DNA of 64,000 nt, from positions 314,501 to 378,500 of the forward strand of contig NC_019954.2 in the NCBI RefSeq assembly GCF_000328765.2. The letters run 5' to 3'. Shown here one piece after another: positions 1-64,000 of this stretch. Source of the stretch: Tepidanaerobacter acetatoxydans Re1. Lineage in GTDB: Bacteria > Bacillota > Thermosediminibacteria > Thermosediminibacterales > Tepidanaerobacteraceae. A model generated the notes under the pieces. It had not been told where the DNA came from and searched no databases. It worked only from the letters and a program-made list of their open reading frames with translations. The position numbers were made by a program, and so were the translations under genes. Numbering within the stretch: position 1 is the first letter of the stretch; each line of letters starts with the position of its first letter.

Positions 1-669
1 GCTGCAGGCCGGCAACTAGGTGCAATTTCTGCTCAGTTAGGATATCCGCGTTTTCCTATGGGAGGAGCATATGCACCGTTAGATATTATAGGTGATTTTT
101 TAAGAGGTATTAGTAATGTGGTTTTAGATATCCGAAGATATCCCGATAAGGTTAAAAAAGCTGCCGAAGCACTTGTCGACCCTATAGTAAATTATGGGTT
201 ATCTTACAAAAAAATGGGTTTTGATTTAGTAATGATTCCTTTACACTTGAATGAATACTTATCGCCTAAGCTTTATAAGGAATTTTACTGGCCGACTCTA
301 AAAGAAGTCATTCTTAGGCTTGGTAAGGAAGGTATTAGGTCTTGGGTGTTTTTTGAAGGCCATCATGAGCAACACTTAGAAACTATACTGGAATTGCCCA
401 AAGGTTGGGGAGCAGCGTATTTTGAAAAGACTGATGTCGTGAAGGCAAAAGAAGTATTGCAAGGGCATACATGTGTAGTAGGTGGCATACCTATAAGTTT
501 GATAGTGACAGGTACACCGGCTAAAATCGATGAATATATCAAAAGTTTATTGGAACAGGTAAAACCCGGTGGAGGTTTTATGCTTTCAACAAGCATAGGA
601 AGTGCACCGGCGGATACACCACTTGAAAATATAACTGCTCTAATTGAAGCTGTGGAAAAATACGGTTGA
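1..669 (+). CDS. UroD-superfamily corrinoid methyltransferase, class A (5' end outside window)
   Basis: The frame is open from base 1, so the start lies upstream of the window; about 222 C-terminal residues are visible. They align closely with the end of the complete paralogue at 12221-13450: both have the APLDIIGDFLRG segment, the LNEYLSPKLY segment, FFEGHHEQHLETILELP, and end in AVEKYG. Family knowledge: UroD-fold proteins in such loci are methyltransferase I components that move a methyl group from a substrate to a Co(I) corrinoid protein (MtvB/VdmB-type O-demethylases, MtaA/MtbA relatives). The substrate is not readable from sequence. It precedes a GPH transporter by about 110 bases, separated by a GC-rich hairpin near 706-722. 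Confidence 0.85.
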   Translation, partial: AAGRQLGAISAQLGYPRFPMGGAYAPLDIIGDFLRGISNVVLDIRRYPDKVKKAAEALVDPIVNYGLSYKKMGFDLVMIPLHLNEYLSPKLYKEFYWPTLKEVILRLGKEGIRSWVFFEGHHEQHLETILELPKGWGAAYFEKTDVVKAKEVLQGHTCVVGGIPISLIVTGTPAKIDEYIKSLLEQVKPGGGFMLSTSIGSAPADTPLENITALIEAVEKYG

Positions 670-778
670 TGGGTTAAAAATAATTAGAAAAATTCAAGAG
701 ATAAAGGGGGTTAATTACCCCCTCCTACTCTATTGGTGACAACGGTACAAAAATGCACAAGAAGGGAAGGATTATGCC

Positions 779-2176
779 ATGAAAAAACCATTAAGCGATA
801 CTATAAAAAAATTTTACGGTATCGGTGATTTTGGTTTTAGCCTTATGACACAGGTTGAGCTTTATTTCTTTATGTTTTTTTTAACAAACGTAGCAAAGCT
901 TTCACTGCCCCTTGTTGCACTTATTGGTTCTATAACAAGTATTGTGGATGCTGTTTTATCCCCTTTCTACGGTGCTATAATTAGCGGCACTAAGCCGCTA
1001 AAATGGGGAAGAAATCGTTCTTGGATGTTAATAATGCCGCCAATTGTAATAATACTTTATATGTTTCAATTTACTAAAATTGGTCCGGATCCGATTGCGG
1101 CATTTATTATTTGTGCCGGATTTATTCTAAGCCATATTGCCTGGAATATTCCATGGGTTGCGAATGTAGCTTTAATACCGCTGCTGGCCACAAATCCGGA
1201 TGAGGCTGCTTTACTGGCATCACGGCGCGCTACTTATACCGCCTTAGCCGGTATAGTCTTTTCTTATATGGGATCCCCTCTTGCAGAATATTTAGGGCAA
1301 GTTACAAATAATGAAGTACTTGGATACACTTTACTAGCAGGATTGACGGCTTTAATAATGACGATTTGTTATTGGATTGTATTTAGAATAACCGAAGGAT
1401 ATGAGCAAACGGGTGCAGAAGTAACCCAAAACGCTTCGACAGCTCAAAAAGTTTCGCTGTCTGTAATGTGGAAGAGCCTCGTCCAAAATCCCCCTCTCAT
1501 TGTTTTATTGATATCAGATTTCTTCAGATATATGGTAAACTTTGTAATGACAGCAGCAGCAGCTTATTATTTTACCTATGTTGCCCAGGATATGGCATTG
1601 CTGCCCATCTATCTGCTGGTAGGAAGTATAGCCCAGATGGTAGGTTCACATATAGCCGCATCAGTTGCAAAAAAGTTGTCAACAAGAAATGCATCTATTT
1701 ACGGTCTCTTTGGTTTGGCCGCATCATTGATATTATGTAAATTTGTAGCTATGAATCTGACAATGTTTTTTGTGGTTGTGGTGATAGCCAGAGTGTTTTT
1801 GGGAATACTGACATCTGTTATGGTGGGCCTATACTCAGATGTTTCAATTTATGCACAATGGAAAACAGGTGAAGATGCATCGCCGTTTGTTATGGGTTTA
1901 ATGACCGTTTCACTGAAACTAGCTGTAATATCAAGAGGAACAGTAATCCCGTTTGTACTTGCTGCAGTGGGTTTTACCCCTGAAGCCGATCCGATGACTG
2001 CGTCATTGGCACTTAAAACAGCAGTAATAAATGTGTTTTTATTTATTCCGGGGATTTTTGCTCTAATAGCTGGCGTAATACTTGCATTAGGCTACAACTT
2101 GACAAGAGAAAGAGTAGTTGAAATGCAAAATGAAATAAATCAGAGAAAAGCAAGTCCTGAAGGTGCAAGCAGCTAG
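779..2176 (+). CDS. GPH-family (MFS) cation symporter
   Basis: 465 residues with about 12 hydrophobic segments. The N-terminus (FYGIGDFGFSLMTQVELYFF) and the loop LKWGRNRSWMLI match the glycoside-pentoside-hexuronide:cation symporter signature, where the loop is usually WGKxRPWLL. The second half carries a matching loop around AQWKTGEDASPFVMGL. It ends in a charged tail. It is the last gene before a strong terminator at 2210-2253 and follows a methyltransferase gene, so it probably imports that enzyme's methylated substrate. GPH proteins usually carry sugars or sugar acids, so a methylated sugar-like compound is possible; this is inference. Confidence 0.8.
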   Translation: MKKPLSDTIKKFYGIGDFGFSLMTQVELYFFMFFLTNVAKLSLPLVALIGSITSIVDAVLSPFYGAIISGTKPLKWGRNRSWMLIMPPIVIILYMFQFTKIGPDPIAAFIICAGFILSHIAWNIPWVANVALIPLLATNPDEAALLASRRATYTALAGIVFSYMGSPLAEYLGQVTNNEVLGYTLLAGLTALIMTICYWIVFRITEGYEQTGAEVTQNASTAQKVSLSVMWKSLVQNPPLIVLLISDFFRYMVNFVMTAAAAYYFTYVAQDMALLPIYLLVGSIAQMVGSHIAASVAKKLSTRNASIYGLFGLAASLILCKFVAMNLTMFFVVVVIARVFLGILTSVMVGLYSDVSIYAQWKTGEDASPFVMGLMTVSLKLAVISRGTVIPFVLAAVGFTPEADPMTASLALKTAVINVFLFIPGIFALIAGVILALGYNLTRERVVEMQNEINQRKASPEGASS

Positions 2177-2209
2177 TCGAACTGTTGTTACTGGCAATTA
2201 TAGTTCTAA

Positions 2210-2260
2210 AAGAACATTAAACCTTTCTCCAAATGAGAAGGTTTAATGTTCTTGCTTTTA
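2210..2260 (+). terminator. intrinsic terminator after the first GPH gene
   Basis: The arms 2210-2229 and 2235-2253 are complementary over 19 pairs with one bulged T and a 5-base loop, followed by a T-rich stretch. It ends the transcript that enters the window from the left. Confidence 0.85.
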
Positions 2261-2531
2261 CATTCTTTAGTATACCGATGCCTGATGAAAAATGGGATAT
2301 AAAGTCTATTATGGGCATAAAGCCGTGCCGAAATTTTAGCAAAAATATTTTACGGTATTAACAAAAGCAGCAAAAAGCATTGAGGAATGTTATATACTTC
2401 ATGCAAGGCCGTAAGGAAATATGTTTATTTATAGTTTGTAACTGCTTTCTAACAGCGGCAAAAATATAGATATATATTGACTTTTCTATATTAAAATTGT
2501 TATTGTAAATGAAATAATGTTCAAAAAAGTA

Positions 2532-2583
2532 TTGACAATAGGCAATAACTTGTATATACTAAAAGCATAACTTGTATATACAA
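2532..2583 (+). promoter_or_regulatory. promoter with paired TTGTATATAC operators, corrinoid protein 1 operon
   Basis: A -35 TTGACA (2532-2537), 17-base spacer and -10 TATACT (2555-2560) are seen. The 13-base string AACTTGTATATAC occurs twice, at 2547-2559 and 2569-2581, 22 bases apart (about two helix turns). The second copy lies in the perfect 12-base palindrome TTGTATATACAA (2572-2583). The copies sit over the -10 and the expected start site, as repressor sites would. The remaining bases 2261-2531 hold no gene that I can see. Confidence 0.75.
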
Positions 2584-2610
2584 ATACATACTATATTAGG
2601 AGGTTTTAAC

Positions 2611-3249
2611 ATGACTGATTGGAAAAACCTTACTGAAGCCGTAGGGGAGCTGGATGAGGAGCAGGTATTACAGATTTTAGAAGAATTTATTGCATCAGAC
2701 CCAACAGAAGAAGAGGCTCAAAAGGCTATTGCAGCATGCCAAAGTGGCATGAACATTGTAGGAGACAGATTTGAAGCCGGTGAATACTTTGTTGGCGATC
2801 TTATCTTTGCCGGAGAGCTATTGAGTCAAGCTATTGAGAAGCTTAAACCTATAATTGGAAGTGCAGGTGAGCAAAAAATTGGAACTATAGTGCTCGGAAC
2901 AGTCCATGGTGACTTGCATGATATTGGTAAAAACATATTTCGCAGCATGGCAGAAGCCGCAGGCTTTGAAGTGTATGATTTGGGAATTGACCAGCCGGTG
3001 GAAGCTTTTGTTGAAAAGGTAAAAGAAGTAAAGCCTGATATAGTAGGTATGAGCGGAGTTTTGACATTAGCTCTTGAGGCAATGAAGGAAACGGTAGACG
3101 GTCTCAAAGAAGCTGGTCTAAGAGATACGGTTAAAATAATAATCGGCGGCAATCCTGTAACCAAAGAAGTTTGCGAACATGTGGGTGCCGATGCTTGGAC
3201 AACTAATGCTGCTGAGGGAGTAAAGATATGCCAAAGGTGGGTGAGCTAA
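2611..3249 (+). CDS. methyltransferase cognate corrinoid protein 1
   Basis: 212 residues from the ATG at 2611, chosen because AGGAGG lies just upstream; the frame is open further upstream but has no ribosome binding site there. An N-terminal helical cap domain (about residues 1-90, with MNIVGDRFEAGEYFVGDLIFAGELL) is followed by a Rossmann-like B12-binding domain with the base-off motif DLHDIGKN; its His is the lower cobalt ligand. Later signatures are GMSGVLTLALEAMK and GGNPVT. It accepts the methyl group from a methyltransferase I and donates it to methyltransferase II. Its stop abuts the next gene, a UroD-type methyltransferase, so the two probably work as a pair. Confidence 0.93.
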   Translation: MTDWKNLTEAVGELDEEQVLQILEEFIASDPTEEEAQKAIAACQSGMNIVGDRFEAGEYFVGDLIFAGELLSQAIEKLKPIIGSAGEQKIGTIVLGTVHGDLHDIGKNIFRSMAEAAGFEVYDLGIDQPVEAFVEKVKEVKPDIVGMSGVLTLALEAMKETVDGLKEAGLRDTVKIIIGGNPVTKEVCEHVGADAWTTNAAEGVKICQRWVS

Positions 3250-4614
3250 TTGAGTGATGTAAAAAAATTACAACAGGAAAGGATAAATATCTACCAAGAT
3301 ATATTCGACAATAAAATTCCTAAAAGAGTTCCGGTTAATGTATCTCTACCTCTTGAAGTAATAGCACAGTATGGCAAGATAGACTTAGTTGAAGCTCAGT
3401 GGAATCTTGAAAAACTTGAAGAATCCGCTGATAAGATATGCCAAACCGTATATTCTGATACATGTGTTTTTATGGGGACTTTTAGGCTCCCTTCTTTTTA
3501 TCAGATACTAAAATCTCAATCTTTTGTTATGGCTTTAAACGGATTTATCCAACATCCTGAAGTAACAGGTATGCTTCCGGAAGATTATGATTATCTTATT
3601 GAGAAACCTTATGATTGTATAATGGAAAGAGTTCTTCCGAGACAATATAAAGCACTTGATTATAACAATGATCCGATAAATAGTGCGATTAGTCTGACAA
3701 AAAGCATGCTAGCATATAACAATGATTTTATGCAGATAGGAATGCTCATTGGAAAACTTACCGAAAAATATGGATACTATCCAGGATCATTATCCGGTGG
3801 CGGCTTTACGGAAGCACCCTTTGACTTTTTGGCCGATCAATTGAGAGGTTTTAGAGGTATTAGCATGGATATAAGAAGGATGCCCGAAAAAGTAGCAGAA
3901 GCATGTGAAGCTCTGTATCCCATAGCATTTAAAAAAGGCCTTCCATCAAACCCGTCAAAATATGCTCCTGTATTTATACCATTGCATATGCCTACATTCA
4001 TGAGAGAAAAAGATTTTGAAAAACTTTTCTGGCCAACATTTAAACGTATGGTTGACGAATATGCATCTATAGGAGTCCATTGCAATTTATTCTGTGAGGA
4101 TGACTGGATGCGGTATCTGGATTACCTATATGAGCTGCCTACAGATACTGTTTTAATGTTCGAATACGGCGATCCCAAACTTATTAAAGATAAACTTGGC
4201 AAAAAGCATATAATAACCGGGCTATATCCTATCATGAATCTTAAAACAAAGACTGCCAAAGAATGTGTGGATGAATTAAGAAAATATATTGATATACTTG
4301 CACCCGGTGGTAAATACGTATTTGGTTTTGACAAAAACCCTCTATTATTGGATGATATTAATTTAGAATCATTGTGCGCAGTGGCCGAGACCGTGAGAGA
4401 TTATGGTGTTTATAGCAATCCGGGCGAAGTTGCAGGTATGGAATTTAATAAAGAGGATTATAAAGTGGAGTCTTCAAGAAAGATTGAAAGCAAATACTAT
4501 AAAACCTGGGAACAGTATAAGGCGTTGAATCCTGAAGTATCTGATTTTGCAAAGACAAAGCTGCAAGGCTTTGAAGAGGCACTATTTCAATACTTGATGT
4601 ATCTTTTACTGTAA
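3250..4614 (+). CDS. UroD-superfamily corrinoid methyltransferase, class B (1)
   Basis: 454 residues from a TTG directly after the corrinoid protein stop, with a GGTGGGTGAG binding site inside that upstream gene. Class B proteins are about 45 residues longer than class A. They share FIQHPEV, DFLADxxRGF, MDIRRxPEKVAEA, FWPTFKR, FCEDDWMRYLD and LAPGGKY, and carry a C-terminal extension with YYKTWEQYK. The FCEDDW segment sits where Zn-dependent UroD-fold methyltransferases place metal ligands, but the exact ligands cannot be settled here. The likely role is substrate:corrinoid methyl transfer with the protein at 2611; the substrate is unknown. Confidence 0.85.
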   Translation: MSDVKKLQQERINIYQDIFDNKIPKRVPVNVSLPLEVIAQYGKIDLVEAQWNLEKLEESADKICQTVYSDTCVFMGTFRLPSFYQILKSQSFVMALNGFIQHPEVTGMLPEDYDYLIEKPYDCIMERVLPRQYKALDYNNDPINSAISLTKSMLAYNNDFMQIGMLIGKLTEKYGYYPGSLSGGGFTEAPFDFLADQLRGFRGISMDIRRMPEKVAEACEALYPIAFKKGLPSNPSKYAPVFIPLHMPTFMREKDFEKLFWPTFKRMVDEYASIGVHCNLFCEDDWMRYLDYLYELPTDTVLMFEYGDPKLIKDKLGKKHIITGLYPIMNLKTKTAKECVDELRKYIDILAPGGKYVFGFDKNPLLLDDINLESLCAVAETVRDYGVYSNPGEVAGMEFNKEDYKVESSRKIESKYYKTWEQYKALNPEVSDFAKTKLQGFEEALFQYLMYLLL

Positions 4615-4687
4615 AATAATTGGCTAAGATTATTTTACAGTTTGGAGTTCCATAGTATGGAGCAAATTTCATAATTAATCTGTTGGA

Positions 4688-4780
4688 AGAAGTGGAACAA
4701 CTAATGCACTCAGCTGGATCCGAAATAATATGCCTACGGCTATTATGCGGGTTATTAGTATTCCACTTCTCTTATTTTTT
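4688..4780 (+). terminator. long branched hairpin, probable terminator
   Basis: The outer arms AGAAGTGGAA (4688-4697) and TTCCACTTCT (4761-4770) pair perfectly, then ACTAAT (4700-4705) with ATTAGT (4754-4759). An inner hairpin forms around ATAATATGCC/GGCTATTAT. CTTATTTTTT follows. This is more elaborate than the simple terminators elsewhere in the window, so a regulatory RNA is an alternative. Confidence 0.6.
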
Positions 4781-4873
4781 CAGCTGCAATCATTTAACTA
4801 CCATATGTTTATATTTTTCAGACCCGGTTTAGTGGTGTTTTATCATAATATTTAAATTTGGGGAGGGTATTAA

Positions 4874-6241
4874 ATGATAGCGGTAGAACCTAAGAAAGTA
4901 ACCTCCAAGCTTATAAATAGCTATGGGCTGGTAGACTTTACTTTCAATCTGATGATGATGGTAGCAGTATCGTATTATGCTTACTTTCTCACGGACATTG
5001 CTATGATAAGTGCTGCAACAATGGGGACCATATTGTTAATTGCTCGAATTTGCGATATGATTTCCGTTCCGATTACAGGAGGAATTATTCAATCTGCACA
5101 ACTTAAGTGGGGTCAGTTTCGGTCATGGATTTTAGTTGCACCTCCGTTTACTTGCATATTTTTCATCTTAATGTTCACAAATCCCAGTTTCGATCCTGCA
5201 ATCAAGGCAATCTTCCTTGGCACATGCTACGTGATAGCACATGTTTGCGTAAACCTAGCTTACAATGCTCATATGGGTATGATGGGAATCCTGGCCAGAA
5301 CCCCGGAAGATCAGATGAAACTTTCCCAGAGAAAAATACAATTTCAAACTGCTTCAAATATAGCATTCGCCCTTACATGTATGCCACTTGTAAGATTTTT
5401 TGGAATGGGTGATGAAGGAAGAGGTTTTCTCATAACCGTAACAATATTTGCCGTAATCCAAGTATTAGGCTACTGGAATCTTTTCCGTATTAGCGAAGGA
5501 TACGATGTATATACTCCTAATGAAAATACTGGAAAGGGCAGAACAAGTCTATCGGTCAAAGAAATGTTTGAGCAAATATATATGAACAGTCAGTTATTGA
5601 CACTGCTTTTTGTAAATAGTATGACCTCAATGAGCATGTTTGCAATATCGGCCTTACTATCATATTACTACAAATATGTTATAGGAAACCTAGACATGAT
5701 TTCAGTTCACCTTTTCTTTATGTCTTTATCAAGCTTTGCAGGCAGCTTAATAGCTCCGGTTATCGTAAAAAAGCTTGGTAAAAAGCCAACATTTATATTT
5801 TCGACATCGATTAATGGGATAGCTTATATAATATTACGTCTGACCGGTGGCAGGGATCCTGCGATATTTATTGCACTTGTGAGCTTAGGTGCTCTTTTAG
5901 GTGCAAGTGGAATGTCTATTGGCCCTGCGCTTTATTCTGATACGGTTGAATATGGAAGATGGAAAACAGGAAAAGACGGAAGGGCATTTATAATGTCAAT
6001 GTTTTCAATGCCTATAAAAATAGGCGTTGCACTAAGCGGAGCAGTTGTAGGTTACGGCCTTGCCTTAATCGGTTACGATCCTACAGCGGAAGTGACTGCT
6101 GAGCTTGTGAATGGTATAGTTAATTTAACTACATTAATACCAATAATATGTGCAATAGTATCTGCATTGCTGTTTGCTTTATTTTATAAGCTTACTGATG
6201 AAAAAGTGGTAGAATCAATAAAATTAAACGAAGAAAATTAA
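4874..6241 (+). CDS. GPH-family (MFS) cation symporter, second copy
   Basis: 455 residues, ATG 4874 behind GGGGAGGG. It has about 12 hydrophobic segments and the loop LKWGQFRSWILVAPP, closer to the GPH consensus (WGKFRPWLL) than the first copy. The second-half loop EYGRWKTGKDGRAFIMSMF is also GPH-like. It is a distant paralogue of the protein at 779. It stands between two class B methyltransferases, which suggests it serves their substrate. No terminator of good quality separates it from 6355; there is only an 8-base inverted repeat at 6255-6262/6289-6296 followed by GTTTTTCT. Confidence 0.82.
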   Translation: MIAVEPKKVTSKLINSYGLVDFTFNLMMMVAVSYYAYFLTDIAMISAATMGTILLIARICDMISVPITGGIIQSAQLKWGQFRSWILVAPPFTCIFFILMFTNPSFDPAIKAIFLGTCYVIAHVCVNLAYNAHMGMMGILARTPEDQMKLSQRKIQFQTASNIAFALTCMPLVRFFGMGDEGRGFLITVTIFAVIQVLGYWNLFRISEGYDVYTPNENTGKGRTSLSVKEMFEQIYMNSQLLTLLFVNSMTSMSMFAISALLSYYYKYVIGNLDMISVHLFFMSLSSFAGSLIAPVIVKKLGKKPTFIFSTSINGIAYIILRLTGGRDPAIFIALVSLGALLGASGMSIGPALYSDTVEYGRWKTGKDGRAFIMSMFSMPIKIGVALSGAVVGYGLALIGYDPTAEVTAELVNGIVNLTTLIPIICAIVSALLFALFYKLTDEKVVESIKLNEEN

Positions 6242-6354
6242 GAATTTATAATTATTACACAATAAATAGACCATTACAAATTTAACGGTTGTGTAAGTTT
6301 TTCTGATAAAACCATTTTAGAAATCTGACAAATATTAATATGGGAGGTTTTTTC

Positions 6355-7728
6355 ATGAATGCACAACAATTAAAAGAGTATCGCACCCAGTTATACAAAG
6401 ATGTATACTCTGGTATTATTCCGGATAGATTTCCGGTACACGATGGTTTGAGTGCTGAATATTTAATAGAATATGCAGGTAAAGACTTTCTAACAACACA
6501 ATATCAATACACAACTGAGATACTGGAAGAAATCGGCGAAAAGGCAATGGAACTAGTACGTGGTGACAGCTTCTCATTGGCTTGGGTTAGAAATCCGATT
6601 TCACTTATGTTTCAAAAGTCAAAGGCATTTGTGATGAGTAAGACTGGATTTTTTCAACACCCTGAGGTTTCCGGTTTTGAACCGGAAGAATATGATGAGT
6701 TTATCCGTAATCCTTTTGATTTTATGGTGGAAAAAATTGCGCCCAGGTTAAACCCTGCATTAGACACAGATCCAATTTCACGTAGTGTTATCTTTGCAAG
6801 TGCCGTTCTCGCTCAAATGGAACATCAGCGAGTATTTGACGTGGCTAATAACATGTTAGCCGAGAAATATGGTTTTTTTATAGCGCCTCCGGGAACAGTA
6901 GGACTTCAACTAATTCCATTTGATTTTTTGGCTGACTTTAGCCGAGGCTTTACTAAGATAGTTTTAGATATCAAGCGCTATCCGGAAAAAGTGCTTGAAG
7001 CACTGGAAGCATTGGTTCCATATGCTATTTGGCTTGGCAGAACTCCTAAGACTTCAATATTGGGTGCCAATATGATCATGACCCATATGGCAACATTTTT
7101 AAACCGAAAGGATTTTGAAAAATTTTACTGGCCGACATTTTATAAGCTCTGTCATATTTGTGCGGAAAGAGGGCAGTCCATGTCCATTTTTTGTGAGGAT
7201 GACTGGACTCGCTATATTGAGTATCTGCAGGAACTGCCGCAGGGGACACGTCTTCTCATGGAATACGGTGACCCGCAAAAGTTTAAAGACAAACTTGGGA
7301 AAAAGATGGTGCTCAGTGGTTTTTACCCTGTATCTTTGTTAAAAACGGGAACTAAACAGCAGTGTATTGACAAAGCAAAAGAGCTAATCGATATATTAGC
7401 TCCAGGCGGGAATTATATATTTGGGTTTGATAAACAAGCATTAAGATTATCCGATATAAATCCGGAAAATTATGTGGCTGTTATGGAATACGTGCTAGAT
7501 AACTCTAAATATACCAATGCAGGTCAACCTGTTACAACTGCTAAGAGAGAAGATTCGATTGTAAAATTCTCACATACTTATCCTGAATTTAAATCAAAAT
7601 ATATCGTTTCCTTTGATGAATTTATCGAAGATTACCCACCGGCAGATGACAGAGCTGAACCGCTAATGCGTGCAGCGTATGATAAATATACCAGCATGGT
7701 GGTGCCTTCTTTAGGTGGGGTTTTTTAA
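6355..7728 (+). CDS. UroD-superfamily corrinoid methyltransferase, class B (2)
   Basis: 457 residues from the ATG at 6355; the in-frame ATG at 6340 is passed over because GGGAGG lies between the two at proper distance from 6355. It shares with the 3250 protein the order FFQHPEV, FDFLADFSRGF, DIKRYPEKV, FYWPTF, FCEDDWTRYIE, MEYGDPQKFKDKLGKK and LAPGGNYIFGFDK. The last 60 residues are divergent and lack the YYKTW tail. It has no corrinoid protein of its own adjacent to it, so it would have to share one encoded elsewhere in the locus. Confidence 0.84.
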   Translation: MNAQQLKEYRTQLYKDVYSGIIPDRFPVHDGLSAEYLIEYAGKDFLTTQYQYTTEILEEIGEKAMELVRGDSFSLAWVRNPISLMFQKSKAFVMSKTGFFQHPEVSGFEPEEYDEFIRNPFDFMVEKIAPRLNPALDTDPISRSVIFASAVLAQMEHQRVFDVANNMLAEKYGFFIAPPGTVGLQLIPFDFLADFSRGFTKIVLDIKRYPEKVLEALEALVPYAIWLGRTPKTSILGANMIMTHMATFLNRKDFEKFYWPTFYKLCHICAERGQSMSIFCEDDWTRYIEYLQELPQGTRLLMEYGDPQKFKDKLGKKMVLSGFYPVSLLKTGTKQQCIDKAKELIDILAPGGNYIFGFDKQALRLSDINPENYVAVMEYVLDNSKYTNAGQPVTTAKREDSIVKFSHTYPEFKSKYIVSFDEFIEDYPPADDRAEPLMRAAYDKYTSMVVPSLGGVF

Positions 7729-7830
7729 CTGATTTTATAAAAACTTTAATAAACATGATTACCAGAGTACTTTGCAAGTACGCACTTTACAGATGTAATA
7801 CATAATAATAAATATATTGCAATTTAATCA

Positions 7831-7891
7831 ACTTGCTTCATATTTTGGTAATTATTTAGCTTTACCGAATACTTTAAGAAGCAAGTTTTTA
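7831..7891 (+). terminator. hairpin directly before the class B (3) ribosome binding site
   Basis: ACTTGCTTC (7831-7839) pairs with GAAGCAAGT (7878-7886), with an inner TTGGTAA/TTACCGAA pairing, then TTTTTAT. It ends only about 10 bases before the GAGGAGG ribosome binding site of the next gene. It can therefore end upstream transcripts or act as an attenuator of that gene. Confidence 0.6.
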
Positions 7892-7911
7892 TAAGAGAGG
7901 AGGAAATATGC

Positions 7912-9270
7912 ATGGCAAATATTAAAGATGTGCAGCGTAAAAGGGCACAATTATTTCATGACCTTTCTGACGGGAAAATTCCCGAAAGGGTACCTGTAGG
8001 TGGTAATATAGGAATTGAATTTTGCATCCAGTATTCAGGCCTGCCGTTGGCAAAAACTCAATGGACACTGGAAAATATTGAAGAAGCAATGGATAAGGCT
8101 TGCCAAATAACGGGTTCTGATCTATATCCTTTAGGACCGGCAAGACCTCCAGCACCGTATCAGATACTTGGCTCAAGAACTAATGTTATGGGTTCTAAAG
8201 GATTCATCCAACATCCTGAAGTATCGGTTATGGAGGCTGATGAGTATGATGAATTTATAAAAAACCCTCATGAATTCATAATGGAAAAAGCTTTGCCGAG
8301 AATGAATAAAGAATTAGATACTGATCCGGTAACTCGTTCTATTGTGTATGCAAAGGCAGTTAAGGCGTTTTTTGATTATACGGATGTCTATGCACAAATA
8401 GATGCTAAGTTAATCGAAAAGTACGGGTTTTATAAAATTCCACTAGAATCGGCAGGAATGGCTCTTTCCCCCTTAGATTTTATTGCTGATTATCTAAGAG
8501 GTTTTAAGGGAATAATAATGGACATGAGAAGGTATCCTGAAAAAGTTGCAGAAGCTTGTGAAGCACTGATGCCTTTAATCTTAAAGATGGGAACACCGCC
8601 AATGCCTTCGAAATATGGCCAGACTTTTATGCCACTTCATATGGCTCCTTTTTTAAGAACAAGTGATTTTGAAAAAATATATTGGCCTACATTTTCACGG
8701 ACAATCCAAGCATTTGCGGATCGAGGTCAAACAGTTTTTATGTTCTGTGATCACGATTGGATGAGATATCTTGATCATCTCTATGAGCTTCCTGAAAATA
8801 CATGGATGGCATTTGAATTTGGTGATCCAAAAGTAGTAAAAGAAAAACTCGGTAAAAGGCATGTTGTCGCGGGTTTATATCCAATGACATATCTCAAAAC
8901 GGGAACAAAACAGCAATGTATAGACAAGGCAAAAGAATTATTAGATATTATGGCGCCGGGAGGTAGATATTACTTTGACTTTGACAAGAGTTTGATTTCA
9001 ATTGATAGCGCGAATATAGAAAACTATACTGCAGTAACCCGCTACATGGCTGAGAACTCCTACTACAATAATGCGGGAGCTGCTGCTGCCAGTGACGGAA
9101 ATGCAGGTAGAAAGTTTATAGATGTTGGAGAAATAAGGCCATTCAGGTCGAAGTATTATAAAACGTGGGATGAATATAAAGCAAAACACCCGGAGATTAA
9201 TCCTGAACTAGAATCTATAATCGCTGAGAAACTTCAAGTATACGAAGAAATGCTGTTTATGTTTTTTTAA
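7912..9270 (+). CDS. UroD-superfamily corrinoid methyltransferase, class B (3)
   Basis: 452 residues; ATG 7912 follows GAGGAGG. It is closest to the 3250 protein and keeps the YYKTWDEYKAKHPE tail. At the segment that reads FCEDDW in the other two class B proteins it reads FCDHDW, placing a His next to the conserved acidic residues, which could change the metal or substrate site. It ends at a bidirectional terminator and faces the reactivase gene on the other strand. Role inferred: methyltransferase I of a demethylation system. Confidence 0.84.
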   Translation: MANIKDVQRKRAQLFHDLSDGKIPERVPVGGNIGIEFCIQYSGLPLAKTQWTLENIEEAMDKACQITGSDLYPLGPARPPAPYQILGSRTNVMGSKGFIQHPEVSVMEADEYDEFIKNPHEFIMEKALPRMNKELDTDPVTRSIVYAKAVKAFFDYTDVYAQIDAKLIEKYGFYKIPLESAGMALSPLDFIADYLRGFKGIIMDMRRYPEKVAEACEALMPLILKMGTPPMPSKYGQTFMPLHMAPFLRTSDFEKIYWPTFSRTIQAFADRGQTVFMFCDHDWMRYLDHLYELPENTWMAFEFGDPKVVKEKLGKRHVVAGLYPMTYLKTGTKQQCIDKAKELLDIMAPGGRYYFDFDKSLISIDSANIENYTAVTRYMAENSYYNNAGAAAASDGNAGRKFIDVGEIRPFRSKYYKTWDEYKAKHPEINPELESIIAEKLQVYEEMLFMFF

Positions 9271-9273
9271 CTG

Positions 9274-9350
9274 AAAACCAAAGCTCCCAAACCTCCCAAA
9301 CCTTTGATAAGTCTTACCAATCAAATTACAGGGTTGGGGGCTTTGGTTTT
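9274..9350. terminator. bidirectional terminator between convergent genes
   Basis: The arms 9274-9290 and 9334-9350 are complementary, with A runs on the left and T runs on the right. It can serve both the + strand methyltransferase and the - strand reactivase. Confidence 0.85.
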
Positions 9351-9383
9351 AAAATCAAAATGACTATATTGATTTAACAAGTG

Positions 9384-11213
9384 TTAACAGTCTTCCGGCT
9401 TGTGTTTAGGGAAATTTACATTTTTAAAATATTCATCTCGGAAGTCCGGATTTAAGGCGAGTTCTATATGACTTATGTTCTTTATCAAATCTGCAGTTTG
9501 ATTCTGGATTTCTCGGGATAACAAAAACCTCTGAACCCCGGCACCTGCAGCATTGCCGATGGAACGGACAGGAACACCTTCAAAGGAAGGCAAAAGTCCG
9601 ATATACTGCCCTTTCTTAACATCAATATAATTGCCGAAGGCGCCTGCAATGAGGATTTCTTTTAATTCTTTCCCGCTTATACCGTATTCTTTGAGTAGTA
9701 GCATGCAGCCGGTATAAATTGCACCTTTGGCTAACTGGACAGCACGTATATCCTTTTGAGAGATATAAATATCTTTACCATGCTGCGTCTTTTCCGCAGG
9801 CACCAAAATAAAAACAGATATTCCATCTACTTCTGTCAGATAATCTGCTAAACCTCGGTAAAGCGGCAGACATTTGGCAAGGTATTCCTCTCTTTTTAGT
9901 AACCTTCCGTTCTCATTGATTATACCAACTTTTAACATCTCGGCGATAACGTCTATTAACCCGGAACCGCATATACCCTGCGGCTTTTCATCCATAATTA
10001 TCTTTAATTCAATTTTACCATTACAAAGGTTTACTCTTTCAATAGCACCGTTTGTGCCTCTCATGCCAAATTTTATACCTGCGCCTTCGAGAGCGGGGCC
10101 GGCAGCAGTGGATGCGGCAAGCATTTTACTTCTATTGCCCACAACAATTTCTCCATTGGTTCCCAAGTCAATAATCAATCTTTTTTCGTCACAATCTTTA
10201 CCGAGTTCAAGCAGTGAAAGAAGTACAGCCGTAGTATCAGCACCCACAAATCCACCAATTAAAGGAAGAAAATGAACTATACCCTCAGTATTCATATCTA
10301 AACCAAGCTGTTCTGCTTTAACAGTCATATCGCTTTTTACGACACTAACAAAAGGTGCTTTTCCGAGGCTTTCGGGGTATAAACCCAGGAACAAGTGCTG
10401 CATGGCGCTGTTGCCGCATAAAGCCATAGCATAAATATGTTGTTTGTCAATTTTTTGTTCCGTTACGGCTTCCCTTAATAATGAATTAATAGTTTCAATT
10501 ATTTCATTCTGAAGTACATTAAGACCATCAGGTCTGTTGATACATGCGACAATTCTGGTAATTATGTCGGCACCTTCTGCAATCTGACCGTTTAAAGCTG
10601 AGTAAACACCAATCCTTTCGCCGTTTGCGAGATTATATAAATAAGCAGCAACTGTGGTTGTGCCTATGTCTATGGCAAAACCGTACAATTTGTCGACGGT
10701 GTTGTCTTTTTCTATTGCAATCAACTGCTCATTGTAAAAAATGAGAGTCATTCCATGAACATCTTCATTATTTTGAAGGAAAGCCAGCCTTTGTGCAAGA
10801 GAAAGGCTTGGTGTTTCAACCTTAAAATCTAAATGCTGTATAATGCTTTCCCAAATTCCAAATCCAATAGGCATATCCAGACTTTTTTTATCTATATAAA
10901 CTTTTTTTAACGAAGGATTAAAGACGCACTCGCTAGAGGTATTCTCAGTGAGTACCTTTATTGTTTTTTTGATTTGATTTTCTCTTAAGAATACCTTTAA
11001 TTCAGAGTAAACTTTCTCCTGACATGCTAATGTCGTTTCCCTTAGCCCGTTTCGTTCAATTTCAACACTGCACTTGCCGCATTTCCCCTTGCCGCCGCAA
11101 ACAAGGTCCAGAGGAAAGCCGGCGCTCGCACAAGCTGTAGCAACAGTCGCGCCTTTTTCAATAAAAACCTGTTTTTGCTGAAGCGGAAAAAAAATTTTTA
11201 CTTTTTGACTCAT
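9384..11213 (-). CDS. ATP-dependent reductive activator of corrinoid enzymes (RACE, DUF4445 family)
   Basis: 609 residues from the ATG at 11213, which has AAGGAGGG upstream; a longer open frame to 11243 lacks such a site. The N-terminal 100 residues form a plant-type [2Fe-2S] ferredoxin domain with VCGGKGKCGKCSVEI and LACQ. The remainder is an ASKHA-like ATPase domain (FAIDIGTTTVAAYLYNL, IDLGTNGEI, ICGSGLIDVIAEML, IAGAFGNYIDVKKGQ). Family role: reduces accidentally oxidised Co(II) corrinoid protein back to Co(I) using ATP. It is divergent from corrinoid protein 2 and convergent with a class B methyltransferase, and is probably the shared repair enzyme for all corrinoid proteins here. Confidence 0.92.
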   Translation of the reverse strand: MSQKVKIFFPLQQKQVFIEKGATVATACASAGFPLDLVCGGKGKCGKCSVEIERNGLRETTLACQEKVYSELKVFLRENQIKKTIKVLTENTSSECVFNPSLKKVYIDKKSLDMPIGFGIWESIIQHLDFKVETPSLSLAQRLAFLQNNEDVHGMTLIFYNEQLIAIEKDNTVDKLYGFAIDIGTTTVAAYLYNLANGERIGVYSALNGQIAEGADIITRIVACINRPDGLNVLQNEIIETINSLLREAVTEQKIDKQHIYAMALCGNSAMQHLFLGLYPESLGKAPFVSVVKSDMTVKAEQLGLDMNTEGIVHFLPLIGGFVGADTTAVLLSLLELGKDCDEKRLIIDLGTNGEIVVGNRSKMLAASTAAGPALEGAGIKFGMRGTNGAIERVNLCNGKIELKIIMDEKPQGICGSGLIDVIAEMLKVGIINENGRLLKREEYLAKCLPLYRGLADYLTEVDGISVFILVPAEKTQHGKDIYISQKDIRAVQLAKGAIYTGCMLLLKEYGISGKELKEILIAGAFGNYIDVKKGQYIGLLPSFEGVPVRSIGNAAGAGVQRFLLSREIQNQTADLIKNISHIELALNPDFRDEYFKNVNFPKHKPEDC

Positions 11214-11446
11214 ACTGACCCTCCTTTTAAAACTCAGATTCATAAAATTTATATATTTTACATAAAATCAGTTAATTATGTATATTAGCTATTATACTAT
11301 ATAATTGTCTTACAAACTACTATTTTTTATCCGGTGTTTTTTCATCGTAAAAAACCTCATTGCTGTATCTATATAAAACTGTTAATAAAAGATTAAACAT
11401 TGTCAAATATCTAGTATTAAAAATTAAATTAAAAATTCTCAATGTG

Positions 11447-11500
11447 TTGACAATTCAACCGGGCTCGTATATACTGGTTTTAGAAACATGTATATATAAG
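11447..11500 (+). promoter_or_regulatory. promoter with TGTATATA-type operators, corrinoid protein 2 operon
   Basis: TTGACA (11447-11452), 17 bases, TATACT (11470-11475). CGTATATACT overlaps the -10, and a second related site, CATGTATATATA, starts at 11487, again about two helix turns downstream, as at 2547-2583. The rest of 11214-11588 is AT-rich spacer. A weakly coding-looking frame at 11360-11596 overlaps this promoter and is not credited. Confidence 0.72.
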
Positions 11501-11588
11501 CATATAAAAATCGATAGGGAGGTGGACGAAGTTTCGGCCTCGTATTTTCCGACTATTAAAAAAATAGTTTACAAAAGGAGGAAGATTG

Positions 11589-12221
11589 ATGCTTGAAGAA
11601 CTTTTCGACAAAATAGTAGACATGGACGAAGAAGGATCGATTAAACTTGCTAAAGAGTATTTGGACAGTGGCGGAGATGCTCAAAAACTGCTTGAAGTAT
11701 GTAGAGATGCAATGGCTGTCATAGGAGATAAATTCGAAAAAGGTGAGTATTTTCTTTCCGAGCTGATTCTCGGGGGAGAGATATTTGGAAACATTATGGA
11801 ATTTACAGTACCCTTAATTAAAGAAGGAGATGCCCAAAAGCTTGGGAAAATGGTACTTGGAACTGTAAAAGGGGATATACACAACATAGGCAAAGATATC
11901 TTTAAAGCATTTGTAGAAGCGGCAGGATTCGAAGTAGTCGATATAGGTGTTGACGTACCTGAAGAGAATTTTGTAGAAGCAGTAAAAGAACATAAGCCGG
12001 ATATAGTTGGCATGTCTTGCTTAATAACAGCAGGCATAAGCTCAATGAAAAATACCGTAGAAGCATTAAAAGAGGCCGGACTAAGAGATGGCATAAAGAT
12101 AATAATAGGTGGAGGCCGAGTAGACGAAGAAGTAAAACAGTTCTCAGGCGCAGATGCCTGGGCAGATGATGCGGCAAAGGGAGTAAGGCTTTGTAGGGAA
12201 CTATTAGGAGTAGAGGGGTGA
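11589..12221 (+). CDS. methyltransferase cognate corrinoid protein 2
   Basis: 210 residues, ATG 11589 behind AAAAGGAGG. It has the cap domain with VIGDKFEKGEYFLSELILGGEIF, then the B12-binding motif DIHNIGKD with the lower-ligand His, then GMSCLITAGISSMK and GGGRVDEE. Its stop overlaps the next start as TGATG, so translation of the class A methyltransferase is probably coupled to it. This identifies the pair as one methyltransferase I/corrinoid unit. Confidence 0.93.
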   Translation: MLEELFDKIVDMDEEGSIKLAKEYLDSGGDAQKLLEVCRDAMAVIGDKFEKGEYFLSELILGGEIFGNIMEFTVPLIKEGDAQKLGKMVLGTVKGDIHNIGKDIFKAFVEAAGFEVVDIGVDVPEENFVEAVKEHKPDIVGMSCLITAGISSMKNTVEALKEAGLRDGIKIIIGGGRVDEEVKQFSGADAWADDAAKGVRLCRELLGVEG

Positions 12222-13450
12222 TGGAAATGACTACAAAGAGTGCACAGGAGCTTGCTAAGGAGCGCCTTGACCGTATAGAGGCGGCTATAAATCTCGAAGA
12301 GCCGGCTAGGGTTCCATGTTGGGGAATCGGCGGGGAGATTGTTGCAAGTTATTCAGGCTTTACGCAATATGATTTGGCTTATGATCCTGAAAAATCCCTA
12401 AAAGCAATTGAAAAATTCTTAAAAGATTTTCCTTTTGATACATCAATGGCTGGACTTGCAGGGTTAGACGGGCGAGTATTTAGTATAGCATTTGCAGAAC
12501 ATCCCGATATATCACCTGCTGTTACGTTTATAACAGGACCTCTGCATGATATTTGGGGCGATAAATATACCAGATTTCCGGGTAGAGAGATTGATGTAAA
12601 CGCTACTCCCCAGTTTGTAGGCGGAACATTTATGGAACCGGACGAATATGACAAACTAATTGAAAATCCTGTAAAGTTTGTTGCGGAAACTATACTTCCA
12701 AGAGTATGCCGTAATTTAGAAACCCCGCGTCAGGCTATGGCTACTTTTGTGAGAGTCGGCATGGAAGTTGCCGGAAGCGCTTCTACCATGGGTAAACTAG
12801 CTGAAATTTCAGCCAAACTCGGATATCCTGACTTTCCAATGGGATGGGGATATGCGCCGTTAGATATTATAGGCGATTTTTTAAGGGGAGTCGGAACTGT
12901 GGTATTAGATATTCACAGATATCCGGATAAGGTTAAAAAAGCTACGGAAGCACTGCTGGAACCTGTTACAAATTATGCATTAACCTCCAAGCAAATGGGA
13001 GCCAAGTATGCGATGTTCCCGCTGCATTTGAATGAATATTTATCTCCTAAGCTTTATAATGAGTTTTATTGGCCAACTTTAAAATCAATCATTTTAAGAC
13101 TTTATGAGGAAGGTATTAAATCGATAGTATTTTTTGAAGGTCATCATGAACAACATTTGGAAACTATATTGGAATTGCCCAGAGGCTGGGGTGTGGCATA
13201 CTTTGAGAAAACTGATGTCATTAAAGCAAAAGAGGTCTTAAAGGATCATACATGTGTCATGGGCGGTATACCTATAAGCCTAATAGTTAGCGGTAATCCG
13301 GAGCAGATAGATGAATACATTAAGAATCTGTTGGAACAAGTAAAACCCGGCGGAGGATTTATACTTGCACCGGGTGTGGGAGCTGCTCCTGCTGAAACAC
13401 CGCCGGAAAATATAACTGCGGTAATTGAAGCAGTAGAAAAGTACGGTTAG
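12221..13450 (+). CDS. UroD-superfamily corrinoid methyltransferase, class A (complete copy)
   Basis: About 409 residues from the ATG at 12221 (TGATG overlap with the corrinoid gene); the ATG at 12227 is an alternative. Motifs in order: EEPARVPCWGIGGEI, the IGDFLRGVG segment, HRYPDKVKKA, FYWPTLKS, FFEGHHEQHLETILELP, GVAYFEKTD and LEQVKPGGGFILAP. It is the full-length counterpart of the fragment at 1-669. Bases 12248-12473 (about codons 10-85) are present a second time in inverted orientation, with no mismatch, inside the GntR gene near 22724-22949. Role inferred: methyltransferase I for a methylated substrate, paired with corrinoid protein 2. Confidence 0.88.
   Translation: MEMTTKSAQELAKERLDRIEAAINLEEPARVPCWGIGGEIVASYSGFTQYDLAYDPEKSLKAIEKFLKDFPFDTSMAGLAGLDGRVFSIAFAEHPDISPAVTFITGPLHDIWGDKYTRFPGREIDVNATPQFVGGTFMEPDEYDKLIENPVKFVAETILPRVCRNLETPRQAMATFVRVGMEVAGSASTMGKLAEISAKLGYPDFPMGWGYAPLDIIGDFLRGVGTVVLDIHRYPDKVKKATEALLEPVTNYALTSKQMGAKYAMFPLHLNEYLSPKLYNEFYWPTLKSIILRLYEEGIKSIVFFEGHHEQHLETILELPRGWGVAYFEKTDVIKAKEVLKDHTCVMGGIPISLIVSGNPEQIDEYIKNLLEQVKPGGGFILAPGVGAAPAETPPENITAVIEAVEKYG
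12248..12473 (+). repeat. parent copy of the 226-bp inverted repeat
   Basis: This stretch of the class A methyltransferase gene is the reverse complement of 22724-22949; aligned bases have coordinates summing to 35197 at both ends, so there is no gap. It is coding here and continuous with conserved family sequence on both sides, so this is the source and the copy in the GntR gene is derived. Confidence 0.95.
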
Positions 13451-13460
13451 CTTGCAAAAA

Positions 13461-13490
13461 TTGGGCACTGATAAACATATCGGTGCCCAA
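13461..13490 (+). terminator. hairpin after the class A methyltransferase
   Basis: TTGGGCACTGAT (13461-13472) pairs with ATCGGTGCCCAA (13479-13490), one wobble pair. It is followed by TAAAATTT rather than a clean T run, so termination may be partial. Confidence 0.65.
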
Positions 13491-13599
13491 TAAAATTTAG
13501 AATAAAAGTCAAGTGATATTTGTATAGGACTAATTTTAAGACTAAAAACAAAATCAACACAAAATAATAAAATATAAGAAAAGTAACAACAAATCTACA

Positions 13600-13662
13600 T
13601 TGACAAATAATTAAAAAAATGATATTATACAGACACACTAAGAAGATATACATGTATATACA
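13600..13662 (+). promoter_or_regulatory. promoter with TGTATATACA palindrome, folate-branch operon
   Basis: TTGACA (13600-13605), 17 bases, TATTAT (13623-13628), and the perfect 10-base palindrome TGTATATACA at 13653-13662. It would give a leader of about 300 bases before the methyltransferase II start. In 13663-13939 I recognise no known riboswitch. Confidence 0.68.
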
Positions 13663-13939
13663 AACATAATTTTCACATAAATTTGTTATACATAAATTAT
13701 GAAAAAATTTTAAGGCTTTTTATGTTTATTCATCCATGATTCCGCTGCAGAAAGCCGATTCCGACCTAAAAAATCAGTATATCCTTCCTGGCCTTAATAA
13801 ATGCGACATGCCGTATTGGCCATAAGTTTAGCAAAAAAGGTTTTCGCAATAAAATAGTTTCATATTATTTAGATGTAAACAAACTTTTGTTTTAATTAAC
13901 AAAACTAAAATTTACGAAAGCTGAGGTGCCTTCTAAAAA

Positions 13940-14746
13940 ATGATTATTATTGGGGAAAAGATTAACGGGACAATTCCCAGCGTAAAAAAAGCCATAGAGG
14001 AAAAAGACGAGAAAATTATTCATGATCTTGCTGTCAGGCAGGCGGATGCTGGTGCCGACTATATTGATGTGTGTGCGGGTACCACTCCGGAAATCGAAGT
14101 CGAAACGTTGAAGTGGTTGATGAGCATAGTGCAAGATGCTACGGATAAGCCGTTATGCATTGACAGTCCAAACCCCAGGACTATCGAAACTGTATTTGGA
14201 TATGCCCGAAAGCCGGGGATAATAAATTCGGTGTCGTTGGAAGGTGATAAATGCGAAGTGATTTATCCGCTAATCCAGGGAACGGATTGGCAAGTCATTG
14301 CACTGACTTGTGACAATAAAGGGATTCCCTCGGATGTAAAGACTAGGATCGACATAACAGAAGCATTAGTTGAAAGAGCTGAAAAGTACGGAATTACGCC
14401 AGACAGAATCCACATAGACCCACTAGTTATAGCCCTTGCCACAGATAACCAATCCTTGATTAAGTTTATTGAAACGATGAAGATAATTAAAGCAAAATAT
14501 AATAACATCAAAATTACTTCAGGATTGAGCAATATTTCCTTTGGCATGCCTTTAAGGAGAGTTATTAATCAAACTTTTTTAACTTTGGCAATATACGCAG
14601 GCATGGATTCGGCCATTATGGATCCTTGCAATAGGGATATGATGGCAACCCTATTGGCCACCGAAGCCTTGCTGGGGCGCGATAGATATTGCCGAAAGTT
14701 TACAAATGCATATCGAAAAGGCAAAATAGGACCTAAAAAGGATTAA
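13940..14746 (+). CDS. methyltetrahydrofolate:corrinoid methyltransferase (methyltransferase II, AcsE/MtgA/MtvA-like)
   Basis: 268 residues of a pterin-binding TIM barrel. Visible motifs are IIIGEKINGTIPSVK, AGADYIDVCAGT, PLCIDSPNPRTIE, NSVSLEG, IHIDPLVIALATD and SGLSNISFGMPLRR, all typical of the AcsE/MtgA group. It takes methyl groups from the methylated corrinoid proteins to tetrahydrofolate, or the reverse. GAGGTG lies upstream, slightly far from the ATG. It sits between the corrinoid methyltransferases and the folate enzymes and is therefore the link between demethylation and the Wood-Ljungdahl methyl branch. It could also serve CO dehydrogenase's corrinoid protein; no acs genes are in the window. 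Confidence 0.9.
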   Translation: MIIIGEKINGTIPSVKKAIEEKDEKIIHDLAVRQADAGADYIDVCAGTTPEIEVETLKWLMSIVQDATDKPLCIDSPNPRTIETVFGYARKPGIINSVSLEGDKCEVIYPLIQGTDWQVIALTCDNKGIPSDVKTRIDITEALVERAEKYGITPDRIHIDPLVIALATDNQSLIKFIETMKIIKAKYNNIKITSGLSNISFGMPLRRVINQTFLTLAIYAGMDSAIMDPCNRDMMATLLATEALLGRDRYCRKFTNAYRKGKIGPKKD

Positions 14747-14809
14747 AAATGTAATTTAAATTCATTTAATCTTTATAAAAATCTTAAAAAAACCAAGGAG
14801 GCAATTCTA

Positions 14810-16495
14810 ATGACTTTTAAATCCGACATTGAGATTGCTCAATCAGTGAAACTCCAAGATATCAGAGAGATTGCGGCAAAGCTAGGTCTTACCGAAGACG
14901 ATATTGATTTGTACGGCAAATATAAAGCAAAGGTCGACTATAATTTACTAAATAATTGTAATGGTAAAAAAGCAAAGTTAATTTTAACAACTGCCATTAC
15001 TCCTACACCTGCAGGGGAAGGCAAAACTACAACCACAATCGGTGCTGCGGATGCACTTACAAGACTTGGGAAAAAGACTATTGTTGCATTACGTGAGCCG
15101 TCATTGGGTCCTGTTTTTGGAATTAAAGGTGGTGCGGCCGGGGGCGGATATGCACAGGTTGTTCCTATGGAAGATATAAACCTGCACTTTACCGGGGATA
15201 TTCACGCTATTACGGCTGCCAACAATCTATTAGCCGCCATGGTGGATAATCATATTTTCCAGGGGAATCAATTAAATATCGACACTAGGCGTGTTGTTTG
15301 GAGACGTGCTGTTGATATAAATGATAGGCAATTAAGATTTGTCATTGATGGTCTTGGAGGAAAAGCCAATGGGGTGCCAAGAGAGGACGGCTTTGATATT
15401 ACTGTTGCTTCGGAAGTAATGGCTATTTTCTGTCTTGCTAACGATATTATGGATTTGAAAGAACGGCTGGCGAAGATTGTTGTAGCATATGATCGGGAGG
15501 GTAAGCCCGTTACTGCGGGAGATTTAAAAGCACAAGGTGCCATGGCGGCTCTACTCAAAGATGCTTTAAAACCCAATCTGGTACAAACATTAGAAGGTAC
15601 TCCTGCTTTCGTGCATGGTGGTCCCTTTGCAAATATAGCACACGGATGTAACTCGGTAATTGCAACTAAAATGGCAATGCATCTTGCTGATTATGTGGTA
15701 ACGGAGGCCGGCTTCGGCGCGGATTTAGGTGCTGAGAAATTTATAGATATAAAATGCCGATTGGCTGGGCTAAAACCTGATGCGGTGATTATAGTTGCAA
15801 CGGTTAGAGCCCTCAAATACAATGGAGGTTTGGCAAAGGCTGACTTGGAGAAGGAAGACTTGAATGCACTAGCCAAGGGTATTCCGAATCTATTAAAACA
15901 TGTAGAAAACATCACACAAGTATTCAAACTTCCTGCTGTTGTAGCAATAAACAGATTTCCTCAGGACACCGAAGCCGAATTGAAACTGGTTGAAGACAGA
16001 TGTAATGAGCTTGGGGTGAATGTAGCATTATCTGAAGTATGGGCAAAAGGCGGGGAAGGCGGAATAGCCCTTGCGGAAGAATTAATAAGGCTAACAGAAG
16101 ACAATAAGGCAAGTAATAAGGGGTTGGCGTATGTTTATGAGCTAGATATGCCAATAGAAGAAAAAATACGTGCAATCTCGCAAAAAATATATGGTGCAGA
16201 TGATGTGATGTTTACAGATAAGGCATTAAAGGAAATTGCGAATCTTGAAAAACTCGGTTTTGGTAAAATGCCGGTTTGTATAGCAAAAACCCAGTACTCA
16301 CTGACTGACGATCCTAAAAAATTAGGTAGGCCGTCAGGATTCAATATTACCGTAAGGGATGTTTCAGTATCGGCTGGAGCCGGATTTATAGTGGCTGTTA
16401 CAGGCGATATTATGAAGATGCCGGGCTTGCCTAAGGTACCTGCAGCAGAAAAAATTGATGTGGATGAAAAGGGTGTTATTTCAGGGCTATTCTAA
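14810..16495 (+). CDS. fhs: formate-tetrahydrofolate ligase
   Basis: 561 residues, near the family's usual 555-560, ATG 14810 after AAGGAGG. It carries the ATP-binding [15 protein letters not shown] loop, [19 protein letters not shown], and the C-terminal [19 protein letters not shown]. It makes 10-formyl-THF from formate and ATP, or runs in reverse to recover ATP in methyl or acetate oxidation. It follows methyltransferase II with only about 60 bases between and no terminator, so is probably co-transcribed with it. Confidence 0.97.
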
Positions 16496-16518
16496 TATTT
16501 TTTTACTGAAAAAACAAT

Positions 16519-16603
16519 CAGGGCGGTATAGGATGCTGCTGTTTACCCGGTTTTTACAGGGTCTGAATTAAAATTCATTCTATGGCATAATCTTATACCC
16601 CTG
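16519..16603 (+). ncRNA. possible three-way-junction leader RNA before fchA
   Basis: Predicted by eye: outer stem CAGGGCGGTATA (16519-16530) with TATACCCCTG (16594-16603), one bulge; hairpin 16545-16562 (ACCC..GGGT with one mismatch and a TTTT loop); hairpin TGAATT/AATTCA (16564-16577). It lies inside the folate operon just before the fchA ribosome binding site. It does not match the folate riboswitches I know. It could be an mRNA processing or stability element. Confidence 0.35.
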
Positions 16604-16640
16604 CTTTAAAAATTACATTTAATATATATTTTGGAGAGTG

Positions 16641-17279
16641 ATGCCGGTGAAGTTAGCCGATAAAACTTGTAATGAATTTGTAAATGAATTGGCGTCAAAA
16701 AACCCAGTACCCGGAGGCGGAGGAGCTGCTGCATTAGTGGGAGCTATAGGAGTAGCTCTAAGCAGCATGGTATGTAATTTAACTACAGGAAAGAAAAAGT
16801 ATGCACAGTTTGAGGATGATATACAAGACATTCTAAAAAAAGCCCAGGAGCTGCAAAATTCTCTTATGCAGATGATTGATGAAGATGCAGAAAACTTTCT
16901 CCCTCTTTCCAAGGCCTATGGTATGCCAAAAGGTACGGAACAAGAGCGTAAACTTAAGGAAGAAACCCTGGAAAAGGCATTAAAACAAGCTTGCGAAGTT
17001 CCAATAAAAATAGTAAAAGCATGCTATGACGCAATTAAGCTGCATGCCGAATTGGTGGATAAAGGTTCAAGGCTTGCTATAAGTGATGTAGGCGTAGGTG
17101 TACAGTGCTTGAGAGCTGCCATAATAAGTGGCCAGTTAAATATTGTTATAAATATCAATTCTATTAAAGATAGTGTCTATGTTGACAGAATAAAAAAGGA
17201 AGTAATGCCTTTGGTTAAAGAAGGTGTAAATCTTGCCGATAAGGTATACGAAAAAGTAGAGCAGATATTAAGCCGTTAA
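16641..17279 (+). CDS. fchA: methenyltetrahydrofolate cyclohydrolase (FchA/FTCD family)
   Basis: 212 residues of the formimidoyltransferase-cyclodeaminase-like helical family: KLADKTCNEFVNELASKNPVPGGGGAAALVGA at the start, then MIDEDAENFLPLSKAYGMPK and SDVGVGVQCLRAAI. Acetogens use this FchA type for methenyl-THF hydrolysis. The start is uncertain: ATG 16641 is close to GGAGAG (16633-16638), while GTG 16647 has better spacing and matches the usual beginning MKLADKTC. Confidence 0.93.
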   Translation: MPVKLADKTCNEFVNELASKNPVPGGGGAAALVGAIGVALSSMVCNLTTGKKKYAQFEDDIQDILKKAQELQNSLMQMIDEDAENFLPLSKAYGMPKGTEQERKLKEETLEKALKQACEVPIKIVKACYDAIKLHAELVDKGSRLAISDVGVGVQCLRAAIISGQLNIVININSIKDSVYVDRIKKEVMPLVKEGVNLADKVYEKVEQILSR

Positions 17280-17301
17280 ATGCAAAATATTAAGCCGATA
17301 T

Positions 17302-17393
17302 CGGGAACAGGCGGCTTGCATCAGAAATAAGGTAAAAACGTCCCATTGCCTTGCTTTATTTAGCAAAGATTATGATAAAAGCACCTGTTCCCG
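17302..17393. repeat. imperfect palindromic element between fchA and folD
   Basis: CGGGAACAGG (17302-17311) pairs with CCTGTTCCCG (17384-17393) around a 72-base interior. The sequence style (GGGAACAGG...) resembles short REP-like intergenic palindromes of Firmicutes. It lies within an operon, so read-through presumably occurs. Confidence 0.5.
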
Positions 17394-17425
17394 TGTCTTA
17401 ATACTGAGATGAGGGAGGATTTTAA

Positions 17426-18283
17426 TTGGGTATATTAATGAAAGGCAAACCAGTCGCAGATGCAATAAAGGAAGAACTTAAGGCAGAAGTTCAGGATTTA
17501 AAGGCAAAAGGTATTATTCCCAAATTAACGATTGTTAGAGTTGGAGCAGATCCGGGTGATATGTCATATGAACGCGGAGCCCTTAAAGCAATGGCAAATA
17601 TAAACATAGATACGGATGCACGGGCTTTGCCTGAAAATATTGAGCAAACTGATTTTATAAGTGAATTAGAAAAGATAAATGCTGATACGTCAACTCACGG
17701 AATATTGATATTAAGGCCTTTGCCAAAACAGCTGGACGAAAAAGTGATAAAAAATTTCATTGCACCTGAAAAAGACGTAGATTGTTTTAATCCCATAAAC
17801 GTGGCAAAAGTTTTTGAAGGCGACGAAACCGGATTTCCTCCATGCACTCCGTCGGCAGTAATGGAAATCCTGAAGTTTTATAATATCGAGCTTATGGGTA
17901 AAAATGCGGTAGTCATCGGCAGATCTATGATAGTGGGGAAACCTGCAGCTATGCTGCTATTAAAAGAGCATGCCACTGTCACGGTGTGTCATTCGAGAAC
18001 AAGAGATTTGCCATTGGTTGCATCAGGTGCCGACATACTAGTGGTTGGTATAGGAAGAGCCAAAATGGTTAACTCCAACTACATTAAAGATGGAGCAGTT
18101 GTTATCGATGTAGGGATTAATATGGACGAAGATGGTAGGCTATGCGGGGATGTGGATACTGATAACTGCATAAACAAGGCTTCTATGATAACTCCGGTTC
18201 CGGGTGGAGTAGGCTCGGTTACAACTTCTGTTTTAGCAAAGCATGTTGTTCAGGCATGTAAAATGCAGTTGAGTTTACTATAA
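17426..18283 (+). CDS. folD: bifunctional methylene-THF dehydrogenase/methenyl-THF cyclohydrolase
   Basis: 285 residues from TTG 17426, which has GGGAGG at good distance; ATG 17438 is an alternative. Motifs: YERGALKAMANI (catalytic Tyr and Lys region), GILILRPLPKQ, PCTPSAVMEIL, VIGRSMIVGKPAAMLLL (NAD(P) binding) and MITPVPGGVGSVTTS. It interconverts methylene-, methenyl- and formyl-THF with pyridine nucleotide. The presence of both FolD and FchA means cyclohydrolase activity may be duplicated. Confidence 0.96.
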   Translation: MGILMKGKPVADAIKEELKAEVQDLKAKGIIPKLTIVRVGADPGDMSYERGALKAMANINIDTDARALPENIEQTDFISELEKINADTSTHGILILRPLPKQLDEKVIKNFIAPEKDVDCFNPINVAKVFEGDETGFPPCTPSAVMEILKFYNIELMGKNAVVIGRSMIVGKPAAMLLLKEHATVTVCHSRTRDLPLVASGADILVVGIGRAKMVNSNYIKDGAVVIDVGINMDEDGRLCGDVDTDNCINKASMITPVPGGVGSVTTSVLAKHVVQACKMQLSLL

Positions 18284-18304
18284 GCCAAAGGAGGTAGGAT
18301 AGCC

Positions 18305-18973
18305 TTGATAATTTCGCAAAATAAACCCTTTGAAGAAATAACTGAGTATTTAAAAGACTGCGAAAAAATTGTATTAATAGGTTGCGCTCAATGTGCTACT
18401 GCATGTAAGAGCGGCGGTGAAGAAGAATTAATAGCCATGAAAAAGAGATTAGAAGAAATCGGTAAGCAGGTTTTAGCTTTTATTGTGCCTGAAACCAGTT
18501 GCAACTATCTTTTGATTAGAAGAGATCTTAAGAAGATAAAAGATGAAATAAATGAGGCGGATGCCATTTTATCATTTGCATGCGGAGATGGGACTCAAAC
18601 TATCGCAAAGCAGGTAAAGATTCCGGTCTATCCAGGTAATGATACATTATTTGTCGGGGAAGTTGAAAGGGTTGGTCAATACAGCGAAGCATGTAGAACT
18701 TGTGGAGAATGTGTGTTGGGATTGACGGGAGGTATTTGTCCGGTGACTCGTTGTGCCAAATCTTTGCTGAATGGTCCATGCGGTGGTGCAAAAGATGGAA
18801 AATGTGAAGTAAATCCGGAAAATGACTGTGCTTGGATTTTAATATATAAAAGGCTGAAAGAATTAGGGCAAGTAGAAAACTTAATTCAAATACAGCAGCC
18901 TAAGGACTATTCTAAGACCACATATCCGAGAAACCTCAACTTACGAGAGAAAGATGGGGGTGGAAGGCAATGA
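18305..18973 (+). CDS. metV: methylene-THF reductase accessory Fe-S protein MetV
   Basis: 222 residues from TTG 18305 behind AAAGGAGG. Cysteine-rich: GCAQCATACKSGG near residue 25, then CRTCGECVLG, GGICPVTRCAKSLLNGPCGG and CEVNPENDCAW in the C-terminal third. This is the MetV (MTHFR C-terminal domain) protein that binds MetF in acetogens and feeds it electrons through iron-sulfur clusters. Its stop overlaps the metF start (ATGA), which supports a complex. Confidence 0.94.
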   Translation: MIISQNKPFEEITEYLKDCEKIVLIGCAQCATACKSGGEEELIAMKKRLEEIGKQVLAFIVPETSCNYLLIRRDLKKIKDEINEADAILSFACGDGTQTIAKQVKIPVYPGNDTLFVGEVERVGQYSEACRTCGECVLGLTGGICPVTRCAKSLLNGPCGGAKDGKCEVNPENDCAWILIYKRLKELGQVENLIQIQQPKDYSKTTYPRNLNLREKDGGGRQ

Positions 18974-19845
18974 GTTTGTTGCAAAAAGCTCTTGAAAGCG
19001 GTGAGTTTGCAGTTACTGCCGAATTGGCACCACCAAAAGGAACTGATTTTTCTCATGCCCTGCAGAATGCAGAATTATTTGGAGATAGAGTTCATGCTAT
19101 AAATGTTACAGATTTTCAATCATCATCATTGAAAGCAACTTCTTTAGCTATGTGCAAAGCTTTAATCGATTTAGGATTAGAGCCTGTCTTTCAAATAACC
19201 GGGCGTGATCGAAATAGAATAGCGATACAGGGAGAAATGCTGTCGGCGGGATTTTTTGGGGTAAAAAACCTGTTAGCCCTTACCGGAGACCATACTACCG
19301 TTGGTGATAATCCAGGTGCAAAGCCGGTATATGACTTAGACAGTATTGGGATTTTGCAGGCAGCTACAATGCTGGCAAGTGGTGTTGATATGGGTGGAAA
19401 TAAGCTTGAAGGAAGCCCGTCCTTCTTCTTGGGAGCAAGTGTAACTCCGGAATATGATCCCATTGAACTGCAATTAATCAAAATGAAAAAGAAAATAATT
19501 GCCGGAGCAAAATTTTTTCAGACTCAAGCAGTATACGATATCCGGACAATGGAAAAATTTAAGGAAATAACAAAACATTTAAATACTAAGATACTAGTCG
19601 GTATTATTCCACTAAAATCAGCGGGCATGGCAAGGTTTATGAATAAAAAGATTCCGGGAATAAATGTACCTGACGAATTGATTGACAGATTAAAGTTGAG
19701 TAAAGATCCGGTGCAGGAGGGTATTAAAATTGCCGGCGAGTTTATCGTTGAACTAAAAAACCGGAATTTATGCGATGGTGTTCATATAATGGCAATTGGT
19801 GCGGAAGAAAACGTACCCTTGATTTTAGATGCAGCGGAACTTTAA
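18970..19845 (+). CDS. metF: methylenetetrahydrofolate reductase
   Basis: 291 residues, TIM barrel with TAELAPPKGTD at the start, LALTGDHTTVGDNPGAKPVYDLDS (flavin and folate region), KKKIIAGAKFFQTQAVYD and ILVGIIPLKSAGMARFMN. It reduces methylene-THF to methyl-THF or oxidises methyl-THF when methyl groups are burned. It is overlapped by metV and followed 17 bases later by lpdA. Confidence 0.95.
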   Translation: MSLLQKALESGEFAVTAELAPPKGTDFSHALQNAELFGDRVHAINVTDFQSSSLKATSLAMCKALIDLGLEPVFQITGRDRNRIAIQGEMLSAGFFGVKNLLALTGDHTTVGDNPGAKPVYDLDSIGILQAATMLASGVDMGGNKLEGSPSFFLGASVTPEYDPIELQLIKMKKKIIAGAKFFQTQAVYDIRTMEKFKEITKHLNTKILVGIIPLKSAGMARFMNKKIPGINVPDELIDRLKLSKDPVQEGIKIAGEFIVELKNRNLCDGVHIMAIGAEENVPLILDAAEL

Positions 19846-19862
19846 ATATGGGAGGAATCCAA

Positions 19863-21236
19863 ATGAGATTAGTAGTAATAGGAGCAGGGCCGGGTGGGTA
19901 TGAAGCAGCTATAAAAGCAGCCAAACTAGGAGCTAAAGTGAGTATTATCGAAAAGGATAAAGTTGGTGGTACTTGCTTAAATCGCGGCTGCATACCTACA
20001 AAATCTTTATTGGCTTCTTCAGATGTATTTGGGATTGTTAATAATGCCCAAAAGTTTGGAGTAAACATAACAGGTCAAGTGAGTGCCGACTTTTCCGAAA
20101 TGATGAACAGAAAAAATAAATTAGTTTCGCAAATGGTAAATGGTATCGAATTTCTGCTTAAAAAGAATGGCATAGAGATTATAAAAGGCGTAGGTAAACT
20201 TATAGATAAAAACCTGGTTGAAGTTACAAAAGATGACGGTTCAAAGGAAATCTTAAGAGCAGATAAGATAATTCTTGCAACTGGGTCGATACCTGTATGT
20301 CCCGGATTATTTAACTATGATGGAAAATATATAATTACCAGTGATGAAGTGTTAAACCTCGAGAAAATTCCTGATTCTATGATAATTGTCGGTGGCGGCG
20401 TAATTGGCTGCGAAATAGGCCAGTTTTTGCGGCGGCTGGGAACGGAAGTGACAATAGTTGAAATGATGCCGCAGATACTGCCTATGGAAGATGAAGATGT
20501 AGCAAAACAGTTAATTCGGCAGTTTAAGAAGGATAAAATCAAAATAATTACAGGGAAAGGCATTACTTCCGTTAAAGTAGAAAACAATAGGGTAATTGCA
20601 GGCGTGGAAAATACTATGCTTGAAGCTGACATGATGATGGTTTCCATCGGAAGGAAACCATTTACGGAAGAATTGGGACTGGAAAATGCAGGGATTGAAA
20701 CAGATAAGAGAGGCAGGATTCCCGTAAATAGGAAATTGGAAACATGTGCAGAAGGTATTTATGCAATAGGTGATATTATTGATACACCGTTTTTGGCTCA
20801 TGTAGCTTCAAAAGAGGGTGTAATTGCTGCCGAAAATGCTCTGGGTGGCGACAAGGAAGTTGCATACCATGCCGTCCCCAGATGTGTCTACACAGAACCA
20901 GAAGTTGCTGCTGTAGGATTGACTGAATCTGAGCTTAAAGTTGCGGCTAAAGCATATAAAATCGGAACCTTTGACTTTAGAGGTTTGGGCAAGGCCCAAG
21001 TTATTGATAAAATACAGGGATTTGTAAAGGTTATAACAGATGAAAATGATAAACTAATCGGTGCTTCAGTGGTAGGTCCCAATGCAACAGATTTGTTGGC
21101 AGAACTGACATTAGCAGTTCACCTTGGACTTTCTGCTGAACAAGTGGGCGATGTTATTCATCCGCATCCAACCCTGAGTGAGGCTATAATGGAAGCCTTG
21201 CACGATGTACACGGTCAAAGCGTACATAAAGTATAA
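19863..21236 (+). CDS. lpdA: dihydrolipoamide dehydrogenase
   Basis: 457 residues from ATG 19863 (GGGAGG upstream); the in-frame ATG at 19770 lies inside metF and is rejected. FAD-binding GAGPGGYEAAIKAAKLGA, redox disulfide GGTCLNRGCIPTKSLL, NAD-binding IVGGGVIGCEIGQFLRRLG, and C-terminal HPHPTLSEAIMEA with the catalytic His-Glu. Next to gcvH it serves as L-protein of glycine cleavage, or links lipoyl-protein redox to the folate pathway. Confidence 0.95.
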   Translation: MRLVVIGAGPGGYEAAIKAAKLGAKVSIIEKDKVGGTCLNRGCIPTKSLLASSDVFGIVNNAQKFGVNITGQVSADFSEMMNRKNKLVSQMVNGIEFLLKKNGIEIIKGVGKLIDKNLVEVTKDDGSKEILRADKIILATGSIPVCPGLFNYDGKYIITSDEVLNLEKIPDSMIIVGGGVIGCEIGQFLRRLGTEVTIVEMMPQILPMEDEDVAKQLIRQFKKDKIKIITGKGITSVKVENNRVIAGVENTMLEADMMMVSIGRKPFTEELGLENAGIETDKRGRIPVNRKLETCAEGIYAIGDIIDTPFLAHVASKEGVIAAENALGGDKEVAYHAVPRCVYTEPEVAAVGLTESELKVAAKAYKIGTFDFRGLGKAQVIDKIQGFVKVITDENDKLIGASVVGPNATDLLAELTLAVHLGLSAEQVGDVIHPHPTLSEAIMEALHDVHGQSVHKV

Positions 21237-21278
21237 TTCTGCAGGCAAAAATCATGTAAAAACGAAAGAGGTTTAAAA

Positions 21279-21350
21279 ATGGATTGTAAAGTAATGCACC
21301 GGAAATTCGACATTTGTTTGACTTTTAGCATTAAAACTTATAAACATTAA
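21279..21350 (+). CDS. possible 23-residue small ORF between lpdA and gcvH
   Basis: ATG 21279 lies 7 bases after AAAGAGG and opens a 23-codon frame with two Cys and basic residues, ending at TAA 21348-21350, 21 bases before gcvH. Nothing in it is recognised. The support is only the ribosome binding site and position; it may be chance. Confidence 0.25.
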   Translation: MDCKVMHRKFDICLTFSIKTYKH

Positions 21351-21371
21351 GTTGGAAAAGGAGAGAATCGA

Positions 21372-21746
21372 ATGAAGTTTCCCGATAATTTAATTTATAA
21401 CAAAGAACATTTATGGGTGAAGGTAGAAGGTAATACTGCCTATGTAGGCATTACCGACTATGCTCAAGATCAACTGGGAGAAATACTGTACGTAGACTTA
21501 CCGGAAGTCGGCCAAGAGTTTTCCAAGGGCGATCAATTTAGCGAGGTGGAATCCTCGAAAGTAAATTCAACACTAATGTTGCCTTTTTCCGGTGTCGTAT
21601 TGGAAGTCAACGAAAAACTGGATGACGAGCCTGAATATATAAACGCGGCACCTTATGACGCGTGGATTGCCAAGTTTGAATTGAATAGTCCTGAAGAACT
21701 GAATGATATGATAAGTGCATCAGTATATGAAGAGGGATTAGAATAA
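21372..21746 (+). CDS. gcvH: glycine cleavage H-like lipoyl protein
   Basis: 124 residues, ATG 21372 after AAAAGGAGAG. Fold signature LWVKVEGNTAYVGITDYAQDQLG and the lipoylation hairpin EVESSKVNSTLMLPFSG, with the Lys in place. It differs from the second H protein of this window (62832), which has the standard ESVKAASDL. Clustering with lpdA and folate genes suggests it shuttles methylene or amino-methyl units between glycine cleavage and the folate branch. Confidence 0.9.
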   Translation: MKFPDNLIYNKEHLWVKVEGNTAYVGITDYAQDQLGEILYVDLPEVGQEFSKGDQFSEVESSKVNSTLMLPFSGVVLEVNEKLDDEPEYINAAPYDAWIAKFELNSPEELNDMISASVYEEGLE

Positions 21747-21859
21747 GGTATTATATTCAGCAGGGCGGCGCAAAGCTATGCTCAAAGACTGCTATTGTGT
21801 ATATTTACCGTTATATTTATTGAATTTTGAGTCTGTGGTTATCATCTCGGTTTTATTAT

Positions 21860-21888
21860 TTGAAAAATTTAGCATATAGTGATATTAT
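21860..21888 (+). promoter_or_regulatory. promoter of the corrinoid protein 3-GntR unit
   Basis: TTGAAA (21860-21865), 17 bases, TATTAT (21883-21888). No TGTATATACA palindrome accompanies it, unlike the three methyl-locus promoters. Confidence 0.55.
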
Positions 21889-21951
21889 TATGATGACAAG
21901 ATTGAAGATATTTCTGACTTTTGTGCCTGGGCTTGTGAAGGGAGGGGCATA

Positions 21952-22638
21952 ATGGACGAATTAATAATTAAAGCAGTGGAAGAACTAGACGAAGATAAGG
22001 TTGTAAAATTAGCCAATAAAGCGTTGAATGATGGTATGGAACCTTTCTATCTATTGAACTTAATTAAAGAAGGGATGAACAGGGTAGGTAAATTATACGA
22101 AAATAAGCAGTATTTTATAGCAGATCTTATTATGGCAGGACTTATTTTTAAAGAGGTTTTGAAACTTGATAAGATGGCGGCTCAACTTCATAACGATGAC
22201 AGTAAAAAAATCGGAAGAGTATTAATCGGAACTGTAAAAGGTGATCTGCACGATATTGGTAAAGATATTTTTAGAGGCATGATGGAAGCAAATAAATTCG
22301 ATGTTATTGATCTTGGAGTCGACGTAGGTAAAGAGTCATTTGTGAAAGGTGTACAAAAATATCAGCCGGATATTGTCGGCTTAAGTGGTGTGCTAAACTA
22401 CACAATAGAATCAATGAAGGAAACGGTAGAGGCGTTAAATGAAGCCGGTCTGAGGAGTAATATACTAATCATTTTGGGAGGTAACCATCTTACTAAAGAA
22501 GCATGTGAGTATGTGGGCGCTGATTATTACACAAAGGATGCATCGGTTGGCGTTAAATACTGCAAAAAATGGATAAAAACTAAATATCAAACAAGGAGTA
22601 TCAATAATGGGATTACCGATTTATCTTCAAATCGTTGA
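21952..22638 (+). CDS. corrinoid protein 3, co-transcribed with a regulator
   Basis: 228 residues, ATG 21952 behind GGGAGGGGC. Cap domain (MNRVGKLYENKQYFIADLIMAGLIF) and B12 domain with DLHDIGKD, GLSGVLNYTIESMK and GGNHLTKEACE. It has about 20 extra C-terminal residues beyond the other two copies, which overlap the start of the downstream GntR gene by 32 bases. It has no methyltransferase gene beside it. It may serve the partnerless methyltransferases upstream or, speculatively, report corrinoid methylation to the regulator. Confidence 0.9.
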   Translation: MDELIIKAVEELDEDKVVKLANKALNDGMEPFYLLNLIKEGMNRVGKLYENKQYFIADLIMAGLIFKEVLKLDKMAAQLHNDDSKKIGRVLIGTVKGDLHDIGKDIFRGMMEANKFDVIDLGVDVGKESFVKGVQKYQPDIVGLSGVLNYTIESMKETVEALNEAGLRSNILIILGGNHLTKEACEYVGADYYTKDASVGVKYCKKWIKTKYQTRSINNGITDLSSNR

Positions 22639-23565
22639 AGACATAAAAGAAAAAATTAATACAGGACAATTAAAACCTGGTGACGCCATATACTCTGAAA
22701 ACGCTTTAAGTAAGGCCTATAATGCCCGTCTAACCCTGCAAGTCCAGCCATTGATGTATCAAAAGGAAAATCTTTTAAGAATTTTTCAATTGCTTTTAGG
22801 GATTTTTCAGGATCATAAGCCAAATCATATTGCGTAAAGCCTGAATAACTTGCAACAATCTCCCCGCCGATTCCCCAACATGGAACCCTAGCCGGCTCTT
22901 CGAGATTTATAGCCGCCTCTATACGGTCAAGGCGCTCCTTAGCAAGCTCAAGCCGCATGACGGTGAGAAAAGGACTGGCTATTTTAGCCAGCGAAGGGTA
23001 TATATATTCTATTCCGGGTAAAGGCAACTTTGTTCAGCAACCTGATAGCAGTATATATACCCTTTATTACGATGAAATGAATAATTTCATAAATAGTGTT
23101 GACAGAACCAAACTTTTAGAAGTTAATATTATAATGCCGACTTATAAGCTTATTAATGAATTAAAAATAACTAAAAATAAAAAAGTAATACTGATTCGAA
23201 GATTGTTTTATACCGATGGTGAACCGGTAGCGTATGACGTGAAATATTTACCTTATTATAAAGGCATGCCGATCGTAGAAAAAGAAATACGATATGCGAC
23301 ATTCCCTGAAATGGTATCAAAGAATACATCGCTTTTTGCAATAAAAAAGGAACTAATTATTTCAGCTCAAGTACCGGATGAAGAAATTCGAAAATATTTA
23401 AACATATATAATGAAGTTCCTCTGATGGTAGTTGAACAAAAACTTTATGATATTGATAACAAACCTATGGGACTGGGAATAACGTATTTCAGGAGTGATT
23501 ATTGCAAACTCTATGCTGAGGCGTCATTTAGTGATAAAACAGCTCAAGAAAAAGTTACAACTTAG
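22607..23565 (+). pseudogene. GntR/UTRA-family transcription regulator, split by an inserted inverted gene fragment
   Basis: ATG 22607 (AAGGAG upstream) begins a GntR winged helix-turn-helix: YLQIVEDIKEKINTGQLKPG then SENALSKAYN. The frame then enters foreign sequence and stops at 22837. The missing continuation, SRMTVRKGLAILASEGYIY, starts at 22952 and runs through the wing (GKGNFVQQ) and a UTRA ligand domain to 23565. Removing 224 bases (22726-22949) restores an uninterrupted and consensus-like reading: AYN-A-SRMTVRKG. The insert length is not a multiple of 3, so the protein is broken inside the recognition-helix region. A restart at ATG 22957 is possible but has no ribosome binding site. 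The intact ancestor was probably the local repressor or activator of the methyl locus. Confidence 0.9.
22724..22949 (-). repeat. 226-bp perfect inverted copy of the class A methyltransferase 5' region
   Basis: On the - strand this segment encodes ELAKERLDRIEAAINLEEP and on to AGLAGLDG, identical to the protein at 12221. The DNA matches 12248-12473 base for base as far as I can check by eye. The ends share 2 bases (GC) and 1 base (C) with the target, and there is no target-site duplication and no loss of target sequence. It looks like a recent templated or microhomology-driven insertion, or an assembly error. Confidence 0.93.
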
Positions 23566-23575
23566 CAGAAAAACC

Positions 23576-23608
23576 AAAACCTTTGCAATTATAATTGCAA
23601 AGGTTTTT
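23576..23608 (+). terminator. intrinsic terminator after the GntR gene
   Basis: The perfect 15-base arms 23576-23590 and 23593-23607 are followed by a T run. It ends the corrinoid protein 3-GntR transcript. Confidence 0.88.
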
Positions 23609-23686
23609 TAATAAAAAAAGAGGACAAATATAGGTAGTTGTAGAATACTAATGAGATAAAGCTTTATTTAATGGAGGGGAAAATTA

Positions 23687-25561
23687 ATGAGCGGTAGAAA
23701 AACAAGAAAAGCATCTATAGTATTTCTTACAATAATTCTGATTCTAGCATTTGGTTCAACTCAGGTTATGGCTGCCGGTTTTACGGATATAACCGCTACA
23801 AAATACGATTGGGCACGACCGTATATAGAGAAAATGAATCTTTTGGGAGTTGTAAAAGGTGTGACAGAAACTACTTACGGCCCTGATGATTCTGTGACAA
23901 GAGAGCAACTTATTACCATGTTGGTCAGGCTTATGGGGTGGGAAAGTCAGGCAACTGGCAAAAGTCTGCCTTCAACTTTTCCCAAGGCTAATTCAGTGGC
24001 ACCCTGGGCACGAGGATATGTGGCGGTGGCTGTGGAAAAGGGGATTGTATCCGATGAAGACTTGGAAAATTTCAGACCGGCAGATGCGGCTACAAGGTCA
24101 GAAGTTGCTGTTTTTGCGGTAAAAGCCATAGGGCTTGGACAAGAAGCCGAAAGCCGTGAAAATTTAAATGCCTCTTTAACTTTTAACGATGGTTATTTGA
24201 TCGAGCTGAAAGCCAGGCCGTATATAGAAATAGCTGTTGAAAAGGGAATCATGAAGGGATTTCCGGACGGCAGCTTTAAACCTAATGATAAGGTTACCAG
24301 GGCTCAAATAGCTACAGTACTTCATAATATAACCAAACTTGAAAAAACTAATAATATCATGGTTCAAGGTGTAGTCAAAAATGTGGATTCAACATTACTG
24401 CCTTCTTTTGATTTAAAATTAGGTGACGGCAGTTCTAAAACATATACTGTGGATACCAATACTTTAATCTATAAAGAAGATGCAGATGGCAATTTAACCA
24501 GCGCACAGCTAAAAGACATAAAATCTGGCGATACTGTCAACATAATAGCTAGCAGAAATACGGCACAATATGTAGAGGTTGCTTACGGTAAACAGGCTAC
24601 CATTGTTGAGGATGAGGATGAGGATGAAGACGAAGACAAGGTCATAAAAGGAATAATCCGAGGAGTTAACATATCGGCGAATGTTCTTACTATTGAAAAC
24701 CAAGATAATGATAAATATGAAAGCTATAATATAGCATCAGATGTAAAAATAAGACGTGATGGCACAACCTCCGACATCTATAAACTAATGATAGGGGATA
24801 CCGCTGCTGTTACTGTAACAGACGGCAAAATAGTAAGAATAGAGGCGGAAACTGCTACTAAAGAAATTATGGGTGTAATAACTGACATTACATTTATTTC
24901 CAAAAACCCCACAATTACAATTGAAGATGAGGACGGCAAAGAGAATGACTACGAATTAGATAAGAATGCAACAATACGCAAAAACAGCAGAAGTGCAGAT
25001 GTCAGCGACCTCAAAATTGGTGATGAAGTAAAGCTGACTTTAGAATATGGCGTAGGTACAAGGGTTGTTGCCACAAGCACAAAACAGGATATAAGCGGAA
25101 CGGTGAAAGCAGTAACGCTTGCTGATATTAATTCTGTTACCGTGATAGACGACAAAGGCAGGGAACACATACTTACAATAACCAGAGATACCGAAATAAC
25201 AAAAGATAGAAAGCAAATAGATGTAACGGATATTCGGCCGAACTACTATGTGGATATAGAAGCTGAAAATGATGAGGCTATAAGCATAGATGTAACTGTT
25301 CGAAGTGTCAAGGAAACAATAAGGGGCACTGTAGTTAATATAAATGAAGATGTTAAAGTTATAGTAATCAGTATAAAAAATGATGATGGCACAAAAAGCA
25401 CGCAACATGTGTATTATACCAGCGATACCATATTATACAAGGAAAATAGAGAAGTTAGGATAAGTAGGATTGCTGAAGGCGACGAAGTTATATGTATAGG
25501 CAGTTATGAGGGAGGCCTGTTTTTCGCAGATACCGTCCATGATCTTACTATTTCTGATTAG
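23687..25561 (+). CDS. secreted S-layer-homology protein with five beta repeats
   Basis: 624 residues, ATG 23687 after GGAGGGG. A signal peptide (hydrophobic VFLTIILILAFG, cleavage after VMA) precedes three SLH domains up to about residue 220, with the typical PYIEKMNLLGVVKG, VTREQL, FPDGSFKPNDKVTRAQIA elements. Next come about five repeats of some 75 residues, each starting near IxGxVxxV and holding a DLKIGDxV-like turn. An acidic linker of alternating Glu and Asp lies near residues 304-318. SLH domains anchor proteins to secondary cell-wall polymer; the repeats resemble DUF5666-like beta domains. A secreted protease gene follows in the same direction. Confidence 0.88.
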   Translation: MSGRKTRKASIVFLTIILILAFGSTQVMAAGFTDITATKYDWARPYIEKMNLLGVVKGVTETTYGPDDSVTREQLITMLVRLMGWESQATGKSLPSTFPKANSVAPWARGYVAVAVEKGIVSDEDLENFRPADAATRSEVAVFAVKAIGLGQEAESRENLNASLTFNDGYLIELKARPYIEIAVEKGIMKGFPDGSFKPNDKVTRAQIATVLHNITKLEKTNNIMVQGVVKNVDSTLLPSFDLKLGDGSSKTYTVDTNTLIYKEDADGNLTSAQLKDIKSGDTVNIIASRNTAQYVEVAYGKQATIVEDEDEDEDEDKVIKGIIRGVNISANVLTIENQDNDKYESYNIASDVKIRRDGTTSDIYKLMIGDTAAVTVTDGKIVRIEAETATKEIMGVITDITFISKNPTITIEDEDGKENDYELDKNATIRKNSRSADVSDLKIGDEVKLTLEYGVGTRVVATSTKQDISGTVKAVTLADINSVTVIDDKGREHILTITRDTEITKDRKQIDVTDIRPNYYVDIEAENDEAISIDVTVRSVKETIRGTVVNINEDVKVIVISIKNDDGTKSTQHVYYTSDTILYKENREVRISRIAEGDEVICIGSYEGGLFFADTVHDLTISD

Positions 25562-25613
25562 AATTGGAAAACAGATTTAGATATCAATAAAATATATTTA
25601 GGAATTGATATTA

Positions 25614-28583
25614 ATGAAAAAAAAGTTATGTTTACTGATAATAATTTTTATAGTGTGTTTTACAGGCCTAGCCAAAGGGCAAGGCCTTAATTTTAATGTA
25701 AATACTGGGATGGTTGAGGCTCTCAGGTCGATTAAAGCAGATGAATTCCGAAAGCAGTACGGTGTTGACGGTAATGGTATTAAAGTGGCGGTGATAGATA
25801 CAGGTGTTGATGTAAGTCATCCTGATTTGCAGAGAACTCCGAATGGCAGCACTAAAGTCATTAACTATATTGATTTAACCAATGAAGGATATGTCGATAC
25901 GAAAGCTACGGCTATTCCTGAGAAAAATCTGGTAAATATTGAAGAACAAAAATATAATGTCGAGGGCATACGGTCAATGAGCGGCTCATTTCATGTAGGT
26001 GTTTTCAAAGAGCAACAACTGGACAAGGACAGCCCTATTTGTCAGGATGTAAATCGAAACAACAAAAATAACGATGCTTTTGGGGTTTTAGTAATTGACT
26101 CGGTTTTGCCAAAAATCTATGATACTGTCTATGTGGATACCAATAAAAATTTTGACTTTACTGACGAAATACCCCTAAGGGTTTATTCGACGGATTATAA
26201 ATGGGCCAGCTTTGGCAGGGACAATCCGGCAACAGACTATGTCGAAGAATCATCTTTTGTTATTACAAATGTTGATATAAACGGCAGTTTTGTAAAACTG
26301 GGTTTTGACGGCAACGGGCATGGCACTCACGTAACCGGAATCATAGGAGCTAACGGTAATCTTATGGGAACGGCACCTGGAGCGCAGATAATCGCAATAA
26401 AGGTAATGGGATCATCTGGGGATGGTAATTGGGAAGATATTTTCAAGGCCATTGAATATGCCGTCAAGCAAGGAGCGGATGTCATAAATGTAAGTATCGG
26501 CAATCTTGCATCATCTAAAGAAGGCCATAAAACTCAACTGGAGCTTTTGAAAAAATTATCGCTTGAAAGCAATGCGATTATTGTTATCGCCGCAGGAAAC
26601 AGTGGTCCTGGACTGGCAACGGCTTATGATGTGGGTGGCGCTGATAATATAATTACCGTTGGAGCATATATGTCCCCCAGACTTTGGGACATCAACTATA
26701 ATGCAAAAGTACCGGATGAAACACTTTGGTATTACACAGGTGTGGGTCATAGTTCCTCAAGACCGACAGTGGTTGCACCGTCTAGTGTAATTTCAACCGT
26801 TAATCGATGGGACAGCGGGGGTTATTTTCTAATGGACGGGACCAGTATGGCAGCACCGTTTGTTTCAGGCAGCTGCGCACTACTGCGTGAGCAAGCTAAA
26901 AAAGAGGGCATAGAGATTTCTCCTGCAAACTTAAAAAAGGCTATAGAGGCTGGAACACAAAAAATAGAAGGTTATCTTGAAATCGAACAAGGGAATGGTC
27001 TCATAGATGTCGTAAAAAGCTGGAATGTATTAAAACATGGTACGGGTGATTTATTCGGTTTACCGCGCATAGCCATAAATTTAACAGATTCATCGGAAGA
27101 TATAGATGGTGTTACTTTCCGCGACCAATTAAAAGCACAGCTAAAGCTGCTGCTTACTAACATGTCTCCCGGCTCACAGGTAATAAGGCTGGAATCTGAT
27201 CAAGAATGGTTAAGTATAGGTGAAAATAAAAATGAAGTTGTACTGCCGCAAGGGAAGCCGCAAAGCATGATGCTTTCGTACAGGTTTCCCCAACAACCGG
27301 GCCTATATACTGCCAGAACTACCGGCTACAATATAGAAAGCGGTAAAGCCGTAATGAATTTTTTAACTACTGCGGCTGTGCCCTATGACTTGGCAAAGAC
27401 CTGCAATATATCTATAAATGGAGAACTTTCGCCATCTCATTGGGAACGTTATTTTTTCAAAACAGTTCCTGGAATGTCGGAGATTGATTTGACCTTAACT
27501 GTTCTTGAGAAAAATAATTCCATGGGGCGGGCACTGATATATGTTTACGACCCGGAAGGCCATAAAGTATATGAAGATGTGGCAGGAGCAGATTATATAT
27601 CGACAAAGCAAAGCAGTTGCTTCAAAGCAGCTAAACCAAAACCCGGCATATGGGAAGTCGTAGTAGTTTCAGATTATAATTTGTCGGATTTTGGTGCGGA
27701 TGTAACATCTTATCGATTATCGGCTAAGGCTTTTGGAATTTTTACGGATATAAAGGAGTTGACTTTTGCTGTAAAAAAGGGTGAAAGTTATATTTCCCAG
27801 GAAATTATGTTGAAAAATGGAGATAATGTGTTTGACGGTCGCTTAGAGGGTGTAGGTTTGGCTGAAAAGAATGAAGGGATTTCCTTCGCAAAGGTAAAAG
27901 TAAAAGATGGTGAGCTTACAAAGGGCCCTATTATTAAAGTGCCGGTAAATGCAATGGACTTAAATATAAATTTAATTCCCCAAAATAATCAAAAATGCGA
28001 CATGGATTTATATCTTTATAAAAAGAATACCGACGGTTTATATGAAGAAGTTGCGCTTTCTGCAAAGATTGATGTTCTGCAAGAAAACATACATTTGACA
28101 AGCCCTGAGCCGGGAGAATATATAGTATATATAGATGGATTTTCTATCCCGGAAGGAACGGCAGATATTGAGGTCAAAACTCAAATTTTAACAGATAAAA
28201 TGAACGTATATATACAAGATATCTATGGAAAGTTAAATCCTAATCATCAATGGAATGCCGGGTTGTTTGTTAATATTCCGACTACAGGTTCCGAGTTTAT
28301 CGGGTATATTGCTGTGGAAAACGCAAATGGTAATGAAATTTCACATATACCACTTAAATTTGTGGTTGGCAGAAAAATGTTAGAAATAGAAATAACCTCC
28401 GATGGATACATTTTAGTAAAAGAGAAGGATACAGGCAATCCGGTTAATACCGATATTATAGTAAATGGTATTGAATATCTTGTCATAGATGGAAAAGCTG
28501 TTATACCTATTGATACTGTTGTAGAAACAATTGAAATTTATGATGAACGTTATGCACCGCTGGTATTTAGAAAAAACTTTTAA
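25614..28583 (+). CDS. secreted subtilisin-family (S8) serine protease
   Basis: 989 residues from ATG 25614 (AGGA upstream). It has a signal peptide (LCLLIIIFIVCFTGLAKG) and the catalytic triad Asp62 (VAVIDTGVDVSHPDL), His236 (GNGHGTHVTGI) and Ser411 (DGTSMAAPFVSGS), with oxyanion Asn in AAGNSGPG. The Asp-His distance of 174 residues is far larger than in classical subtilisins (about 35) and includes a DTNKNFDFTDE segment that looks calcium-binding. About 550 residues of beta-rich C-terminal region follow, with no SLH or sortase motif. It is probably extracellular or envelope associated, next to the S-layer protein. Confidence 0.9.
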   Translation: MKKKLCLLIIIFIVCFTGLAKGQGLNFNVNTGMVEALRSIKADEFRKQYGVDGNGIKVAVIDTGVDVSHPDLQRTPNGSTKVINYIDLTNEGYVDTKATAIPEKNLVNIEEQKYNVEGIRSMSGSFHVGVFKEQQLDKDSPICQDVNRNNKNNDAFGVLVIDSVLPKIYDTVYVDTNKNFDFTDEIPLRVYSTDYKWASFGRDNPATDYVEESSFVITNVDINGSFVKLGFDGNGHGTHVTGIIGANGNLMGTAPGAQIIAIKVMGSSGDGNWEDIFKAIEYAVKQGADVINVSIGNLASSKEGHKTQLELLKKLSLESNAIIVIAAGNSGPGLATAYDVGGADNIITVGAYMSPRLWDINYNAKVPDETLWYYTGVGHSSSRPTVVAPSSVISTVNRWDSGGYFLMDGTSMAAPFVSGSCALLREQAKKEGIEISPANLKKAIEAGTQKIEGYLEIEQGNGLIDVVKSWNVLKHGTGDLFGLPRIAINLTDSSEDIDGVTFRDQLKAQLKLLLTNMSPGSQVIRLESDQEWLSIGENKNEVVLPQGKPQSMMLSYRFPQQPGLYTARTTGYNIESGKAVMNFLTTAAVPYDLAKTCNISINGELSPSHWERYFFKTVPGMSEIDLTLTVLEKNNSMGRALIYVYDPEGHKVYEDVAGADYISTKQSSCFKAAKPKPGIWEVVVVSDYNLSDFGADVTSYRLSAKAFGIFTDIKELTFAVKKGESYISQEIMLKNGDNVFDGRLEGVGLAEKNEGISFAKVKVKDGELTKGPIIKVPVNAMDLNINLIPQNNQKCDMDLYLYKKNTDGLYEEVALSAKIDVLQENIHLTSPEPGEYIVYIDGFSIPEGTADIEVKTQILTDKMNVYIQDIYGKLNPNHQWNAGLFVNIPTTGSEFIGYIAVENANGNEISHIPLKFVVGRKMLEIEITSDGYILVKEKDTGNPVNTDIIVNGIEYLVIDGKAVIPIDTVVETIEIYDERYAPLVFRKNF

Positions 28584-28744
28584 AAGTCTAAACTGAAATA
28601 TTTATTGTGTGGTAAAGAAGGAAATCTATGATTCATATAGAATAAAATAATTATAACAGTTTAAATTTCTGTCAATGTAACTGGGAACTGAGAGAAGGCA
28701 AATCTTTGATTTATTCGGATGCATTCTTTAGGTAGGGGAATTCC

Positions 28745-29164
28745 ATGCAAAGTTATAAAGTACTGATTGTAGATGATGAGTATTGGGTTAAAATAATGTT
28801 ACAGGAAGTACTTATAAATTCTGGGTTTACAGTTTTTACAGCATCAAATCATATAGAAGCCGTTGAAGTTGTTAAAAATGACCAACCTGATATTGTTATA
28901 CTGGATGTTAACCTTCCGGAGATGGATGGTATTAGCCTTTTATCAAAGATTCAAGAGATAAAATCTGATATAAAAGCAGTATTCATTTCAGGTTATTCAG
29001 ATGCAGGCTGCGTAGAAATGGCTAAAGCACGTGGTGCTCTTGGTTTTTTTATTAAGCCCTTTGATATTTTAGAATTTGCAACCTTCTTAGTAGAAATATC
29101 AACATCAGGCATGGCTTCGAGAGGAGAAGGTAAATGGGAGATGAACGGCGGCACGGCACAGTGA
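28745..29164 (+). CDS. single-domain response regulator (CheY/Spo0F-like)
   Basis: 139 residues: receiver domain only, with acidic pocket VDDE, phospho-acceptor Asp in IVILDVNLPEMDG, the switch Ser in FISGYS, and Lys in FFIKPFD. There is no DNA-binding output. Its end overlaps the start of the next gene, a histidine kinase, by 31 bases. Such pairs can form phosphorelays of the Spo0F kind; the target is unknown. Confidence 0.92.
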   Translation: MQSYKVLIVDDEYWVKIMLQEVLINSGFTVFTASNHIEAVEVVKNDQPDIVILDVNLPEMDGISLLSKIQEIKSDIKAVFISGYSDAGCVEMAKARGALGFFIKPFDILEFATFLVEISTSGMASRGEGKWEMNGGTAQ

Positions 29165-30108
29165 ACTCTGCAAAATCGGGTAAGTGTAATTGCGATTATT
29201 TTACTAAAAGTACTTACACTATCAGGCAGGACCCTCCGTTATATGTTAGGGAGGGCAGTCATCGAATTCTGATTAAATATGACGATGATAAAGTAAGTAA
29301 TAATGTCTATGCGTATGATGTAGACTTTTCAGTTATAGAAGATTCAACGGGTATATTAGGGTGTTTTGCAACGTATGAAGAAGCAGCGGAAACAAAACGA
29401 AAAGAATCGCAAAGAGAAAAGGTGCAAAATGAAAGTCTGACGGCAGAAAAGCAAATGGCAGCAAGTTATATCCATGAGATTAAAAATCCTATTTTTTCCA
29501 TAAGGGGCTTTCTGCAAATTCTGCACCAAAGTTTTAGTGAAGATGATAAAAGAAAGGAATACGTCAATATAATAATAAGTGAATTGGACCGAATGAACAG
29601 CCTAATAAATGAATTTCTATCAAAATATAAGGATGATTCTTTCATTAATGGCGAAGATAAAGGCGGTACTTCAGTTAAAAAGACAATAGAGGAAGTTGTA
29701 GCATTTTTCCAATATGGTTTTAAACTTAAAGATATAACTTGCAAGTGTGATCTTAGCAGTGATGAACTTGTTATTATGGTTGATAAAGAACAGTTAATAC
29801 AAATACTTATCAATCTTATTCAAAATTCCATTGAAGCTATGAAAACCGGAGCAAATTTAAGCATTAAAGCATATGCAAAAGATAAAACAACATGTATAGT
29901 TGAAATAAAAGATGAAGGTATTGGAATAAGGCAGGATGACATTGATAAAATCTTCAATCCTTTCTTTAGTACAAAAGAAAACGGAACCGGTTTAGGTCTG
30001 TACATTACTAAGAAGATTATAAATAATTATGGGGGCAGCATATATTTAGAATCAACGGAGGGAAAAGGAACCACTTTTTATCTTGAATTTCCTCTGATAA
30101 GCTGCTAA
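29134..30108 (+). CDS. soluble sensor histidine kinase
   Basis: 324 residues from ATG 29134 (GAGGAGAAGG upstream, inside the response regulator gene). No membrane segment is seen. A short N-terminal region with CNCDYF is followed by a coiled stretch, the phospho-acceptor box SYIHEIKNPIFSIRGFLQIL, and a catalytic domain with NLIQNSIEAM, DEGIGI and NGTGLGLYITKKI. The kinase core is of the KinA/NtrB sort. Overlap with the regulator implies equal synthesis and partnership. Confidence 0.92.
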   Translation: MGDERRHGTVNSAKSGKCNCDYFTKSTYTIRQDPPLYVREGSHRILIKYDDDKVSNNVYAYDVDFSVIEDSTGILGCFATYEEAAETKRKESQREKVQNESLTAEKQMAASYIHEIKNPIFSIRGFLQILHQSFSEDDKRKEYVNIIISELDRMNSLINEFLSKYKDDSFINGEDKGGTSVKKTIEEVVAFFQYGFKLKDITCKCDLSSDELVIMVDKEQLIQILINLIQNSIEAMKTGANLSIKAYAKDKTTCIVEIKDEGIGIRQDDIDKIFNPFFSTKENGTGLGLYITKKIINNYGGSIYLESTEGKGTTFYLEFPLISC

Positions 30109-30130
30109 ACATACCCAAAATAAATCGGTG

Positions 30131-30730
30131 ATGCAAATGATAGATGCGAGGTTTTTTATAGCCCTATATAAAAGCAACAATAATATTGATATTATGCCTA
30201 TAAGCCTCTTTCGTGAGTATGCTCAGAAGCCGCTAATTGTATATCACAATAAAAAAGAGGTGATAATAGAGCTATATTGTGATGAGTGCAAAAAATATAA
30301 TAAATCAAGCCTTACTCTGAAATCCTTAAAGAGGCCCGGGGGTCATCGCTTATACTGCTATGGATGCGGCCGTGAATTAGCTTATCTCGGGTCAAAAGCC
30401 GATGTAGAAGCGATGGTATCAAAACATCAGCATGAGGTGGAATTGCTGATGCATGAGATGGGTTTTGACGACTATTTTACTGAGCCTTTTATCATGTATG
30501 AACTGATAAACCATATACATGATATGGCCGAAGACAAGAAAATACGTTGTCAATGCGGGAGTAGGAATGTAGCTGCAAATATTGGTACTGATAAGATAGA
30601 ACTCATTTGCAAAAATTGTGGGAGTGTTTATATAGTAAATGCAGCAAATCAAGAGGATTTAGAAATGGTTAGAAAAATGCAATCTATTACCATAAAATCC
30701 AAATCCTGTCGCAAGCTTACTAAATATTGA
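30131..30730 (+). CDS. unrecognised protein with two zinc-ribbon-like cysteine pairs
   Basis: About 199 residues; ATG 30131 is taken, with 30137 as alternative, and no strong ribosome binding site is visible. Two Cys sets are seen, CDECKKYN...CYGCGRE in the first half and CQCGSRN...CKNCGSVY in the second, each like a rubredoxin-type zinc knuckle. I do not recognise the family. It is 22 bases behind the kinase, so may be its partner or simply co-transcribed. Confidence 0.65.
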   Translation: MQMIDARFFIALYKSNNNIDIMPISLFREYAQKPLIVYHNKKEVIIELYCDECKKYNKSSLTLKSLKRPGGHRLYCYGCGRELAYLGSKADVEAMVSKHQHEVELLMHEMGFDDYFTEPFIMYELINHIHDMAEDKKIRCQCGSRNVAANIGTDKIELICKNCGSVYIVNAANQEDLEMVRKMQSITIKSKSCRKLTKY

Positions 30731-30792
30731 CGATATGACACGGAAATGGTATAATATCTAACAAAAGGCAAATCCTCCTCGGTGTATCTTAT

Positions 30793-30824
30793 AAAAAGAG
30801 CCCTTTGAGGGCTCTTTTTATCCT
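30793..30824 (+). terminator. intrinsic terminator before rho
   Basis: AAAAAGAGCCCT (30793-30804) pairs with AGGGCTCTTTTT (30808-30819). In 30825-31052 I see only AT-rich spacer leading to rho and no recognised regulatory RNA. Confidence 0.85.
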
Positions 30825-31052
30825 GATTTATTTGTAATTTTCCGGTAAAGAAGAAATATTTTCTCATCATTGAATATGATTTTTCAGGATTACTTTCTTC
30901 CATTTATTTCCTATTCATCAAGAATTATCATTGAATTTTATTTTCCCGAGAGTATTCAAAAATATCAGCATGATAGTTTCTATAGAGTAATAATAGAATA
31001 ATAATTTTGTAATTTGTTTGTACAGCTTTAAAGAAATCTAAGGGGTGAAGCA

Positions 31053-32327
31053 TTGCTTATTACAGAACTGGAAAAAAAGACAATAGCGCAGCTACATGAA
31101 ATTGCTAAAGAAAAGAAAATACCGGGGTATTATAAATATCGAAAGCGCGAGCTTATTATTAAAATAATGGAAGCAGCTAATGAACGTGGGGATGCGGTGG
31201 CAGAAGGAGTACTGGAAGTTTTGCCCGATGGCTACGGCTTTTTAAGAATTGAGAACTATTTGCCTTCAGATGAGGATATATACATATCACCATCGCAAAT
31301 ACGTCGCTTTCATTTGAGAACCGGTGATATGATTGCCGGAAATGTAAGACCTCCCAAGGAAGGCGAGAAGTATCGAGCGGTGCTTCAGATTTCTGCGGTG
31401 AACGGTTTAGATCCGGAACACGCTGTTTGCAGATATCATTTTGATTCACTGACTCCAATCTTTCCCAACTCACGCTTTATACTGGAACATGATCCTCAAG
31501 AGCTTTCTACGCGCATTATCGATATTATTGCTCCAATAGGAAAAGGCCAGAGGGCACTAATTGTATCTCCGCCAAAAGCGGGCAAGACCATGATGCTTAA
31601 GAATATAGCTAACAGCCTTACACAGAATCACCCGGAAGTTCAGCTCATAGTGCTTTTGATTGATGAAAGACCTGAAGAAGTAACAGATATTAGACGCTCT
31701 GTAGAAGGCGAAGTGGTAAGTTCTACATTTGATGAACTGCCTGAAAATCATTTAAGGGTTGCTGATATGGTATTAGAAAGGGCACAGCGCTTGGTGGAGA
31801 GCAGAAAAGATGTGGTTATCCTTCTAGACAGTATAACCCGCTTAGCTAGAGCCAACAACTTAGTGGTACCTCCTACAGGCAGGACTCTTTCCGGCGGTCT
31901 GGACCCCAGCGCGCTTCACAAACCAAAGCGCTTTTTCGGATCTGCCAGGAATATTGAAGAAGGCGGCAGCTTGACAATTATAGCTACAGCATTAGTAGAA
32001 ACGGGAAGCCGAATGGATGATGTGATTTATGAAGAATTTAAAGGAACAGGAAATATGGAGATACACCTTGATAGAAAACTGGCAGAGCGCAGGATATATC
32101 CTGCCATTGACATAAAAAAGTCCGGTACGCGTAGGGAAGAATTATTGTTATCCAAGGAAGAATTAGAAGCTACATGGGTTTTAAGAAAAGCCTTGGCTTC
32201 TGTTGACAATGTGGAGGCTACATCTATTATCATAAATAAATTAAGAAAAACAAAAACAAATAGAGAGTTTTATGAAAGCTTGGCAACGTTTGTTAATGAA
32301 ATGCAAAACAATAAAGGGACATATTAG
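31053..32327 (+). CDS. rho: transcription termination factor Rho
   Basis: 424 residues from TTG 31053 behind AAGGGGTGA. Rho N-terminal helical domain ([22 protein letters not shown]), cold-shock-like RNA-binding domain ([15 protein letters not shown]), Walker [25 protein letters not shown], Walker [14 protein letters not shown] and the Q/R-loop region. Length matches the family. It acts as a hexameric RNA helicase that ends transcription. Confidence 0.97.
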
Positions 32328-32338
32328 TTTAAATACTA

Positions 32339-32665
32339 TTACTTGATATACCCTTTTGATTTGAGCTTTGCGATATGCTGTTCCAGTTTCTCCTTAAGGT
32401 TAATATCATAATTTTCTTCAAGGACGAACATCATTGAAACGGCTACTTGAGCTACATCCAATAGTTCCTGCGCCATCTTGTCGACTACTTTTTCTTCATC
32501 CATCCATACGGTCTCCCCGCTCTTACCACGAAACTTTCCTATTGCTTGAGCAAGTTCACCGGCTTCTTCCATCAGCTTTAAAGCGGTTGATTCAAGAGTC
32601 GGAGTAAGACCGTTAAGCTTAGGCAAGCTGATTACTTTATAATCATGATTTTCTGACGGCATCAT
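32339..32665 (-). CDS. MazG-like nucleotide pyrophosphohydrolase
   Basis: 108 residues, ATG 32665 with GAGGTGAT upstream. The MazG-type metal motif is seen as LMEEAGELAQAIGKF and later KMAQELLDVAQVAVSMM (EExxE...ExxD). It presumably hydrolyses non-canonical nucleoside triphosphates. It is the last gene of a - strand group with the two gate proteins (1 base after the SpmB-like gene). Confidence 0.85.
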   Translation of the reverse strand: MMPSENHDYKVISLPKLNGLTPTLESTALKLMEEAGELAQAIGKFRGKSGETVWMDEEKVVDKMAQELLDVAQVAVSMMFVLEENYDINLKEKLEQHIAKLKSKGYIK

Positions 32666-32666
32666 T

Positions 32667-33134
32667 CTATATCACCTCACTAGAATTCTGTAAAAGAGTA
32701 TCATCGGGTTTAATCCATCGAGAAGCAAGAAATGTAAACAATGCGGCTACTACTAATCTTGTAACAAGAAGCAGCAGACCGTTTACACCAAATGCCATAA
32801 AAATGGCTGTATCTTCAAAAACAGCGTGAGCAGCTACTAGAAAATATGTTAGTAGATAGAGATCACGGCGGGTAAGTTGGTCTTCCTTTGCTGACTGGAA
32901 AATAATACCTGCACCATAAGACAATCCAATGACTATACCGATAACTAAAGGGAATCCTGCTTCTTTTTTCATGCCGTATATTTTCACTAATGGAGAAAAG
33001 AGTTGAGCTATTTTATCAAGCACACCCATATCTTTTAAGATTTCCATGACTAACATCAGAGGAATTACTATAAATGCTATTTGTTTAACTGAGTTAAAGC
33101 TACCAATAAAAGCTTCTTTAAAAATAATAAACAT
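32667..33134 (-). CDS. gate/nucleoside-recognition membrane protein, SpmB-like
   Basis: 155 residues, ATG 33134 with GGAGG. About four membrane segments; IVIGLSYGAGIIFQSAKEDQL and the conserved AHAVFEDTAIFM are typical of the Gate (nucleoside recognition) domain shared by SpmA, SpmB and FeoB. It is paired with the similar protein upstream. In sporulators SpmA/SpmB affect spore core dehydration; transport of a small solute is an alternative role. Confidence 0.75.
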   Translation of the reverse strand: MFIIFKEAFIGSFNSVKQIAFIVIPLMLVMEILKDMGVLDKIAQLFSPLVKIYGMKKEAGFPLVIGIVIGLSYGAGIIFQSAKEDQLTRRDLYLLTYFLVAAHAVFEDTAIFMAFGVNGLLLLVTRLVVAALFTFLASRWIKPDDTLLQNSSEVI

Positions 33135-33166
33135 AATTATTTACCTCCAATAATCTATAACAAAAT

Positions 33167-33604
33167 CTATAACAAGATGTTGAAAACCAGCCCTGAAACT
33201 ACAGCTAAGGCTACTCTTACTGCTATTACTTTAATGGCGGAGAGGCCTATTTTTTTTGCTAAAGCAGTTTCAACAAGAAGACTGTGGCAAAATGAGAGCA
33301 TTATCGCCAAAATGGATATCTCTTTAATAGAAAGTGCAAGAGAAGCCATGGCCCCAACGGCAGCATATAAGTTTACGGCATTACCCATAACCAAAACTAT
33401 CGCTGCCTCTCCCGGCAAACCGAATAAATTCATAATAGGTGCAAAAAGATTCGAAATCCAGCTGATAATCGGGGTATATTTTAGGAATGTGACTATAAAA
33501 TAAATAGGAACCATAATTTTAGAAAGTTCCCAAGTGATATTAAGCCCTGACATAAGTCCCCGCTTTAATGTGTTTGGTGAAAAACCCTTATTAACATCCT
33601 GCAA
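33167..33604 (-). CDS. gate/nucleoside-recognition membrane protein, SpmA-like
   Basis: About 145 residues. I place the start at TTG 33604, eight bases after GGAGG; the longer TTG at 33619 has that site inside its own first codons. It has several membrane segments, GLMSGLNITWELSKIMVPIYF, VMGNAVNLYAAVGAM and the SFCHSLLVETALAKKIG signature of the Gate domain. It leads a three-gene - strand unit. Confidence 0.75.
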   Translation of the reverse strand: MQDVNKGFSPNTLKRGLMSGLNITWELSKIMVPIYFIVTFLKYTPIISWISNLFAPIMNLFGLPGEAAIVLVMGNAVNLYAAVGAMASLALSIKEISILAIMLSFCHSLLVETALAKKIGLSAIKVIAVRVALAVVSGLVFNILL

Positions 33605-33740
33605 AAAAAGTTCCTCCAATCCGTATATCCTATTAAATAATTATAACATGGAAGTATCAAAGCGAAAAGTAAATATTTATGAATATTTCGCCTGAATATT
33701 TAGGGACGGTTCCTTTTTATTCACCAAGCCATAAAAAACT

Positions 33741-33767
33741 GTAAGGGTGCCTAGTAGGCACCCTTAC
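33741..33767 (-). terminator. terminator of the polysaccharide deacetylase gene
   Basis: Perfect 11-base arms (33741-33751 and 33757-33767) with a 5-base loop, followed on the - strand by a T run (A run at 33731-33738 on +). Confidence 0.88.
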
Positions 33768-33768
33768 A

Positions 33769-34647
33769 TTACTCCGCTGTCGACAAAAGTTCTGACAAAG
33801 ACACAATCTCAAAACCCTTTTCCCACAGACCTTCGATAATCCTGGGCAAAGCCCCCAATGTTCCTTGTCTCCCTTCGTGCAGCAGTATAATAGCTCCGTT
33901 ATTCGCCTTTTCTATCACGTGTCGAGCTATTTGCTCCGAATCATCTTTTTGCCAATCCTGCGGGTCTACACACCATAAAACTGTGGTTAAATTATGTTTT
34001 TTAGCTGTTTCTATTACTGAGTCATTAAAACTACCGAATGGCGGTCTAAAAAATCTTATATCAGTTTCCCTGGCAATTTTTTCAATAGTTTCCAGACTTT
34101 TTATAAGGTCAGTTTCAATTGAATCTATGCTCATGTTTGTGAGCTTTTTATGGTTATATGAGTGAATTCCGATTTCGTAGCCGTTGTCAATAATCATTTT
34201 TGCATCATCAGGGTATTTTTCTACTTGAACTCCAATTAGGAAGAAAGTAGCTCGGATATCATATGCTTTCAGTATTTCAATATATTTTTCGGTCAATAAA
34301 TAAGGTCCGTCATCGAAAGTAATGGCAACCTGCTTTATATCTTCAGAGCCGTGACGAATAAATTTTGATGCCAGCACAGATTTTGAAAGTGGGGGCAAAG
34401 CTTTAGGCCCTCGGTCTTGAAGTTGCTTTAACTGCTTAAGCTCCATTTCGTCCAAAAAAGCAGTATTATTTTCATCATTTATGTTTAATTGTTGCGCTGA
34501 TGTGCTAGCTACAATTTTATCAGCCTGTCCGGTACTGATTTGACAGGGGAAAGTGCAGAAGGAAAAGAATACTGCAAAGAGAATGCATATGATATATTTC
34601 AGATATGAGATTTGAGTTTCTTTTTGCTTTTTAAGATTTAACTGCAT
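33769..34647 (-). CDS. polysaccharide deacetylase (NodB domain), secreted or membrane anchored
   Basis: 292 residues from the ATG at 34647 (AGGGGGC upstream); an upstream TTG at 34674 has no site. The N-terminal hydrophobic segment YIICILFAVFFSFC is a signal or anchor. The NodB domain has VAITFDDGPYLL (metal Asp), HSYNHKKL (metal His pair), FRPPFGSFN and IILLHEG. It removes acetyl groups from peptidoglycan or related polymer. It stands alone with its own terminator. Confidence 0.92.
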   Translation of the reverse strand: MQLNLKKQKETQISYLKYIICILFAVFFSFCTFPCQISTGQADKIVASTSAQQLNINDENNTAFLDEMELKQLKQLQDRGPKALPPLSKSVLASKFIRHGSEDIKQVAITFDDGPYLLTEKYIEILKAYDIRATFFLIGVQVEKYPDDAKMIIDNGYEIGIHSYNHKKLTNMSIDSIETDLIKSLETIEKIARETDIRFFRPPFGSFNDSVIETAKKHNLTTVLWCVDPQDWQKDDSEQIARHVIEKANNGAIILLHEGRQGTLGALPRIIEGLWEKGFEIVSLSELLSTAE

Positions 34648-35007
34648 CTTTTTTAGCCCCCTGTTACTTACCAAAATATAAATGAAAAATATGCTCTCTA
34701 TCTTTATAATACTGCATTATGGGTTAAAAAGCGTTGGTATTTTATTACATTATCATTACAAAATATAAATTTAATTTAATTTATTTCAAAATTTGTGCTA
34801 AGTATTGTATAATTTATCCAGAGCAAATAACTTTTTATCAGTTAGCATCAAATATGAAATATTCGTCAAGAAAAAGTTCCAAAGCATGGATGTGCTAAGA
34901 AGGGATAGACTGCCGGTATTTGCAAAATCAATCGCGGATAACCGGATAAAAACTCATTGCTTGTATCGAAACACGTTTAAAAAATAATAAAAATAGAAGG
35001 TGATACA
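34648..35007 (+). other. 360-base gap between divergent genes
   Basis: AT-rich. A weak + strand promoter may lie at TTCAAA (34785-34790), 17 bases, TATAAT (34808-34813), which would serve the gene at 35008 with a long leader. A 60-codon frame at 34805-34987 has no ribosome binding site and overlaps that -10, so it is not called a gene. Confidence 0.35.
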
Positions 35008-35835
35008 ATGAAAAAAATACTTATTTTAATCTTTACCTTATTACTGCTTATACCTACACCGGTGTTAGCTACAGAAACAGACGACCTGATTCAGATTCAC
35101 AAAGATATAACAATAGATTCTAATGAGGTTGTAACGAGTGATATTATTGCCATAATGGGTGATATCAGAGTAGACGGTAAGGTAACCGGAGACGTAGTGG
35201 CGATTTTAGGCGATATAAGAGTTAATGGCGAGGTCACAGGCGACGTTACTGCCGTAGGCGGACGGGTAATTAGAGGGGAAACCTCTAAAATCTACGGCAA
35301 GACAACCGAAGTAAAGATATCAGGGGTAAAAAATATAGTAAACGATATTACACGGCAAGGCACAAACCGAAGATACATTTGGTTTAAAATTGTGCGATTT
35401 CTCGGGCTTTTGGCTGTAGGAATTCTTGTTATAATCCTATTTCCCAATAGCATAAAGATGGCATCCGGTGCTGTTGAAAAAGAAGTGGGCAGAAAGATGC
35501 TCATTGGTCTTGCAATTCTCTTACTAACACCCGTTATGTTGCTGCTCTTATTTATTACGTTGATAGGAATTCCTTTAATTCCCATATTGTTGCTACTTCT
35601 GTATGCCGCGGGATTTTTCGGGTATCTGTGCATCAGTATCTTTATTGGTAGAAAATTAAATGAGCACTTGAAAATGAAATCTGAGATTTTGCTTGAATTT
35701 GCACTTGGTGCACTGCTTCTTTGGCTGATTAATTTAGTACCTTTCATAGGCGGTTTAACTTCTGCAATAGTTTTGATTACGTCTTTGGGCATTACTGCGG
35801 AAACTCGATTTGGGACAAAAAGGTCAACAGAATAG
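35008..35835 (+). CDS. membrane protein with bactofilin-like (polymer-forming) beta region
   Basis: 275 residues, ATG 35008 after AGGTGAT. Signal peptide (ILILIFTLLLLIPTPVLA), then a short extracytoplasmic beta-helix of repeating units (VTSDIIAIMGDIRVDGKVTG, DVVAILGDIRVNGEVTGDV) like polymer-forming cytoskeletal proteins, then four or so membrane segments. Function unknown; it may organise envelope or sense it. About 95 bases separate it from cdaA. Confidence 0.75.
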   Translation: MKKILILIFTLLLLIPTPVLATETDDLIQIHKDITIDSNEVVTSDIIAIMGDIRVDGKVTGDVVAILGDIRVNGEVTGDVTAVGGRVIRGETSKIYGKTTEVKISGVKNIVNDITRQGTNRRYIWFKIVRFLGLLAVGILVIILFPNSIKMASGAVEKEVGRKMLIGLAILLLTPVMLLLLFITLIGIPLIPILLLLLYAAGFFGYLCISIFIGRKLNEHLKMKSEILLEFALGALLLWLINLVPFIGGLTSAIVLITSLGITAETRFGTKRSTE

Positions 35836-35930
35836 ACAAAAGCAAAAAAATAACAGTTATAGAAATATACTAAATCAAGATTAAATGCTATAATATTTAT
35901 AATGATAAAAAGGTATGCTGGGGTGGGGAA

Positions 35931-36752
35931 ATGTCATTACAGCTTTTTGAGCTTTTCAAAGGTTTTCGTTTAATGGACTTATTGGATATAGCTATTGTAG
36001 CTTTTGTTTCATATAAAGCCATACAATTAATTCAAGGAACCCGAGCTGTACAGCTTTTAAAGGGTTTGGTTGTGCTGGTCGTTTCTACAAAGTTAAGCGA
36101 ATGGCTGGGACTTTATACAATAAATTGGATTTTAAGAAATGCTATGACAGTAGGTGTTATAGCACTTCTTGTTGTTTTCCAGCCAGAACTCAGGAGAGCC
36201 TTAGAACAACTGGGAAGAGGGAGGTTTTTCTCAACACCGCTATTAGGATTGGGCGAAGTAGAGATGAACAAGGTTATTGACTATATTGCAAGCGCTGCTG
36301 AGGAATTATCTAAGGAAAAAACCGGAGCACTTATTGTAATGGAAAAACAAACAGGGCTTAATGAATATATTGAAACCGGTGTTAAAATTGAGGGCTTTGT
36401 TTCGGCTGAACTCCTGATAAATATATTTGTACCAAATACTCCTTTACATGACGGTGCGGTTGTAATAAGAAATGACAGAATAATGGCGGCAGGATGTTAC
36501 CTGCCACTTACCGAAAATCCAAATCTAAGCAAGGAACTGGGTACCAGGCATCGTGCTGCTTTAGGCGTTACTGAAGAATCCGATGCCGTAGCCATTGTTG
36601 TTTCAGAAGAAACCGGTGTTATTTCAGTAGCTGAAGATGGTAAACTCAGCCGTTATCTTGATATAAAGACTCTTAAGAATATGTTAAAAGACATATATGA
36701 AATAAAAGATAAAAAACCATCCCTATGGTACTGGAGGAAGGATAATGCATAA
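35931..36752 (+). CDS. cdaA: membrane diadenylate cyclase
   Basis: 273 residues, start ATG 35931 behind GGGGTGGGG. Three N-terminal membrane helices precede the DAC (DisA_N) domain with PLHDGAVVIR and GTRHRAALGV, the two nucleotide-binding motifs, then VSEETGVISVA. It makes cyclic di-AMP from two ATP. The classic cdaA-cdaR-glmM order follows, overlapping cdaR by 8 bases. Confidence 0.96.
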   Translation: MSLQLFELFKGFRLMDLLDIAIVAFVSYKAIQLIQGTRAVQLLKGLVVLVVSTKLSEWLGLYTINWILRNAMTVGVIALLVVFQPELRRALEQLGRGRFFSTPLLGLGEVEMNKVIDYIASAAEELSKEKTGALIVMEKQTGLNEYIETGVKIEGFVSAELLINIFVPNTPLHDGAVVIRNDRIMAAGCYLPLTENPNLSKELGTRHRAALGVTEESDAVAIVVSEETGVISVAEDGKLSRYLDIKTLKNMLKDIYEIKDKKPSLWYWRKDNA

Positions 36753-37959
36753 ATTTTTTGCTAATGATACGGCTGTCAAAGTTCTTTCAATTATTGTTGC
36801 CATTGTTATGTGGCTGTATGTAATGAATGAACAAAACCCCCAAGTTACCTATGTAGTCAGGGATGTACCCGTTAAACTGTCAAATCTGGATGAGGATAAG
36901 TTTGCCTTAAAAGACGAATCATCTCAATTTACAGTAAATGTGAAAGTCAGGGGGCGCCGCAGCTTGGTGACCGATCTAAAACCAAATGATATTAGTGCTG
37001 AAGTAAGCATGCGGGGACGTATGGAAGGCGATAATTTAATTCGCGTTGATGTGGTTGTACCGCCGAACATAGAGCTTATCGATGTCTTGCCAAGGGAAAT
37101 TATGGTGACTTTAGAGGCTGTTATTGAAGAGCAAAGACCTGTTACGGTAGAAGTAGTCGGAACACCGGCACAAGGCTTTGCGGCAGGCAAACCGCAAGTC
37201 AAGCCTCAGGAAGTTGTCATTAAAGGTCCGCGAAGCATTGTTAATGCAGTAAAGAAAATATCAACGACAATTGATATATCGGACAAAGACAGTACAGTTA
37301 TCAGTACCCTTCCATTTATGGTTCTTGACGGCCAAGGCAATGAACAAAAAAGAATTACATTTAGACCTGATGTGGTCGAGGTCACGGTGCCTATTGTTCC
37401 CGTCAGCAATGTGCAAGTTTTACCGAATATAAGGGGTAATCCCCCCGAAGGCTATATAATCAGAGATGTAAGAATAGACCCACCGTCAATAACGGTGACC
37501 GGAAGTGCCGATATATTAAACAATCTTCAGTCCATAAACACCGAACCGATAAATATTCAAGGTGAAATGTCAACGGTTTCAGTGAATGTAAATTTAATTT
37601 TGCCAAAAGGGATTACAATCTTTGATGAAGAAGTTCAATCAGCACAGGTTACTATTGAGATTGAAAAATTGGCAACTACTACTTTGAATATTAAGTCGGA
37701 TAAAATTGCTATAGAAGGTGCTGATTCAGGATTAAATGCAGAACTAGAACATGATAGAGATATTATATTGACAGTAAGTGGTCCTGAGAGTATTATTGAT
37801 AAGGTAAATGAAAACATGGTGAAGTTAAATGTAGATATTACCGGCCTTACAGAAGGCGAGCATTTGGTAAAGATTCGAGCGGATATATCAAGACCCTACA
37901 GAATTATTAAAATAGAGCCAAGCGAAATTATTGCTACTATTAGCAGTCTTTTACGGTAA
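36745..37959 (+). CDS. cdaR: CdaA regulator with YbbR domains
   Basis: 404 residues: one N-terminal membrane helix (VLSIIVAIVMWLYV) and about four extracytoplasmic YbbR repeats, each with a PxxxxVxGP or GPxSIV-type strand (PQEVVIKGPRSIV, PPSITVTGSADIL, IILTVSGPESIID). It binds and modulates CdaA at the membrane. It lies between cdaA and glmM, 15 bases from the latter. Confidence 0.94.
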   Translation: MHKFFANDTAVKVLSIIVAIVMWLYVMNEQNPQVTYVVRDVPVKLSNLDEDKFALKDESSQFTVNVKVRGRRSLVTDLKPNDISAEVSMRGRMEGDNLIRVDVVVPPNIELIDVLPREIMVTLEAVIEEQRPVTVEVVGTPAQGFAAGKPQVKPQEVVIKGPRSIVNAVKKISTTIDISDKDSTVISTLPFMVLDGQGNEQKRITFRPDVVEVTVPIVPVSNVQVLPNIRGNPPEGYIIRDVRIDPPSITVTGSADILNNLQSINTEPINIQGEMSTVSVNVNLILPKGITIFDEEVQSAQVTIEIEKLATTTLNIKSDKIAIEGADSGLNAELEHDRDIILTVSGPESIIDKVNENMVKLNVDITGLTEGEHLVKIRADISRPYRIIKIEPSEIIATISSLLR

Positions 37960-37974
37960 AAAGGAGGAAACTCA

Positions 37975-39321
37975 ATGAAGTCCAGGCTATTTGGAACAGA
38001 TGGGGTTAGAGGTGTAGCAAACAAAGACCTTTCACCGCTTTTAGCTTTTAAGCTGGGTCGAGCAGGCGCACAAGTTTTATCTAAGCTTCACAAAAAACCC
38101 ATTATGGTAGTTGGTAAGGATACAAGGATATCGGGAGATTTACTGGAAGCTGCATTGATAGCCGGTATGTGTTCACAAGGTGCGGATGTTTTAAAGGTAG
38201 GAATTATGCCAACTCCTGCCATTGCCTATCTTACACGCCACTTTAACGCAGATGCCGGTGTAGTGATCTCTGCATCTCATAATCCATTCGAATATAATGG
38301 GATTAAGTTTTTTGATAAAAATGGTTATAAATTACCTGATGCCATGGAAGACGAAATCGAAGCACTGCTTGAGGATACTAATGGAGAAATAAAAAACCCT
38401 ATAGGCTCAGATGTGGGAAAAACTTACACAGAAGATGCAATAAGACCCTATGTGGATTTTATAAAATCGGTGATAGATAAAAAACTTAAATTTAGGGGTT
38501 TAAAAGTAGCCTTAGATTGTGCCAATGGAGCATCTTACCAAGTGGCACCCATAATTTTAGAGGAATTAGGCGCAGATGTTCATATAATAAACAATCAACC
38601 TGATGGTACTAACATAAATGTTAATTGTGGTTCCACACATCCTGAGAGCCTTTGCAAATATGTTAGAGAAATAAGGGCTGATGTAGGCCTATCCTTCGAT
38701 GGAGATGCAGACCGACTGATAGCTGTTGATGAAAAAGGTGAAATAGTAGATGGAGACCATATAATGGCCATTTGTGGGGTGCACCTGAAAAGTCGCGGAC
38801 TTTTAAAAAATGAAACCGTAGTTTCCACTGTAATGAGTAATATGGGATTAGAAGTAGCCTTAAAGAATGCAGGTATACAAATGATGCGGGCGAAAGTAGG
38901 TGACCGCTATGTTCTTGAGGAAATGTTAAGCAGTGGTTACAATTTTGGCGGGGAACAATCAGGTCATATCATTTTTCTGGATTATAACACTACCGGTGAT
39001 GGAATCCTAACCGGAGTGAAACTTATTGATGTAATGGTGAATGAAAATAAAACTCTTTCAGAGCTAAGGCAGATAATGAAGGTATACCCTCAAATACTTA
39101 TAAATGTGACAGTGGCAGACAAATCCGGCTATGATAGCAATAAACGCATTCAAGAAATCATAGCAGAGAACCAAGAGCTTTTGGGTGAAAAAGGCAGAAT
39201 TCTAGTTCGCCCGTCAGGTACTGAACCGCTGATTCGTGTAATGGTAGAAGGTGAACAGCAAGATTTAATTGAAAAAGTTGCAAAATCTGTTGCTGAAGTG
39301 ATAGAACAAGAACTGAGATAA
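37975..39321 (+). CDS. glmM: phosphoglucosamine mutase
   Basis: 448 residues, ATG 37975 with AAGGAGG. Catalytic phosphoserine loop SASHNPFEYNGIKFF, metal-binding DGDADR, sugar-binding GGEQSGH and phosphate-binding RPSGTEPLIRVM. It converts glucosamine-6-phosphate to glucosamine-1-phosphate for cell-wall synthesis. In other Firmicutes GlmM also inhibits CdaA by direct contact. Confidence 0.97.
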   Translation: MKSRLFGTDGVRGVANKDLSPLLAFKLGRAGAQVLSKLHKKPIMVVGKDTRISGDLLEAALIAGMCSQGADVLKVGIMPTPAIAYLTRHFNADAGVVISASHNPFEYNGIKFFDKNGYKLPDAMEDEIEALLEDTNGEIKNPIGSDVGKTYTEDAIRPYVDFIKSVIDKKLKFRGLKVALDCANGASYQVAPIILEELGADVHIINNQPDGTNINVNCGSTHPESLCKYVREIRADVGLSFDGDADRLIAVDEKGEIVDGDHIMAICGVHLKSRGLLKNETVVSTVMSNMGLEVALKNAGIQMMRAKVGDRYVLEEMLSSGYNFGGEQSGHIIFLDYNTTGDGILTGVKLIDVMVNENKTLSELRQIMKVYPQILINVTVADKSGYDSNKRIQEIIAENQELLGEKGRILVRPSGTEPLIRVMVEGEQQDLIEKVAKSVAEVIEQELR

Positions 39322-39333
39322 ATAAAAAAAGAA

Positions 39334-39366
39334 GTGAATAATTGGGGCCTGACCCCAATTATTCAC
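39334..39366 (+). terminator. palindrome between glmM and trkA
   Basis: The perfect 14-base arms GTGAATAATTGGGG (39334-39347) and 39353-39366 have a CCTGA loop. There is only a short T stretch after it (AATTTTAT), so it may be partial. The GGGGCCTGACCCC core is like known short intergenic repeats of Clostridia. Confidence 0.6.
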
Positions 39367-39390
39367 AATTTTATATAGGTGGTGTCAAAA

Positions 39391-40794
39391 GTGAAGGTAA
39401 TAATCGCCGGAGCCGGCGATATAGGAACTGAGCTTGCAAAACGGTTAATTGCAGACAATCATGATGTGGTAGTTTTGGAAAAAGACAGTGAAAAGATTTC
39501 AAGCCTTTCAAATAAATTGGATGCTATGTTATTACAGGAAACCGGTGAACGCATCTCTGCTTTAGTTGATGCCGGCGTTGAAGAGGCCGATGTATTTATT
39601 GCTGTTACTGATAGTGATGAATTAAATATTATGTTTTGCATGATTGCAAAAAAACTAGCTAATATCAAAACCGTAGCACGAGTGAGAAACCCGGAATATA
39701 CCAGCCATAAAATGTTGCTTACTAGCGAGCAGCTGGGCATAGATATTATGATTGATCCTGAAGGATTGACGGCTCTGGAGATAGCCAAACTCATAAAAAA
39801 TCCCGATGTCAATGAAATCGAATACTTTGCCGGAGGAAAAATAGAACTCATAGCTCTTAGGGTCGACAAAGAATCCGAGCTGATAAATCAGCCGCTTACG
39901 ATTTTACCGGTATCTCCGGATTACTTTGTTGTTGGAATTTTCCGCGAAAATGGCCAAATTGTCATTCCGAAGGGTGAGGATAAGTTTTTGCCTAATGACA
40001 TGGTGTATGTCATAAAAAAGACCGGCACGCTTACTGAATTTAGCAGTATGGTAAGAAGTGAAAAAAAACGGGTTAAAAATGTGATGATTCTGGGCGGAGG
40101 GAAAATTGGGTTTAAGTTGGCTAAGATTTTGGAAGGTTACAAGAAAAATTCAATGACTATAAAACTGGTAGAAAAATCTGCCCAAAAGTGTCACATTCTA
40201 AGCGACCATCTTAATAAGACTCTGGTTTTAAATGCAGATGTAGCGGATATAAATTTTTTAAAAGACGAAAATATAGAGAGTGTAGATGTATTAGTATCTG
40301 TAACAGGGTCGGATGAATTAAATATTCTTACATCTATTTTAGGTAAAAAACTAGGCACATCTAAAACAATTGTCGAGATTAACAAACCGGACTATGAAAT
40401 ACTGATGCAGACACTGGGCATCGATTCCTATATAAGTCCGCGGTTATTAGTAGCAGGAAGGCTTTCTCAGCTTTTTAGAAAGTCAAGTATCATATCAGAG
40501 ACATTTTTAAAGGATGGAAGAGCTGAAATAATTGAACTTGCCGCTGCTGATGATTCTCCTTTAATCAATCAGCAGTTAAAAGCGCTGCGTCTATCAGCAC
40601 AAGGCATTATTATCGGTGCAATACTAAGAAACGGCAAAGCTGTCATCCCAAGAGGAAACGATGTTATTTTACCTAAAGACCGATTAATAATCTTTACTCA
40701 GTCTGAAAATGTCAAGCAGGTGGAACGGCTTTTTTGTGCCTTCGGAACAGCCAAGAAGCACCAAGGAATACATGAAGGGATGATAGCTAATTGA
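39391..40794 (+). CDS. trkA: potassium uptake regulator TrkA (two RCK domains)
   Basis: 467 residues from GTG 39391, eight bases after AGGTGG. Two copies of an NAD-binding RCK_N (IIAGAGDIGTELAKRL and MILGGGKIGFKLAKIL) each followed by an RCK_C domain (VDKESELINQPL, AADDSPLINQQLKAL). It gates the membrane subunit encoded directly downstream (start overlaps the stop). RCK_C domains are known cyclic-di-AMP receptors in several Firmicutes, and cdaA is three genes upstream. Confidence 0.95.
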   Translation: MKVIIAGAGDIGTELAKRLIADNHDVVVLEKDSEKISSLSNKLDAMLLQETGERISALVDAGVEEADVFIAVTDSDELNIMFCMIAKKLANIKTVARVRNPEYTSHKMLLTSEQLGIDIMIDPEGLTALEIAKLIKNPDVNEIEYFAGGKIELIALRVDKESELINQPLTILPVSPDYFVVGIFRENGQIVIPKGEDKFLPNDMVYVIKKTGTLTEFSSMVRSEKKRVKNVMILGGGKIGFKLAKILEGYKKNSMTIKLVEKSAQKCHILSDHLNKTLVLNADVADINFLKDENIESVDVLVSVTGSDELNILTSILGKKLGTSKTIVEINKPDYEILMQTLGIDSYISPRLLVAGRLSQLFRKSSIISETFLKDGRAEIIELAAADDSPLINQQLKALRLSAQGIIIGAILRNGKAVIPRGNDVILPKDRLIIFTQSENVKQVERLFCAFGTAKKHQGIHEGMIAN

Positions 40795-42284
40795 ACTTAA
40801 ATACTGTACGCTATATTCTTGGCACTTTACTGATCGTTTTAGGAATTTCCATGGTTCCATCTCTGGGATGGTCGATTTATTATGGTGACAGCGATATCAA
40901 TGCTTTTTTATTTTCAATCGTTGCCGCAATAATAGTTGGAGTGTTGCTGCGAGTGAAAACTTACTTGAGAAAAGATTTAGGCCTTAGAGAAGGCTTTCTT
41001 ATTGTCACATTAGGTTGGATATTGGCCGGTATTTTTGGAGCATTGCCATTTGTGTTTTATGGCGCGGTGGATACTTTTATCGATGGATTTTTTGAAGCGA
41101 TATCAGGTTTTACGACTACCGGAGCCACGGTAATAAACAATGTGGAAGCACTTCCTCACGGAATACTCTTTTGGCGAAGTTTTACTCACTGGCTGGGCGG
41201 CATGGGAATTATAGTGCTTTTCCTGGCTATCCTTCCGGGAGTAGGTGCCGGAGGATTTCATATGTTTCGTGCAGAGGTTCCCGGGCCTTCAGTTTCGAAA
41301 CTATCTTCCAAGATAGCAAATACGGCAAAAATATTATGGCGCATATATATGGGGTTGACGATACTTCAAACCATATTATTGATGGTAGCCGGCCTTGATT
41401 TATTCGATTCACTGACACATACATTCGGCACAGTTGCAACCGGAGGTTTTTCCACGCGAGCTTTGAGCGTAGGTGCCTTTAAAAATCCTGCAGCAGAAAT
41501 TATAATATTAATATTTATGGCAATGTCCGGGGTAAATTTCAGCCTTTATTATTATCTGCTTAAGCGCCAGTGGGATCGAGTATTTGGAGATGAGGAGCTG
41601 AAATTTTACTTAGGAGTAATCATCGTTACAACTCTTTTAATTGCATGGAATATCAGAGGATTAATTCCATTAAAGACCGACCTTTTTAGGACAAGTGCGT
41701 TTCAAGTGGTTTCAATAATGACCACTACCGGATATGCTACTGCAAATTTTGACCTTTGGCCTGCATTTTCTAAAATGTTACTGTTGCTGCTTATGTTTTT
41801 TGGAGGATGTGCCGGTTCTACCGGCGGTGCCATAAAACAAATCAGGATGCTGATTTTATTCAAATACTGCAGGCGAGAGTTAACCCATACACTTCACCCT
41901 AAAGCTGTAGTCCCGGTAAAAATAGGAGGCAAACCTATTCCCGATGATGTCCTGAGAAATATTTTGGCATTTAGTTATATATATATAGCCTTATTTGTGC
42001 TAGGCTCGTTATTCATAGCGATGTTGGGCGAAGACATGATAACATCGGTTTCATCTGTAGCAGCTACACTGGGCAACATAGGTCCGGGGCTTGGCAGTGT
42101 GGGTCCCGAATCTACTTTTAGCGAAATCCCACAAATTGGAAAACTTGTCCTCAGCTTTCTTATGTTAATGGGAAGGCTTGAGATATTTACAGTGATGCTG
42201 TGCTTTACTCCAAGTTTTTGGCAGGGAGTTACAATCTTTGGTAAACCCAAGGACTATTCACTGCGGAAAGACCACTCAATTTAA
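40791..42284 (+). CDS. trkH: Trk/Ktr potassium channel subunit
   Basis: 497 residues from TTG 40791, overlapping the trkA stop. It has the TrkH/KtrB pattern of four membrane-pore-membrane repeats with selectivity sequences such as SGFTTTGATV, GTVATGGFSTR, MTTTGYATANF and LGNIGPGLGSVGP. The length suits TrkH. It imports K+ with TrkA. Confidence 0.94.
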   Translation: MNLNTVRYILGTLLIVLGISMVPSLGWSIYYGDSDINAFLFSIVAAIIVGVLLRVKTYLRKDLGLREGFLIVTLGWILAGIFGALPFVFYGAVDTFIDGFFEAISGFTTTGATVINNVEALPHGILFWRSFTHWLGGMGIIVLFLAILPGVGAGGFHMFRAEVPGPSVSKLSSKIANTAKILWRIYMGLTILQTILLMVAGLDLFDSLTHTFGTVATGGFSTRALSVGAFKNPAAEIIILIFMAMSGVNFSLYYYLLKRQWDRVFGDEELKFYLGVIIVTTLLIAWNIRGLIPLKTDLFRTSAFQVVSIMTTTGYATANFDLWPAFSKMLLLLLMFFGGCAGSTGGAIKQIRMLILFKYCRRELTHTLHPKAVVPVKIGGKPIPDDVLRNILAFSYIYIALFVLGSLFIAMLGEDMITSVSSVAATLGNIGPGLGSVGPESTFSEIPQIGKLVLSFLMLMGRLEIFTVMLCFTPSFWQGVTIFGKPKDYSLRKDHSI

Positions 42285-42323
42285 AATTGAATATTTTGGG
42301 TCTATGTTAAAATGAAAACAACT

Positions 42324-42393
42324 TGTCATCCTGAACGCAGTGAAGGCTCTTTGCAAGGATTAAATAAGATTCTTCGCTGCGCTCACAATGACA
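42324..42393. repeat. REP-like imperfect palindrome
   Basis: TGTCATCCTGAACGCAGTG at the left and its near reverse complement CGCTGCGCTCACAATGACA at the right enclose a short middle. The TGTCATCCTGA...AATGACA form is a well-known short intergenic repeat type in diverse bacteria. It lies in the 434-base gap after trkH. Confidence 0.6.
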
Positions 42394-42472
42394 GCAGTAT
42401 ATAGCAAAATGACAGACCTCTGAATAATAACGACGTTATCATGGAACGAATAAATATAATTTTTTTTTGGTG

Positions 42473-42501
42473 TTGACAAGAAAACAAGCAAATGTTAAAA
42501 T
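42473..42501 (+). promoter_or_regulatory. promoter of the ECF S-component gene
   Basis: TTGACA (42473-42478), 17 bases, TAAAAT (42496-42501). Predicts a leader of about 210 bases. Confidence 0.72.
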
Positions 42502-42510
42502 TTTATCAAA

Positions 42511-42685
42511 TGGTCATGAAGGCCATAAAGTGTTATACAGATGTAAAAATATAAGGCATGCAAAAACTACCATAAATTATATTATTTAAAAGCTATTATA
42601 AAAATCTTATAAATACTTTGAATTAAACCATGAAGGTTAAGCTGTTTGGCTGAATGAAACGGCTTTGTTCATGGTTTTATTTTTC
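42511..42685 (+). promoter_or_regulatory. leader with repeated AUGAA-loop hairpins and a terminator (candidate attenuator or riboswitch)
   Basis: Hairpin 1 is TGGTC-ATGAA-GGCCA (42511-42525). Hairpin 2 is AACC-ATGAA-GGTT (42626-42638). The left arm of hairpin 2 is also the left arm of a strong terminator: AAACCATGAA (42625-42634) with TTCATGGTTT (42668-42677), plus the inner stem 42639-42647/42657-42665, followed by TATTTTT. The two pairings exclude each other. The layout suggests control of the downstream transporter gene. I do not recognise it as a known class. Confidence 0.5.
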
Positions 42686-42718
42686 CCTAAATAATAAATC
42701 AGATTGGAGTGTTTGAAC

Positions 42719-43261
42719 TTGAGAAATGATAATCTATACCAGATAGCGCTTGCTGGTGTGTTTACTGCCTTTGGAATTGTACTGCCGATGATGTTTCACG
42801 TGCTAGGGCTTGGTTCAACCTTTTTGCCAATGCACATACCGGTTTTACTTTCGGGATTTTTCTTGGATGCGCCTGTTGCGGGAGCGGTAGGAGCGTTGAC
42901 GCCAATTTTAAGTTCTGTTTTTACCGGCATGCCTCCGGCTTTTCCGGTAATGCCCTATATGGTTTTTGAACTTGCAGCCTATGGTTATATGACAAGTTTT
43001 ATGTATAGAAAACTGCGTCAGAATGTTTATGTATCCTTAGTCGGCAGTATGGTTTTCGGACGCATTGTATCAGGCATTGCCGTATGGGTGCTTACAGCCT
43101 TTTTCGGCGCCAAATTTCCCACGCCCGTAGCTTTTATTGCTGCAAGTATTACAAATGGCTTGCCCGGAATAGCAATTCAACTGATATTTATTCCGGCAGT
43201 AGTTTTGCTGCTTAAAAAATATCAAATGAGGGCAACCGGGAGGGATACCCTTGAACCATAA
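42719..43261 (+). CDS. ECF transporter S component (substrate unknown)
   Basis: About 180 residues from TTG 42719, best spaced to GGAGTG at 42706. Five or six membrane segments with the S-component start (YQIALAGVFTAFGIVLPM), an MHIPVLLSG loop, and a PAFPVMPYMVFELAAYG segment. Such proteins bind a vitamin or metal and need ECF A/A'/T subunits, which are not in this window. The gene overlaps the next one by 11 bases. Confidence 0.8.
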   Translation: MRNDNLYQIALAGVFTAFGIVLPMMFHVLGLGSTFLPMHIPVLLSGFFLDAPVAGAVGALTPILSSVFTGMPPAFPVMPYMVFELAAYGYMTSFMYRKLRQNVYVSLVGSMVFGRIVSGIAVWVLTAFFGAKFPTPVAFIAASITNGLPGIAIQLIFIPAVVLLLKKYQMRATGRDTLEP

Positions 43262-43838
43262 GGACTTCTTCAATGAAGTGGCGGATAAATGGGACGAAAT
43301 GTGCCATCATAATGAAGCAAAACTTAGATATATAACTAAGATGGCAGGAATATCTAATGGAGATTGCATTTTGGATGTAGGTACAGGAACCGGCGTGATG
43401 ATCCCATATATATATGAAATGATAGGCGATGAGGGAGAAATTATAGCCATCGACCTTGCAGAAAAGATGCTTGAAGTTGCAAGACAAAAATATCCTTTTA
43501 ACAATGTTCGTTTTGTTCTGGGAGATATTTATGATGCAGCTCTCCCTGAAACCCATTTTGACGTTATAATGTGCTACTCGGTTTTTCCTCACTTTCAAGA
43601 CAAACCGACAGTGATATCTCATATGGCAGGCCTTCTAAAGTCCGGCGGCAGGCTTGTAATAGCTCACTCTCAGAGCAGGAGAGCTATAAACGAGCTTCAC
43701 GCAGAAAGTTCTGATGCGGTAAATAGCGATGACCTTCCTGAAGCAGATGTTATAAAAGGATTTATGAAAGAGACAGGGCTTAAACCTGTATTTGCCGAAG
43801 ACAATGATGAGATGTTTATACTTATCGGTAAAAAATAA
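43251..43838 (+). CDS. class I SAM-dependent methyltransferase
   Basis: 195 residues from TTG 43251 with GGGAGGG upstream. SAM-binding motif LDVGTGTGVMIPYI, then IAIDLAEKMLEVA and DVIMCYSVFPHF. It resembles small UbiE-like methyltransferases. Substrate unknown; it is translationally linked to the ECF S component and stands before an FmdE-type protein, suggesting a cofactor or metal-related role. Confidence 0.85.
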   Translation: MNHKDFFNEVADKWDEMCHHNEAKLRYITKMAGISNGDCILDVGTGTGVMIPYIYEMIGDEGEIIAIDLAEKMLEVARQKYPFNNVRFVLGDIYDAALPETHFDVIMCYSVFPHFQDKPTVISHMAGLLKSGGRLVIAHSQSRRAINELHAESSDAVNSDDLPEADVIKGFMKETGLKPVFAEDNDEMFILIGKK

Positions 43839-43951
43839 ATAATTAAGTCGCAAAGACTGTAATAATGAAACTGTAATGAGCAGTCTTGAGATTGGTGAGC
43901 TGTGCTCATATCGATATCATTTATACCAAATCATTTAAGGAGAGATTTTTT

Positions 43952-44482
43952 ATGGATGAACAGCTTTGGCAAAAATGTGTAGAATTTCACGGCCACGAAT
44001 GTCCGGGCCTTGCTATCGGATTTAAGGCATGTGAGGCGGCAAGGAAAAAACTTGGTATTAGTTTTTCTAAAGATGAAGAAATAGTTTGTGTGACAGAAAA
44101 TGATGCGTGCGGAGTTGATGCAGTTCAGGTTATTACAGGATGTACATTAGGCAAAGGGAATCTAATATACCGCGGTACCGGCAAACAGGCATTTACCTTC
44201 TTTCGCCGGGATACAGGGCAAAAATTGCGTATCATATTAAAACCCAGGGATGATAATGATAAACTGTCAAAGGATGAGCGTAAGAAAGTTATCATGGAAA
44301 GCCCTGTTGAAGAACTATTTGAATTTAAGAATCCCAGTTTTGATTTGCCAAAGAAGGCTCGCATATTTAATACAATAAAATGTGTAAAATGCGGTGAAGG
44401 AGCTCCGGAACACAAAATACGCATAACGGATAATAAGCCTGTGTGCCTAGATTGTTTTGAGGATTATTCGAGAGGTTGGTAA
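43952..44482 (+). CDS. FmdE-family protein with C-terminal zinc ribbon
   Basis: 176 residues from ATG 43952 (AAGGAGAG upstream). The FmdE signature is clear: FHGHECPGLAIGFKACEAA and ENDACGVDAVQVITGCTLGKGN. A C-terminal ribbon has CVKCGEGAP and CLDCFEDY. FmdE proteins occur with molybdenum or tungsten formate/formylmethanofuran enzymes and near metal transporters; their biochemical role is unsettled. The neighbouring ABC transporter is of peptide/nickel type. Confidence 0.88.
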   Translation: MDEQLWQKCVEFHGHECPGLAIGFKACEAARKKLGISFSKDEEIVCVTENDACGVDAVQVITGCTLGKGNLIYRGTGKQAFTFFRRDTGQKLRIILKPRDDNDKLSKDERKKVIMESPVEELFEFKNPSFDLPKKARIFNTIKCVKCGEGAPEHKIRITDNKPVCLDCFEDYSRGW

Positions 44483-44545
44483 GCCTTGAAAGTGGATTTA
44501 GATAACCTTGATGAAAAAACAAAACATTTGAGCAGGAGATTTAAT

Positions 44546-46135
44546 ATGAAAAAATCAAAAACAAGTAAACTGTTTGCTGCATGCGTGCTTACGATTGTAA
44601 TTTTTGGCATGGCCGGCTGCGGCACAAAAACCACAGAAAAAAGTTTAGGCGGCACCGGCGAACAAAGTGCGCCATTGGTAATATGTCTGGAAGGCGGGGA
44701 TTGGGGGTTTCCTTCTCCATTTGCTCACTATTCTCGGGGACCGGGTGCATCAAAAATGCGTCTTATCTATGACAGCCTTCTGGAGAAAGGAGAAGAAGGT
44801 CTTATTCCATGGCTGGCAAGGGAATGGACTATATCCCCGGACGGTAGGGAGTATACCTTTGTTTTAAACTCTAAAGTCAAATGGCATGATGGGAAGATGC
44901 TTACCGTCCAAGATGTAAAGTTTTCTTTCGAGTATTTTATGAAACATCCTCCGGTTTCCGATAGTTTGTTTATTGACGGAAAACCATTTATTGAAAAAAT
45001 AGAGGTTATTGATGAAAGCCAAGTAAAAATAGTGGTAAAAGAGCCTAACGCTACAGTATTGGATAGATTGGGGATTGTCAGGATAATTCCGGAGCACATC
45101 TGGAAGGACATAGATGACCCCAAAAAAGTAATGGATTTGGATAAATTAGTAGGATGCGGCCCGTACATACTTACGGATTATAGTCAGGAGCAGGGCAAGT
45201 ATCGATTCCAAGCATTTAAAGATTACTGGGGACGGAAGCCTCGGGTAGATGTAATTGAATTTATCCCGGTAAGCGATCCGGTGCTGGCTTTCGAAAACGG
45301 AGAAATAGATCTTTTGGATGTTCCGCCGGATATAATTGATCGGTATGAAAACAATAAAGAATTTAAAATCCTTAAAAGTCCGGCCTTCTGGGGTTATAAA
45401 CTCCTGTTTAACATGGAGAAAAAACCGGAATTGGCGGATATAAACGTAAGAAAAGCTATTGCCCATGCCGTAGATGTTGATGAACTTATCGAAAAAGTAG
45501 CACGAGGTGCGGCGGTTTCGGCAAGCTCCGGATATTTGCCAATTGATCACATATGGTATAATCCCGATGTTACGCGATATGATTTTGATATAGAAAAAGC
45601 TAAGGAACTTTTAAACAATAAATTATTAAACCTAGTACTACTAATATCGGACAGTCAACAAGAAGCCAGGATTGCAGAACTTCTTAAAATCAACTTCGCA
45701 AAAGCCGGAATCAATATTGATGTTCGCGCAGTGGACATGAAGACCCGTGACAACTGTGTTAAAAACTGTGATTATGAACTTGCCATAATTGGACATGGTG
45801 GCTGGGGACGCGATGCCGATTGCCTCAGGGAAGCTTATGCGGCAACTGTAGCTCGTGATGCCGGTCCCGCATCCAATGTAATTTGCGGTTACAGCAATCC
45901 TAAGATAAGCCAACTTTGCAAAAAGCAGCTTATAGAACTGGATGAACAAAAAAGAAAATCTATGATAATGGAGCTTCAAAAACTTATATCAGATGAGATA
46001 CCAATGCTGCCCCTTTACAATACAATTGATTATACGGTCTTTAAACCGGAAAAGTACGACGGATGGGTTCATGTTTTTGACCATCATGCGGTAACTCACA
46101 ACAAATTATCATATTTGGAACAAGATAAAAAATGA
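44546..46135 (+). CDS. family 5 solute-binding lipoprotein of a peptide/nickel-type ABC transporter
   Basis: 529 residues from ATG 44546 (AGGAGA upstream). Lipoprotein signal with lipobox GMAGC, then SBP family 5 features: LIYDSLLEKGEEGLIPWLAREW, YTFVLNSKVKWHDGKMLTVQDVKFS, VGCGPYILTDY and KAIAHAVDVDEL. It captures the substrate outside the cell. The substrate (peptide, nickel or metal chelate) cannot be read from sequence; the FmdE neighbour favours metal. Confidence 0.9.
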   Translation: MKKSKTSKLFAACVLTIVIFGMAGCGTKTTEKSLGGTGEQSAPLVICLEGGDWGFPSPFAHYSRGPGASKMRLIYDSLLEKGEEGLIPWLAREWTISPDGREYTFVLNSKVKWHDGKMLTVQDVKFSFEYFMKHPPVSDSLFIDGKPFIEKIEVIDESQVKIVVKEPNATVLDRLGIVRIIPEHIWKDIDDPKKVMDLDKLVGCGPYILTDYSQEQGKYRFQAFKDYWGRKPRVDVIEFIPVSDPVLAFENGEIDLLDVPPDIIDRYENNKEFKILKSPAFWGYKLLFNMEKKPELADINVRKAIAHAVDVDELIEKVARGAAVSASSGYLPIDHIWYNPDVTRYDFDIEKAKELLNNKLLNLVLLISDSQQEARIAELLKINFAKAGINIDVRAVDMKTRDNCVKNCDYELAIIGHGGWGRDADCLREAYAATVARDAGPASNVICGYSNPKISQLCKKQLIELDEQKRKSMIMELQKLISDEIPMLPLYNTIDYTVFKPEKYDGWVHVFDHHAVTHNKLSYLEQDKK

Positions 46136-47100
46136 GATATCAAAAAGCCCTGAAATATCTTGTAACATTTTTCTGTATAATCACATTGAACTTCTTCTTG
46201 CCCCGAATTATGCCGGGGGACCCCTTCTATTTTTTATCAAGCGAACAGGGAGAAGTAACTGTGACTTATTCTCAAGAAGAAATTGATCGATTTAAAGCAT
46301 ATTACGGTCTGGATAAGCCTGTGCTTGCCCAATACGGTAGCTATCTGAAGGGTATTATCAAAGGGGATTTGGGATATAGCATATATTTTGGCAGTGATGT
46401 AAGGACAATTATTAAAAACCGAATCCCTTGGTCTGTTTCCCTGGTATTGCTGTCAGTAATAATAGGAGGCGGTGCCGGCACGCTGTTGGGCTGTTTGTCG
46501 GCATGGCAAAGGGGGAAAGGCTCAGATAAGGTCCTCTACGGTATAATGGTCGTAATTTCTGAAATCCCCGCATTTTTAATAGGCATATTTTTCCTGTTTT
46601 ATTTGGCGGCTCGGCAGGGAATTTTTCCTCTTTCAGGTGGCGCAAAACCCTTTGCAGACTATGCCTCTTGGGCTGATGCGGTTTTAGACATAGTGTATCA
46701 CGGTTTTTTACCTACTCTGACACTCTCTGCGGTTCAGATGGGCGGATTTTATCTTATAGCCAGAAACAGTATGATTACGGTAATGTCCAAAGATTATATA
46801 ATCACAGCTAAAGCTAAGGGACTTAGCACAGGGCGCATACTCTTTCGCCACGCCTTATCCAATGCTGCCTTGCCTATTGTAACTCAAGCTTTTTACAGTT
46901 TGGGGCAAGCAGTGGGAGGGACTCTATTGGTAGAAAATGTATTTAAGTATCCGGGCCTCGGTTCATTAATGCGACAAGCCGTAATGGTAAGGGATTACCC
47001 TTTGATTCAGGGGATTTTTTTGACCGTAACGTTTTTTGTAGTTATCATGAATGCTGTAGTTGATATTTTATATAAAAAGCTTGACCCGAGAATAACTTGA
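46132..47100 (+). CDS. ABC transporter permease (DppB/NikB type)
   Basis: 322 residues, ATG overlapping the preceding stop (ATGA). Six membrane helices, N-terminal PRIMPGDPFYFL, a periplasmic YGLDKPVLAQYGSYLKG loop, and the EAA loop region SKDYIITAKAKGLSTGRILFRHALSNA. It forms the channel with the next gene product. Confidence 0.95.
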   Translation: MRYQKALKYLVTFFCIITLNFFLPRIMPGDPFYFLSSEQGEVTVTYSQEEIDRFKAYYGLDKPVLAQYGSYLKGIIKGDLGYSIYFGSDVRTIIKNRIPWSVSLVLLSVIIGGGAGTLLGCLSAWQRGKGSDKVLYGIMVVISEIPAFLIGIFFLFYLAARQGIFPLSGGAKPFADYASWADAVLDIVYHGFLPTLTLSAVQMGGFYLIARNSMITVMSKDYIITAKAKGLSTGRILFRHALSNAALPIVTQAFYSLGQAVGGTLLVENVFKYPGLGSLMRQAVMVRDYPLIQGIFLTVTFFVVIMNAVVDILYKKLDPRIT

Positions 47101-47112
47101 TGGTGATAAAAA

Positions 47113-47943
47113 ATGCCTAAAATTGTGAAACAATTTTCCATAGCAGGTAAATTTTCCTTGTCTTTCATAGTCTTAGTATGTTTTATCGCCATATTTGCCC
47201 CGATGCTTACGAAACACCCGTGGAATCAGCCAACGGGCGCCTCTTTGGAACCTCCGAACAAAGCTCATATATTGGGCACTGATGATTTGGGTATAGATTT
47301 GTGGGCTCAAATATGCTACGGAACGCGAAACAGCATTGTAGTGGGGATTGGAACAGCAATAATTACATGTTTTCTGGGTATAGTACTAGGCGTTGTATCC
47401 GGGTATTATGGAGGTATAATTGACCTTGTAATCACAGCCTTAATAGATATGCTTACATCCATACCCAGTTTGCCTATAATGATTGTGACAGGAGCTTTTT
47501 TCGGACCAAGCATAAAAAACATTATATTAATATTATCTATTTTATCTTGGGCTATGCCCGCGCGGATTATACGCTCAAAGATTATTTCAGTAAAACAGGA
47601 AACTTACATAAAAGTAGCCGAGGGGTATGGAGCAGGATTTTTATACATAACTTACAAACATTTTCTGCCACAGATTTTTCCAATTTCACTTGCAAGTTTT
47701 ATTAAACTTATAAGCAAGGCCATAGTATCCGAGGCCAGTCTTTCATTTTTAGGCCTAGGGGACCCTACAAGCAAAAGCTGGGGACTTATATTAAATTATG
47801 CATTGAATTTTCCCGGCGTATACTTTACTGATTACTGGAAATGGTGGGTTGTATATCCACTATGTTGTATCATATTGCTTGTGCTGGCTACGGCCATTAT
47901 AGGCAGGGAGTTTGAAAAAATATTAGATACTAAAATTGATTAG
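47113..47943 (+). CDS. ABC transporter permease (DppC/NikC type)
   Basis: 276 residues. HILGTDDLGIDLWAQICYGTRNSI near residue 55 and the EAA region SVKQETYIKVAEGYGAGFLYITYKHFLPQ, then SEASLSFLGLGDPTSKSWG, all typical of the C-type permease. It is 12 bases behind its partner. Confidence 0.95.
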   Translation: MPKIVKQFSIAGKFSLSFIVLVCFIAIFAPMLTKHPWNQPTGASLEPPNKAHILGTDDLGIDLWAQICYGTRNSIVVGIGTAIITCFLGIVLGVVSGYYGGIIDLVITALIDMLTSIPSLPIMIVTGAFFGPSIKNIILILSILSWAMPARIIRSKIISVKQETYIKVAEGYGAGFLYITYKHFLPQIFPISLASFIKLISKAIVSEASLSFLGLGDPTSKSWGLILNYALNFPGVYFTDYWKWWVVYPLCCIILLVLATAIIGREFEKILDTKID

Positions 47944-47987
47944 ATTTTAGAAACCAAAACCGGATTTTTTTAAATAGGGGTATTGCC

Positions 47988-49682
47988 ATGTTAAAAGTTG
48001 AAAATCTATCAGTAACCTATAGCGGGGACGGTCAAAAAACCCATGCTGTAAGGGAAGTATCTTTTTCACTAGAGCAGGGGCAATCCATGGGAATCATCGG
48101 AGAATCAGGAAGCGGTAAAACCACACTGGGCTTAGCTATAATGGGTATACTCAGCTCAACCGCAAAGGTTACAGGGACAATAGAATATAATAAAATCAAT
48201 CTAAGAGAGCTTTCCGCAAGTCAGCCGGATATGTATCGATGGAAACACATTGCCATGGTATTTCAAAACGGCCTTGACATATTAAACCCACTTATGACCA
48301 TAAATGAGCAGATAAAAGAGTGTATTATCCGTCATCTGAAAATAAAAAATCATGAAGCAGATTCTCGAGTAAAAGAACTTCTTGAACAAGTAGGGCTGGA
48401 CGCCTCGGTGGCAGATAACTTGCCTCATCAGCTGTCGGGAGGTATGCGGCAGAGAGTGCTTATTGCCATGGCCTTGGCATGTGATCCTAAAGTGCTTATA
48501 GTTGATGAGCCGACCTCTTCTTTGGATGCCATATCCAAAGCCGAAATCATTGAGCTCTTATCTCGCCTCCAACACCAAAAGCGGTTTGCTATGATTGTAA
48601 TATCCCATGATTTTTCCGTAATTACACGACTTGCCAGTAAAATGTGTGTGATGTACCGGGGCTGTATCCTTGAAGAAGGATTGACAAGAGATATACTTGA
48701 AAACCCATTGCATCCCTATACCCGGGGGCTTATAAATTCATCGCCTTCTTTAAATCCATATCAGGATTTATGGGGAATTCCCCGGGCAGGTGAGGCGACA
48801 ACCGATGAGGGCTGTTCTTTCTTTCCTCGGTGCAGTCAAAGGTCACAGATATGCAAAAATCAAAAACCTAAACTGGAATATGCATCACTTGAGCGTAAAG
48901 TTGCCTGTAATCAAGGTGGAATTATAACACTTTTAGAAGCCTGGGGAATAAATAAAACCTACTCTTTTAAAGGTAATAAGATTTGTGCATGTAAAGACTG
49001 TCATATGAGTATTCGTGCAGGCGAGATTATAGCATTGATAGGGCAATCCGGATCAGGTAAAACTACCCTGGCAAGTATTCTCTCGGGTTATTTGGAACCT
49101 GAAAGCGGGAATATTGAATTCTTGGGTCAAACAATAAAACAGCATGAATTTACCAGCAAACCAAAAGGCATTCAAATGGTGTTTCAAGACCCGTTTTCAT
49201 CAATAAACGACCAATTTACAGTACTGCAAGCTGTAAAAGAGCCTCTGGACATATTAAAGCTCTATAATACAGACGAGCGAACGTCTAGAGTAAAGCAAGC
49301 CCTTATCGATGTAGAGCTGGCCAGTGATGATACTTTTTTAAACAGGCGATGTTTTACATTAAGCGGTGGGCAACGGCAGCGGGTTGCTATCGCCCGCAGC
49401 CTTGTCCTTGAACCAAGACTCCTCATTGCCGATGAGATTAGCTCTATGCTGGATCCCTCCACACAAGCCAATATTTTACGGCTTTTAAAGGGCCTTCAAA
49501 ACACATTAGGATTTGCCATGATTTATATTACCCATGACCTAGATATTGCAAGAAAAATTGCCGACAAACTGTACATAATGCATAAGGGTGAAATAGTGGA
49601 AACAGGTCCGGCCTGGAAAGTATTTGATAATCCCAAAAGTGAGTATACCAGGAAGTTAATGAACAAAGCGGGATTGGCATAA
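47988..49682 (+). CDS. fused double ABC ATPase (DppD-DppF/NikD-NikE type)
   Basis: 564 residues holding two complete ATPase domains. Domain 1 has Walker A GESGSGKTT, signature LSGGMRQRV and Walker B VLIVDEPTSSLD, plus the oligopeptide C-terminal motif CSFFPRCSQRSQIC. Domain 2 has GQSGSGKTT, LSGGQRQRVAIARSL and LLIADEISSMLD. In most relatives these are two genes; here they are one chain with the Cys-rich linker between. In domain 2 the usual EPTSALD reads EISSMLD. Confidence 0.94.
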   Translation: MLKVENLSVTYSGDGQKTHAVREVSFSLEQGQSMGIIGESGSGKTTLGLAIMGILSSTAKVTGTIEYNKINLRELSASQPDMYRWKHIAMVFQNGLDILNPLMTINEQIKECIIRHLKIKNHEADSRVKELLEQVGLDASVADNLPHQLSGGMRQRVLIAMALACDPKVLIVDEPTSSLDAISKAEIIELLSRLQHQKRFAMIVISHDFSVITRLASKMCVMYRGCILEEGLTRDILENPLHPYTRGLINSSPSLNPYQDLWGIPRAGEATTDEGCSFFPRCSQRSQICKNQKPKLEYASLERKVACNQGGIITLLEAWGINKTYSFKGNKICACKDCHMSIRAGEIIALIGQSGSGKTTLASILSGYLEPESGNIEFLGQTIKQHEFTSKPKGIQMVFQDPFSSINDQFTVLQAVKEPLDILKLYNTDERTSRVKQALIDVELASDDTFLNRRCFTLSGGQRQRVAIARSLVLEPRLLIADEISSMLDPSTQANILRLLKGLQNTLGFAMIYITHDLDIARKIADKLYIMHKGEIVETGPAWKVFDNPKSEYTRKLMNKAGLA

Positions 49683-49745
49683 ATACATAGTTTTTCATGG
49701 AGGGGAAAAGTTTACATTACAAATACAATTTAAGCAGGAAAAATA

Positions 49746-49789
49746 AATATTTTGTTGAACATTATAATTTAAGTAATAAACAAAATATT
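49746..49789. promoter_or_regulatory. 11-base inverted repeat before the DUF401 gene
   Basis: AATATTTTGTT (49746-49756) and AACAAAATATT (49779-49789) are perfect complements 22 bases apart. With no T run it looks more like a regulator site than a terminator. Confidence 0.3.
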
Positions 49790-49869
49790 ATCTTGATATA
49801 GAGCATTTGCTAGTCAGAGCCTTATGCACAGAAATCTCCTCAGCGTCATATATGAAAGAGGTTGAAATC

Positions 49870-51087
49870 ATGGGGGAATTTGCGGCGGTAATCACTGCCT
49901 TTCTTATTATTCCAATACTGAGCAAGAAAAGAGTGTCTATCGGTATTGCCATCTGCATATCTGCTGTGATTATGGCTCTTTTGGGTGGCTTGGGAATATC
50001 GGGATTATTCGCTGTTATCATCAGCACTTTTGCAAACTTTAACAAACTGCAACAATTTATTGTCATTATAGAGATAAGTGTTCTGGGAGCTCTGCTCAGA
50101 CAGTATAACATAATTGATAAGGTTATTGAGCATTTAACAAAACTTGTGCGGAGCAATCGTGTGACACTTATGTTTATTCCTGCACTGGTGGGATTTTTAT
50201 CGGTGCCGGGAGGTGCCATTATTTCAGCACCTTTTATAGATCAGCTGGGAGAAGAATCCGGTTTATCAAAAACCTACCGAGCAATCATAAATCTGATTTT
50301 CCGCCATATTGCTATGCATATCATGCCGTATACCACAGGCTTTCTACTGGTAGCTTCTCTTGCCCCCGGGATTTCTGTTTATAAGCTGATAGGATTAAAT
50401 TCTATATTTGTTGTTTTCTATGTTTTATCCGGATACTTTTTGTATGTGCGTCAAGTAAAAACCGAAGCAGAGCCTGCCATGACCGATGCATTGTCAAATC
50501 TTTTAAACCTACTAAAATACACTGCACCGGTGTATACCAGCGTCCTGTTAAATCTCATATTCGGCATGCCATTTTATATCGGAATGCTTGCAAATCTTGT
50601 TATTGTATATTGGATTAATCCTGAAAAAAGTTTTCTTTCCGATGCGGTCCGGGTTGCTAATATCAATGTAATATATTCGCTTATGGGCGTATATCTTATT
50701 CAGGGAATTATCGGTCAAATGGAGTCGCTAATGTCCTTTTTTACTTCTATTTTCAATAACCCTAAGACGATTTTGCCGGGGATTATTGGAACTGCATTTT
50801 TTCTAGGCCTTACAACTGGTTTTCAAGCCACATCCTTGGGGGTTGTGCTTCCTATTTTGGCAAGCTTGCCCATATCGGAAAATCGTCTTCTGCTATATTG
50901 CCATATGACCTTTGCCTGGGGTTTTGTAGGTTATTTCTTCTCGCCACTACACCTTTGCCAACTTTTTACCTGCGAGTATATGAAGGTGTCAATACAAGAT
51001 TTATACAAGGATTATTATAAATTTTTTCTGTGCCTTACTGCTACTTTGATAGCAAGTTATTTCATGTTGGGTATGTGGCTGAAATAA
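49870..51087 (+). CDS. DUF401-like polytopic membrane protein
   Basis: 405 residues from ATG 49870 (AAAGAGG upstream); the in-frame ATG at 49852 has no site. About ten membrane segments; VPGGAIISAPFIDQLGEE, FRHIAMHIMPYTTGF and LGLTTGFQATSLGVVLPIL look like the anion-transporter-like DUF401/gluconate-permease fold. Function unknown. Separated from the ABC genes by about 190 bases, so probably an independent unit. Confidence 0.75.
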   Translation: MGEFAAVITAFLIIPILSKKRVSIGIAICISAVIMALLGGLGISGLFAVIISTFANFNKLQQFIVIIEISVLGALLRQYNIIDKVIEHLTKLVRSNRVTLMFIPALVGFLSVPGGAIISAPFIDQLGEESGLSKTYRAIINLIFRHIAMHIMPYTTGFLLVASLAPGISVYKLIGLNSIFVVFYVLSGYFLYVRQVKTEAEPAMTDALSNLLNLLKYTAPVYTSVLLNLIFGMPFYIGMLANLVIVYWINPEKSFLSDAVRVANINVIYSLMGVYLIQGIIGQMESLMSFFTSIFNNPKTILPGIIGTAFFLGLTTGFQATSLGVVLPILASLPISENRLLLYCHMTFAWGFVGYFFSPLHLCQLFTCEYMKVSIQDLYKDYYKFFLCLTATLIASYFMLGMWLK

Positions 51088-51142
51088 CTACAGACAAATA
51101 TAAAACACATAAGATAATAATATGGTAACAAGAACAGGCAGA

Positions 51143-51188
51143 AAACTAAATGCGACAGCGGTGTTGCCTCCGCTGTCGCATTTAGTTT
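51143..51188. terminator. bidirectional terminator
   Basis: Perfect 19-base arms 51143-51161 and 51170-51188 with an 8-base loop, lying between convergent genes (DUF401 on +, GerM-like on -). Confidence 0.85.
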
Positions 51189-51189
51189 C

Positions 51190-52098
51190 TCATCTTTTTA
51201 TCCATTCTTCATATCTTTCAAAGGGTTCATCGAAGATAACATGACCTGCCAAAGTCTGTTCCTTATTACCTTCTACCAGAAACTGAACTTTTTTTATTCC
51301 GGGAAGTTCTGTAAGGGAATTTACTATAGGAATTATAGTCATCATTTCACCTGTAGAACCACCAATGTGTTTTTCAATAAGCTCTTTGGAGAAATTCACA
51401 TAGGCGATTTCATCCTTTACTTGTACCGATAAAAGCTTGGCTTCTTTTGGTATAGCCGGTGATGCCAACCCGGGCGTTTCAGGTCCCCGCATCAGTTCCT
51501 TTATCACAATTACTTCAAGAGGTTCGCTTTTAACGACTTCTCTTTGTTCGGGTACTACGTACATACCCTGCTCATCCGGGAAGTAGAGTGTAATGGTTTC
51601 CTTTTTATTACTGATATCCTGATTAATTTGCTTAATATCGTAGCTTTCTAAAAGCCCGTAAGGATTGCCGCTAGGTGCGGTAAGTTCTTCGCCATCTATT
51701 AGTATATGAGCTTTTTCTATTCCTTCAAGGCTTGTAACTGTGTTTACCACAGAAATTACAGCCAAACTTTCTGCCATCATTCCCGGAAAATTTGTAAAGT
51801 CGTTAGATAAATTTACTGTCGCAATATTATTCTTAACTTCTACATTTAAAAGCTTTGTCCCTTCCGGTATGGTCGATTTCAAACCTTTGGTTTGAGGCCC
51901 TTTCAACAACTCTTCCAATGCCAACCTTGGTATTGATTGGCCTTGAGCAGCTTTGATTTCTCTTGTTTCAGTTAGAATCTGGCTGTTATCTTCATTCGTA
52001 TAATACAAGGTGATTGCCAATGTCTTATTGTTGATTGAGCAGGCGGATACTGCTAATAAAAGACTTAGAACGACAAATGCTACTAAAATTTTTTTCAT
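51190..52098 (-). CDS. lipoprotein with two GerMN domains
   Basis: 302 residues with lipoprotein signal (LVAFVVLSLLLAVSAC). Two tandem copies of the GerMN (sporulation/spore germination) domain: ALEELLKGPQTKGLKSTIPEGTKLL...VNLS and IVIKELMRGPETPGL...IPKEAKLL...VNFSKELIE. This matches GerM, a lipoprotein that bridges mother cell and forespore membranes or affects germination. It supports sporulation capacity. Confidence 0.9.
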   Translation of the reverse strand: MKKILVAFVVLSLLLAVSACSINNKTLAITLYYTNEDNSQILTETREIKAAQGQSIPRLALEELLKGPQTKGLKSTIPEGTKLLNVEVKNNIATVNLSNDFTNFPGMMAESLAVISVVNTVTSLEGIEKAHILIDGEELTAPSGNPYGLLESYDIKQINQDISNKKETITLYFPDEQGMYVVPEQREVVKSEPLEVIVIKELMRGPETPGLASPAIPKEAKLLSVQVKDEIAYVNFSKELIEKHIGGSTGEMMTIIPIVNSLTELPGIKKVQFLVEGNKEQTLAGHVIFDEPFERYEEWIKR

Positions 52099-52207
52099 TT
52101 ATTTTGCCACCTCTAATCCTTTTTATTGGATATATATCTAATACTATTATATCAAATAATATCAGATAAGGAAAACATAACTTGATATAAAGCATAAACG
52201 GCATTGA

Positions 52208-52236
52208 TTGACAAGTGTCATAAAAAATTATTAAAT
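52208..52236 (+). promoter_or_regulatory. promoter of the flavodiiron gene
   Basis: TTGACA (52208-52213), 17 bases, TTAAAT (52231-52236), about 70 bases before the start codon. Confidence 0.6.
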
Positions 52237-52306
52237 ATAAGTGAATGTATATAAAACCAATTATTTGTGCCGCAATGGCATGCCGTGCGGCGGAATGGAG
52301 GATAAA

Positions 52307-53500
52307 ATGGATTTTAAAATTAATAGCAATGTAACCTGGGTAGGCAAGATAGATTGGGAACTTAGGACCTTCCATGGTGAGGATTTGTCAACACACCGCG
52401 GTTCAAGCTATAACTCTTACCTTGTTCAAGATGAAAAGGTAGCACTTATCGATACGGTTTGGGAGCCTTTTGCCGATGAGTTTATAAATAACCTGAAAAA
52501 AGAGATTGATTTAAGCAAAATAGACTATATTATCGCAAATCATGGAGAAATCGATCACAGTGGTGCATTGCCGGCTCTTATGAAGGAAATTCCTGATACG
52601 CCGATATATTGCACTCAAAACGGAATTAAATCATTAAAAGGCCAGTACCATCAAGATTGGAATTTTGTGCCTGTAAGAACCGGAGATAAGTTGAATCTCG
52701 GCAAAAAAGAAATCATTTTTATAGAAGCTCCGATGCTTCACTGGCCTGACACCATGTTCTCATATCTTACTGGGGACAATATCCTGTTTAGCAATGATGC
52801 TTTTGGTCAGCACTATGCGTCAGAGCTCATGTATAATGACCTTGTAAACCAGGCTGAACTGTATCAAGAAGCCATTAAATACTATGCAAATATATTGGCA
52901 CCATTTAGTAAACTGGTGGGCAAAAAAATAAACGAGGTTTTGAGCCTGAATCTGCCGATTGATATAATATGTCCAAGTCATGGCGTTATTTGGCGAAAAG
53001 ATCCGATACAGATTGTTGAAAAATATCAAGAATGGGCTGATGACTATCAAGAAAATCAAATAACGATTATATACGATACTATGTGGAACGGCACTAGAAG
53101 AATGGCCGAAGCCATAGCTTGCGGAATAAAAGAAGTTAATGAAGATATAACAATAAAATTATTTAATAGTGCTCGCTCAGATACGAATGATATTATTACC
53201 GAAGCTTTTAAATCTAAAGCCATCCTAGTAGGTTCCCCTACTGTAAACCGTGTCGTACTTCATTCGATAGCAGGTTTGCTGGGGGCACTGCGAGGGCTTG
53301 GCTTTAAAAATAAAAAAGCAGCGGCCTTTGGAACCTACGGTTGGAGCGGCGAATCGGTAAAAATAATTACAGAAGAACTTGAAAGGGCCGGCTTTGAAAT
53401 AATCGATCAAGGCATAAAAACACTTTGGAATCCTGATGAAGACAGTAAACAAAAATGTGAAGAATTTGGGAAACGGATTGGCGAAATACTAAAGGCATGA
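52307..53500 (+). CDS. fprA: flavodiiron protein (A-type flavoprotein, FprA-like)
   Basis: 397 residues from ATG 52307 after GGAGG. Metallo-beta-lactamase-like diiron domain with HGEIDHSGALP, MLHWPDTMFSYL, NDAFGQH and CPSHGVIWR giving the His/Glu/Asp ligands, then a flavodoxin domain from about residue 253 (IYDTMWNGTRRMAEAIACGI; FGTYGWSGES). It reduces oxygen or nitric oxide and protects anaerobes. Own promoter and terminator. Confidence 0.96.
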   Translation: MDFKINSNVTWVGKIDWELRTFHGEDLSTHRGSSYNSYLVQDEKVALIDTVWEPFADEFINNLKKEIDLSKIDYIIANHGEIDHSGALPALMKEIPDTPIYCTQNGIKSLKGQYHQDWNFVPVRTGDKLNLGKKEIIFIEAPMLHWPDTMFSYLTGDNILFSNDAFGQHYASELMYNDLVNQAELYQEAIKYYANILAPFSKLVGKKINEVLSLNLPIDIICPSHGVIWRKDPIQIVEKYQEWADDYQENQITIIYDTMWNGTRRMAEAIACGIKEVNEDITIKLFNSARSDTNDIITEAFKSKAILVGSPTVNRVVLHSIAGLLGALRGLGFKNKKAAAFGTYGWSGESVKIITEELERAGFEIIDQGIKTLWNPDEDSKQKCEEFGKRIGEILKA

Positions 53501-53511
53501 ACGATTGAACT

Positions 53512-53556
53512 ATATGAGACGGTAATCAATTAAAAACCGTCTCATATCTTTTTTAA
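53512..53556 (+). terminator. terminator of the flavodiiron gene
   Basis: ATATGAGACGGT (53512-53523) pairs with ACCGTCTCATAT (53536-53547), followed by CTTTTTTA. Confidence 0.9.
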
Positions 53557-53618
53557 TGATTTTTTAAAAAAGTATATTGTTTTTTCGCAGTCTACATGAT
53601 AAAATAATTATACAGGAA

Positions 53619-53640
53619 CATTTGAACAGTTGCTCAAATG
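53619..53640 (+). promoter_or_regulatory. ArsR/SmtB-type metal operator before the P-type ATPase
   Basis: CATTTGA and TCAAATG enclose 8 bases, giving TTGAACA...TGCTCAAA, close to the TGAACA-N-TGTTCA style operators of CadC/CzrA/SmtB sensors. It lies just downstream of TATATTGTTTTTT and TAAAAT promoter-like elements (-10 near 53600). No ArsR-family gene is in the window. Confidence 0.55.
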
Positions 53641-53669
53641 TAAAAACGATGGAAGGAGGCTTCCAAACA

Positions 53670-55778
53670 ATGATATATGAACTGGAAGGTCTTGATTGTC
53701 CTAATTGTGCAGCTAAAATCGAAAGGGAATTAAAGAAGGTTGAGGGTTTATCGGATGTGACGGTGAACTTTTCTACTCGAACTATTGATATAGAGCAGGA
53801 GCTTGAAGGCGAAGTAGTAAAGGTGCTTGAAAAAATAGAACCTGATGTAAGGCTTGTTCCTGAAAATTCAGTTACGGATAAAAATGATAGTGATCACGGA
53901 GATAGTAAATTTCTGTTAAAAACAAAACTTTTGAATATAATTTTATCAGCAGTTTTTTTAGGATTGGGGATATTTCTTGCTCCTAAACTTCACGGGCAAT
54001 ATGAGATATTAGAATATGTGCCATTTTTAGCGGCATATATTTTGGCGGGAAGGGATGTGGTTCAAACTGCATTTCGCAATATTGTTCGAGGACAAGTCTT
54101 TGATGAGAACTTCCTCATGACTGTGGCTACATTAGGGGCTTTTATTCTGCACCAGCTGCCTGAAGCTGTAGGTGTTATGCTGTTTTATTCTATAGGTGAA
54201 TATTTTCAGGCATTGGCGGTGCAAAGATCACGTCGTTCTATTGCAGACCTAATGGACATTCGACCGGATTATGCAAATCTTTTGGTAAATGATGAAATAA
54301 GTCAAGTTGCCCCGGAAACAGTAAATATTGGTGAAACTATAGTAGTGCGACCTGGGGAAAAGATACCTTTGGACGGAGAAGTGTTGGAAGGTACCTCCTA
54401 TTTGGATGCATCAGCATTAACCGGCGAATCGGTTCCATATCGGATAAATCCGGGAGAAAAAGTAATGGCGGGTATGGTTAATATTCAGGGATTGTTAAAA
54501 GTAAAAGTTGAAAAGACCTTTAGTGAATCCTCTGTTTCAAAGATACTAAACCTGATTCAAAACGCATCTTCACGTAAGGCAAAGACAGAACAGTTTATTA
54601 CAAAATTCGCCAGATATTATACGCCTGCGGTAGTAACGGCAGCGGTAATTATAGCATTACTGCCTCCGCTGATAGTTCCTGGGCAAAGTTTTAGCAATTG
54701 GTTGTATAGGGCTTTGACGATGTTGGTTATATCTTGCCCGTGTGCTCTGGTAGTATCAATCCCATTGGGGTATTTCGGCGGAATTGGCGGAGCATCTCGT
54801 AGGGGAATCCTTATTAAAGGCGCTAATTTTATAGAAACCCTTGCAAATTTGGATATTGTTGTATTTGACAAAACAGGCACTCTTACAAAAGGCGTTTTTA
54901 AAGTTAATGATGTAAAACCTGCAAACAATTTTGCGGCACAAGAGGTTTTACGCATGGCTGCATATGCTGAGACTTACTCAAATCATCCTATAGCAAAATC
55001 AATTGTGGAAGCTTATGGAGATACTATCGAGAAATCACTGGTAACTGATTATAAAGAGATAGTAGGACACGGTATAATGGCAAAAGTCGAAGGGAAACAG
55101 GTATTGGCAGGCAATGAAAAGCTGCTAAAGAGCAGAGGCATAGAAATAAAAATTAATGAGGATGGTTTAGTCGGCACCGTAGTCCATATAGCAGTTAACG
55201 GTATCTACGCAGGAAGAATAACTATCTCAGACGAGATTCGTTTAGATTCGGCCAAAGCCGTCAAAGAACTCAGAAATTTAGGGGTAAAACGAGTCGTAAT
55301 GCTCACAGGTGATACAAAAGAAACGGCTAAATATGTATCTGAAGCACTCAACCTTGATGAATATTATGCAGAACTGCTGCCACAGGAAAAAGTTGAAAAG
55401 TTGGAAGAACTTAAAGGCGATGATAGAACCAGGTATAAGGTAGCTTTCGTAGGAGATGGTATAAACGATGCTCCGGTTATAGCATGTGCCGATGTAGGCA
55501 TTGCTATGGGAGGATTAGGTTCTGATGCCGCTATTGAAGCTGCTGATGTGGTTATTATGGAAGATATGCCGTCAAAAATTGCTGAAGCGATAAGGATAGC
55601 AAGATATACCAAGAATATCATTGTACAAAACATAGTATTTGCATTGGGAGTAAAGGGCATTTTTCTGACTCTTGGAGCAGCAGGAGTAGCCAGCATGTGG
55701 GAAGCAGTCTTTGCTGATGTAGGCGTAGCTCTTCTTGCCGTATTAAATTCTACAAGGACTCTGCTACGAAAAGCATAA
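53670..55778 (+). CDS. Zn2+/Cd2+/Pb2+-exporting P-type ATPase (PIB-2, ZntA/CadA-like)
   Basis: 702 residues from ATG 53670 (GGAAGGAGG upstream). One N-terminal metal-binding domain with GLDCPNCAAKIE, membrane CPC motif ISCPCALVVSIPLG, phosphorylation DKTGTLTKG, SNHPIAKS (HP locus), GDGINDAPVIACADVG, and the last-helix ADVGVALLAVLNSTR Asp typical of the Zn/Cd group. It pumps divalent heavy metals out. Confidence 0.95.
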   Translation: MIYELEGLDCPNCAAKIERELKKVEGLSDVTVNFSTRTIDIEQELEGEVVKVLEKIEPDVRLVPENSVTDKNDSDHGDSKFLLKTKLLNIILSAVFLGLGIFLAPKLHGQYEILEYVPFLAAYILAGRDVVQTAFRNIVRGQVFDENFLMTVATLGAFILHQLPEAVGVMLFYSIGEYFQALAVQRSRRSIADLMDIRPDYANLLVNDEISQVAPETVNIGETIVVRPGEKIPLDGEVLEGTSYLDASALTGESVPYRINPGEKVMAGMVNIQGLLKVKVEKTFSESSVSKILNLIQNASSRKAKTEQFITKFARYYTPAVVTAAVIIALLPPLIVPGQSFSNWLYRALTMLVISCPCALVVSIPLGYFGGIGGASRRGILIKGANFIETLANLDIVVFDKTGTLTKGVFKVNDVKPANNFAAQEVLRMAAYAETYSNHPIAKSIVEAYGDTIEKSLVTDYKEIVGHGIMAKVEGKQVLAGNEKLLKSRGIEIKINEDGLVGTVVHIAVNGIYAGRITISDEIRLDSAKAVKELRNLGVKRVVMLTGDTKETAKYVSEALNLDEYYAELLPQEKVEKLEELKGDDRTRYKVAFVGDGINDAPVIACADVGIAMGGLGSDAAIEAADVVIMEDMPSKIAEAIRIARYTKNIIVQNIVFALGVKGIFLTLGAAGVASMWEAVFADVGVALLAVLNSTRTLLRKA

Positions 55779-55787
55779 TAAAGCTAA

Positions 55788-55833
55788 AAAATTGCGATAA
55801 GGGTGCATCCTTCCGTCCTTATCGCAATTTTTT
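55788..55833 (+). terminator. terminator of the metal ATPase gene
   Basis: Perfect 15-base arms 55788-55802 and 55817-55831 with T run. Confidence 0.9.
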
Positions 55834-55892
55834 AATAGCGGGCGGTCGAAGACTGCCCTAATAGGCATTGATGGCGTTTGCGGTTGCATCCT

Positions 55893-55921
55893 TTGAAATT
55901 TCCGAATATAATTGGTATAAA
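55893..55921 (+). promoter_or_regulatory. promoter of the ybaK gene
   Basis: TTGAAA (55893-55898), 17 bases, TATAAA (55916-55921). Confidence 0.55.
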
Positions 55922-55958
55922 GTACAACTCCTAAAGATTCTTAAAATAAAACCAAGAG

Positions 55959-56423
55959 GTGACTTTAGTTGTCTGTGGAATCGTAAGAGAATATTTTAAA
56001 ACAAAAAACATGGATGTAAGCATTAAATTTTTCGAAGATACCAGCACAGTGGACAAAGCTAGTCAATCACTTGGTGTTACACCGGGTGAAATAGCTAAAT
56101 CGCTTCTTTTTAAAGTGAAAGAAGACTATATAATGGTGCTAATGGCCGGAGATAAGAAAATAGATAACCGAAAATTTAAGGACGCCTTTTTTTGCAAGGC
56201 TAAGATGCCTAACCCGGATGAAGTTATGGAGATAACCGGTCATCCGGTGGGAGGTGTATGTCCTTTTGGCTTAAAAAACCCAATAAATGTTTATCTGGAC
56301 ATATCATTAAAAGCTTATGATATAGTATATCCTGCTGCAGGGGAAGCTAATGCAGCCGTGAAACTTTCTGTTCAAAAATTAGCCGAATTGACTGGAGGTA
56401 AGTGGATAGACATAAGTAATTAG
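55959..56423 (+). CDS. ybaK: YbaK/EbsC-family aminoacyl-tRNA deacylase, 5' end possibly frameshifted
   Basis: About 154 codons in frame from a GTG at 55959. The domain body is intact: TSTVDKASQSLGVTPGEIAKSLLFK with the conserved Lys, MPNPDEVMEITGHPVGGVCPFGL, and ELTGGKWIDI. It clears mischarged tRNA. The start is wrong-looking: GTG 55959 overlaps the AAGAGGTGA ribosome binding site. The natural start TTG 55969 reads LSVES and then hits a stop at TAA, one base out of frame from VREYFKTKNMD. A one-base change near 55980-55985 would give the usual MSVESVREYFK beginning, so a frameshift or sequencing error is likely. Confidence 0.85.
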   Translation: MTLVVCGIVREYFKTKNMDVSIKFFEDTSTVDKASQSLGVTPGEIAKSLLFKVKEDYIMVLMAGDKKIDNRKFKDAFFCKAKMPNPDEVMEITGHPVGGVCPFGLKNPINVYLDISLKAYDIVYPAAGEANAAVKLSVQKLAELTGGKWIDISN

Positions 56424-56443
56424 CACTATTTTTGACAAATGGC

Positions 56444-56881
56444 TTAGCTGAAATTTTTATCTTTAGTAGACTTCCCATCATATTCAAATGTTGTGCAATT
56501 GGTAGATTTATTGTATTCATTATTCTTTTTATAGGTAATTTCAATGCTGTTAATTTGGCAAAGGTCGTCTTTATTATTATGATATTTACATGTATCAACT
56601 ATGCAGGTTACAGTCGGATTTAATTGGCGTCCGATGCCTACCAATTCTTCAGCGAATTCAACCCAATTTATATTGTCAGCAGAATCAATAAAACCATCTA
56701 AGCCTTGTCGCTTTTCGAAAGTGCTGCATATTGTTTCCTCTTTAGATTTTGATGTTGTATTTACTGTTTCATTCAAGATGTTGATGTTACCAGCACTGCA
56801 AATATTTCCGGGAATCCAGTGAGTGCAAGCATTTACACTACACTTGACTTCAGGATTAGGAATTTTTGTATTATTAGACAT
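56444..56881 (-). CDS. DUF1540-domain protein (two copies)
   Basis: 145 residues from ATG 56881, preceded by GGGGAGTG. Two cysteine motifs CSVNACTHWIPGNICSAGNI and CIVDTCKYHNNKDDLCQINSI with later CSTF and CTTF match the DUF1540 metal-knuckle pattern. Function is not established; such proteins are common in Clostridia and Bacilli and may bind metal. Confidence 0.85.
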   Translation of the reverse strand: MSNNTKIPNPEVKCSVNACTHWIPGNICSAGNINILNETVNTTSKSKEETICSTFEKRQGLDGFIDSADNINWVEFAEELVGIGRQLNPTVTCIVDTCKYHNNKDDLCQINSIEITYKKNNEYNKSTNCTTFEYDGKSTKDKNFS

Positions 56882-57068
56882 AAGTACACTCCCCAACAGT
56901 TATTTTAGTATAGTATTTACTTTGCTTGGGAAAATTATTATGTTTTTCGCTTTAATATATTGATTGAATATCCAATTTAAGGTAAAATGAATCTGAATAA
57001 GATGAATGATTTTTTATAAATCTCACTGTTTTTCATATTTTAAAATAAATGTAAGGTTAGGTGATTTT

Positions 57069-57740
57069 ATGCTCACAAAAAGCGAACTGGCTAAATACAT
57101 AGACCACACCTTATTAAAACCCACTGCCACATTTGAAGAAATTGAAATATTGTGTTTAGAAGCAAAGGAATATGGATTTTATGCAGTATGTGTTAATTCA
57201 TGCTATGTAAAGCATGCCGTAAATGTTTTAGACGGTTCAGATGTCAAGGTTAGTGTAACCGTTGGATTTCCATTGGGAGCTATGGCAACTACCGCAAAAG
57301 TATTTGAAGCGACAGAAGCTATTAAAGCAGGAGCAATGGAAGTAGATATGGTTATGAATTTAGGTTTGTTAAAAAGTGGAGATTTCTATGGAGTTCAAGA
57401 AGACATTGCAGAGGTTGTAAAAGCTGTAAAAGCGATTAATTCCGGCGCCAAAGTCAAGGTAATCCTAGAAACCGGATATCTTGATGAAAATGAAAAAGTA
57501 TCGGCATGCCAGTTAGCTAAAGCTGCTGAAGCTGACTTTGTGAAAACTTCGACCGGCTTTGGACCTGGTGGCGCTGCTGTTGAAGATGTGAGGATTATGA
57601 GAAAAATAGTTGGCGATGCTATGGGTGTAAAAGCCTCCGGCGGCATAAGGGATGCAAAAACCGCACTTGCAATGATTGAAGCAGGGGCAACGCGAATAGG
57701 AACTAGTTCAGGGATAACTATAATACAAGACTATAAATAG
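57069..57740 (+). CDS. deoC: deoxyribose-phosphate aldolase
   Basis: 223 residues from ATG 57069 (AGGTTAGGTGA). Motifs YIDHTLLKPTAT, VSVTVGFPLGA, VDMVMNLG, KVILETGYL (Schiff-base Lys region), KTSTGFGPGGA and VKASGGIRDAKTALAMIEAG. It splits deoxyribose-5-phosphate in nucleoside salvage. Followed after 27 bases by the PK_C protein. Confidence 0.96.
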   Translation: MLTKSELAKYIDHTLLKPTATFEEIEILCLEAKEYGFYAVCVNSCYVKHAVNVLDGSDVKVSVTVGFPLGAMATTAKVFEATEAIKAGAMEVDMVMNLGLLKSGDFYGVQEDIAEVVKAVKAINSGAKVKVILETGYLDENEKVSACQLAKAAEADFVKTSTGFGPGGAAVEDVRIMRKIVGDAMGVKASGGIRDAKTALAMIEAGATRIGTSSGITIIQDYK

Positions 57741-57767
57741 TAAATGAAATTATGGAGGTTGATATAT

Positions 57768-58319
57768 ATGTATTTCGAGAAACCTGGCAAGCAAAATACA
57801 GAAAAAACCCTTGAAATTGTTAAAAAAGCTGTAAGAGAGCATAATATAAAACATGTGGTAGTAGCGTCATGTAAAGGTCATACCGCAAAACTTTTTCAAG
57901 AAGCAAATCTAGGGGTAAATCTTGTTTGTGTAACACATGCAGCTGGTTTTGAGGCACCAGGTGAAATGGAAATGCCTGAAGACATCAGGAAGGAACTTGT
58001 AGATTCCGGGGTTAAAGTTCTTACAACTACTCATGTGCTTTCAGGTGTTGAAAGGGGCATCAGCCGCAAGTTCGGCGGGGCATATCCTGTGGAAATTATA
58101 GCACATACCTTAAGAATGTTGGGTCAGGGCACAAAGGTGTGTGTTGAGATAGCTGTAATGGCATTGGATGCCGGTCTTATTCCATACGGAGAAGATATAA
58201 TAGCTGTGGGTGGTAGCAGCAGAGGAGCTGACACAGCAGTAATCTTGCGGCCGGCTCATGCATCAAATATTTTTGATACGTGGATTTCAGAGATTTTATG
58301 TAAGCCCGCAAGCAAATGA
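57768..58319 (+). CDS. stand-alone pyruvate-kinase C-terminal-domain-like protein
   Basis: 183 residues from ATG 57768 (GGAGG upstream). HVVVASCKGHTAKLFQEA and GISRKFGGAYPVEIIAHTLRMLGQGTKVCVEIAVMALDAG match the PK_C (alpha/beta) family of short proteins, which lack the kinase catalytic domain. Role unknown. Same transcript as deoC is likely. Confidence 0.8.
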   Translation: MYFEKPGKQNTEKTLEIVKKAVREHNIKHVVVASCKGHTAKLFQEANLGVNLVCVTHAAGFEAPGEMEMPEDIRKELVDSGVKVLTTTHVLSGVERGISRKFGGAYPVEIIAHTLRMLGQGTKVCVEIAVMALDAGLIPYGEDIIAVGGSSRGADTAVILRPAHASNIFDTWISEILCKPASK

Positions 58320-58334
58320 TTTACAAGAAGTTGA

Positions 58335-58363
58335 TTGACAAGAGAAAGATTTTATGATATGTT
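58335..58363 (+). promoter_or_regulatory. promoter of the lysine riboswitch-ddh unit
   Basis: TTGACA (58335-58340), 17 bases, TATGTT (58358-58363). Confidence 0.7.
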
Positions 58364-58401
58364 TTATAAAATTGAACATGTACCTCATCTCGCAAAGAGT
58401 T

Positions 58402-58569
58402 GAGGTAGAGGCGCGATGTATCAAGAGTAAGCTCGTGGAGGCGGGGAGGCCGATGAAACAAGCCAAAAGGGATTATCGCCGAAGTATGGTTTATCCCAAA
58501 GACCATGCTGGGCCTATATCGAATAGGTATAGGACTGTCACCGAAGTAATTCGGTGGAGAGCTACTTCA
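58402..58569 (+). promoter_or_regulatory. lysine riboswitch (L box)
   Basis: P1 is GAGGTAG (58403-58409 region) with CTACTTC (58562-58568). The conserved elements are AGAGGCGCG, AAGAGTAA, GGAGGCCGATGAAA, ATCGCCGAAG, GCTGGGCCTATA, GACTGTCACCGAAG and GGTGGAGAGCTAC, in the order of the lysine aptamer. It stands before a terminator and the diaminopimelate dehydrogenase gene, so lysine would shut down its own synthesis. Confidence 0.95.
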
Positions 58570-58593
58570 AGAGAGAGGTATTTGCCAAGGAAT

Positions 58594-58627
58594 AAAACAA
58601 CCGGCAAATGACCCCGGTTGTTTTTTG
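58594..58627 (+). terminator. riboswitch-controlled terminator
   Basis: AAAACAACCGG (58594-58604) pairs with CCGGTTGTTTT (58614-58624), then T. TTTGCC (58581-58586) can instead pair with GGCAAA (58603-58608), an alternative that would block the terminator. Confidence 0.85.
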
Positions 58628-58672
58628 CTGCAAAAAACCTCTTAATCCAAACATACAGAGGGAGGAATAAAT

Positions 58673-59581
58673 GTGTCAAAATCCAGAATTGCCGTAGTAG
58701 GTTTTGGCAATGTAGGAAGAGAAGTAGTACCTGCTATTAAGGAAAGCCCAGATATGGAAGTGGCGGGAATTGTCCTAAGGAATCCCAAGAAAATTGATTC
58801 AATTAAAAAAACAGTTAGCGATATCCCGGTAGTAACAGATATAAAGGAACTGGGGAAAATTGATGTTGCAATTCTAAGTATACCCAGCCGTTCTATTCCT
58901 GAGGTTGCTCCACAGTATCTAAAAATGGGCATTAATACTGTTGACAGCTTCGATATTCACGGTGATTCCATCATGAGTCTGAGGAAAAACTTGGATCAGA
59001 TTGCAAAAGCCAATGATGCCGTATCCGTAATTTCTTCAGGCTGGGATCCGGGTTCGGATTCTATTGTAAGAGGTTTATTAGAGGTAGTTGCTCCAAAAGG
59101 GTTGACCTATACTAATTTCGGCCCGGGTATGAGCCTTGGACATACCGTAGCAGTTAAAGCTATTGAGGGCGTAGAAGATGCCCTGTCGATGACGATACCG
59201 GAAGGCACCGGCCTTCATAGGCGTTTAGTATACGTAAAGATTAAGGAAGGGTATGATTTTGAAAAAATTTCCGAGGCAATAAAAAATGATCCTTATTTTA
59301 TCCATGATGAAACCCATGTTTATAAAGTAGATGATGTAAAAAGTCTCATAGATAAGGGTCATGGTGTGCATATGGAAAGGAAGGGTGTATCCGGCACCAC
59401 CCATAATCAGCGAATGGAGTTTATAATGTCTATATGCAATCCGGCGGCCGCAGGTCAGGTAATGGCAGCTGCTGCCAGGGCAAGCCTTAGGCAAAAGCCC
59501 GGATGCTATACCACACTAGAAATTCCAATTATAGACTTTCTATGCGGAGAAAAAGAACAACTATTACATCGATTGATATGA
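58673..59581 (+). CDS. ddh: meso-diaminopimelate D-dehydrogenase
   Basis: 302 residues from GTG 58673 (GGGAGG 7 bases upstream; the ATG at 58671 is out of frame). VVGFGNVGREVVPAI dinucleotide loop, SFDIHGDSI, SSGWDPGSDSIVRGL, TNFGPGMSLGHTVAVK and GTTHNQRMEF are characteristic of Ddh. It makes meso-diaminopimelate in one step from tetrahydrodipicolinate and ammonia. Regulated by the lysine riboswitch upstream. Confidence 0.96.
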   Translation: MSKSRIAVVGFGNVGREVVPAIKESPDMEVAGIVLRNPKKIDSIKKTVSDIPVVTDIKELGKIDVAILSIPSRSIPEVAPQYLKMGINTVDSFDIHGDSIMSLRKNLDQIAKANDAVSVISSGWDPGSDSIVRGLLEVVAPKGLTYTNFGPGMSLGHTVAVKAIEGVEDALSMTIPEGTGLHRRLVYVKIKEGYDFEKISEAIKNDPYFIHDETHVYKVDDVKSLIDKGHGVHMERKGVSGTTHNQRMEFIMSICNPAAAGQVMAAAARASLRQKPGCYTTLEIPIIDFLCGEKEQLLHRLI

Positions 59582-59589
59582 GCAATTTC

Positions 59590-59624
59590 TCAAAAAAGTG
59601 TTGAAATCGTCAACACTTTTTTGA
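59590..59624 (+). terminator. terminator of ddh
   Basis: Perfect 15-base arms 59590-59604 and 59610-59624 with a 5-base loop. Confidence 0.88.
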
Positions 59625-59790
59625 TATAAAATAGATTTGCGAACAAGCGAGATTATAAGTAATCTTAATCTTAGCTATTAGAACATATTTAAGTAATCAA
59701 ATTTTAAACTTGCATATAAATGATATAATTAATAGTATGAAACTATTATATAATAAAAATATCTAGCCGGGAATATCAAGGGGGTGAGCC

Positions 59791-59832
59791 ATGAGTATCG
59801 GCTATAATGAAACAAAGTTAGACGGGGTGTAA
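59791..59832 (+). CDS. possible 13-residue leader peptide before the MATE gene
   Basis: ATG 59791 follows a strong GGGGGTGAG site and opens a 13-codon frame that ends 9 bases before the MATE start. The MATE gene itself has only a GGGGTG site inside this frame. Translation coupling or a regulatory leader is possible; nothing shows that the peptide matters. Confidence 0.3.
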   Translation: MSIGYNETKLDGV

Positions 59833-59840
59833 ATAAACTG

Positions 59841-61241
59841 ATGAAATACGATGATGATAACAAAAGCATAGCAAATGCTAATATGGAAACCAAAATAATA
59901 ATCGATGAGGATGAAGAAAAAGACTTGCGCAAGCGGGTAATACAACTTGCTATGCCCTCACTTGTTGAGCTTTTGCTGGGAACTCTATTCGGCATGGTAG
60001 ATATGGTTATGGTAGGGCGAGTAAATAAAGAATCTTTAGCAGCGGTAGGTATTACCAACCAGCCAACTATGTTGGCTTTGGCAGTGTTCCAAGCTCTAAA
60101 TGTGGGCAGCACGGCTCTTGTAGCTCGCTTTATGGGAACCGATGATAATGAATCGGCAAGCAGTGTTGTAAAGCAAACCCTTATTTTGACGGTAATCTTG
60201 GGTACAATAGTAAGCATATTGGGTTATATTTTTGCAGGTAATGTAATAAATTTCATGGGTGCAAAACCTGATGTATTTCCCCTTGCTGTCCAATATCTAA
60301 AAATTATTTCACTTGGGGGTATATTTATTTCCACCAGTATGGGAATAGCCGCTGCATTAAGAGGCGCAGGGGATACTGTTACACCCATGAGATACAATTT
60401 AATCTCGAACCTTATAAATGTAGGCTTGAACTATATCTTGATATATGGCAAATTGGGATTTCCGGCAATGGGTGTCGCCGGCGCTGCTATAGCAACAACA
60501 GTTTCACGTTTTGTGGCAATGATTATGGCAGTTTTAGCGATATATCATCCAGATTCTTTGCTGAGTCTTTCAAAAAGAAAGGGTATCTTCCTTGATTATG
60601 ATATAATAAAACGCATATTAAAAATTGGGATACCTTCGGGCGTAGAACAGTTTGTACTGCGCTTAGGCCAGGTAGAGTTTGCAAGAACTGTGGCAGGTCT
60701 TGGCACAACGGTATTTGCGGCTCATCAGGTAGCTTTAAACGTATTTGGCCTGTCCTTTTCACCTAGTCAGGCTTTCGGCATGGCAGCTACCACTTTGGTA
60801 GGGCAGAGTCTTGGAGCCGGGAGGCCGGATATGGCTGAAAAATACGGATTGGAAACACGGCGAATGGGGATGTATGTTGCAGTTGCCATTGCATCTACAT
60901 TCTTCTTTTTCGGCAGACAAATTGCAAGTATATATACTAATGATCCTCAAGTTATTTTGCTGGCAATGGGTTGTTTGAAAATAATTGCTATTATGCAGCC
61001 TATGCAGTCAACTCAATTTATTCTCGCAGGGGCATTGCGAGGTGCAGGTGATACGCGGGGCCCGCTTTTTGCAACTGTCATAGGAATATGGGGTATTCGG
61101 GTTATGCTAGCGAAAGTATTTATCAAGATGGGTTTCGGCCTTACGGGTGCTTGGGCGGCACAGGCATGTGATCAGGTGTTTCGCTCGATTTTTATCTACT
61201 TAAGATATAATTCAGGAAGATGGAAAAGACTCAGAGTATAG
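59841..61241 (+). CDS. MATE-family efflux protein
   Basis: 466 residues. A charged N-terminal tail of about 28 residues precedes twelve membrane segments with MATE features in both halves: MPSLVELLLGTLFGMVDMVMVGR, AALRGAGDTVTPM, GIPSGVEQFVLRLGQVEF and AGALRGAGDTRGPL. It probably exports drugs or cationic metabolites by Na+ or H+ antiport. Confidence 0.93.
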   Translation: MKYDDDNKSIANANMETKIIIDEDEEKDLRKRVIQLAMPSLVELLLGTLFGMVDMVMVGRVNKESLAAVGITNQPTMLALAVFQALNVGSTALVARFMGTDDNESASSVVKQTLILTVILGTIVSILGYIFAGNVINFMGAKPDVFPLAVQYLKIISLGGIFISTSMGIAAALRGAGDTVTPMRYNLISNLINVGLNYILIYGKLGFPAMGVAGAAIATTVSRFVAMIMAVLAIYHPDSLLSLSKRKGIFLDYDIIKRILKIGIPSGVEQFVLRLGQVEFARTVAGLGTTVFAAHQVALNVFGLSFSPSQAFGMAATTLVGQSLGAGRPDMAEKYGLETRRMGMYVAVAIASTFFFFGRQIASIYTNDPQVILLAMGCLKIIAIMQPMQSTQFILAGALRGAGDTRGPLFATVIGIWGIRVMLAKVFIKMGFGLTGAWAAQACDQVFRSIFIYLRYNSGRWKRLRV

Positions 61242-61301
61242 AGCAGTTCGAATGCACGAAATGTATATCAGATTTTTCACAAGTTCCCATATATTTTGGC
61301 T

Positions 61302-61336
61302 CAAAGGGAAAATTTATTTTTTCCCTTTGGGATTTT
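61302..61336 (+). terminator. terminator of the MATE gene
   Basis: CAAAGGGAAAA (61302-61312) pairs with TTTTCCCTTTG (61319-61329), then GGGATTTT. Confidence 0.75.
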
Positions 61337-61430
61337 AAATCATAGTCGTGTGATAAAATAGTCCCATAGGACATATTCAACCTCATACATGGTGTGATAA
61401 TTGAGAATTATCCTTTGTCCATTGAGAGTC

Positions 61431-61459
61431 TTGTAAAATTTTAAGGAAACTGTTATGAT
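61431..61459 (+). promoter_or_regulatory. promoter of the glycine cleavage operon
   Basis: TTGTAA (61431-61436), 17 bases, TATGAT (61454-61459), placing the start just before the riboswitch. Confidence 0.6.
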
Positions 61460-61503
61460 TATGATAAAGAAAAAGTTCATATGGCATATGATGGTATGAA
61501 GAG

Positions 61504-61648
61504 GATGAGAGAGGCCTTTCTAAAAGGCGCCGAAGGGGTAAACCAGATCCAGGTGAAACTCTCAGGCAAAAGGATCATCTTTGGACCAACCTCTGGAGAG
61601 CTTTGGCGCCGACGAGGGAAATCTTTCAGGCAAAGGGACAGAGGTTCT
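61504..61648 (+). promoter_or_regulatory. tandem glycine riboswitch
   Basis: Aptamer 1 (61504-61577) shows GAGAGAGGC, GGCGCCGAAGGGGTAAA and CTCTCAGGCAAAAGGA. Aptamer 2 (61582-61648) shows CTGGAGAG, GGCGCCGACGAGGGAAA and TTTCAGGCAAAGGGACAG, closed by AACCTCT with AGAGGTT. This is the normal glycine-activated arrangement before gcv genes. Confidence 0.95.
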
Positions 61649-61692
61649 AGGTATAAGCTGTTTTTATTGTTTTATACTTAGAACATTTTTTT
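61644..61692 (+). terminator. glycine-riboswitch expression platform
   Basis: GTTCTAGGTATAA (61644-61656) pairs with TTATACTTAGAAC (61672-61684), then seven T. The left arm overlaps the last bases of the aptamer 2 closing stem, so glycine binding and termination compete. Confidence 0.82.
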
Positions 61693-61749
61693 GTCACTAA
61701 AATAACTAAAAATTTACGCATTACTGAAATATTAAAAAGGAGGGATGAG

Positions 61750-62814
61750 ATGCTTAAAAGAACTCCGCTCTATGAAGAGCATTTAAAATTAGGGGCAAAA
61801 ATGGTGGATTTTGCAGGTTTCGAAATGCCTATCCAGTATTCATCGATAATCGATGAACACATGGCTGTAAGGACAAAATCGGGCATCTTCGATGTGTCTC
61901 ACATGGGAGAAATCTTGGTCAAAGGAGAAAATGCCGGAGATTTTCTAAATGATATTCTCACAAATAACATTCATAAAATCAAAGAAGGCCAGGCCCAATA
62001 CACCATCATGACATATGATGATGGTGGAACCGTGGACGATCTCATGGTTTATAAGCTGAGCCTAACTCGCTACTTGCTGGTAGTAAATGCGGCCAACAAG
62101 GACAAGGATTTTGAACACATCAAAAGTTTGGCTCCTGCGGATGTTGTGGTGGAAGATGTGAGTGATGATTATGGTCTAATTGCCATTCAAGGCCCGGAAA
62201 GTGCCGGATTTGTAAAAGAACTCTTTGGAGAGATACAACTCAAACCATTTAATTTTCGAACCATTGAATTTGATAGTGATTCACTGATTTTATCCCGTAC
62301 CGGCTATACCGGCGGTGAGGGTTTTGAAGTGTACGGCTCTCCGGAGATGACGAGAAGGCTGTTTTGTAAAGCAGTTGACTTTGGAGTAATTCCCTGCGGG
62401 CTTGGAGCAAGGGACACGTTGCGTTTTGAGGCAGGTCTGCCGTTATACGGCCATGAGCTAGGTCCGGATATTACGCCTGTTGAAGCGGGACTTAGCAGAT
62501 TTATAGATTTAAGTAAGCCTTTCAAAGGGCGTGATGTGCTGCGCACTCAAAGCGAGCAAAGAGATAGAAGACGTCTTATCGGGCTTAAACTTCTTGATCG
62601 TGGAGTGCCAAGACCTGATTATCCTGTGTATTATGACGGCAAACAGGTTGGAAAGGTGACATCCGGCGGTTTTGCGCCATACGTTAAGGAATATTTGGCT
62701 ATGGCTCTGGTAAAAATACCTTTGGATGATGCTAATGATAAGTTATTTGAGATTGAAATTCGCGGAAAAAAACATCGAGCCGAAAAGGTATCTACGAACT
62801 TTTTAAAAGGATAA
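61750..62814 (+). CDS. gcvT: glycine cleavage T protein (aminomethyltransferase)
   Basis: 354 residues, ATG 61750 with AGGAGGGATG. KMVDFAGFEMPIQYSSIIDEH, GIFDVSHMGEI, MTYDDGGTVDDLMVYKL, GYTGGEGFEVYG and GLGARDTLRFEAGLPLYGHEL. It transfers the methylene group to tetrahydrofolate. First gene of the gcvT-gcvH-gcvPA operon; 17 bases before gcvH. Confidence 0.97.
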   Translation: MLKRTPLYEEHLKLGAKMVDFAGFEMPIQYSSIIDEHMAVRTKSGIFDVSHMGEILVKGENAGDFLNDILTNNIHKIKEGQAQYTIMTYDDGGTVDDLMVYKLSLTRYLLVVNAANKDKDFEHIKSLAPADVVVEDVSDDYGLIAIQGPESAGFVKELFGEIQLKPFNFRTIEFDSDSLILSRTGYTGGEGFEVYGSPEMTRRLFCKAVDFGVIPCGLGARDTLRFEAGLPLYGHELGPDITPVEAGLSRFIDLSKPFKGRDVLRTQSEQRDRRRLIGLKLLDRGVPRPDYPVYYDGKQVGKVTSGGFAPYVKEYLAMALVKIPLDDANDKLFEIEIRGKKHRAEKVSTNFLKG

Positions 62815-62831
62815 AAGGAGGACGGATTATT

Positions 62832-63218
62832 ATGAGTAATATTCCAACAGATTTAAAGTATACGGAAGAACATGAGTGGATTTTTGTTGAGGACAGTCTT
62901 GGAAAGATCGGCATTACCGACCATGCTCAGGAAGAGTTGGGTGACGTGGTGTATGTAGAATTGCCGGAAGTGGGCGATAAAATTGTCAAAGGTGAGCCTT
63001 TTGGCTCGGTAGAATCAGTAAAAGCTGCTTCAGATTTGTTTGCTCCGGTTTCCGGAACGGTAGTGGAAATAAATGAAGCCCTCATTGACAGACCGGAATT
63101 GGTAAATGAGAGACCTTATGATGACGGCTGGATGATAGTGGTGGAGGTGGAAGACGAAAGCGAGCTTGATGATTTGCTGACACCTGCGGAGTACAAAAAA
63201 TTAGTGGAAGGTGAGTAG
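62832..63218 (+). CDS. gcvH: glycine cleavage H protein
   Basis: 128 residues, ATG 62832 after AAAAGGAGG. KYTEEHEWIFVEDSLGKIGITDHAQEELGDVVYVELPEVG and the lipoylated GSVESVKAASDLFAPVSG. It is the canonical H protein of this operon; the other at 21372 is its divergent paralogue. Stop is 2 bases before gcvPA. Confidence 0.97.
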   Translation: MSNIPTDLKYTEEHEWIFVEDSLGKIGITDHAQEELGDVVYVELPEVGDKIVKGEPFGSVESVKAASDLFAPVSGTVVEINEALIDRPELVNERPYDDGWMIVVEVEDESELDDLLTPAEYKKLVEGE

Positions 63219-63220
63219 TG

Positions 63221-64000
63221 ATGAGATACATTGGTCATTCGCCTTCTCAAATCGATGAAATGCTTGAAACTTTGGGCATTTCCAGTATAGAAAGTCTCTT
63301 TAATGATATCCCCGATAATGTGAAACTTAATCGAGAAATGAATCTTCCCCGTCCGCTTGATGAAATAGAGCTTAAACGTGAATTACTTAATATCAGCAAA
63401 AAAAATAAGGCTGCTGATTATGTAAATTTCATCGGAGCCGGAGCTTATGACCATTATGTGCCTGCGGTGGTGAAGGCTTTAGTAAGCCGTTCTGAGTTTT
63501 ATACCTCATATACGCCGTATCAAGCTGAGCGCAGCCAGGGGACTTTAGCGGCTATTTTTGAATATCAGACGATGATGGCAAGACTAACCGGAATGGATGT
63601 AGTAAATGCATCAATTTATGATGGGGCATCGAGTTTAGGCGAGGCTATTCTAATGGCCTGTAATATCAAGAAAAAGAATAAGGTAGTGTTTTCCGGCGCT
63701 ATACATCCGGAATACTTGACTACTGCTAAAACTTATGGTTTTGGCAATGGAATAGATATTGCATCTTCAGTATATACTTCATCCTGTGAAACCGACTGGA
63801 AACAGCTCGAAAAGCTGGTTGACGACAACACCGCAGCTATTGTAATAAGTATGCCTAATTTTTTTGGGGTAGTTGAAGATGTTAAACAGGTCGAAAAAAT
63901 AGCTCAAGCAAAGGATGTTATGCTTATTGTATCGACAAATCCCATTACCTTAGGGCTTTTAAAACCTCCATCAGATTATGGGGCTGATATTGTGGTGGGA
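63221..64000 (+). CDS. gcvPA: glycine dehydrogenase (decarboxylating) subunit 1, 3' end outside window
   Basis: 260 residues are visible before the right edge. YIGHSPSQIDEMLETLGISS, LPRPLDEIELKRELL, FIGAGAYDHYVPAVVKALVSR, FYTSYTPYQAERSQGTLAAIFEYQTMMARLTGMDVVNASIYDGA match the N-terminal subunit of the two-part P protein found in clostridia. Only the N-terminal half-protein motifs are present, so a separate gcvPB should follow beyond 64000. Confidence 0.96.
   Translation, partial: MRYIGHSPSQIDEMLETLGISSIESLFNDIPDNVKLNREMNLPRPLDEIELKRELLNISKKNKAADYVNFIGAGAYDHYVPAVVKALVSRSEFYTSYTPYQAERSQGTLAAIFEYQTMMARLTGMDVVNASIYDGASSLGEAILMACNIKKKNKVVFSGAIHPEYLTTAKTYGFGNGIDIASSVYTSSCETDWKQLEKLVDDNTAAIVISMPNFFGVVEDVKQVEKIAQAKDVMLIVSTNPITLGLLKPPSDYGADIVVG

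Follow-up and report, generated by a model that had tools for sequence, protein, structure and literature searches.

The sequence analysed here is a 64-kb window corresponding to positions 314501–378500 of the one-contig, 2,761,252-bp genome of Tepidanaerobacter acetatoxydans Re1; coordinates are those of the window unless the genome is named. The following features lie in or around an interrupted gene for a GntR-type regulator.

12218–13450, + strand: intact gene for a 410-aa URO-D/MtaA-CmuA-like corrinoid methyltransferase (PF01208, E = 4e-28, residues 223–409)
12248–12473, + strand: source arm of a 226-bp perfect inverted pair, approximately codons 11–85 of the methyltransferase (exact match)
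12474–22723, no strand: inter-arm segment, 10,250 bp (ORFs, repeat report, and family scans for some genes)
21952–22638, + strand: MtbC/MtgC-like corrinoid protein gene, immediately 5′ of the GntR gene (PF02310 and PF02607)
22607–22723, + strand: 5′ remnant of the GntR gene, 39 codons, helix-turn-helix (HTH) stub (translation; partial PF00392 match, positions 2–36 of 64)
22724–22949, − strand: insert, inverted exact copy of 12248–12473 with a net gain of 224 nt (repeat comparison and empty site in homologues)
22957–23565, + strand: 3′ remnant of the GntR gene, an ORF from the internal ATG of SRMTVRKG that holds the UTRA effector domain only (PF07702, E = 5e-21)

An earlier note on this DNA had reported an exact 226-bp inverted match between the two arms, and repeat comparison confirmed it, with 226 of 226 bases of 22724–22949 identical to the reverse complement of 12248–12473. 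The identity breaks off sharply at both ends of the pair. A 20-nt-seed search of the window found no other repeat of at least 40 bp, and the match is far beyond chance. When the insert was compared with the whole genome, its only full-length match besides itself was the source at 12248–12473, and weaker matches (78% and 71%) were to paralogous genes. The source methyltransferase scores below the cut-off of the MtaA and CmuA models and has two close paralogues in the genome (75% and 63%). That the source lies in an intact gene with paralogues bears out the proposal that a coding fragment was copied and inverted.

The inter-arm segment contains the remainder of the methyltransferase gene, a MeTr-like methyltransferase gene, fhs, fchA, folD, two metF-region genes, lpd, a gcvH-like gene, the corrinoid protein gene and the first 39 GntR codons; the names folD, metF, lpd and gcvH were assigned by reading translations. 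Elsewhere in the window, Rfam matches on the + strand identified a lysine riboswitch (RF00168, 58398–58572) and a glycine riboswitch (RF00504, 61496–61587).

The interrupted GntR gene and its empty site

Both domain halves of the regulator are present in the window with the insert between them, and the insertion point lies in the codons of the recognition helix of the HTH. Before insertion the target was a HutC-type GntR gene, in which PF00392 and PF07702 occupy one ORF, as they do in the intact homologues L025 and L027. The start of the gene is overlapped by 32 nt of the 3′ end of the corrinoid protein gene. The stub frame runs on into the insert and stops at 22835–22837, giving a 76-aa product, and a family scan of the 22957–23565 ORF detected no GntR HTH. 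This UTRA-only ORF is 92% identical to its orthologue in Tepidanaerobacter sp. GT38. Because the net 224 nt is not a multiple of 3, the GntR reading frame is lost as well, and with the HTH split and the frame shifted, DNA binding should be lost. A 32-bp perfect palindrome, terminator-like in form, follows directly after the GntR remnant (23576–23607).

The GntR genes and flanks of relatives were aligned, as the earlier note had suggested, and the site was uninterrupted in all 41 homologous loci, reading SR-MTVR or SR-ATVR in a single frame. The site was likewise without an insert in further homologous genomes beyond these loci. In homologues, nine bases separate the AAT-aligned codon from the ATG (GCN-AGY-CGN in the near ones), whereas in this genome the AAT ending at 22723 and the ATG at 22957 are 233 nt apart, indicating that 224 nt were gained on balance and that every target base was kept. 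The 41 uninterrupted homologues thus uphold the claim that the fragment landed precisely in the recognition helix, with target bases neither lost nor duplicated. In GT38, genes for the methyltransferase, fhs, the gcvH-like protein, the corrinoid protein and GntR follow one another as they do here, the insert is missing, and the corrinoid gene again neighbours and overlaps the GntR gene; a corrinoid-protein gene lies 5′ of GntR in eight of the nine loci compared. The insert-free homologues, including GT38 with its shared gene order, place the event on this strain's own branch.

At the left junction, target ...TATAATGC(C) meets source GCCCGTC..., and 2 or 3 nt are identical, depending on the native Ala codon that was lost. 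If this codon was GCA, the identity is 2 nt (GC); if it was GCC, the identity is 3 nt (GCC) and one untemplated base has to be added. The third base of the codon varies in relatives (GCA, GCC, GCT and GCG). At the right junction, source ...GCAAGCTC meets target AAGCCGCATG, with no clear identity. The junction microhomology, 2–3 nt on one side and none clear on the other, is not above chance. Comparison of the junctions with homologues revealed no target duplication and no inverted termini, and the copy begins and ends in plain coding sequence.

The broken gene is otherwise well preserved: of 58 columns without variation among 39 homologues, it keeps 57. The one exception lies in the stub at 22709, where AGT encodes Ser and all homologues checked have Cys; this change, 15 nt ahead of the left junction, is either a mutation linked to the insertion or early decay. 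Nonsynonymous divergence of the broken gene from three near relatives is 0.049–0.076, only slightly above the range among those relatives (0.045–0.061) and not strongly raised. Synonymous sites are near or at saturation against the nearest relatives, so that divergence dating is impossible and the event can only be called recent. The retained columns, the absence of a strongly raised nonsynonymous divergence and the zero divergence of the arms together indicate a recent event, with the caveats that recombination between the arms may maintain their identity and that this identity may partly be an assembly consensus. The suggestion that zero divergence reflects a very recent origin fits the 57 of 58 columns kept, and the alternative that the copies are under selection found no support.

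Origin of the insert

We consider it probable that the insertion truly exists in T. acetatoxydans Re1, that it is recent and templated, and that it is a loss-of-function mutation. An assembly artefact, in which the GntR gene of the strain would be intact and chimeric reads or faulty scaffold joining would have produced the insert, is unlikely. The published final draft (HF563609, 2,761,252 bp) was made from DNA of the cultured strain, prepared with a standard extraction kit, by Newbler assembly of Ion Torrent reads; the 96 scaffolds were concatenated, and gaps were closed from another draft that had been mapped to the separately published Re1 genome, NC_015519/CP002770 (PMC4374699). This history, the zero divergence of the two copies and the good preservation of the rest of the GntR gene would be in keeping with an artefact. 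But an assembler has no cause to break or misjoin a stretch that holds no real repeat, and separate chimeras would have to dominate at each of the two junctions at approximately 156–209-fold coverage. An insert brought in by gap filling would, in addition, have to be present in the separately published Re1 genome, and the stub has already lost a Cys that does not otherwise vary. Reads shorter than the repeat would collapse the arms, so that the presence of both arms is more certain than their perfect identity. The artefact that the earlier note had allowed for is therefore less likely as a false insertion, whereas for the perfect identity of the arms the doubt has grown, since short reads could have merged the copies.

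Self-comparison of 864 kb (31%) of the genome revealed no second inverted coding copy, which also speaks against an artefact, and none similar was found in 705 kb around homologues. Both a genome-wide tendency and a systematic assembler fault were rejected on these grounds; with no second event in the 864 kb, no mutational tendency is visible. What the 864-kb comparison did yield were transposase-like elements, tandem SLH-protein repeats and a few short direct repeats. Two 2.1-kb elements outside the window (genome positions 390987–393112 and 635008–637133) are 99.7% identical, each with a transposase-like frame of approximately 660 aa and flanked by direct repeats of 44–56 bp. An SLH-domain surface protein (L088, 3642–6035) carries at its C-terminus three nearly identical tandem copies of approximately 76 residues each.

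A templated insertion could have arisen during replication or break repair: a growing 3′ end at the GntR site would have paired over 2–3 nt with single-stranded DNA of the source, 10 kb distant, been extended along it by approximately 224 nt, and then returned to the original GntR template without loss. The move onto the opposite-strand template at the donor, and back again, would account for the inverted orientation of the copy. In a variant of this scheme, a single-stranded source fragment would be built into the lagging strand as a primer, giving the same product. Because the 2–3 nt of identity is no more than chance would give, it is the structure of the insert, rather than its junctions, that points to a template switch. 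GC skew is positive across the whole window, consistent with + as the leading strand, and this would place the donor behind a fork reaching the target. We infer a step of this general kind, for which a replication template switch and capture of a single-stranded fragment would leave the same sequence; RecA-independent capture of a DNA fragment would look identical.

Capture of filler DNA, in which a double-stranded source fragment would be ligated into a double-strand break, is improbable. The intact target bases and the minimal junction identity fit blunt capture, but no Ku was found in the genome by a search that detected the B. subtilis control, and in a cell lacking Ku one would rarely expect blunt ends to escape resection. 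The only reverse transcriptase sequence found in the genome was one RVT_1 fragment in a 116-aa open frame. The failure to find Ku and the presence of RVT_1 as a fragment only argue against Ku-type end joining and a cDNA route, respectively, and both were rejected. Insertion of an insertion sequence (IS) or MITE was rejected because the junctions have neither IS ends nor a target duplication, in agreement with the earlier view that no IS was involved. A structured RNA copied as such was also rejected, since neither arm matched Rfam and folding of the source strand was about that of shuffles (z = 0.05).

Consequences for regulation

The position of the GntR gene makes it the probable local regulator, and its loss would be expected to leave whatever genes it controlled in unregulated expression. 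Since the GntR gene overlaps the corrinoid gene and lies next to C1 genes, the regulator probably acted on these adjacent C1/corrinoid genes. In three Tepidanaerobacter relatives (L025, L027 and L007), an ACCGGG-N8-CCCGGT or ACCGGG-N12-CCCGGT inverted repeat lies a short way 5′ of the conserved corrinoid-gene promoter. At the same place in the window (21834–21851) the sequence reads TGTGGTTATCATCTCGGT, in which the palindrome is not intact, and the genome contains no perfect copy. The element at 21834–21851 could be an eroded GntR operator or a lost terminator; the variable spacing of the palindrome and the T-run that follows it fit a terminator as well as an operator.

Most likely the inserted sequence has no function of its own. 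A functional antisense role, in which RNA of the insert would pair with 226 nt of the methyltransferase mRNA and lower its expression, is very improbable. The insert lies on the transcribed strand of the corrinoid-gntR unit, where gntR overlaps the upstream corrinoid gene, and its orientation and perfect complementarity suit such a role, as does a promoter-like CTGAAA-17-TATAAT that ends exactly at the junction (22695–22723). But promoter-like sites are rarer than in shuffles (6 versus 8.7), this candidate sits in ordinary coding sequence, and the arrangement is absent from every homologue. RecA-mediated inversion of the 10.25 kb between the arms is possible, and what speaks for it is the anatomy. 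A recent chance mutation gives the anatomy of antisense and inversion equally well and for free. We think it highly unlikely that the insert has been kept for antisense RNA and/or for RecA flipping of the 10.25-kb C1 block as a reversible two-state switch of the methyl branch.

If the templated insertion is real, Re1, a reference strain for syntrophic acetate oxidation, is probably without a functional copy of this regulator. Homologues retain the regulator, usually adjoining a corrinoid-protein gene, and its loss would matter when C1 regulation in Re1 is compared with that in other species. The locus would also be a very clean bacterial example of a long inverted templated insertion, with a known donor and empty site, lossless junctions and no transposase.

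Comparison with known systems

The FoSTeS/MMBIR models were described for human copy-number change and for amplification in E. coli (Hastings et al. 2009, PMC2621351). In these models junctions show microhomology of 2–5 bp, DNA from other places is inserted, and a second switch, in inverted orientation, brings back a viable chromosome. The present insertion resembles these events in its short inverted segment from elsewhere, little junction homology and a donor left intact (the 410-aa gene is complete and has paralogues); two switches restoring the chromosome would be a further likeness. It differs in that one 224-nt piece was added to a bacterial chromosome and nothing alongside it was deleted or duplicated. 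In short-patch double illegitimate recombination (SPDIR) of Acinetobacter baylyi, short intragenomic segments are joined at microhomologies and replace short patches of tens of bases. The Re1 event shares with SPDIR a short intragenomic DNA segment, and its 2–3 nt of junction identity may correspond to the SPDIR microhomologies. It differs in that 224 nt were added and nothing was replaced. As with IS and MITE insertions, a gene is interrupted by sequence present elsewhere in the genome, but the sequence comes from within an ordinary coding gene, and terminal inverted repeats, target duplication and transposase are all lacking. The event is an unusually clean case of a known type of accidental mutation and not a new biological system.

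Follow-up and report, generated by a model that had tools for sequence, protein, structure and literature searches.

The leader of the ECF S-component gene in the 64,000-nucleotide stretch of Tepidanaerobacter acetatoxydans Re1 analysed here (the window) carries an intrinsic transcription attenuator, in which a terminator and an antiterminator hairpin are both conserved and mutually exclusive. We believe that this attenuator probably serves a nickel regulon, as a cis-acting transcription-antitermination element held open by a factor, most likely a protein, at nickel scarcity. By default, RNA polymerase would form the strong terminator and stop ahead of the operon. Under nickel shortage, the repeated hairpins with C-(A)NGAA-G loops (HP1, HP2 and often HP3) would be bound by a trans-acting factor, most likely an RNA-binding protein, which by keeping HP2 as a hairpin would remove the 5' arm of the terminator. 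Transcription would then read through into the S-component, methyltransferase, FmdE and Nik-type ABC genes (Table 1). Since the same design stands before nickel-uptake and nickel-enzyme genes in many relatives, it looks like an undescribed nickel-supply switch. We infer that nickel is the signal, that low nickel is the ON state and that the trans-acting factor is a protein.

Table 1. Features of the attenuated operon in the window
Feature	Position	Strand	Evidence
Promoter TTGACA-17-TAAAAT with extended TG	42473..42501	+	Consensus scan, 11/12 matches
Hairpin 1 (HP1), ATGGTC-ATGAA-GGCCAT	42510..42526	+	Sequence; fold -6.8 kcal/mol
Hairpin 2 (HP2), AACC-ATGAA-GGTT, antiterminator	42626..42638	+	Sequence; alignment A1, pair counts
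Intrinsic terminator; U-rich tail 42675-42684	42626..42684	+	Fold, A1 pair counts, R1 match
Hairpin 3 (HP3) position within terminator, enlarged loop GGCTGAATG	42639..42665	+	Folds; sister strain L002
ECF S component (PF12822), TTG start	42719..43261	+	Pfam, 55.3 bits
SAM-dependent methyltransferase	43251..43838	+	Pfam
FmdE family protein, C-terminal zinc-finger domain	43952..44482	+	PF02663, PF01258
SBP_bac_5 solute-binding protein	44486..46135	+	Best NCBIfam is nickel NikA, 165 bits, cut-off 393
Opp/Nik-type permeases, 46132-47100 and 47113-47943; double ATPase, 47988-49682	46132..49682	+	Profile matches

The promoter at the head of the leader, called good in the original prediction, is the top-scoring of 13 promoter-like sites in 41000-44500. 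The number of such sites is itself uninformative, because shuffled sequence gives 10.0. TTGACA boxes also lie 5' of hairpin 1 in three other loci (L003, L004 and L005; by eye). Both predicted ATGAA-loop hairpins are present, and an extra ATGAA at 42654-42658, missed in that prediction, sits in a related third hairpin position. The sister strain (L002) has a cleaner HP3, which reads AAGCTGT-ATGAA-ACGGCTT. HP2 supplies the 5' arm of the terminator through its own 5' strand and loop, with AACCATGAA (42626-42634) pairing with TTCATGGTT (42668-42676), followed by T-rich sequence to 42684. The terminator fold reaches -20.8 kcal/mol (42622-42676), and folding of the region 42502-42725 beats that of shuffled sequences (z = -2.3; 4 of 200 shuffles equally good). 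For 42616-42684, the best fold has -23.5 kcal/mol compared with -13.0 kcal/mol when HP2 is forced. The terminator form is thus favoured over the HP2 form by about 10 kcal/mol, suggesting that the default state is OFF and that a factor would be needed to hold HP2. Further upstream, between trkH and the leader, lies a palindrome-like repeat (TGTCATCCTGAACGCAGTGAAGG ... TTCTTCGCTGCGCTCACAATGACA; 42324-42393), which we take to be of the mobile intergenic kind.

Relatives of the S component (PF12822) were sought in 61 genomes, 30 of which had a match, and in named contigs (51 loci). At least one ANGAA hairpin with a stem of at least 4 pairs was found in 35 of 77 S-component leaders, compared with 428 of 11,696 control windows drawn from the same loci; near-duplicate sister loci were kept in this set, and L026, L028, L029 and L030 were excluded. 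At least two such hairpins occurred in 21 of the 77 leaders and in only 9 of the 11,696 controls, so the repetition of the loop, which had been read as a hint of a switch, is not a matter of chance. The other 42 leaders, among them most of those from distant homologues, have no ANGAA hairpin.

HP2 and the terminator were aligned over 23 loci (alignment A1). The source was 27 leaders, chosen from listings in which hairpins were already marked; L021, L024 and L061 gave nothing and L042 was dropped. The script required the terminator pairing and made no use of the HP2 pairing, and four rows in which it had started at HP1 (L003, L025, L045 and L049) were trimmed to HP2 by hand. The string C-A-n-G-A-A-G is invariant in A1. 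The terminator helix has 95.2% of its cells paired and 14 cells changed on both sides (4.9 in shuffles), while the HP2 helix has 83.7% paired and 11 changed on both sides (3.9 in shuffles); none of 500 shuffles gave a both-side count as high for either helix, and slid versions fell far lower. Counted by pairs changed on both sides, the terminator gave 4 vs 2.6, with 57 of 500 shuffles as high, and HP2 gave 3 vs 1.8, with 75 of 500 as high. Counts of pair types were equalled in 308 of 500 shuffles for the terminator and in 53 of 500 for HP2. Two of the five covariation measures are unremarkable for the terminator and likewise for HP2. The competition between HP2 and the terminator that had been proposed for the window holds up, in that the exclusive pairing is conserved in the leaders of some, though not all, homologous S-component genes. 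A lack of conservation of the loops or of the pairing, the outcome named beforehand as speaking against a switch, did not appear in these leaders. Two HP2-terminator units stand in tandem in L128, L131, L119 and L110, and by eye in L047. Matches on both strands, possibly two-way attenuators, were seen in L126 (5992-6351; genome G315, two neighbouring copies) and L114 (7636-7699).

R1, a covariance model that covers HP2 and the terminator, was applied at a threshold of E <= 0.01 per genome and matched 121 of 398 Bacillota genomes and 83 of 267 genera, with at most 12 matches per genome and a single match in the window's own genome. The window match (42622-42684) scored 51.6 bits with a sequence that is itself part of the model. 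From the E-values, which are rough, about 4 genomes with a match would be expected. R1 misses real sites, matching only three of nine genomes behind named loci and leaving G415 unmatched though its locus L044 is in the model, and the figure of 121 of 398 may therefore be low. Scanned with a different script, 73 of the 80 loci L112-L191 proved to contain the element. R1 gave no match in one Synergistaceae genome, the sole genome from outside the Bacillota that was searched. On one contig (G182:C50, with L116 and L117), the matches listed include seven to the element and four to fmdE, adjoining Nik-type ABC, CobN-like and DUF4198/Gate genes in what looks like a large metal-acquisition island.

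Searching the window with Rfam 15 gave no match at the element at gathering score. The leader searched at E <= 10 gave three weak matches, all scoring far under the gathering threshold, and 20 other loci gave only T-box and 5S rRNA matches, both away from the element. Elsewhere in the window, Rfam identified a lysine riboswitch (58398-58572, 5' of the gene at 58673) and a glycine riboswitch (61496-61587, 5' of the gene at 61750, which by eye reads like a glycine-cleavage T protein). No description of the element was found in the literature searched, which covered subscription papers thinly and is weak evidence of absence.

The design of the element was compared over 131 distinct sites from the loci fetched, which represent part of the places found with R1; 100 of these sites came from a search independent of the S gene. 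The site finder demanded that CANGA form its five core pairs with the terminator arm, and accepted C or T as the first base. With either base admitted, C-G closes HP2 in 127 of 131 sites. Base 2 of the HP2 loop is T or C in 123 sites, as the terminator arm demands, a bias that is partly built in because the finder required these pairs. An ANGAA hairpin of the HP1 type (stem of at least 5) lies upstream in 51 sites (shuffles: mean 2.1, maximum 6), and 21 more have an upstream hairpin with only an NGAA tetraloop (shuffles: 5.4, maximum 11). An unbiased listing of upstream hairpins (stem of at least 6) gave ATGAA, AAGAA, AGAA and CGAA, closed by C-G, as the commonest loops. HP3, inside the terminator (stem of at least 4), is of the ANGAA type in 24 sites and NGAA-only in 33, compared with 0.7 and 3.3 in shuffles. 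At 59 sites neither type of upstream hairpin passed the loop and stem test, which counts against the antitermination model. The distance from the end of the HP1 loop to the closing base of HP2, 14-133 nt over 51 sites, is loose for one rigid dimer and also counts against it. Base 2 of the HP1 loop is T in 30 sites, A in 11, C in 6 and G in 4. The terminator right arm can pair with the HP1 loop in the window, as had been noted, but because this base varies elsewhere the pairing is not conserved and was rejected as a general feature.

Small conserved loops that recur before transporter genes could also belong to a riboswitch whose hairpins bind Ni2+ or another small ligand themselves, and none of four protein families tested as the factor occurs in every carrier examined. 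We consider a direct riboswitch unlikely, because it is only the ON form that leaves the conserved HP2 loop free. A ligand bound there would turn uptake ON, which is the wrong sign for nickel, since nickel should switch uptake OFF. Base 2 of the loops varies freely, with no match between loops, unlike kissing loops; the spacing ranges from 14 to 133 nt; and Rfam has no match to the element for the window, the leader or the 20 other loci. Guanidine-II (mini-ykkC) riboswitches bind their ligand with two small similar hairpins, and the NiCo (czcD) riboswitch has a nickel link. The element resembles each in that one respect, but differs from both in its loops and architecture, and at gathering score Rfam reported no match to it in the window or the 20 other loci. 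The hairpin array appears to suit factor binding better than a compact aptamer. Of the original prediction of an attenuator or riboswitch, the attenuator is therefore retained, while a riboswitch that reads a ligand directly fits less well.

The genes behind the element argue for nickel as the signal in factor-dependent antitermination. Families found 3' of the sites include CbiM/NikM-type ECF uptake systems, NikA-like binding proteins, Opp/Nik permeases and FmdE, and further FecBCD-type ABC transporters, CobN, methyltransferases, the S component, LarC and Ni-CO dehydrogenase (CODH). Matches above curated cut-offs were obtained for LarC (L135 and L137), CODH (L173 and L196) and NikA (L198). 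Of the sites found blind to the S gene, 93 have a gene no further than 700 nt away. In 48 of these the first five genes include CbiM, LarC, CODH, SBP5 or an Opp permease, and in 78 they include any listed family, as scored with a reference set compiled from the same loci. Seven of the 131 sites lack a gene within 700 nt; 18 of the remaining 124 have no listed family in their first genes. Neighbours without a nickel link include an RHS protein (L146), a flavin reductase (L133) and ZnuA (L114), and one of two R1 matches in G416 resembles a plain terminator before unrecognised genes.

Geosporobacter ferrireducens, which has a complete named genome, contains five sites. One precedes the S component, two precede Nik-type ABC operons, one (L196) lies 741 nt 5' of a CODH gene that is followed by a CooC-like ATPase, and the fifth has a methyltransferase 1.2 kb downstream. 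Anaerobacterium chartisolvens has two sites, before the S component and before an FmdE-FecCD operon. A [FeFe] hydrogenase stands 3' of the element in L145 (group A, at 417 nt) and in L167 (group A6, as the second gene), and the presence of this nickel-free enzyme among the targets would suit an element that is ON at low nickel. The CODH operon of L196 would be expected to be ON with nickel present, opposite to the uptake genes. The first gene after the element encodes a protein of about 300 residues without a family match in L151 (5649-6530; Pfam only), L171 (748-1701; Pfam and NCBIfam) and L122 (4297-5226; NCBIfam only). Transporter genes stand behind all three, and their products may be a new transport or regulatory part.

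The element might instead answer to cobalt or B12 status. CobN and CbiM-named genes occur downstream, and the CbiM matches bear cobalt names; the B12 synthesis genes considered were CobN and CbiM only. LarC, CODH and NikA above their curated cut-offs indicate nickel, however, as does the exchange with NikR described below, and we regard a cobalt or B12 signal as quite improbable. The earlier suggestion of a switch that reads a ligand of the transporter holds to the extent that the signal would be tied to the substrate, if this is nickel or a nickel complex, whereas a vitamin is unsupported by the gene contexts.

Strong NikR matches, defined by E below 1e-20, account for 52 of the 69 genomes with a match, the remaining 17 being weak. 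Strong matches were found in 4 of 121 element carriers compared with 48 of 277 other genomes (p = 4e-5), and among FmdE carriers in 2 of 89 with the element compared with 22 of 58 without it (p = 1e-8), p-values that are inflated because the genomes share descent. Inclusion of weak matches gives 15 of 121 carriers and 54 of 277 others; in all eight genomes checked for both, the weak NikR match coincides with a TM1266 match. Directly 5' of the orthologous S gene in G015, G017, G018 and G019 lies nikR, and the leaders from these genomes (L016, L015, L018 and L023) lack the element and carry NikR-like boxes instead. Paired GTGTTAC-like half-sites without CANGAAG occur in L014, L015, L016, L018, L023, L057 and L058. 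The delta-proteobacterial NikR box given in PMC545781 is GTGTTAC-N13/14-GTAACAC; five of our seven half-site pairs are direct repeats and not inverted as in that box. NikR, as PMC545781 and PMC2667541 describe it, represses the same kind of target genes, yet acts as a DNA repressor, unlike RNA antitermination. R1 has a match elsewhere in the genomes G015, G017 and G018, so one genome may contain both the element and NikR. Neither an ANGAA hairpin nor a NikR-like pair is present in about 35 of the 77 S leaders. The exchange with NikR, a comparison of sequences, is the best single argument that the operon in the window would answer to nickel.

We see roughly equal reasons to accept and to doubt the broadest reading. 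According to this, a new RNA-antitermination class, an array of C-(A)NGAA-G hairpins with a nickel-status protein or RNA alone as the sensor, would control the uptake of nickel and the enzymes that use it in roughly three of every ten Bacillota genomes sampled, mostly replacing NikR, and would give an orphan family of ECF S components a substrate, namely nickel or a nickel complex. Hairpin-based antitermination is itself known; the protein that reads the hairpins, or sensing by RNA alone, has a fair chance of being new. If true, this reading predicts that either an RNA-binding factor responsive to nickel or a sensing RNA of a new kind exists, places target sites in the cultured, named species G. 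ferrireducens and A. chartisolvens, and provides a substrate hypothesis for an S-component family hitherto without one.

Four protein families, ANTAR, FmdE, TM1266 and CsrA, were evaluated as the trans-acting factor, and none occurs in every carrier examined. TM1266 was rejected as an obligate factor given its absence from G094 and G397, each a single contig, and from G075, with two contigs. CsrA is present in 16 of 17 carriers and was rejected on its absence from the single-contig genome G315. CsrA/RsmA sites have GGA in the loop, whereas the loop core of the element is NGAA.

FmdE, a dimer with a metal site and a zinc finger, could sense nickel, bind RNA and in this way act on its own operon and on related ones. 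It is enriched among element carriers (89 of 121 compared with 58 of 277 other genomes), and the element stands directly 5' of fmdE in several loci. PMC2954224 describes one member with a mixed Zn/Ni metal site, from protein that had passed over nickel resin, and names RNA binding as a possible role. FmdE is nonetheless absent from 32 of the 121 carriers, including the single-contig genomes G007 and G022, and as an obligate factor it was rejected. We give the family only a slim chance of being the factor.

ANTAR proteins, of which EutV is an example, offer the closest architectural precedent. Their targets (eut, nas and ami), as set out in PMC3369931 and PMC8934654, are dual-hexaloop antiterminators with A at position 1 and G at position 4, with a linker of 5-12 nt in E. 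faecalis eut. The element shares with them a pair of conserved-loop hairpins, the second overlapping a terminator, and a proposed outcome in which binding leads to read-through. It differs in its ANGAA or NGAA loops, which are not hexaloops with A1 and G4 as described there, in a third hairpin that often lies inside the terminator, in an HP1-HP2 distance of 14-133 nt in place of the short eut linker, and in the nickel-type genes that it precedes. An ANTAR protein (PF03861) is present in 12 of 17 carriers tested and absent from 5, among them the window's single-contig genome (G000); its absence from G000, G007 and G022 counts against a role as a general factor, and it was rejected as an obligate one. 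Recognition of the hairpin pair by an ANTAR protein, in the manner of EutV, is accordingly highly improbable.

We also examined the S component itself. Across 80 aligned sequences, G32, P37, M38, H39, P41, P62, P72, E84, Q154 and P159 are invariant among the letters present, and M81 (98%) and H27 (91%) are highly conserved. Met and His residues at such positions would fit a metal site. Under the nickel-antitermination model, this orphan S component would probably import nickel or a nickel complex. Comparison by sequence with solved structures found no relative, with one chance match at E 0.91. One S-component homologue (L009; G025:C13:38605-39117) contains a single in-frame TGA, which may reflect a pseudogene, an error or recoding.
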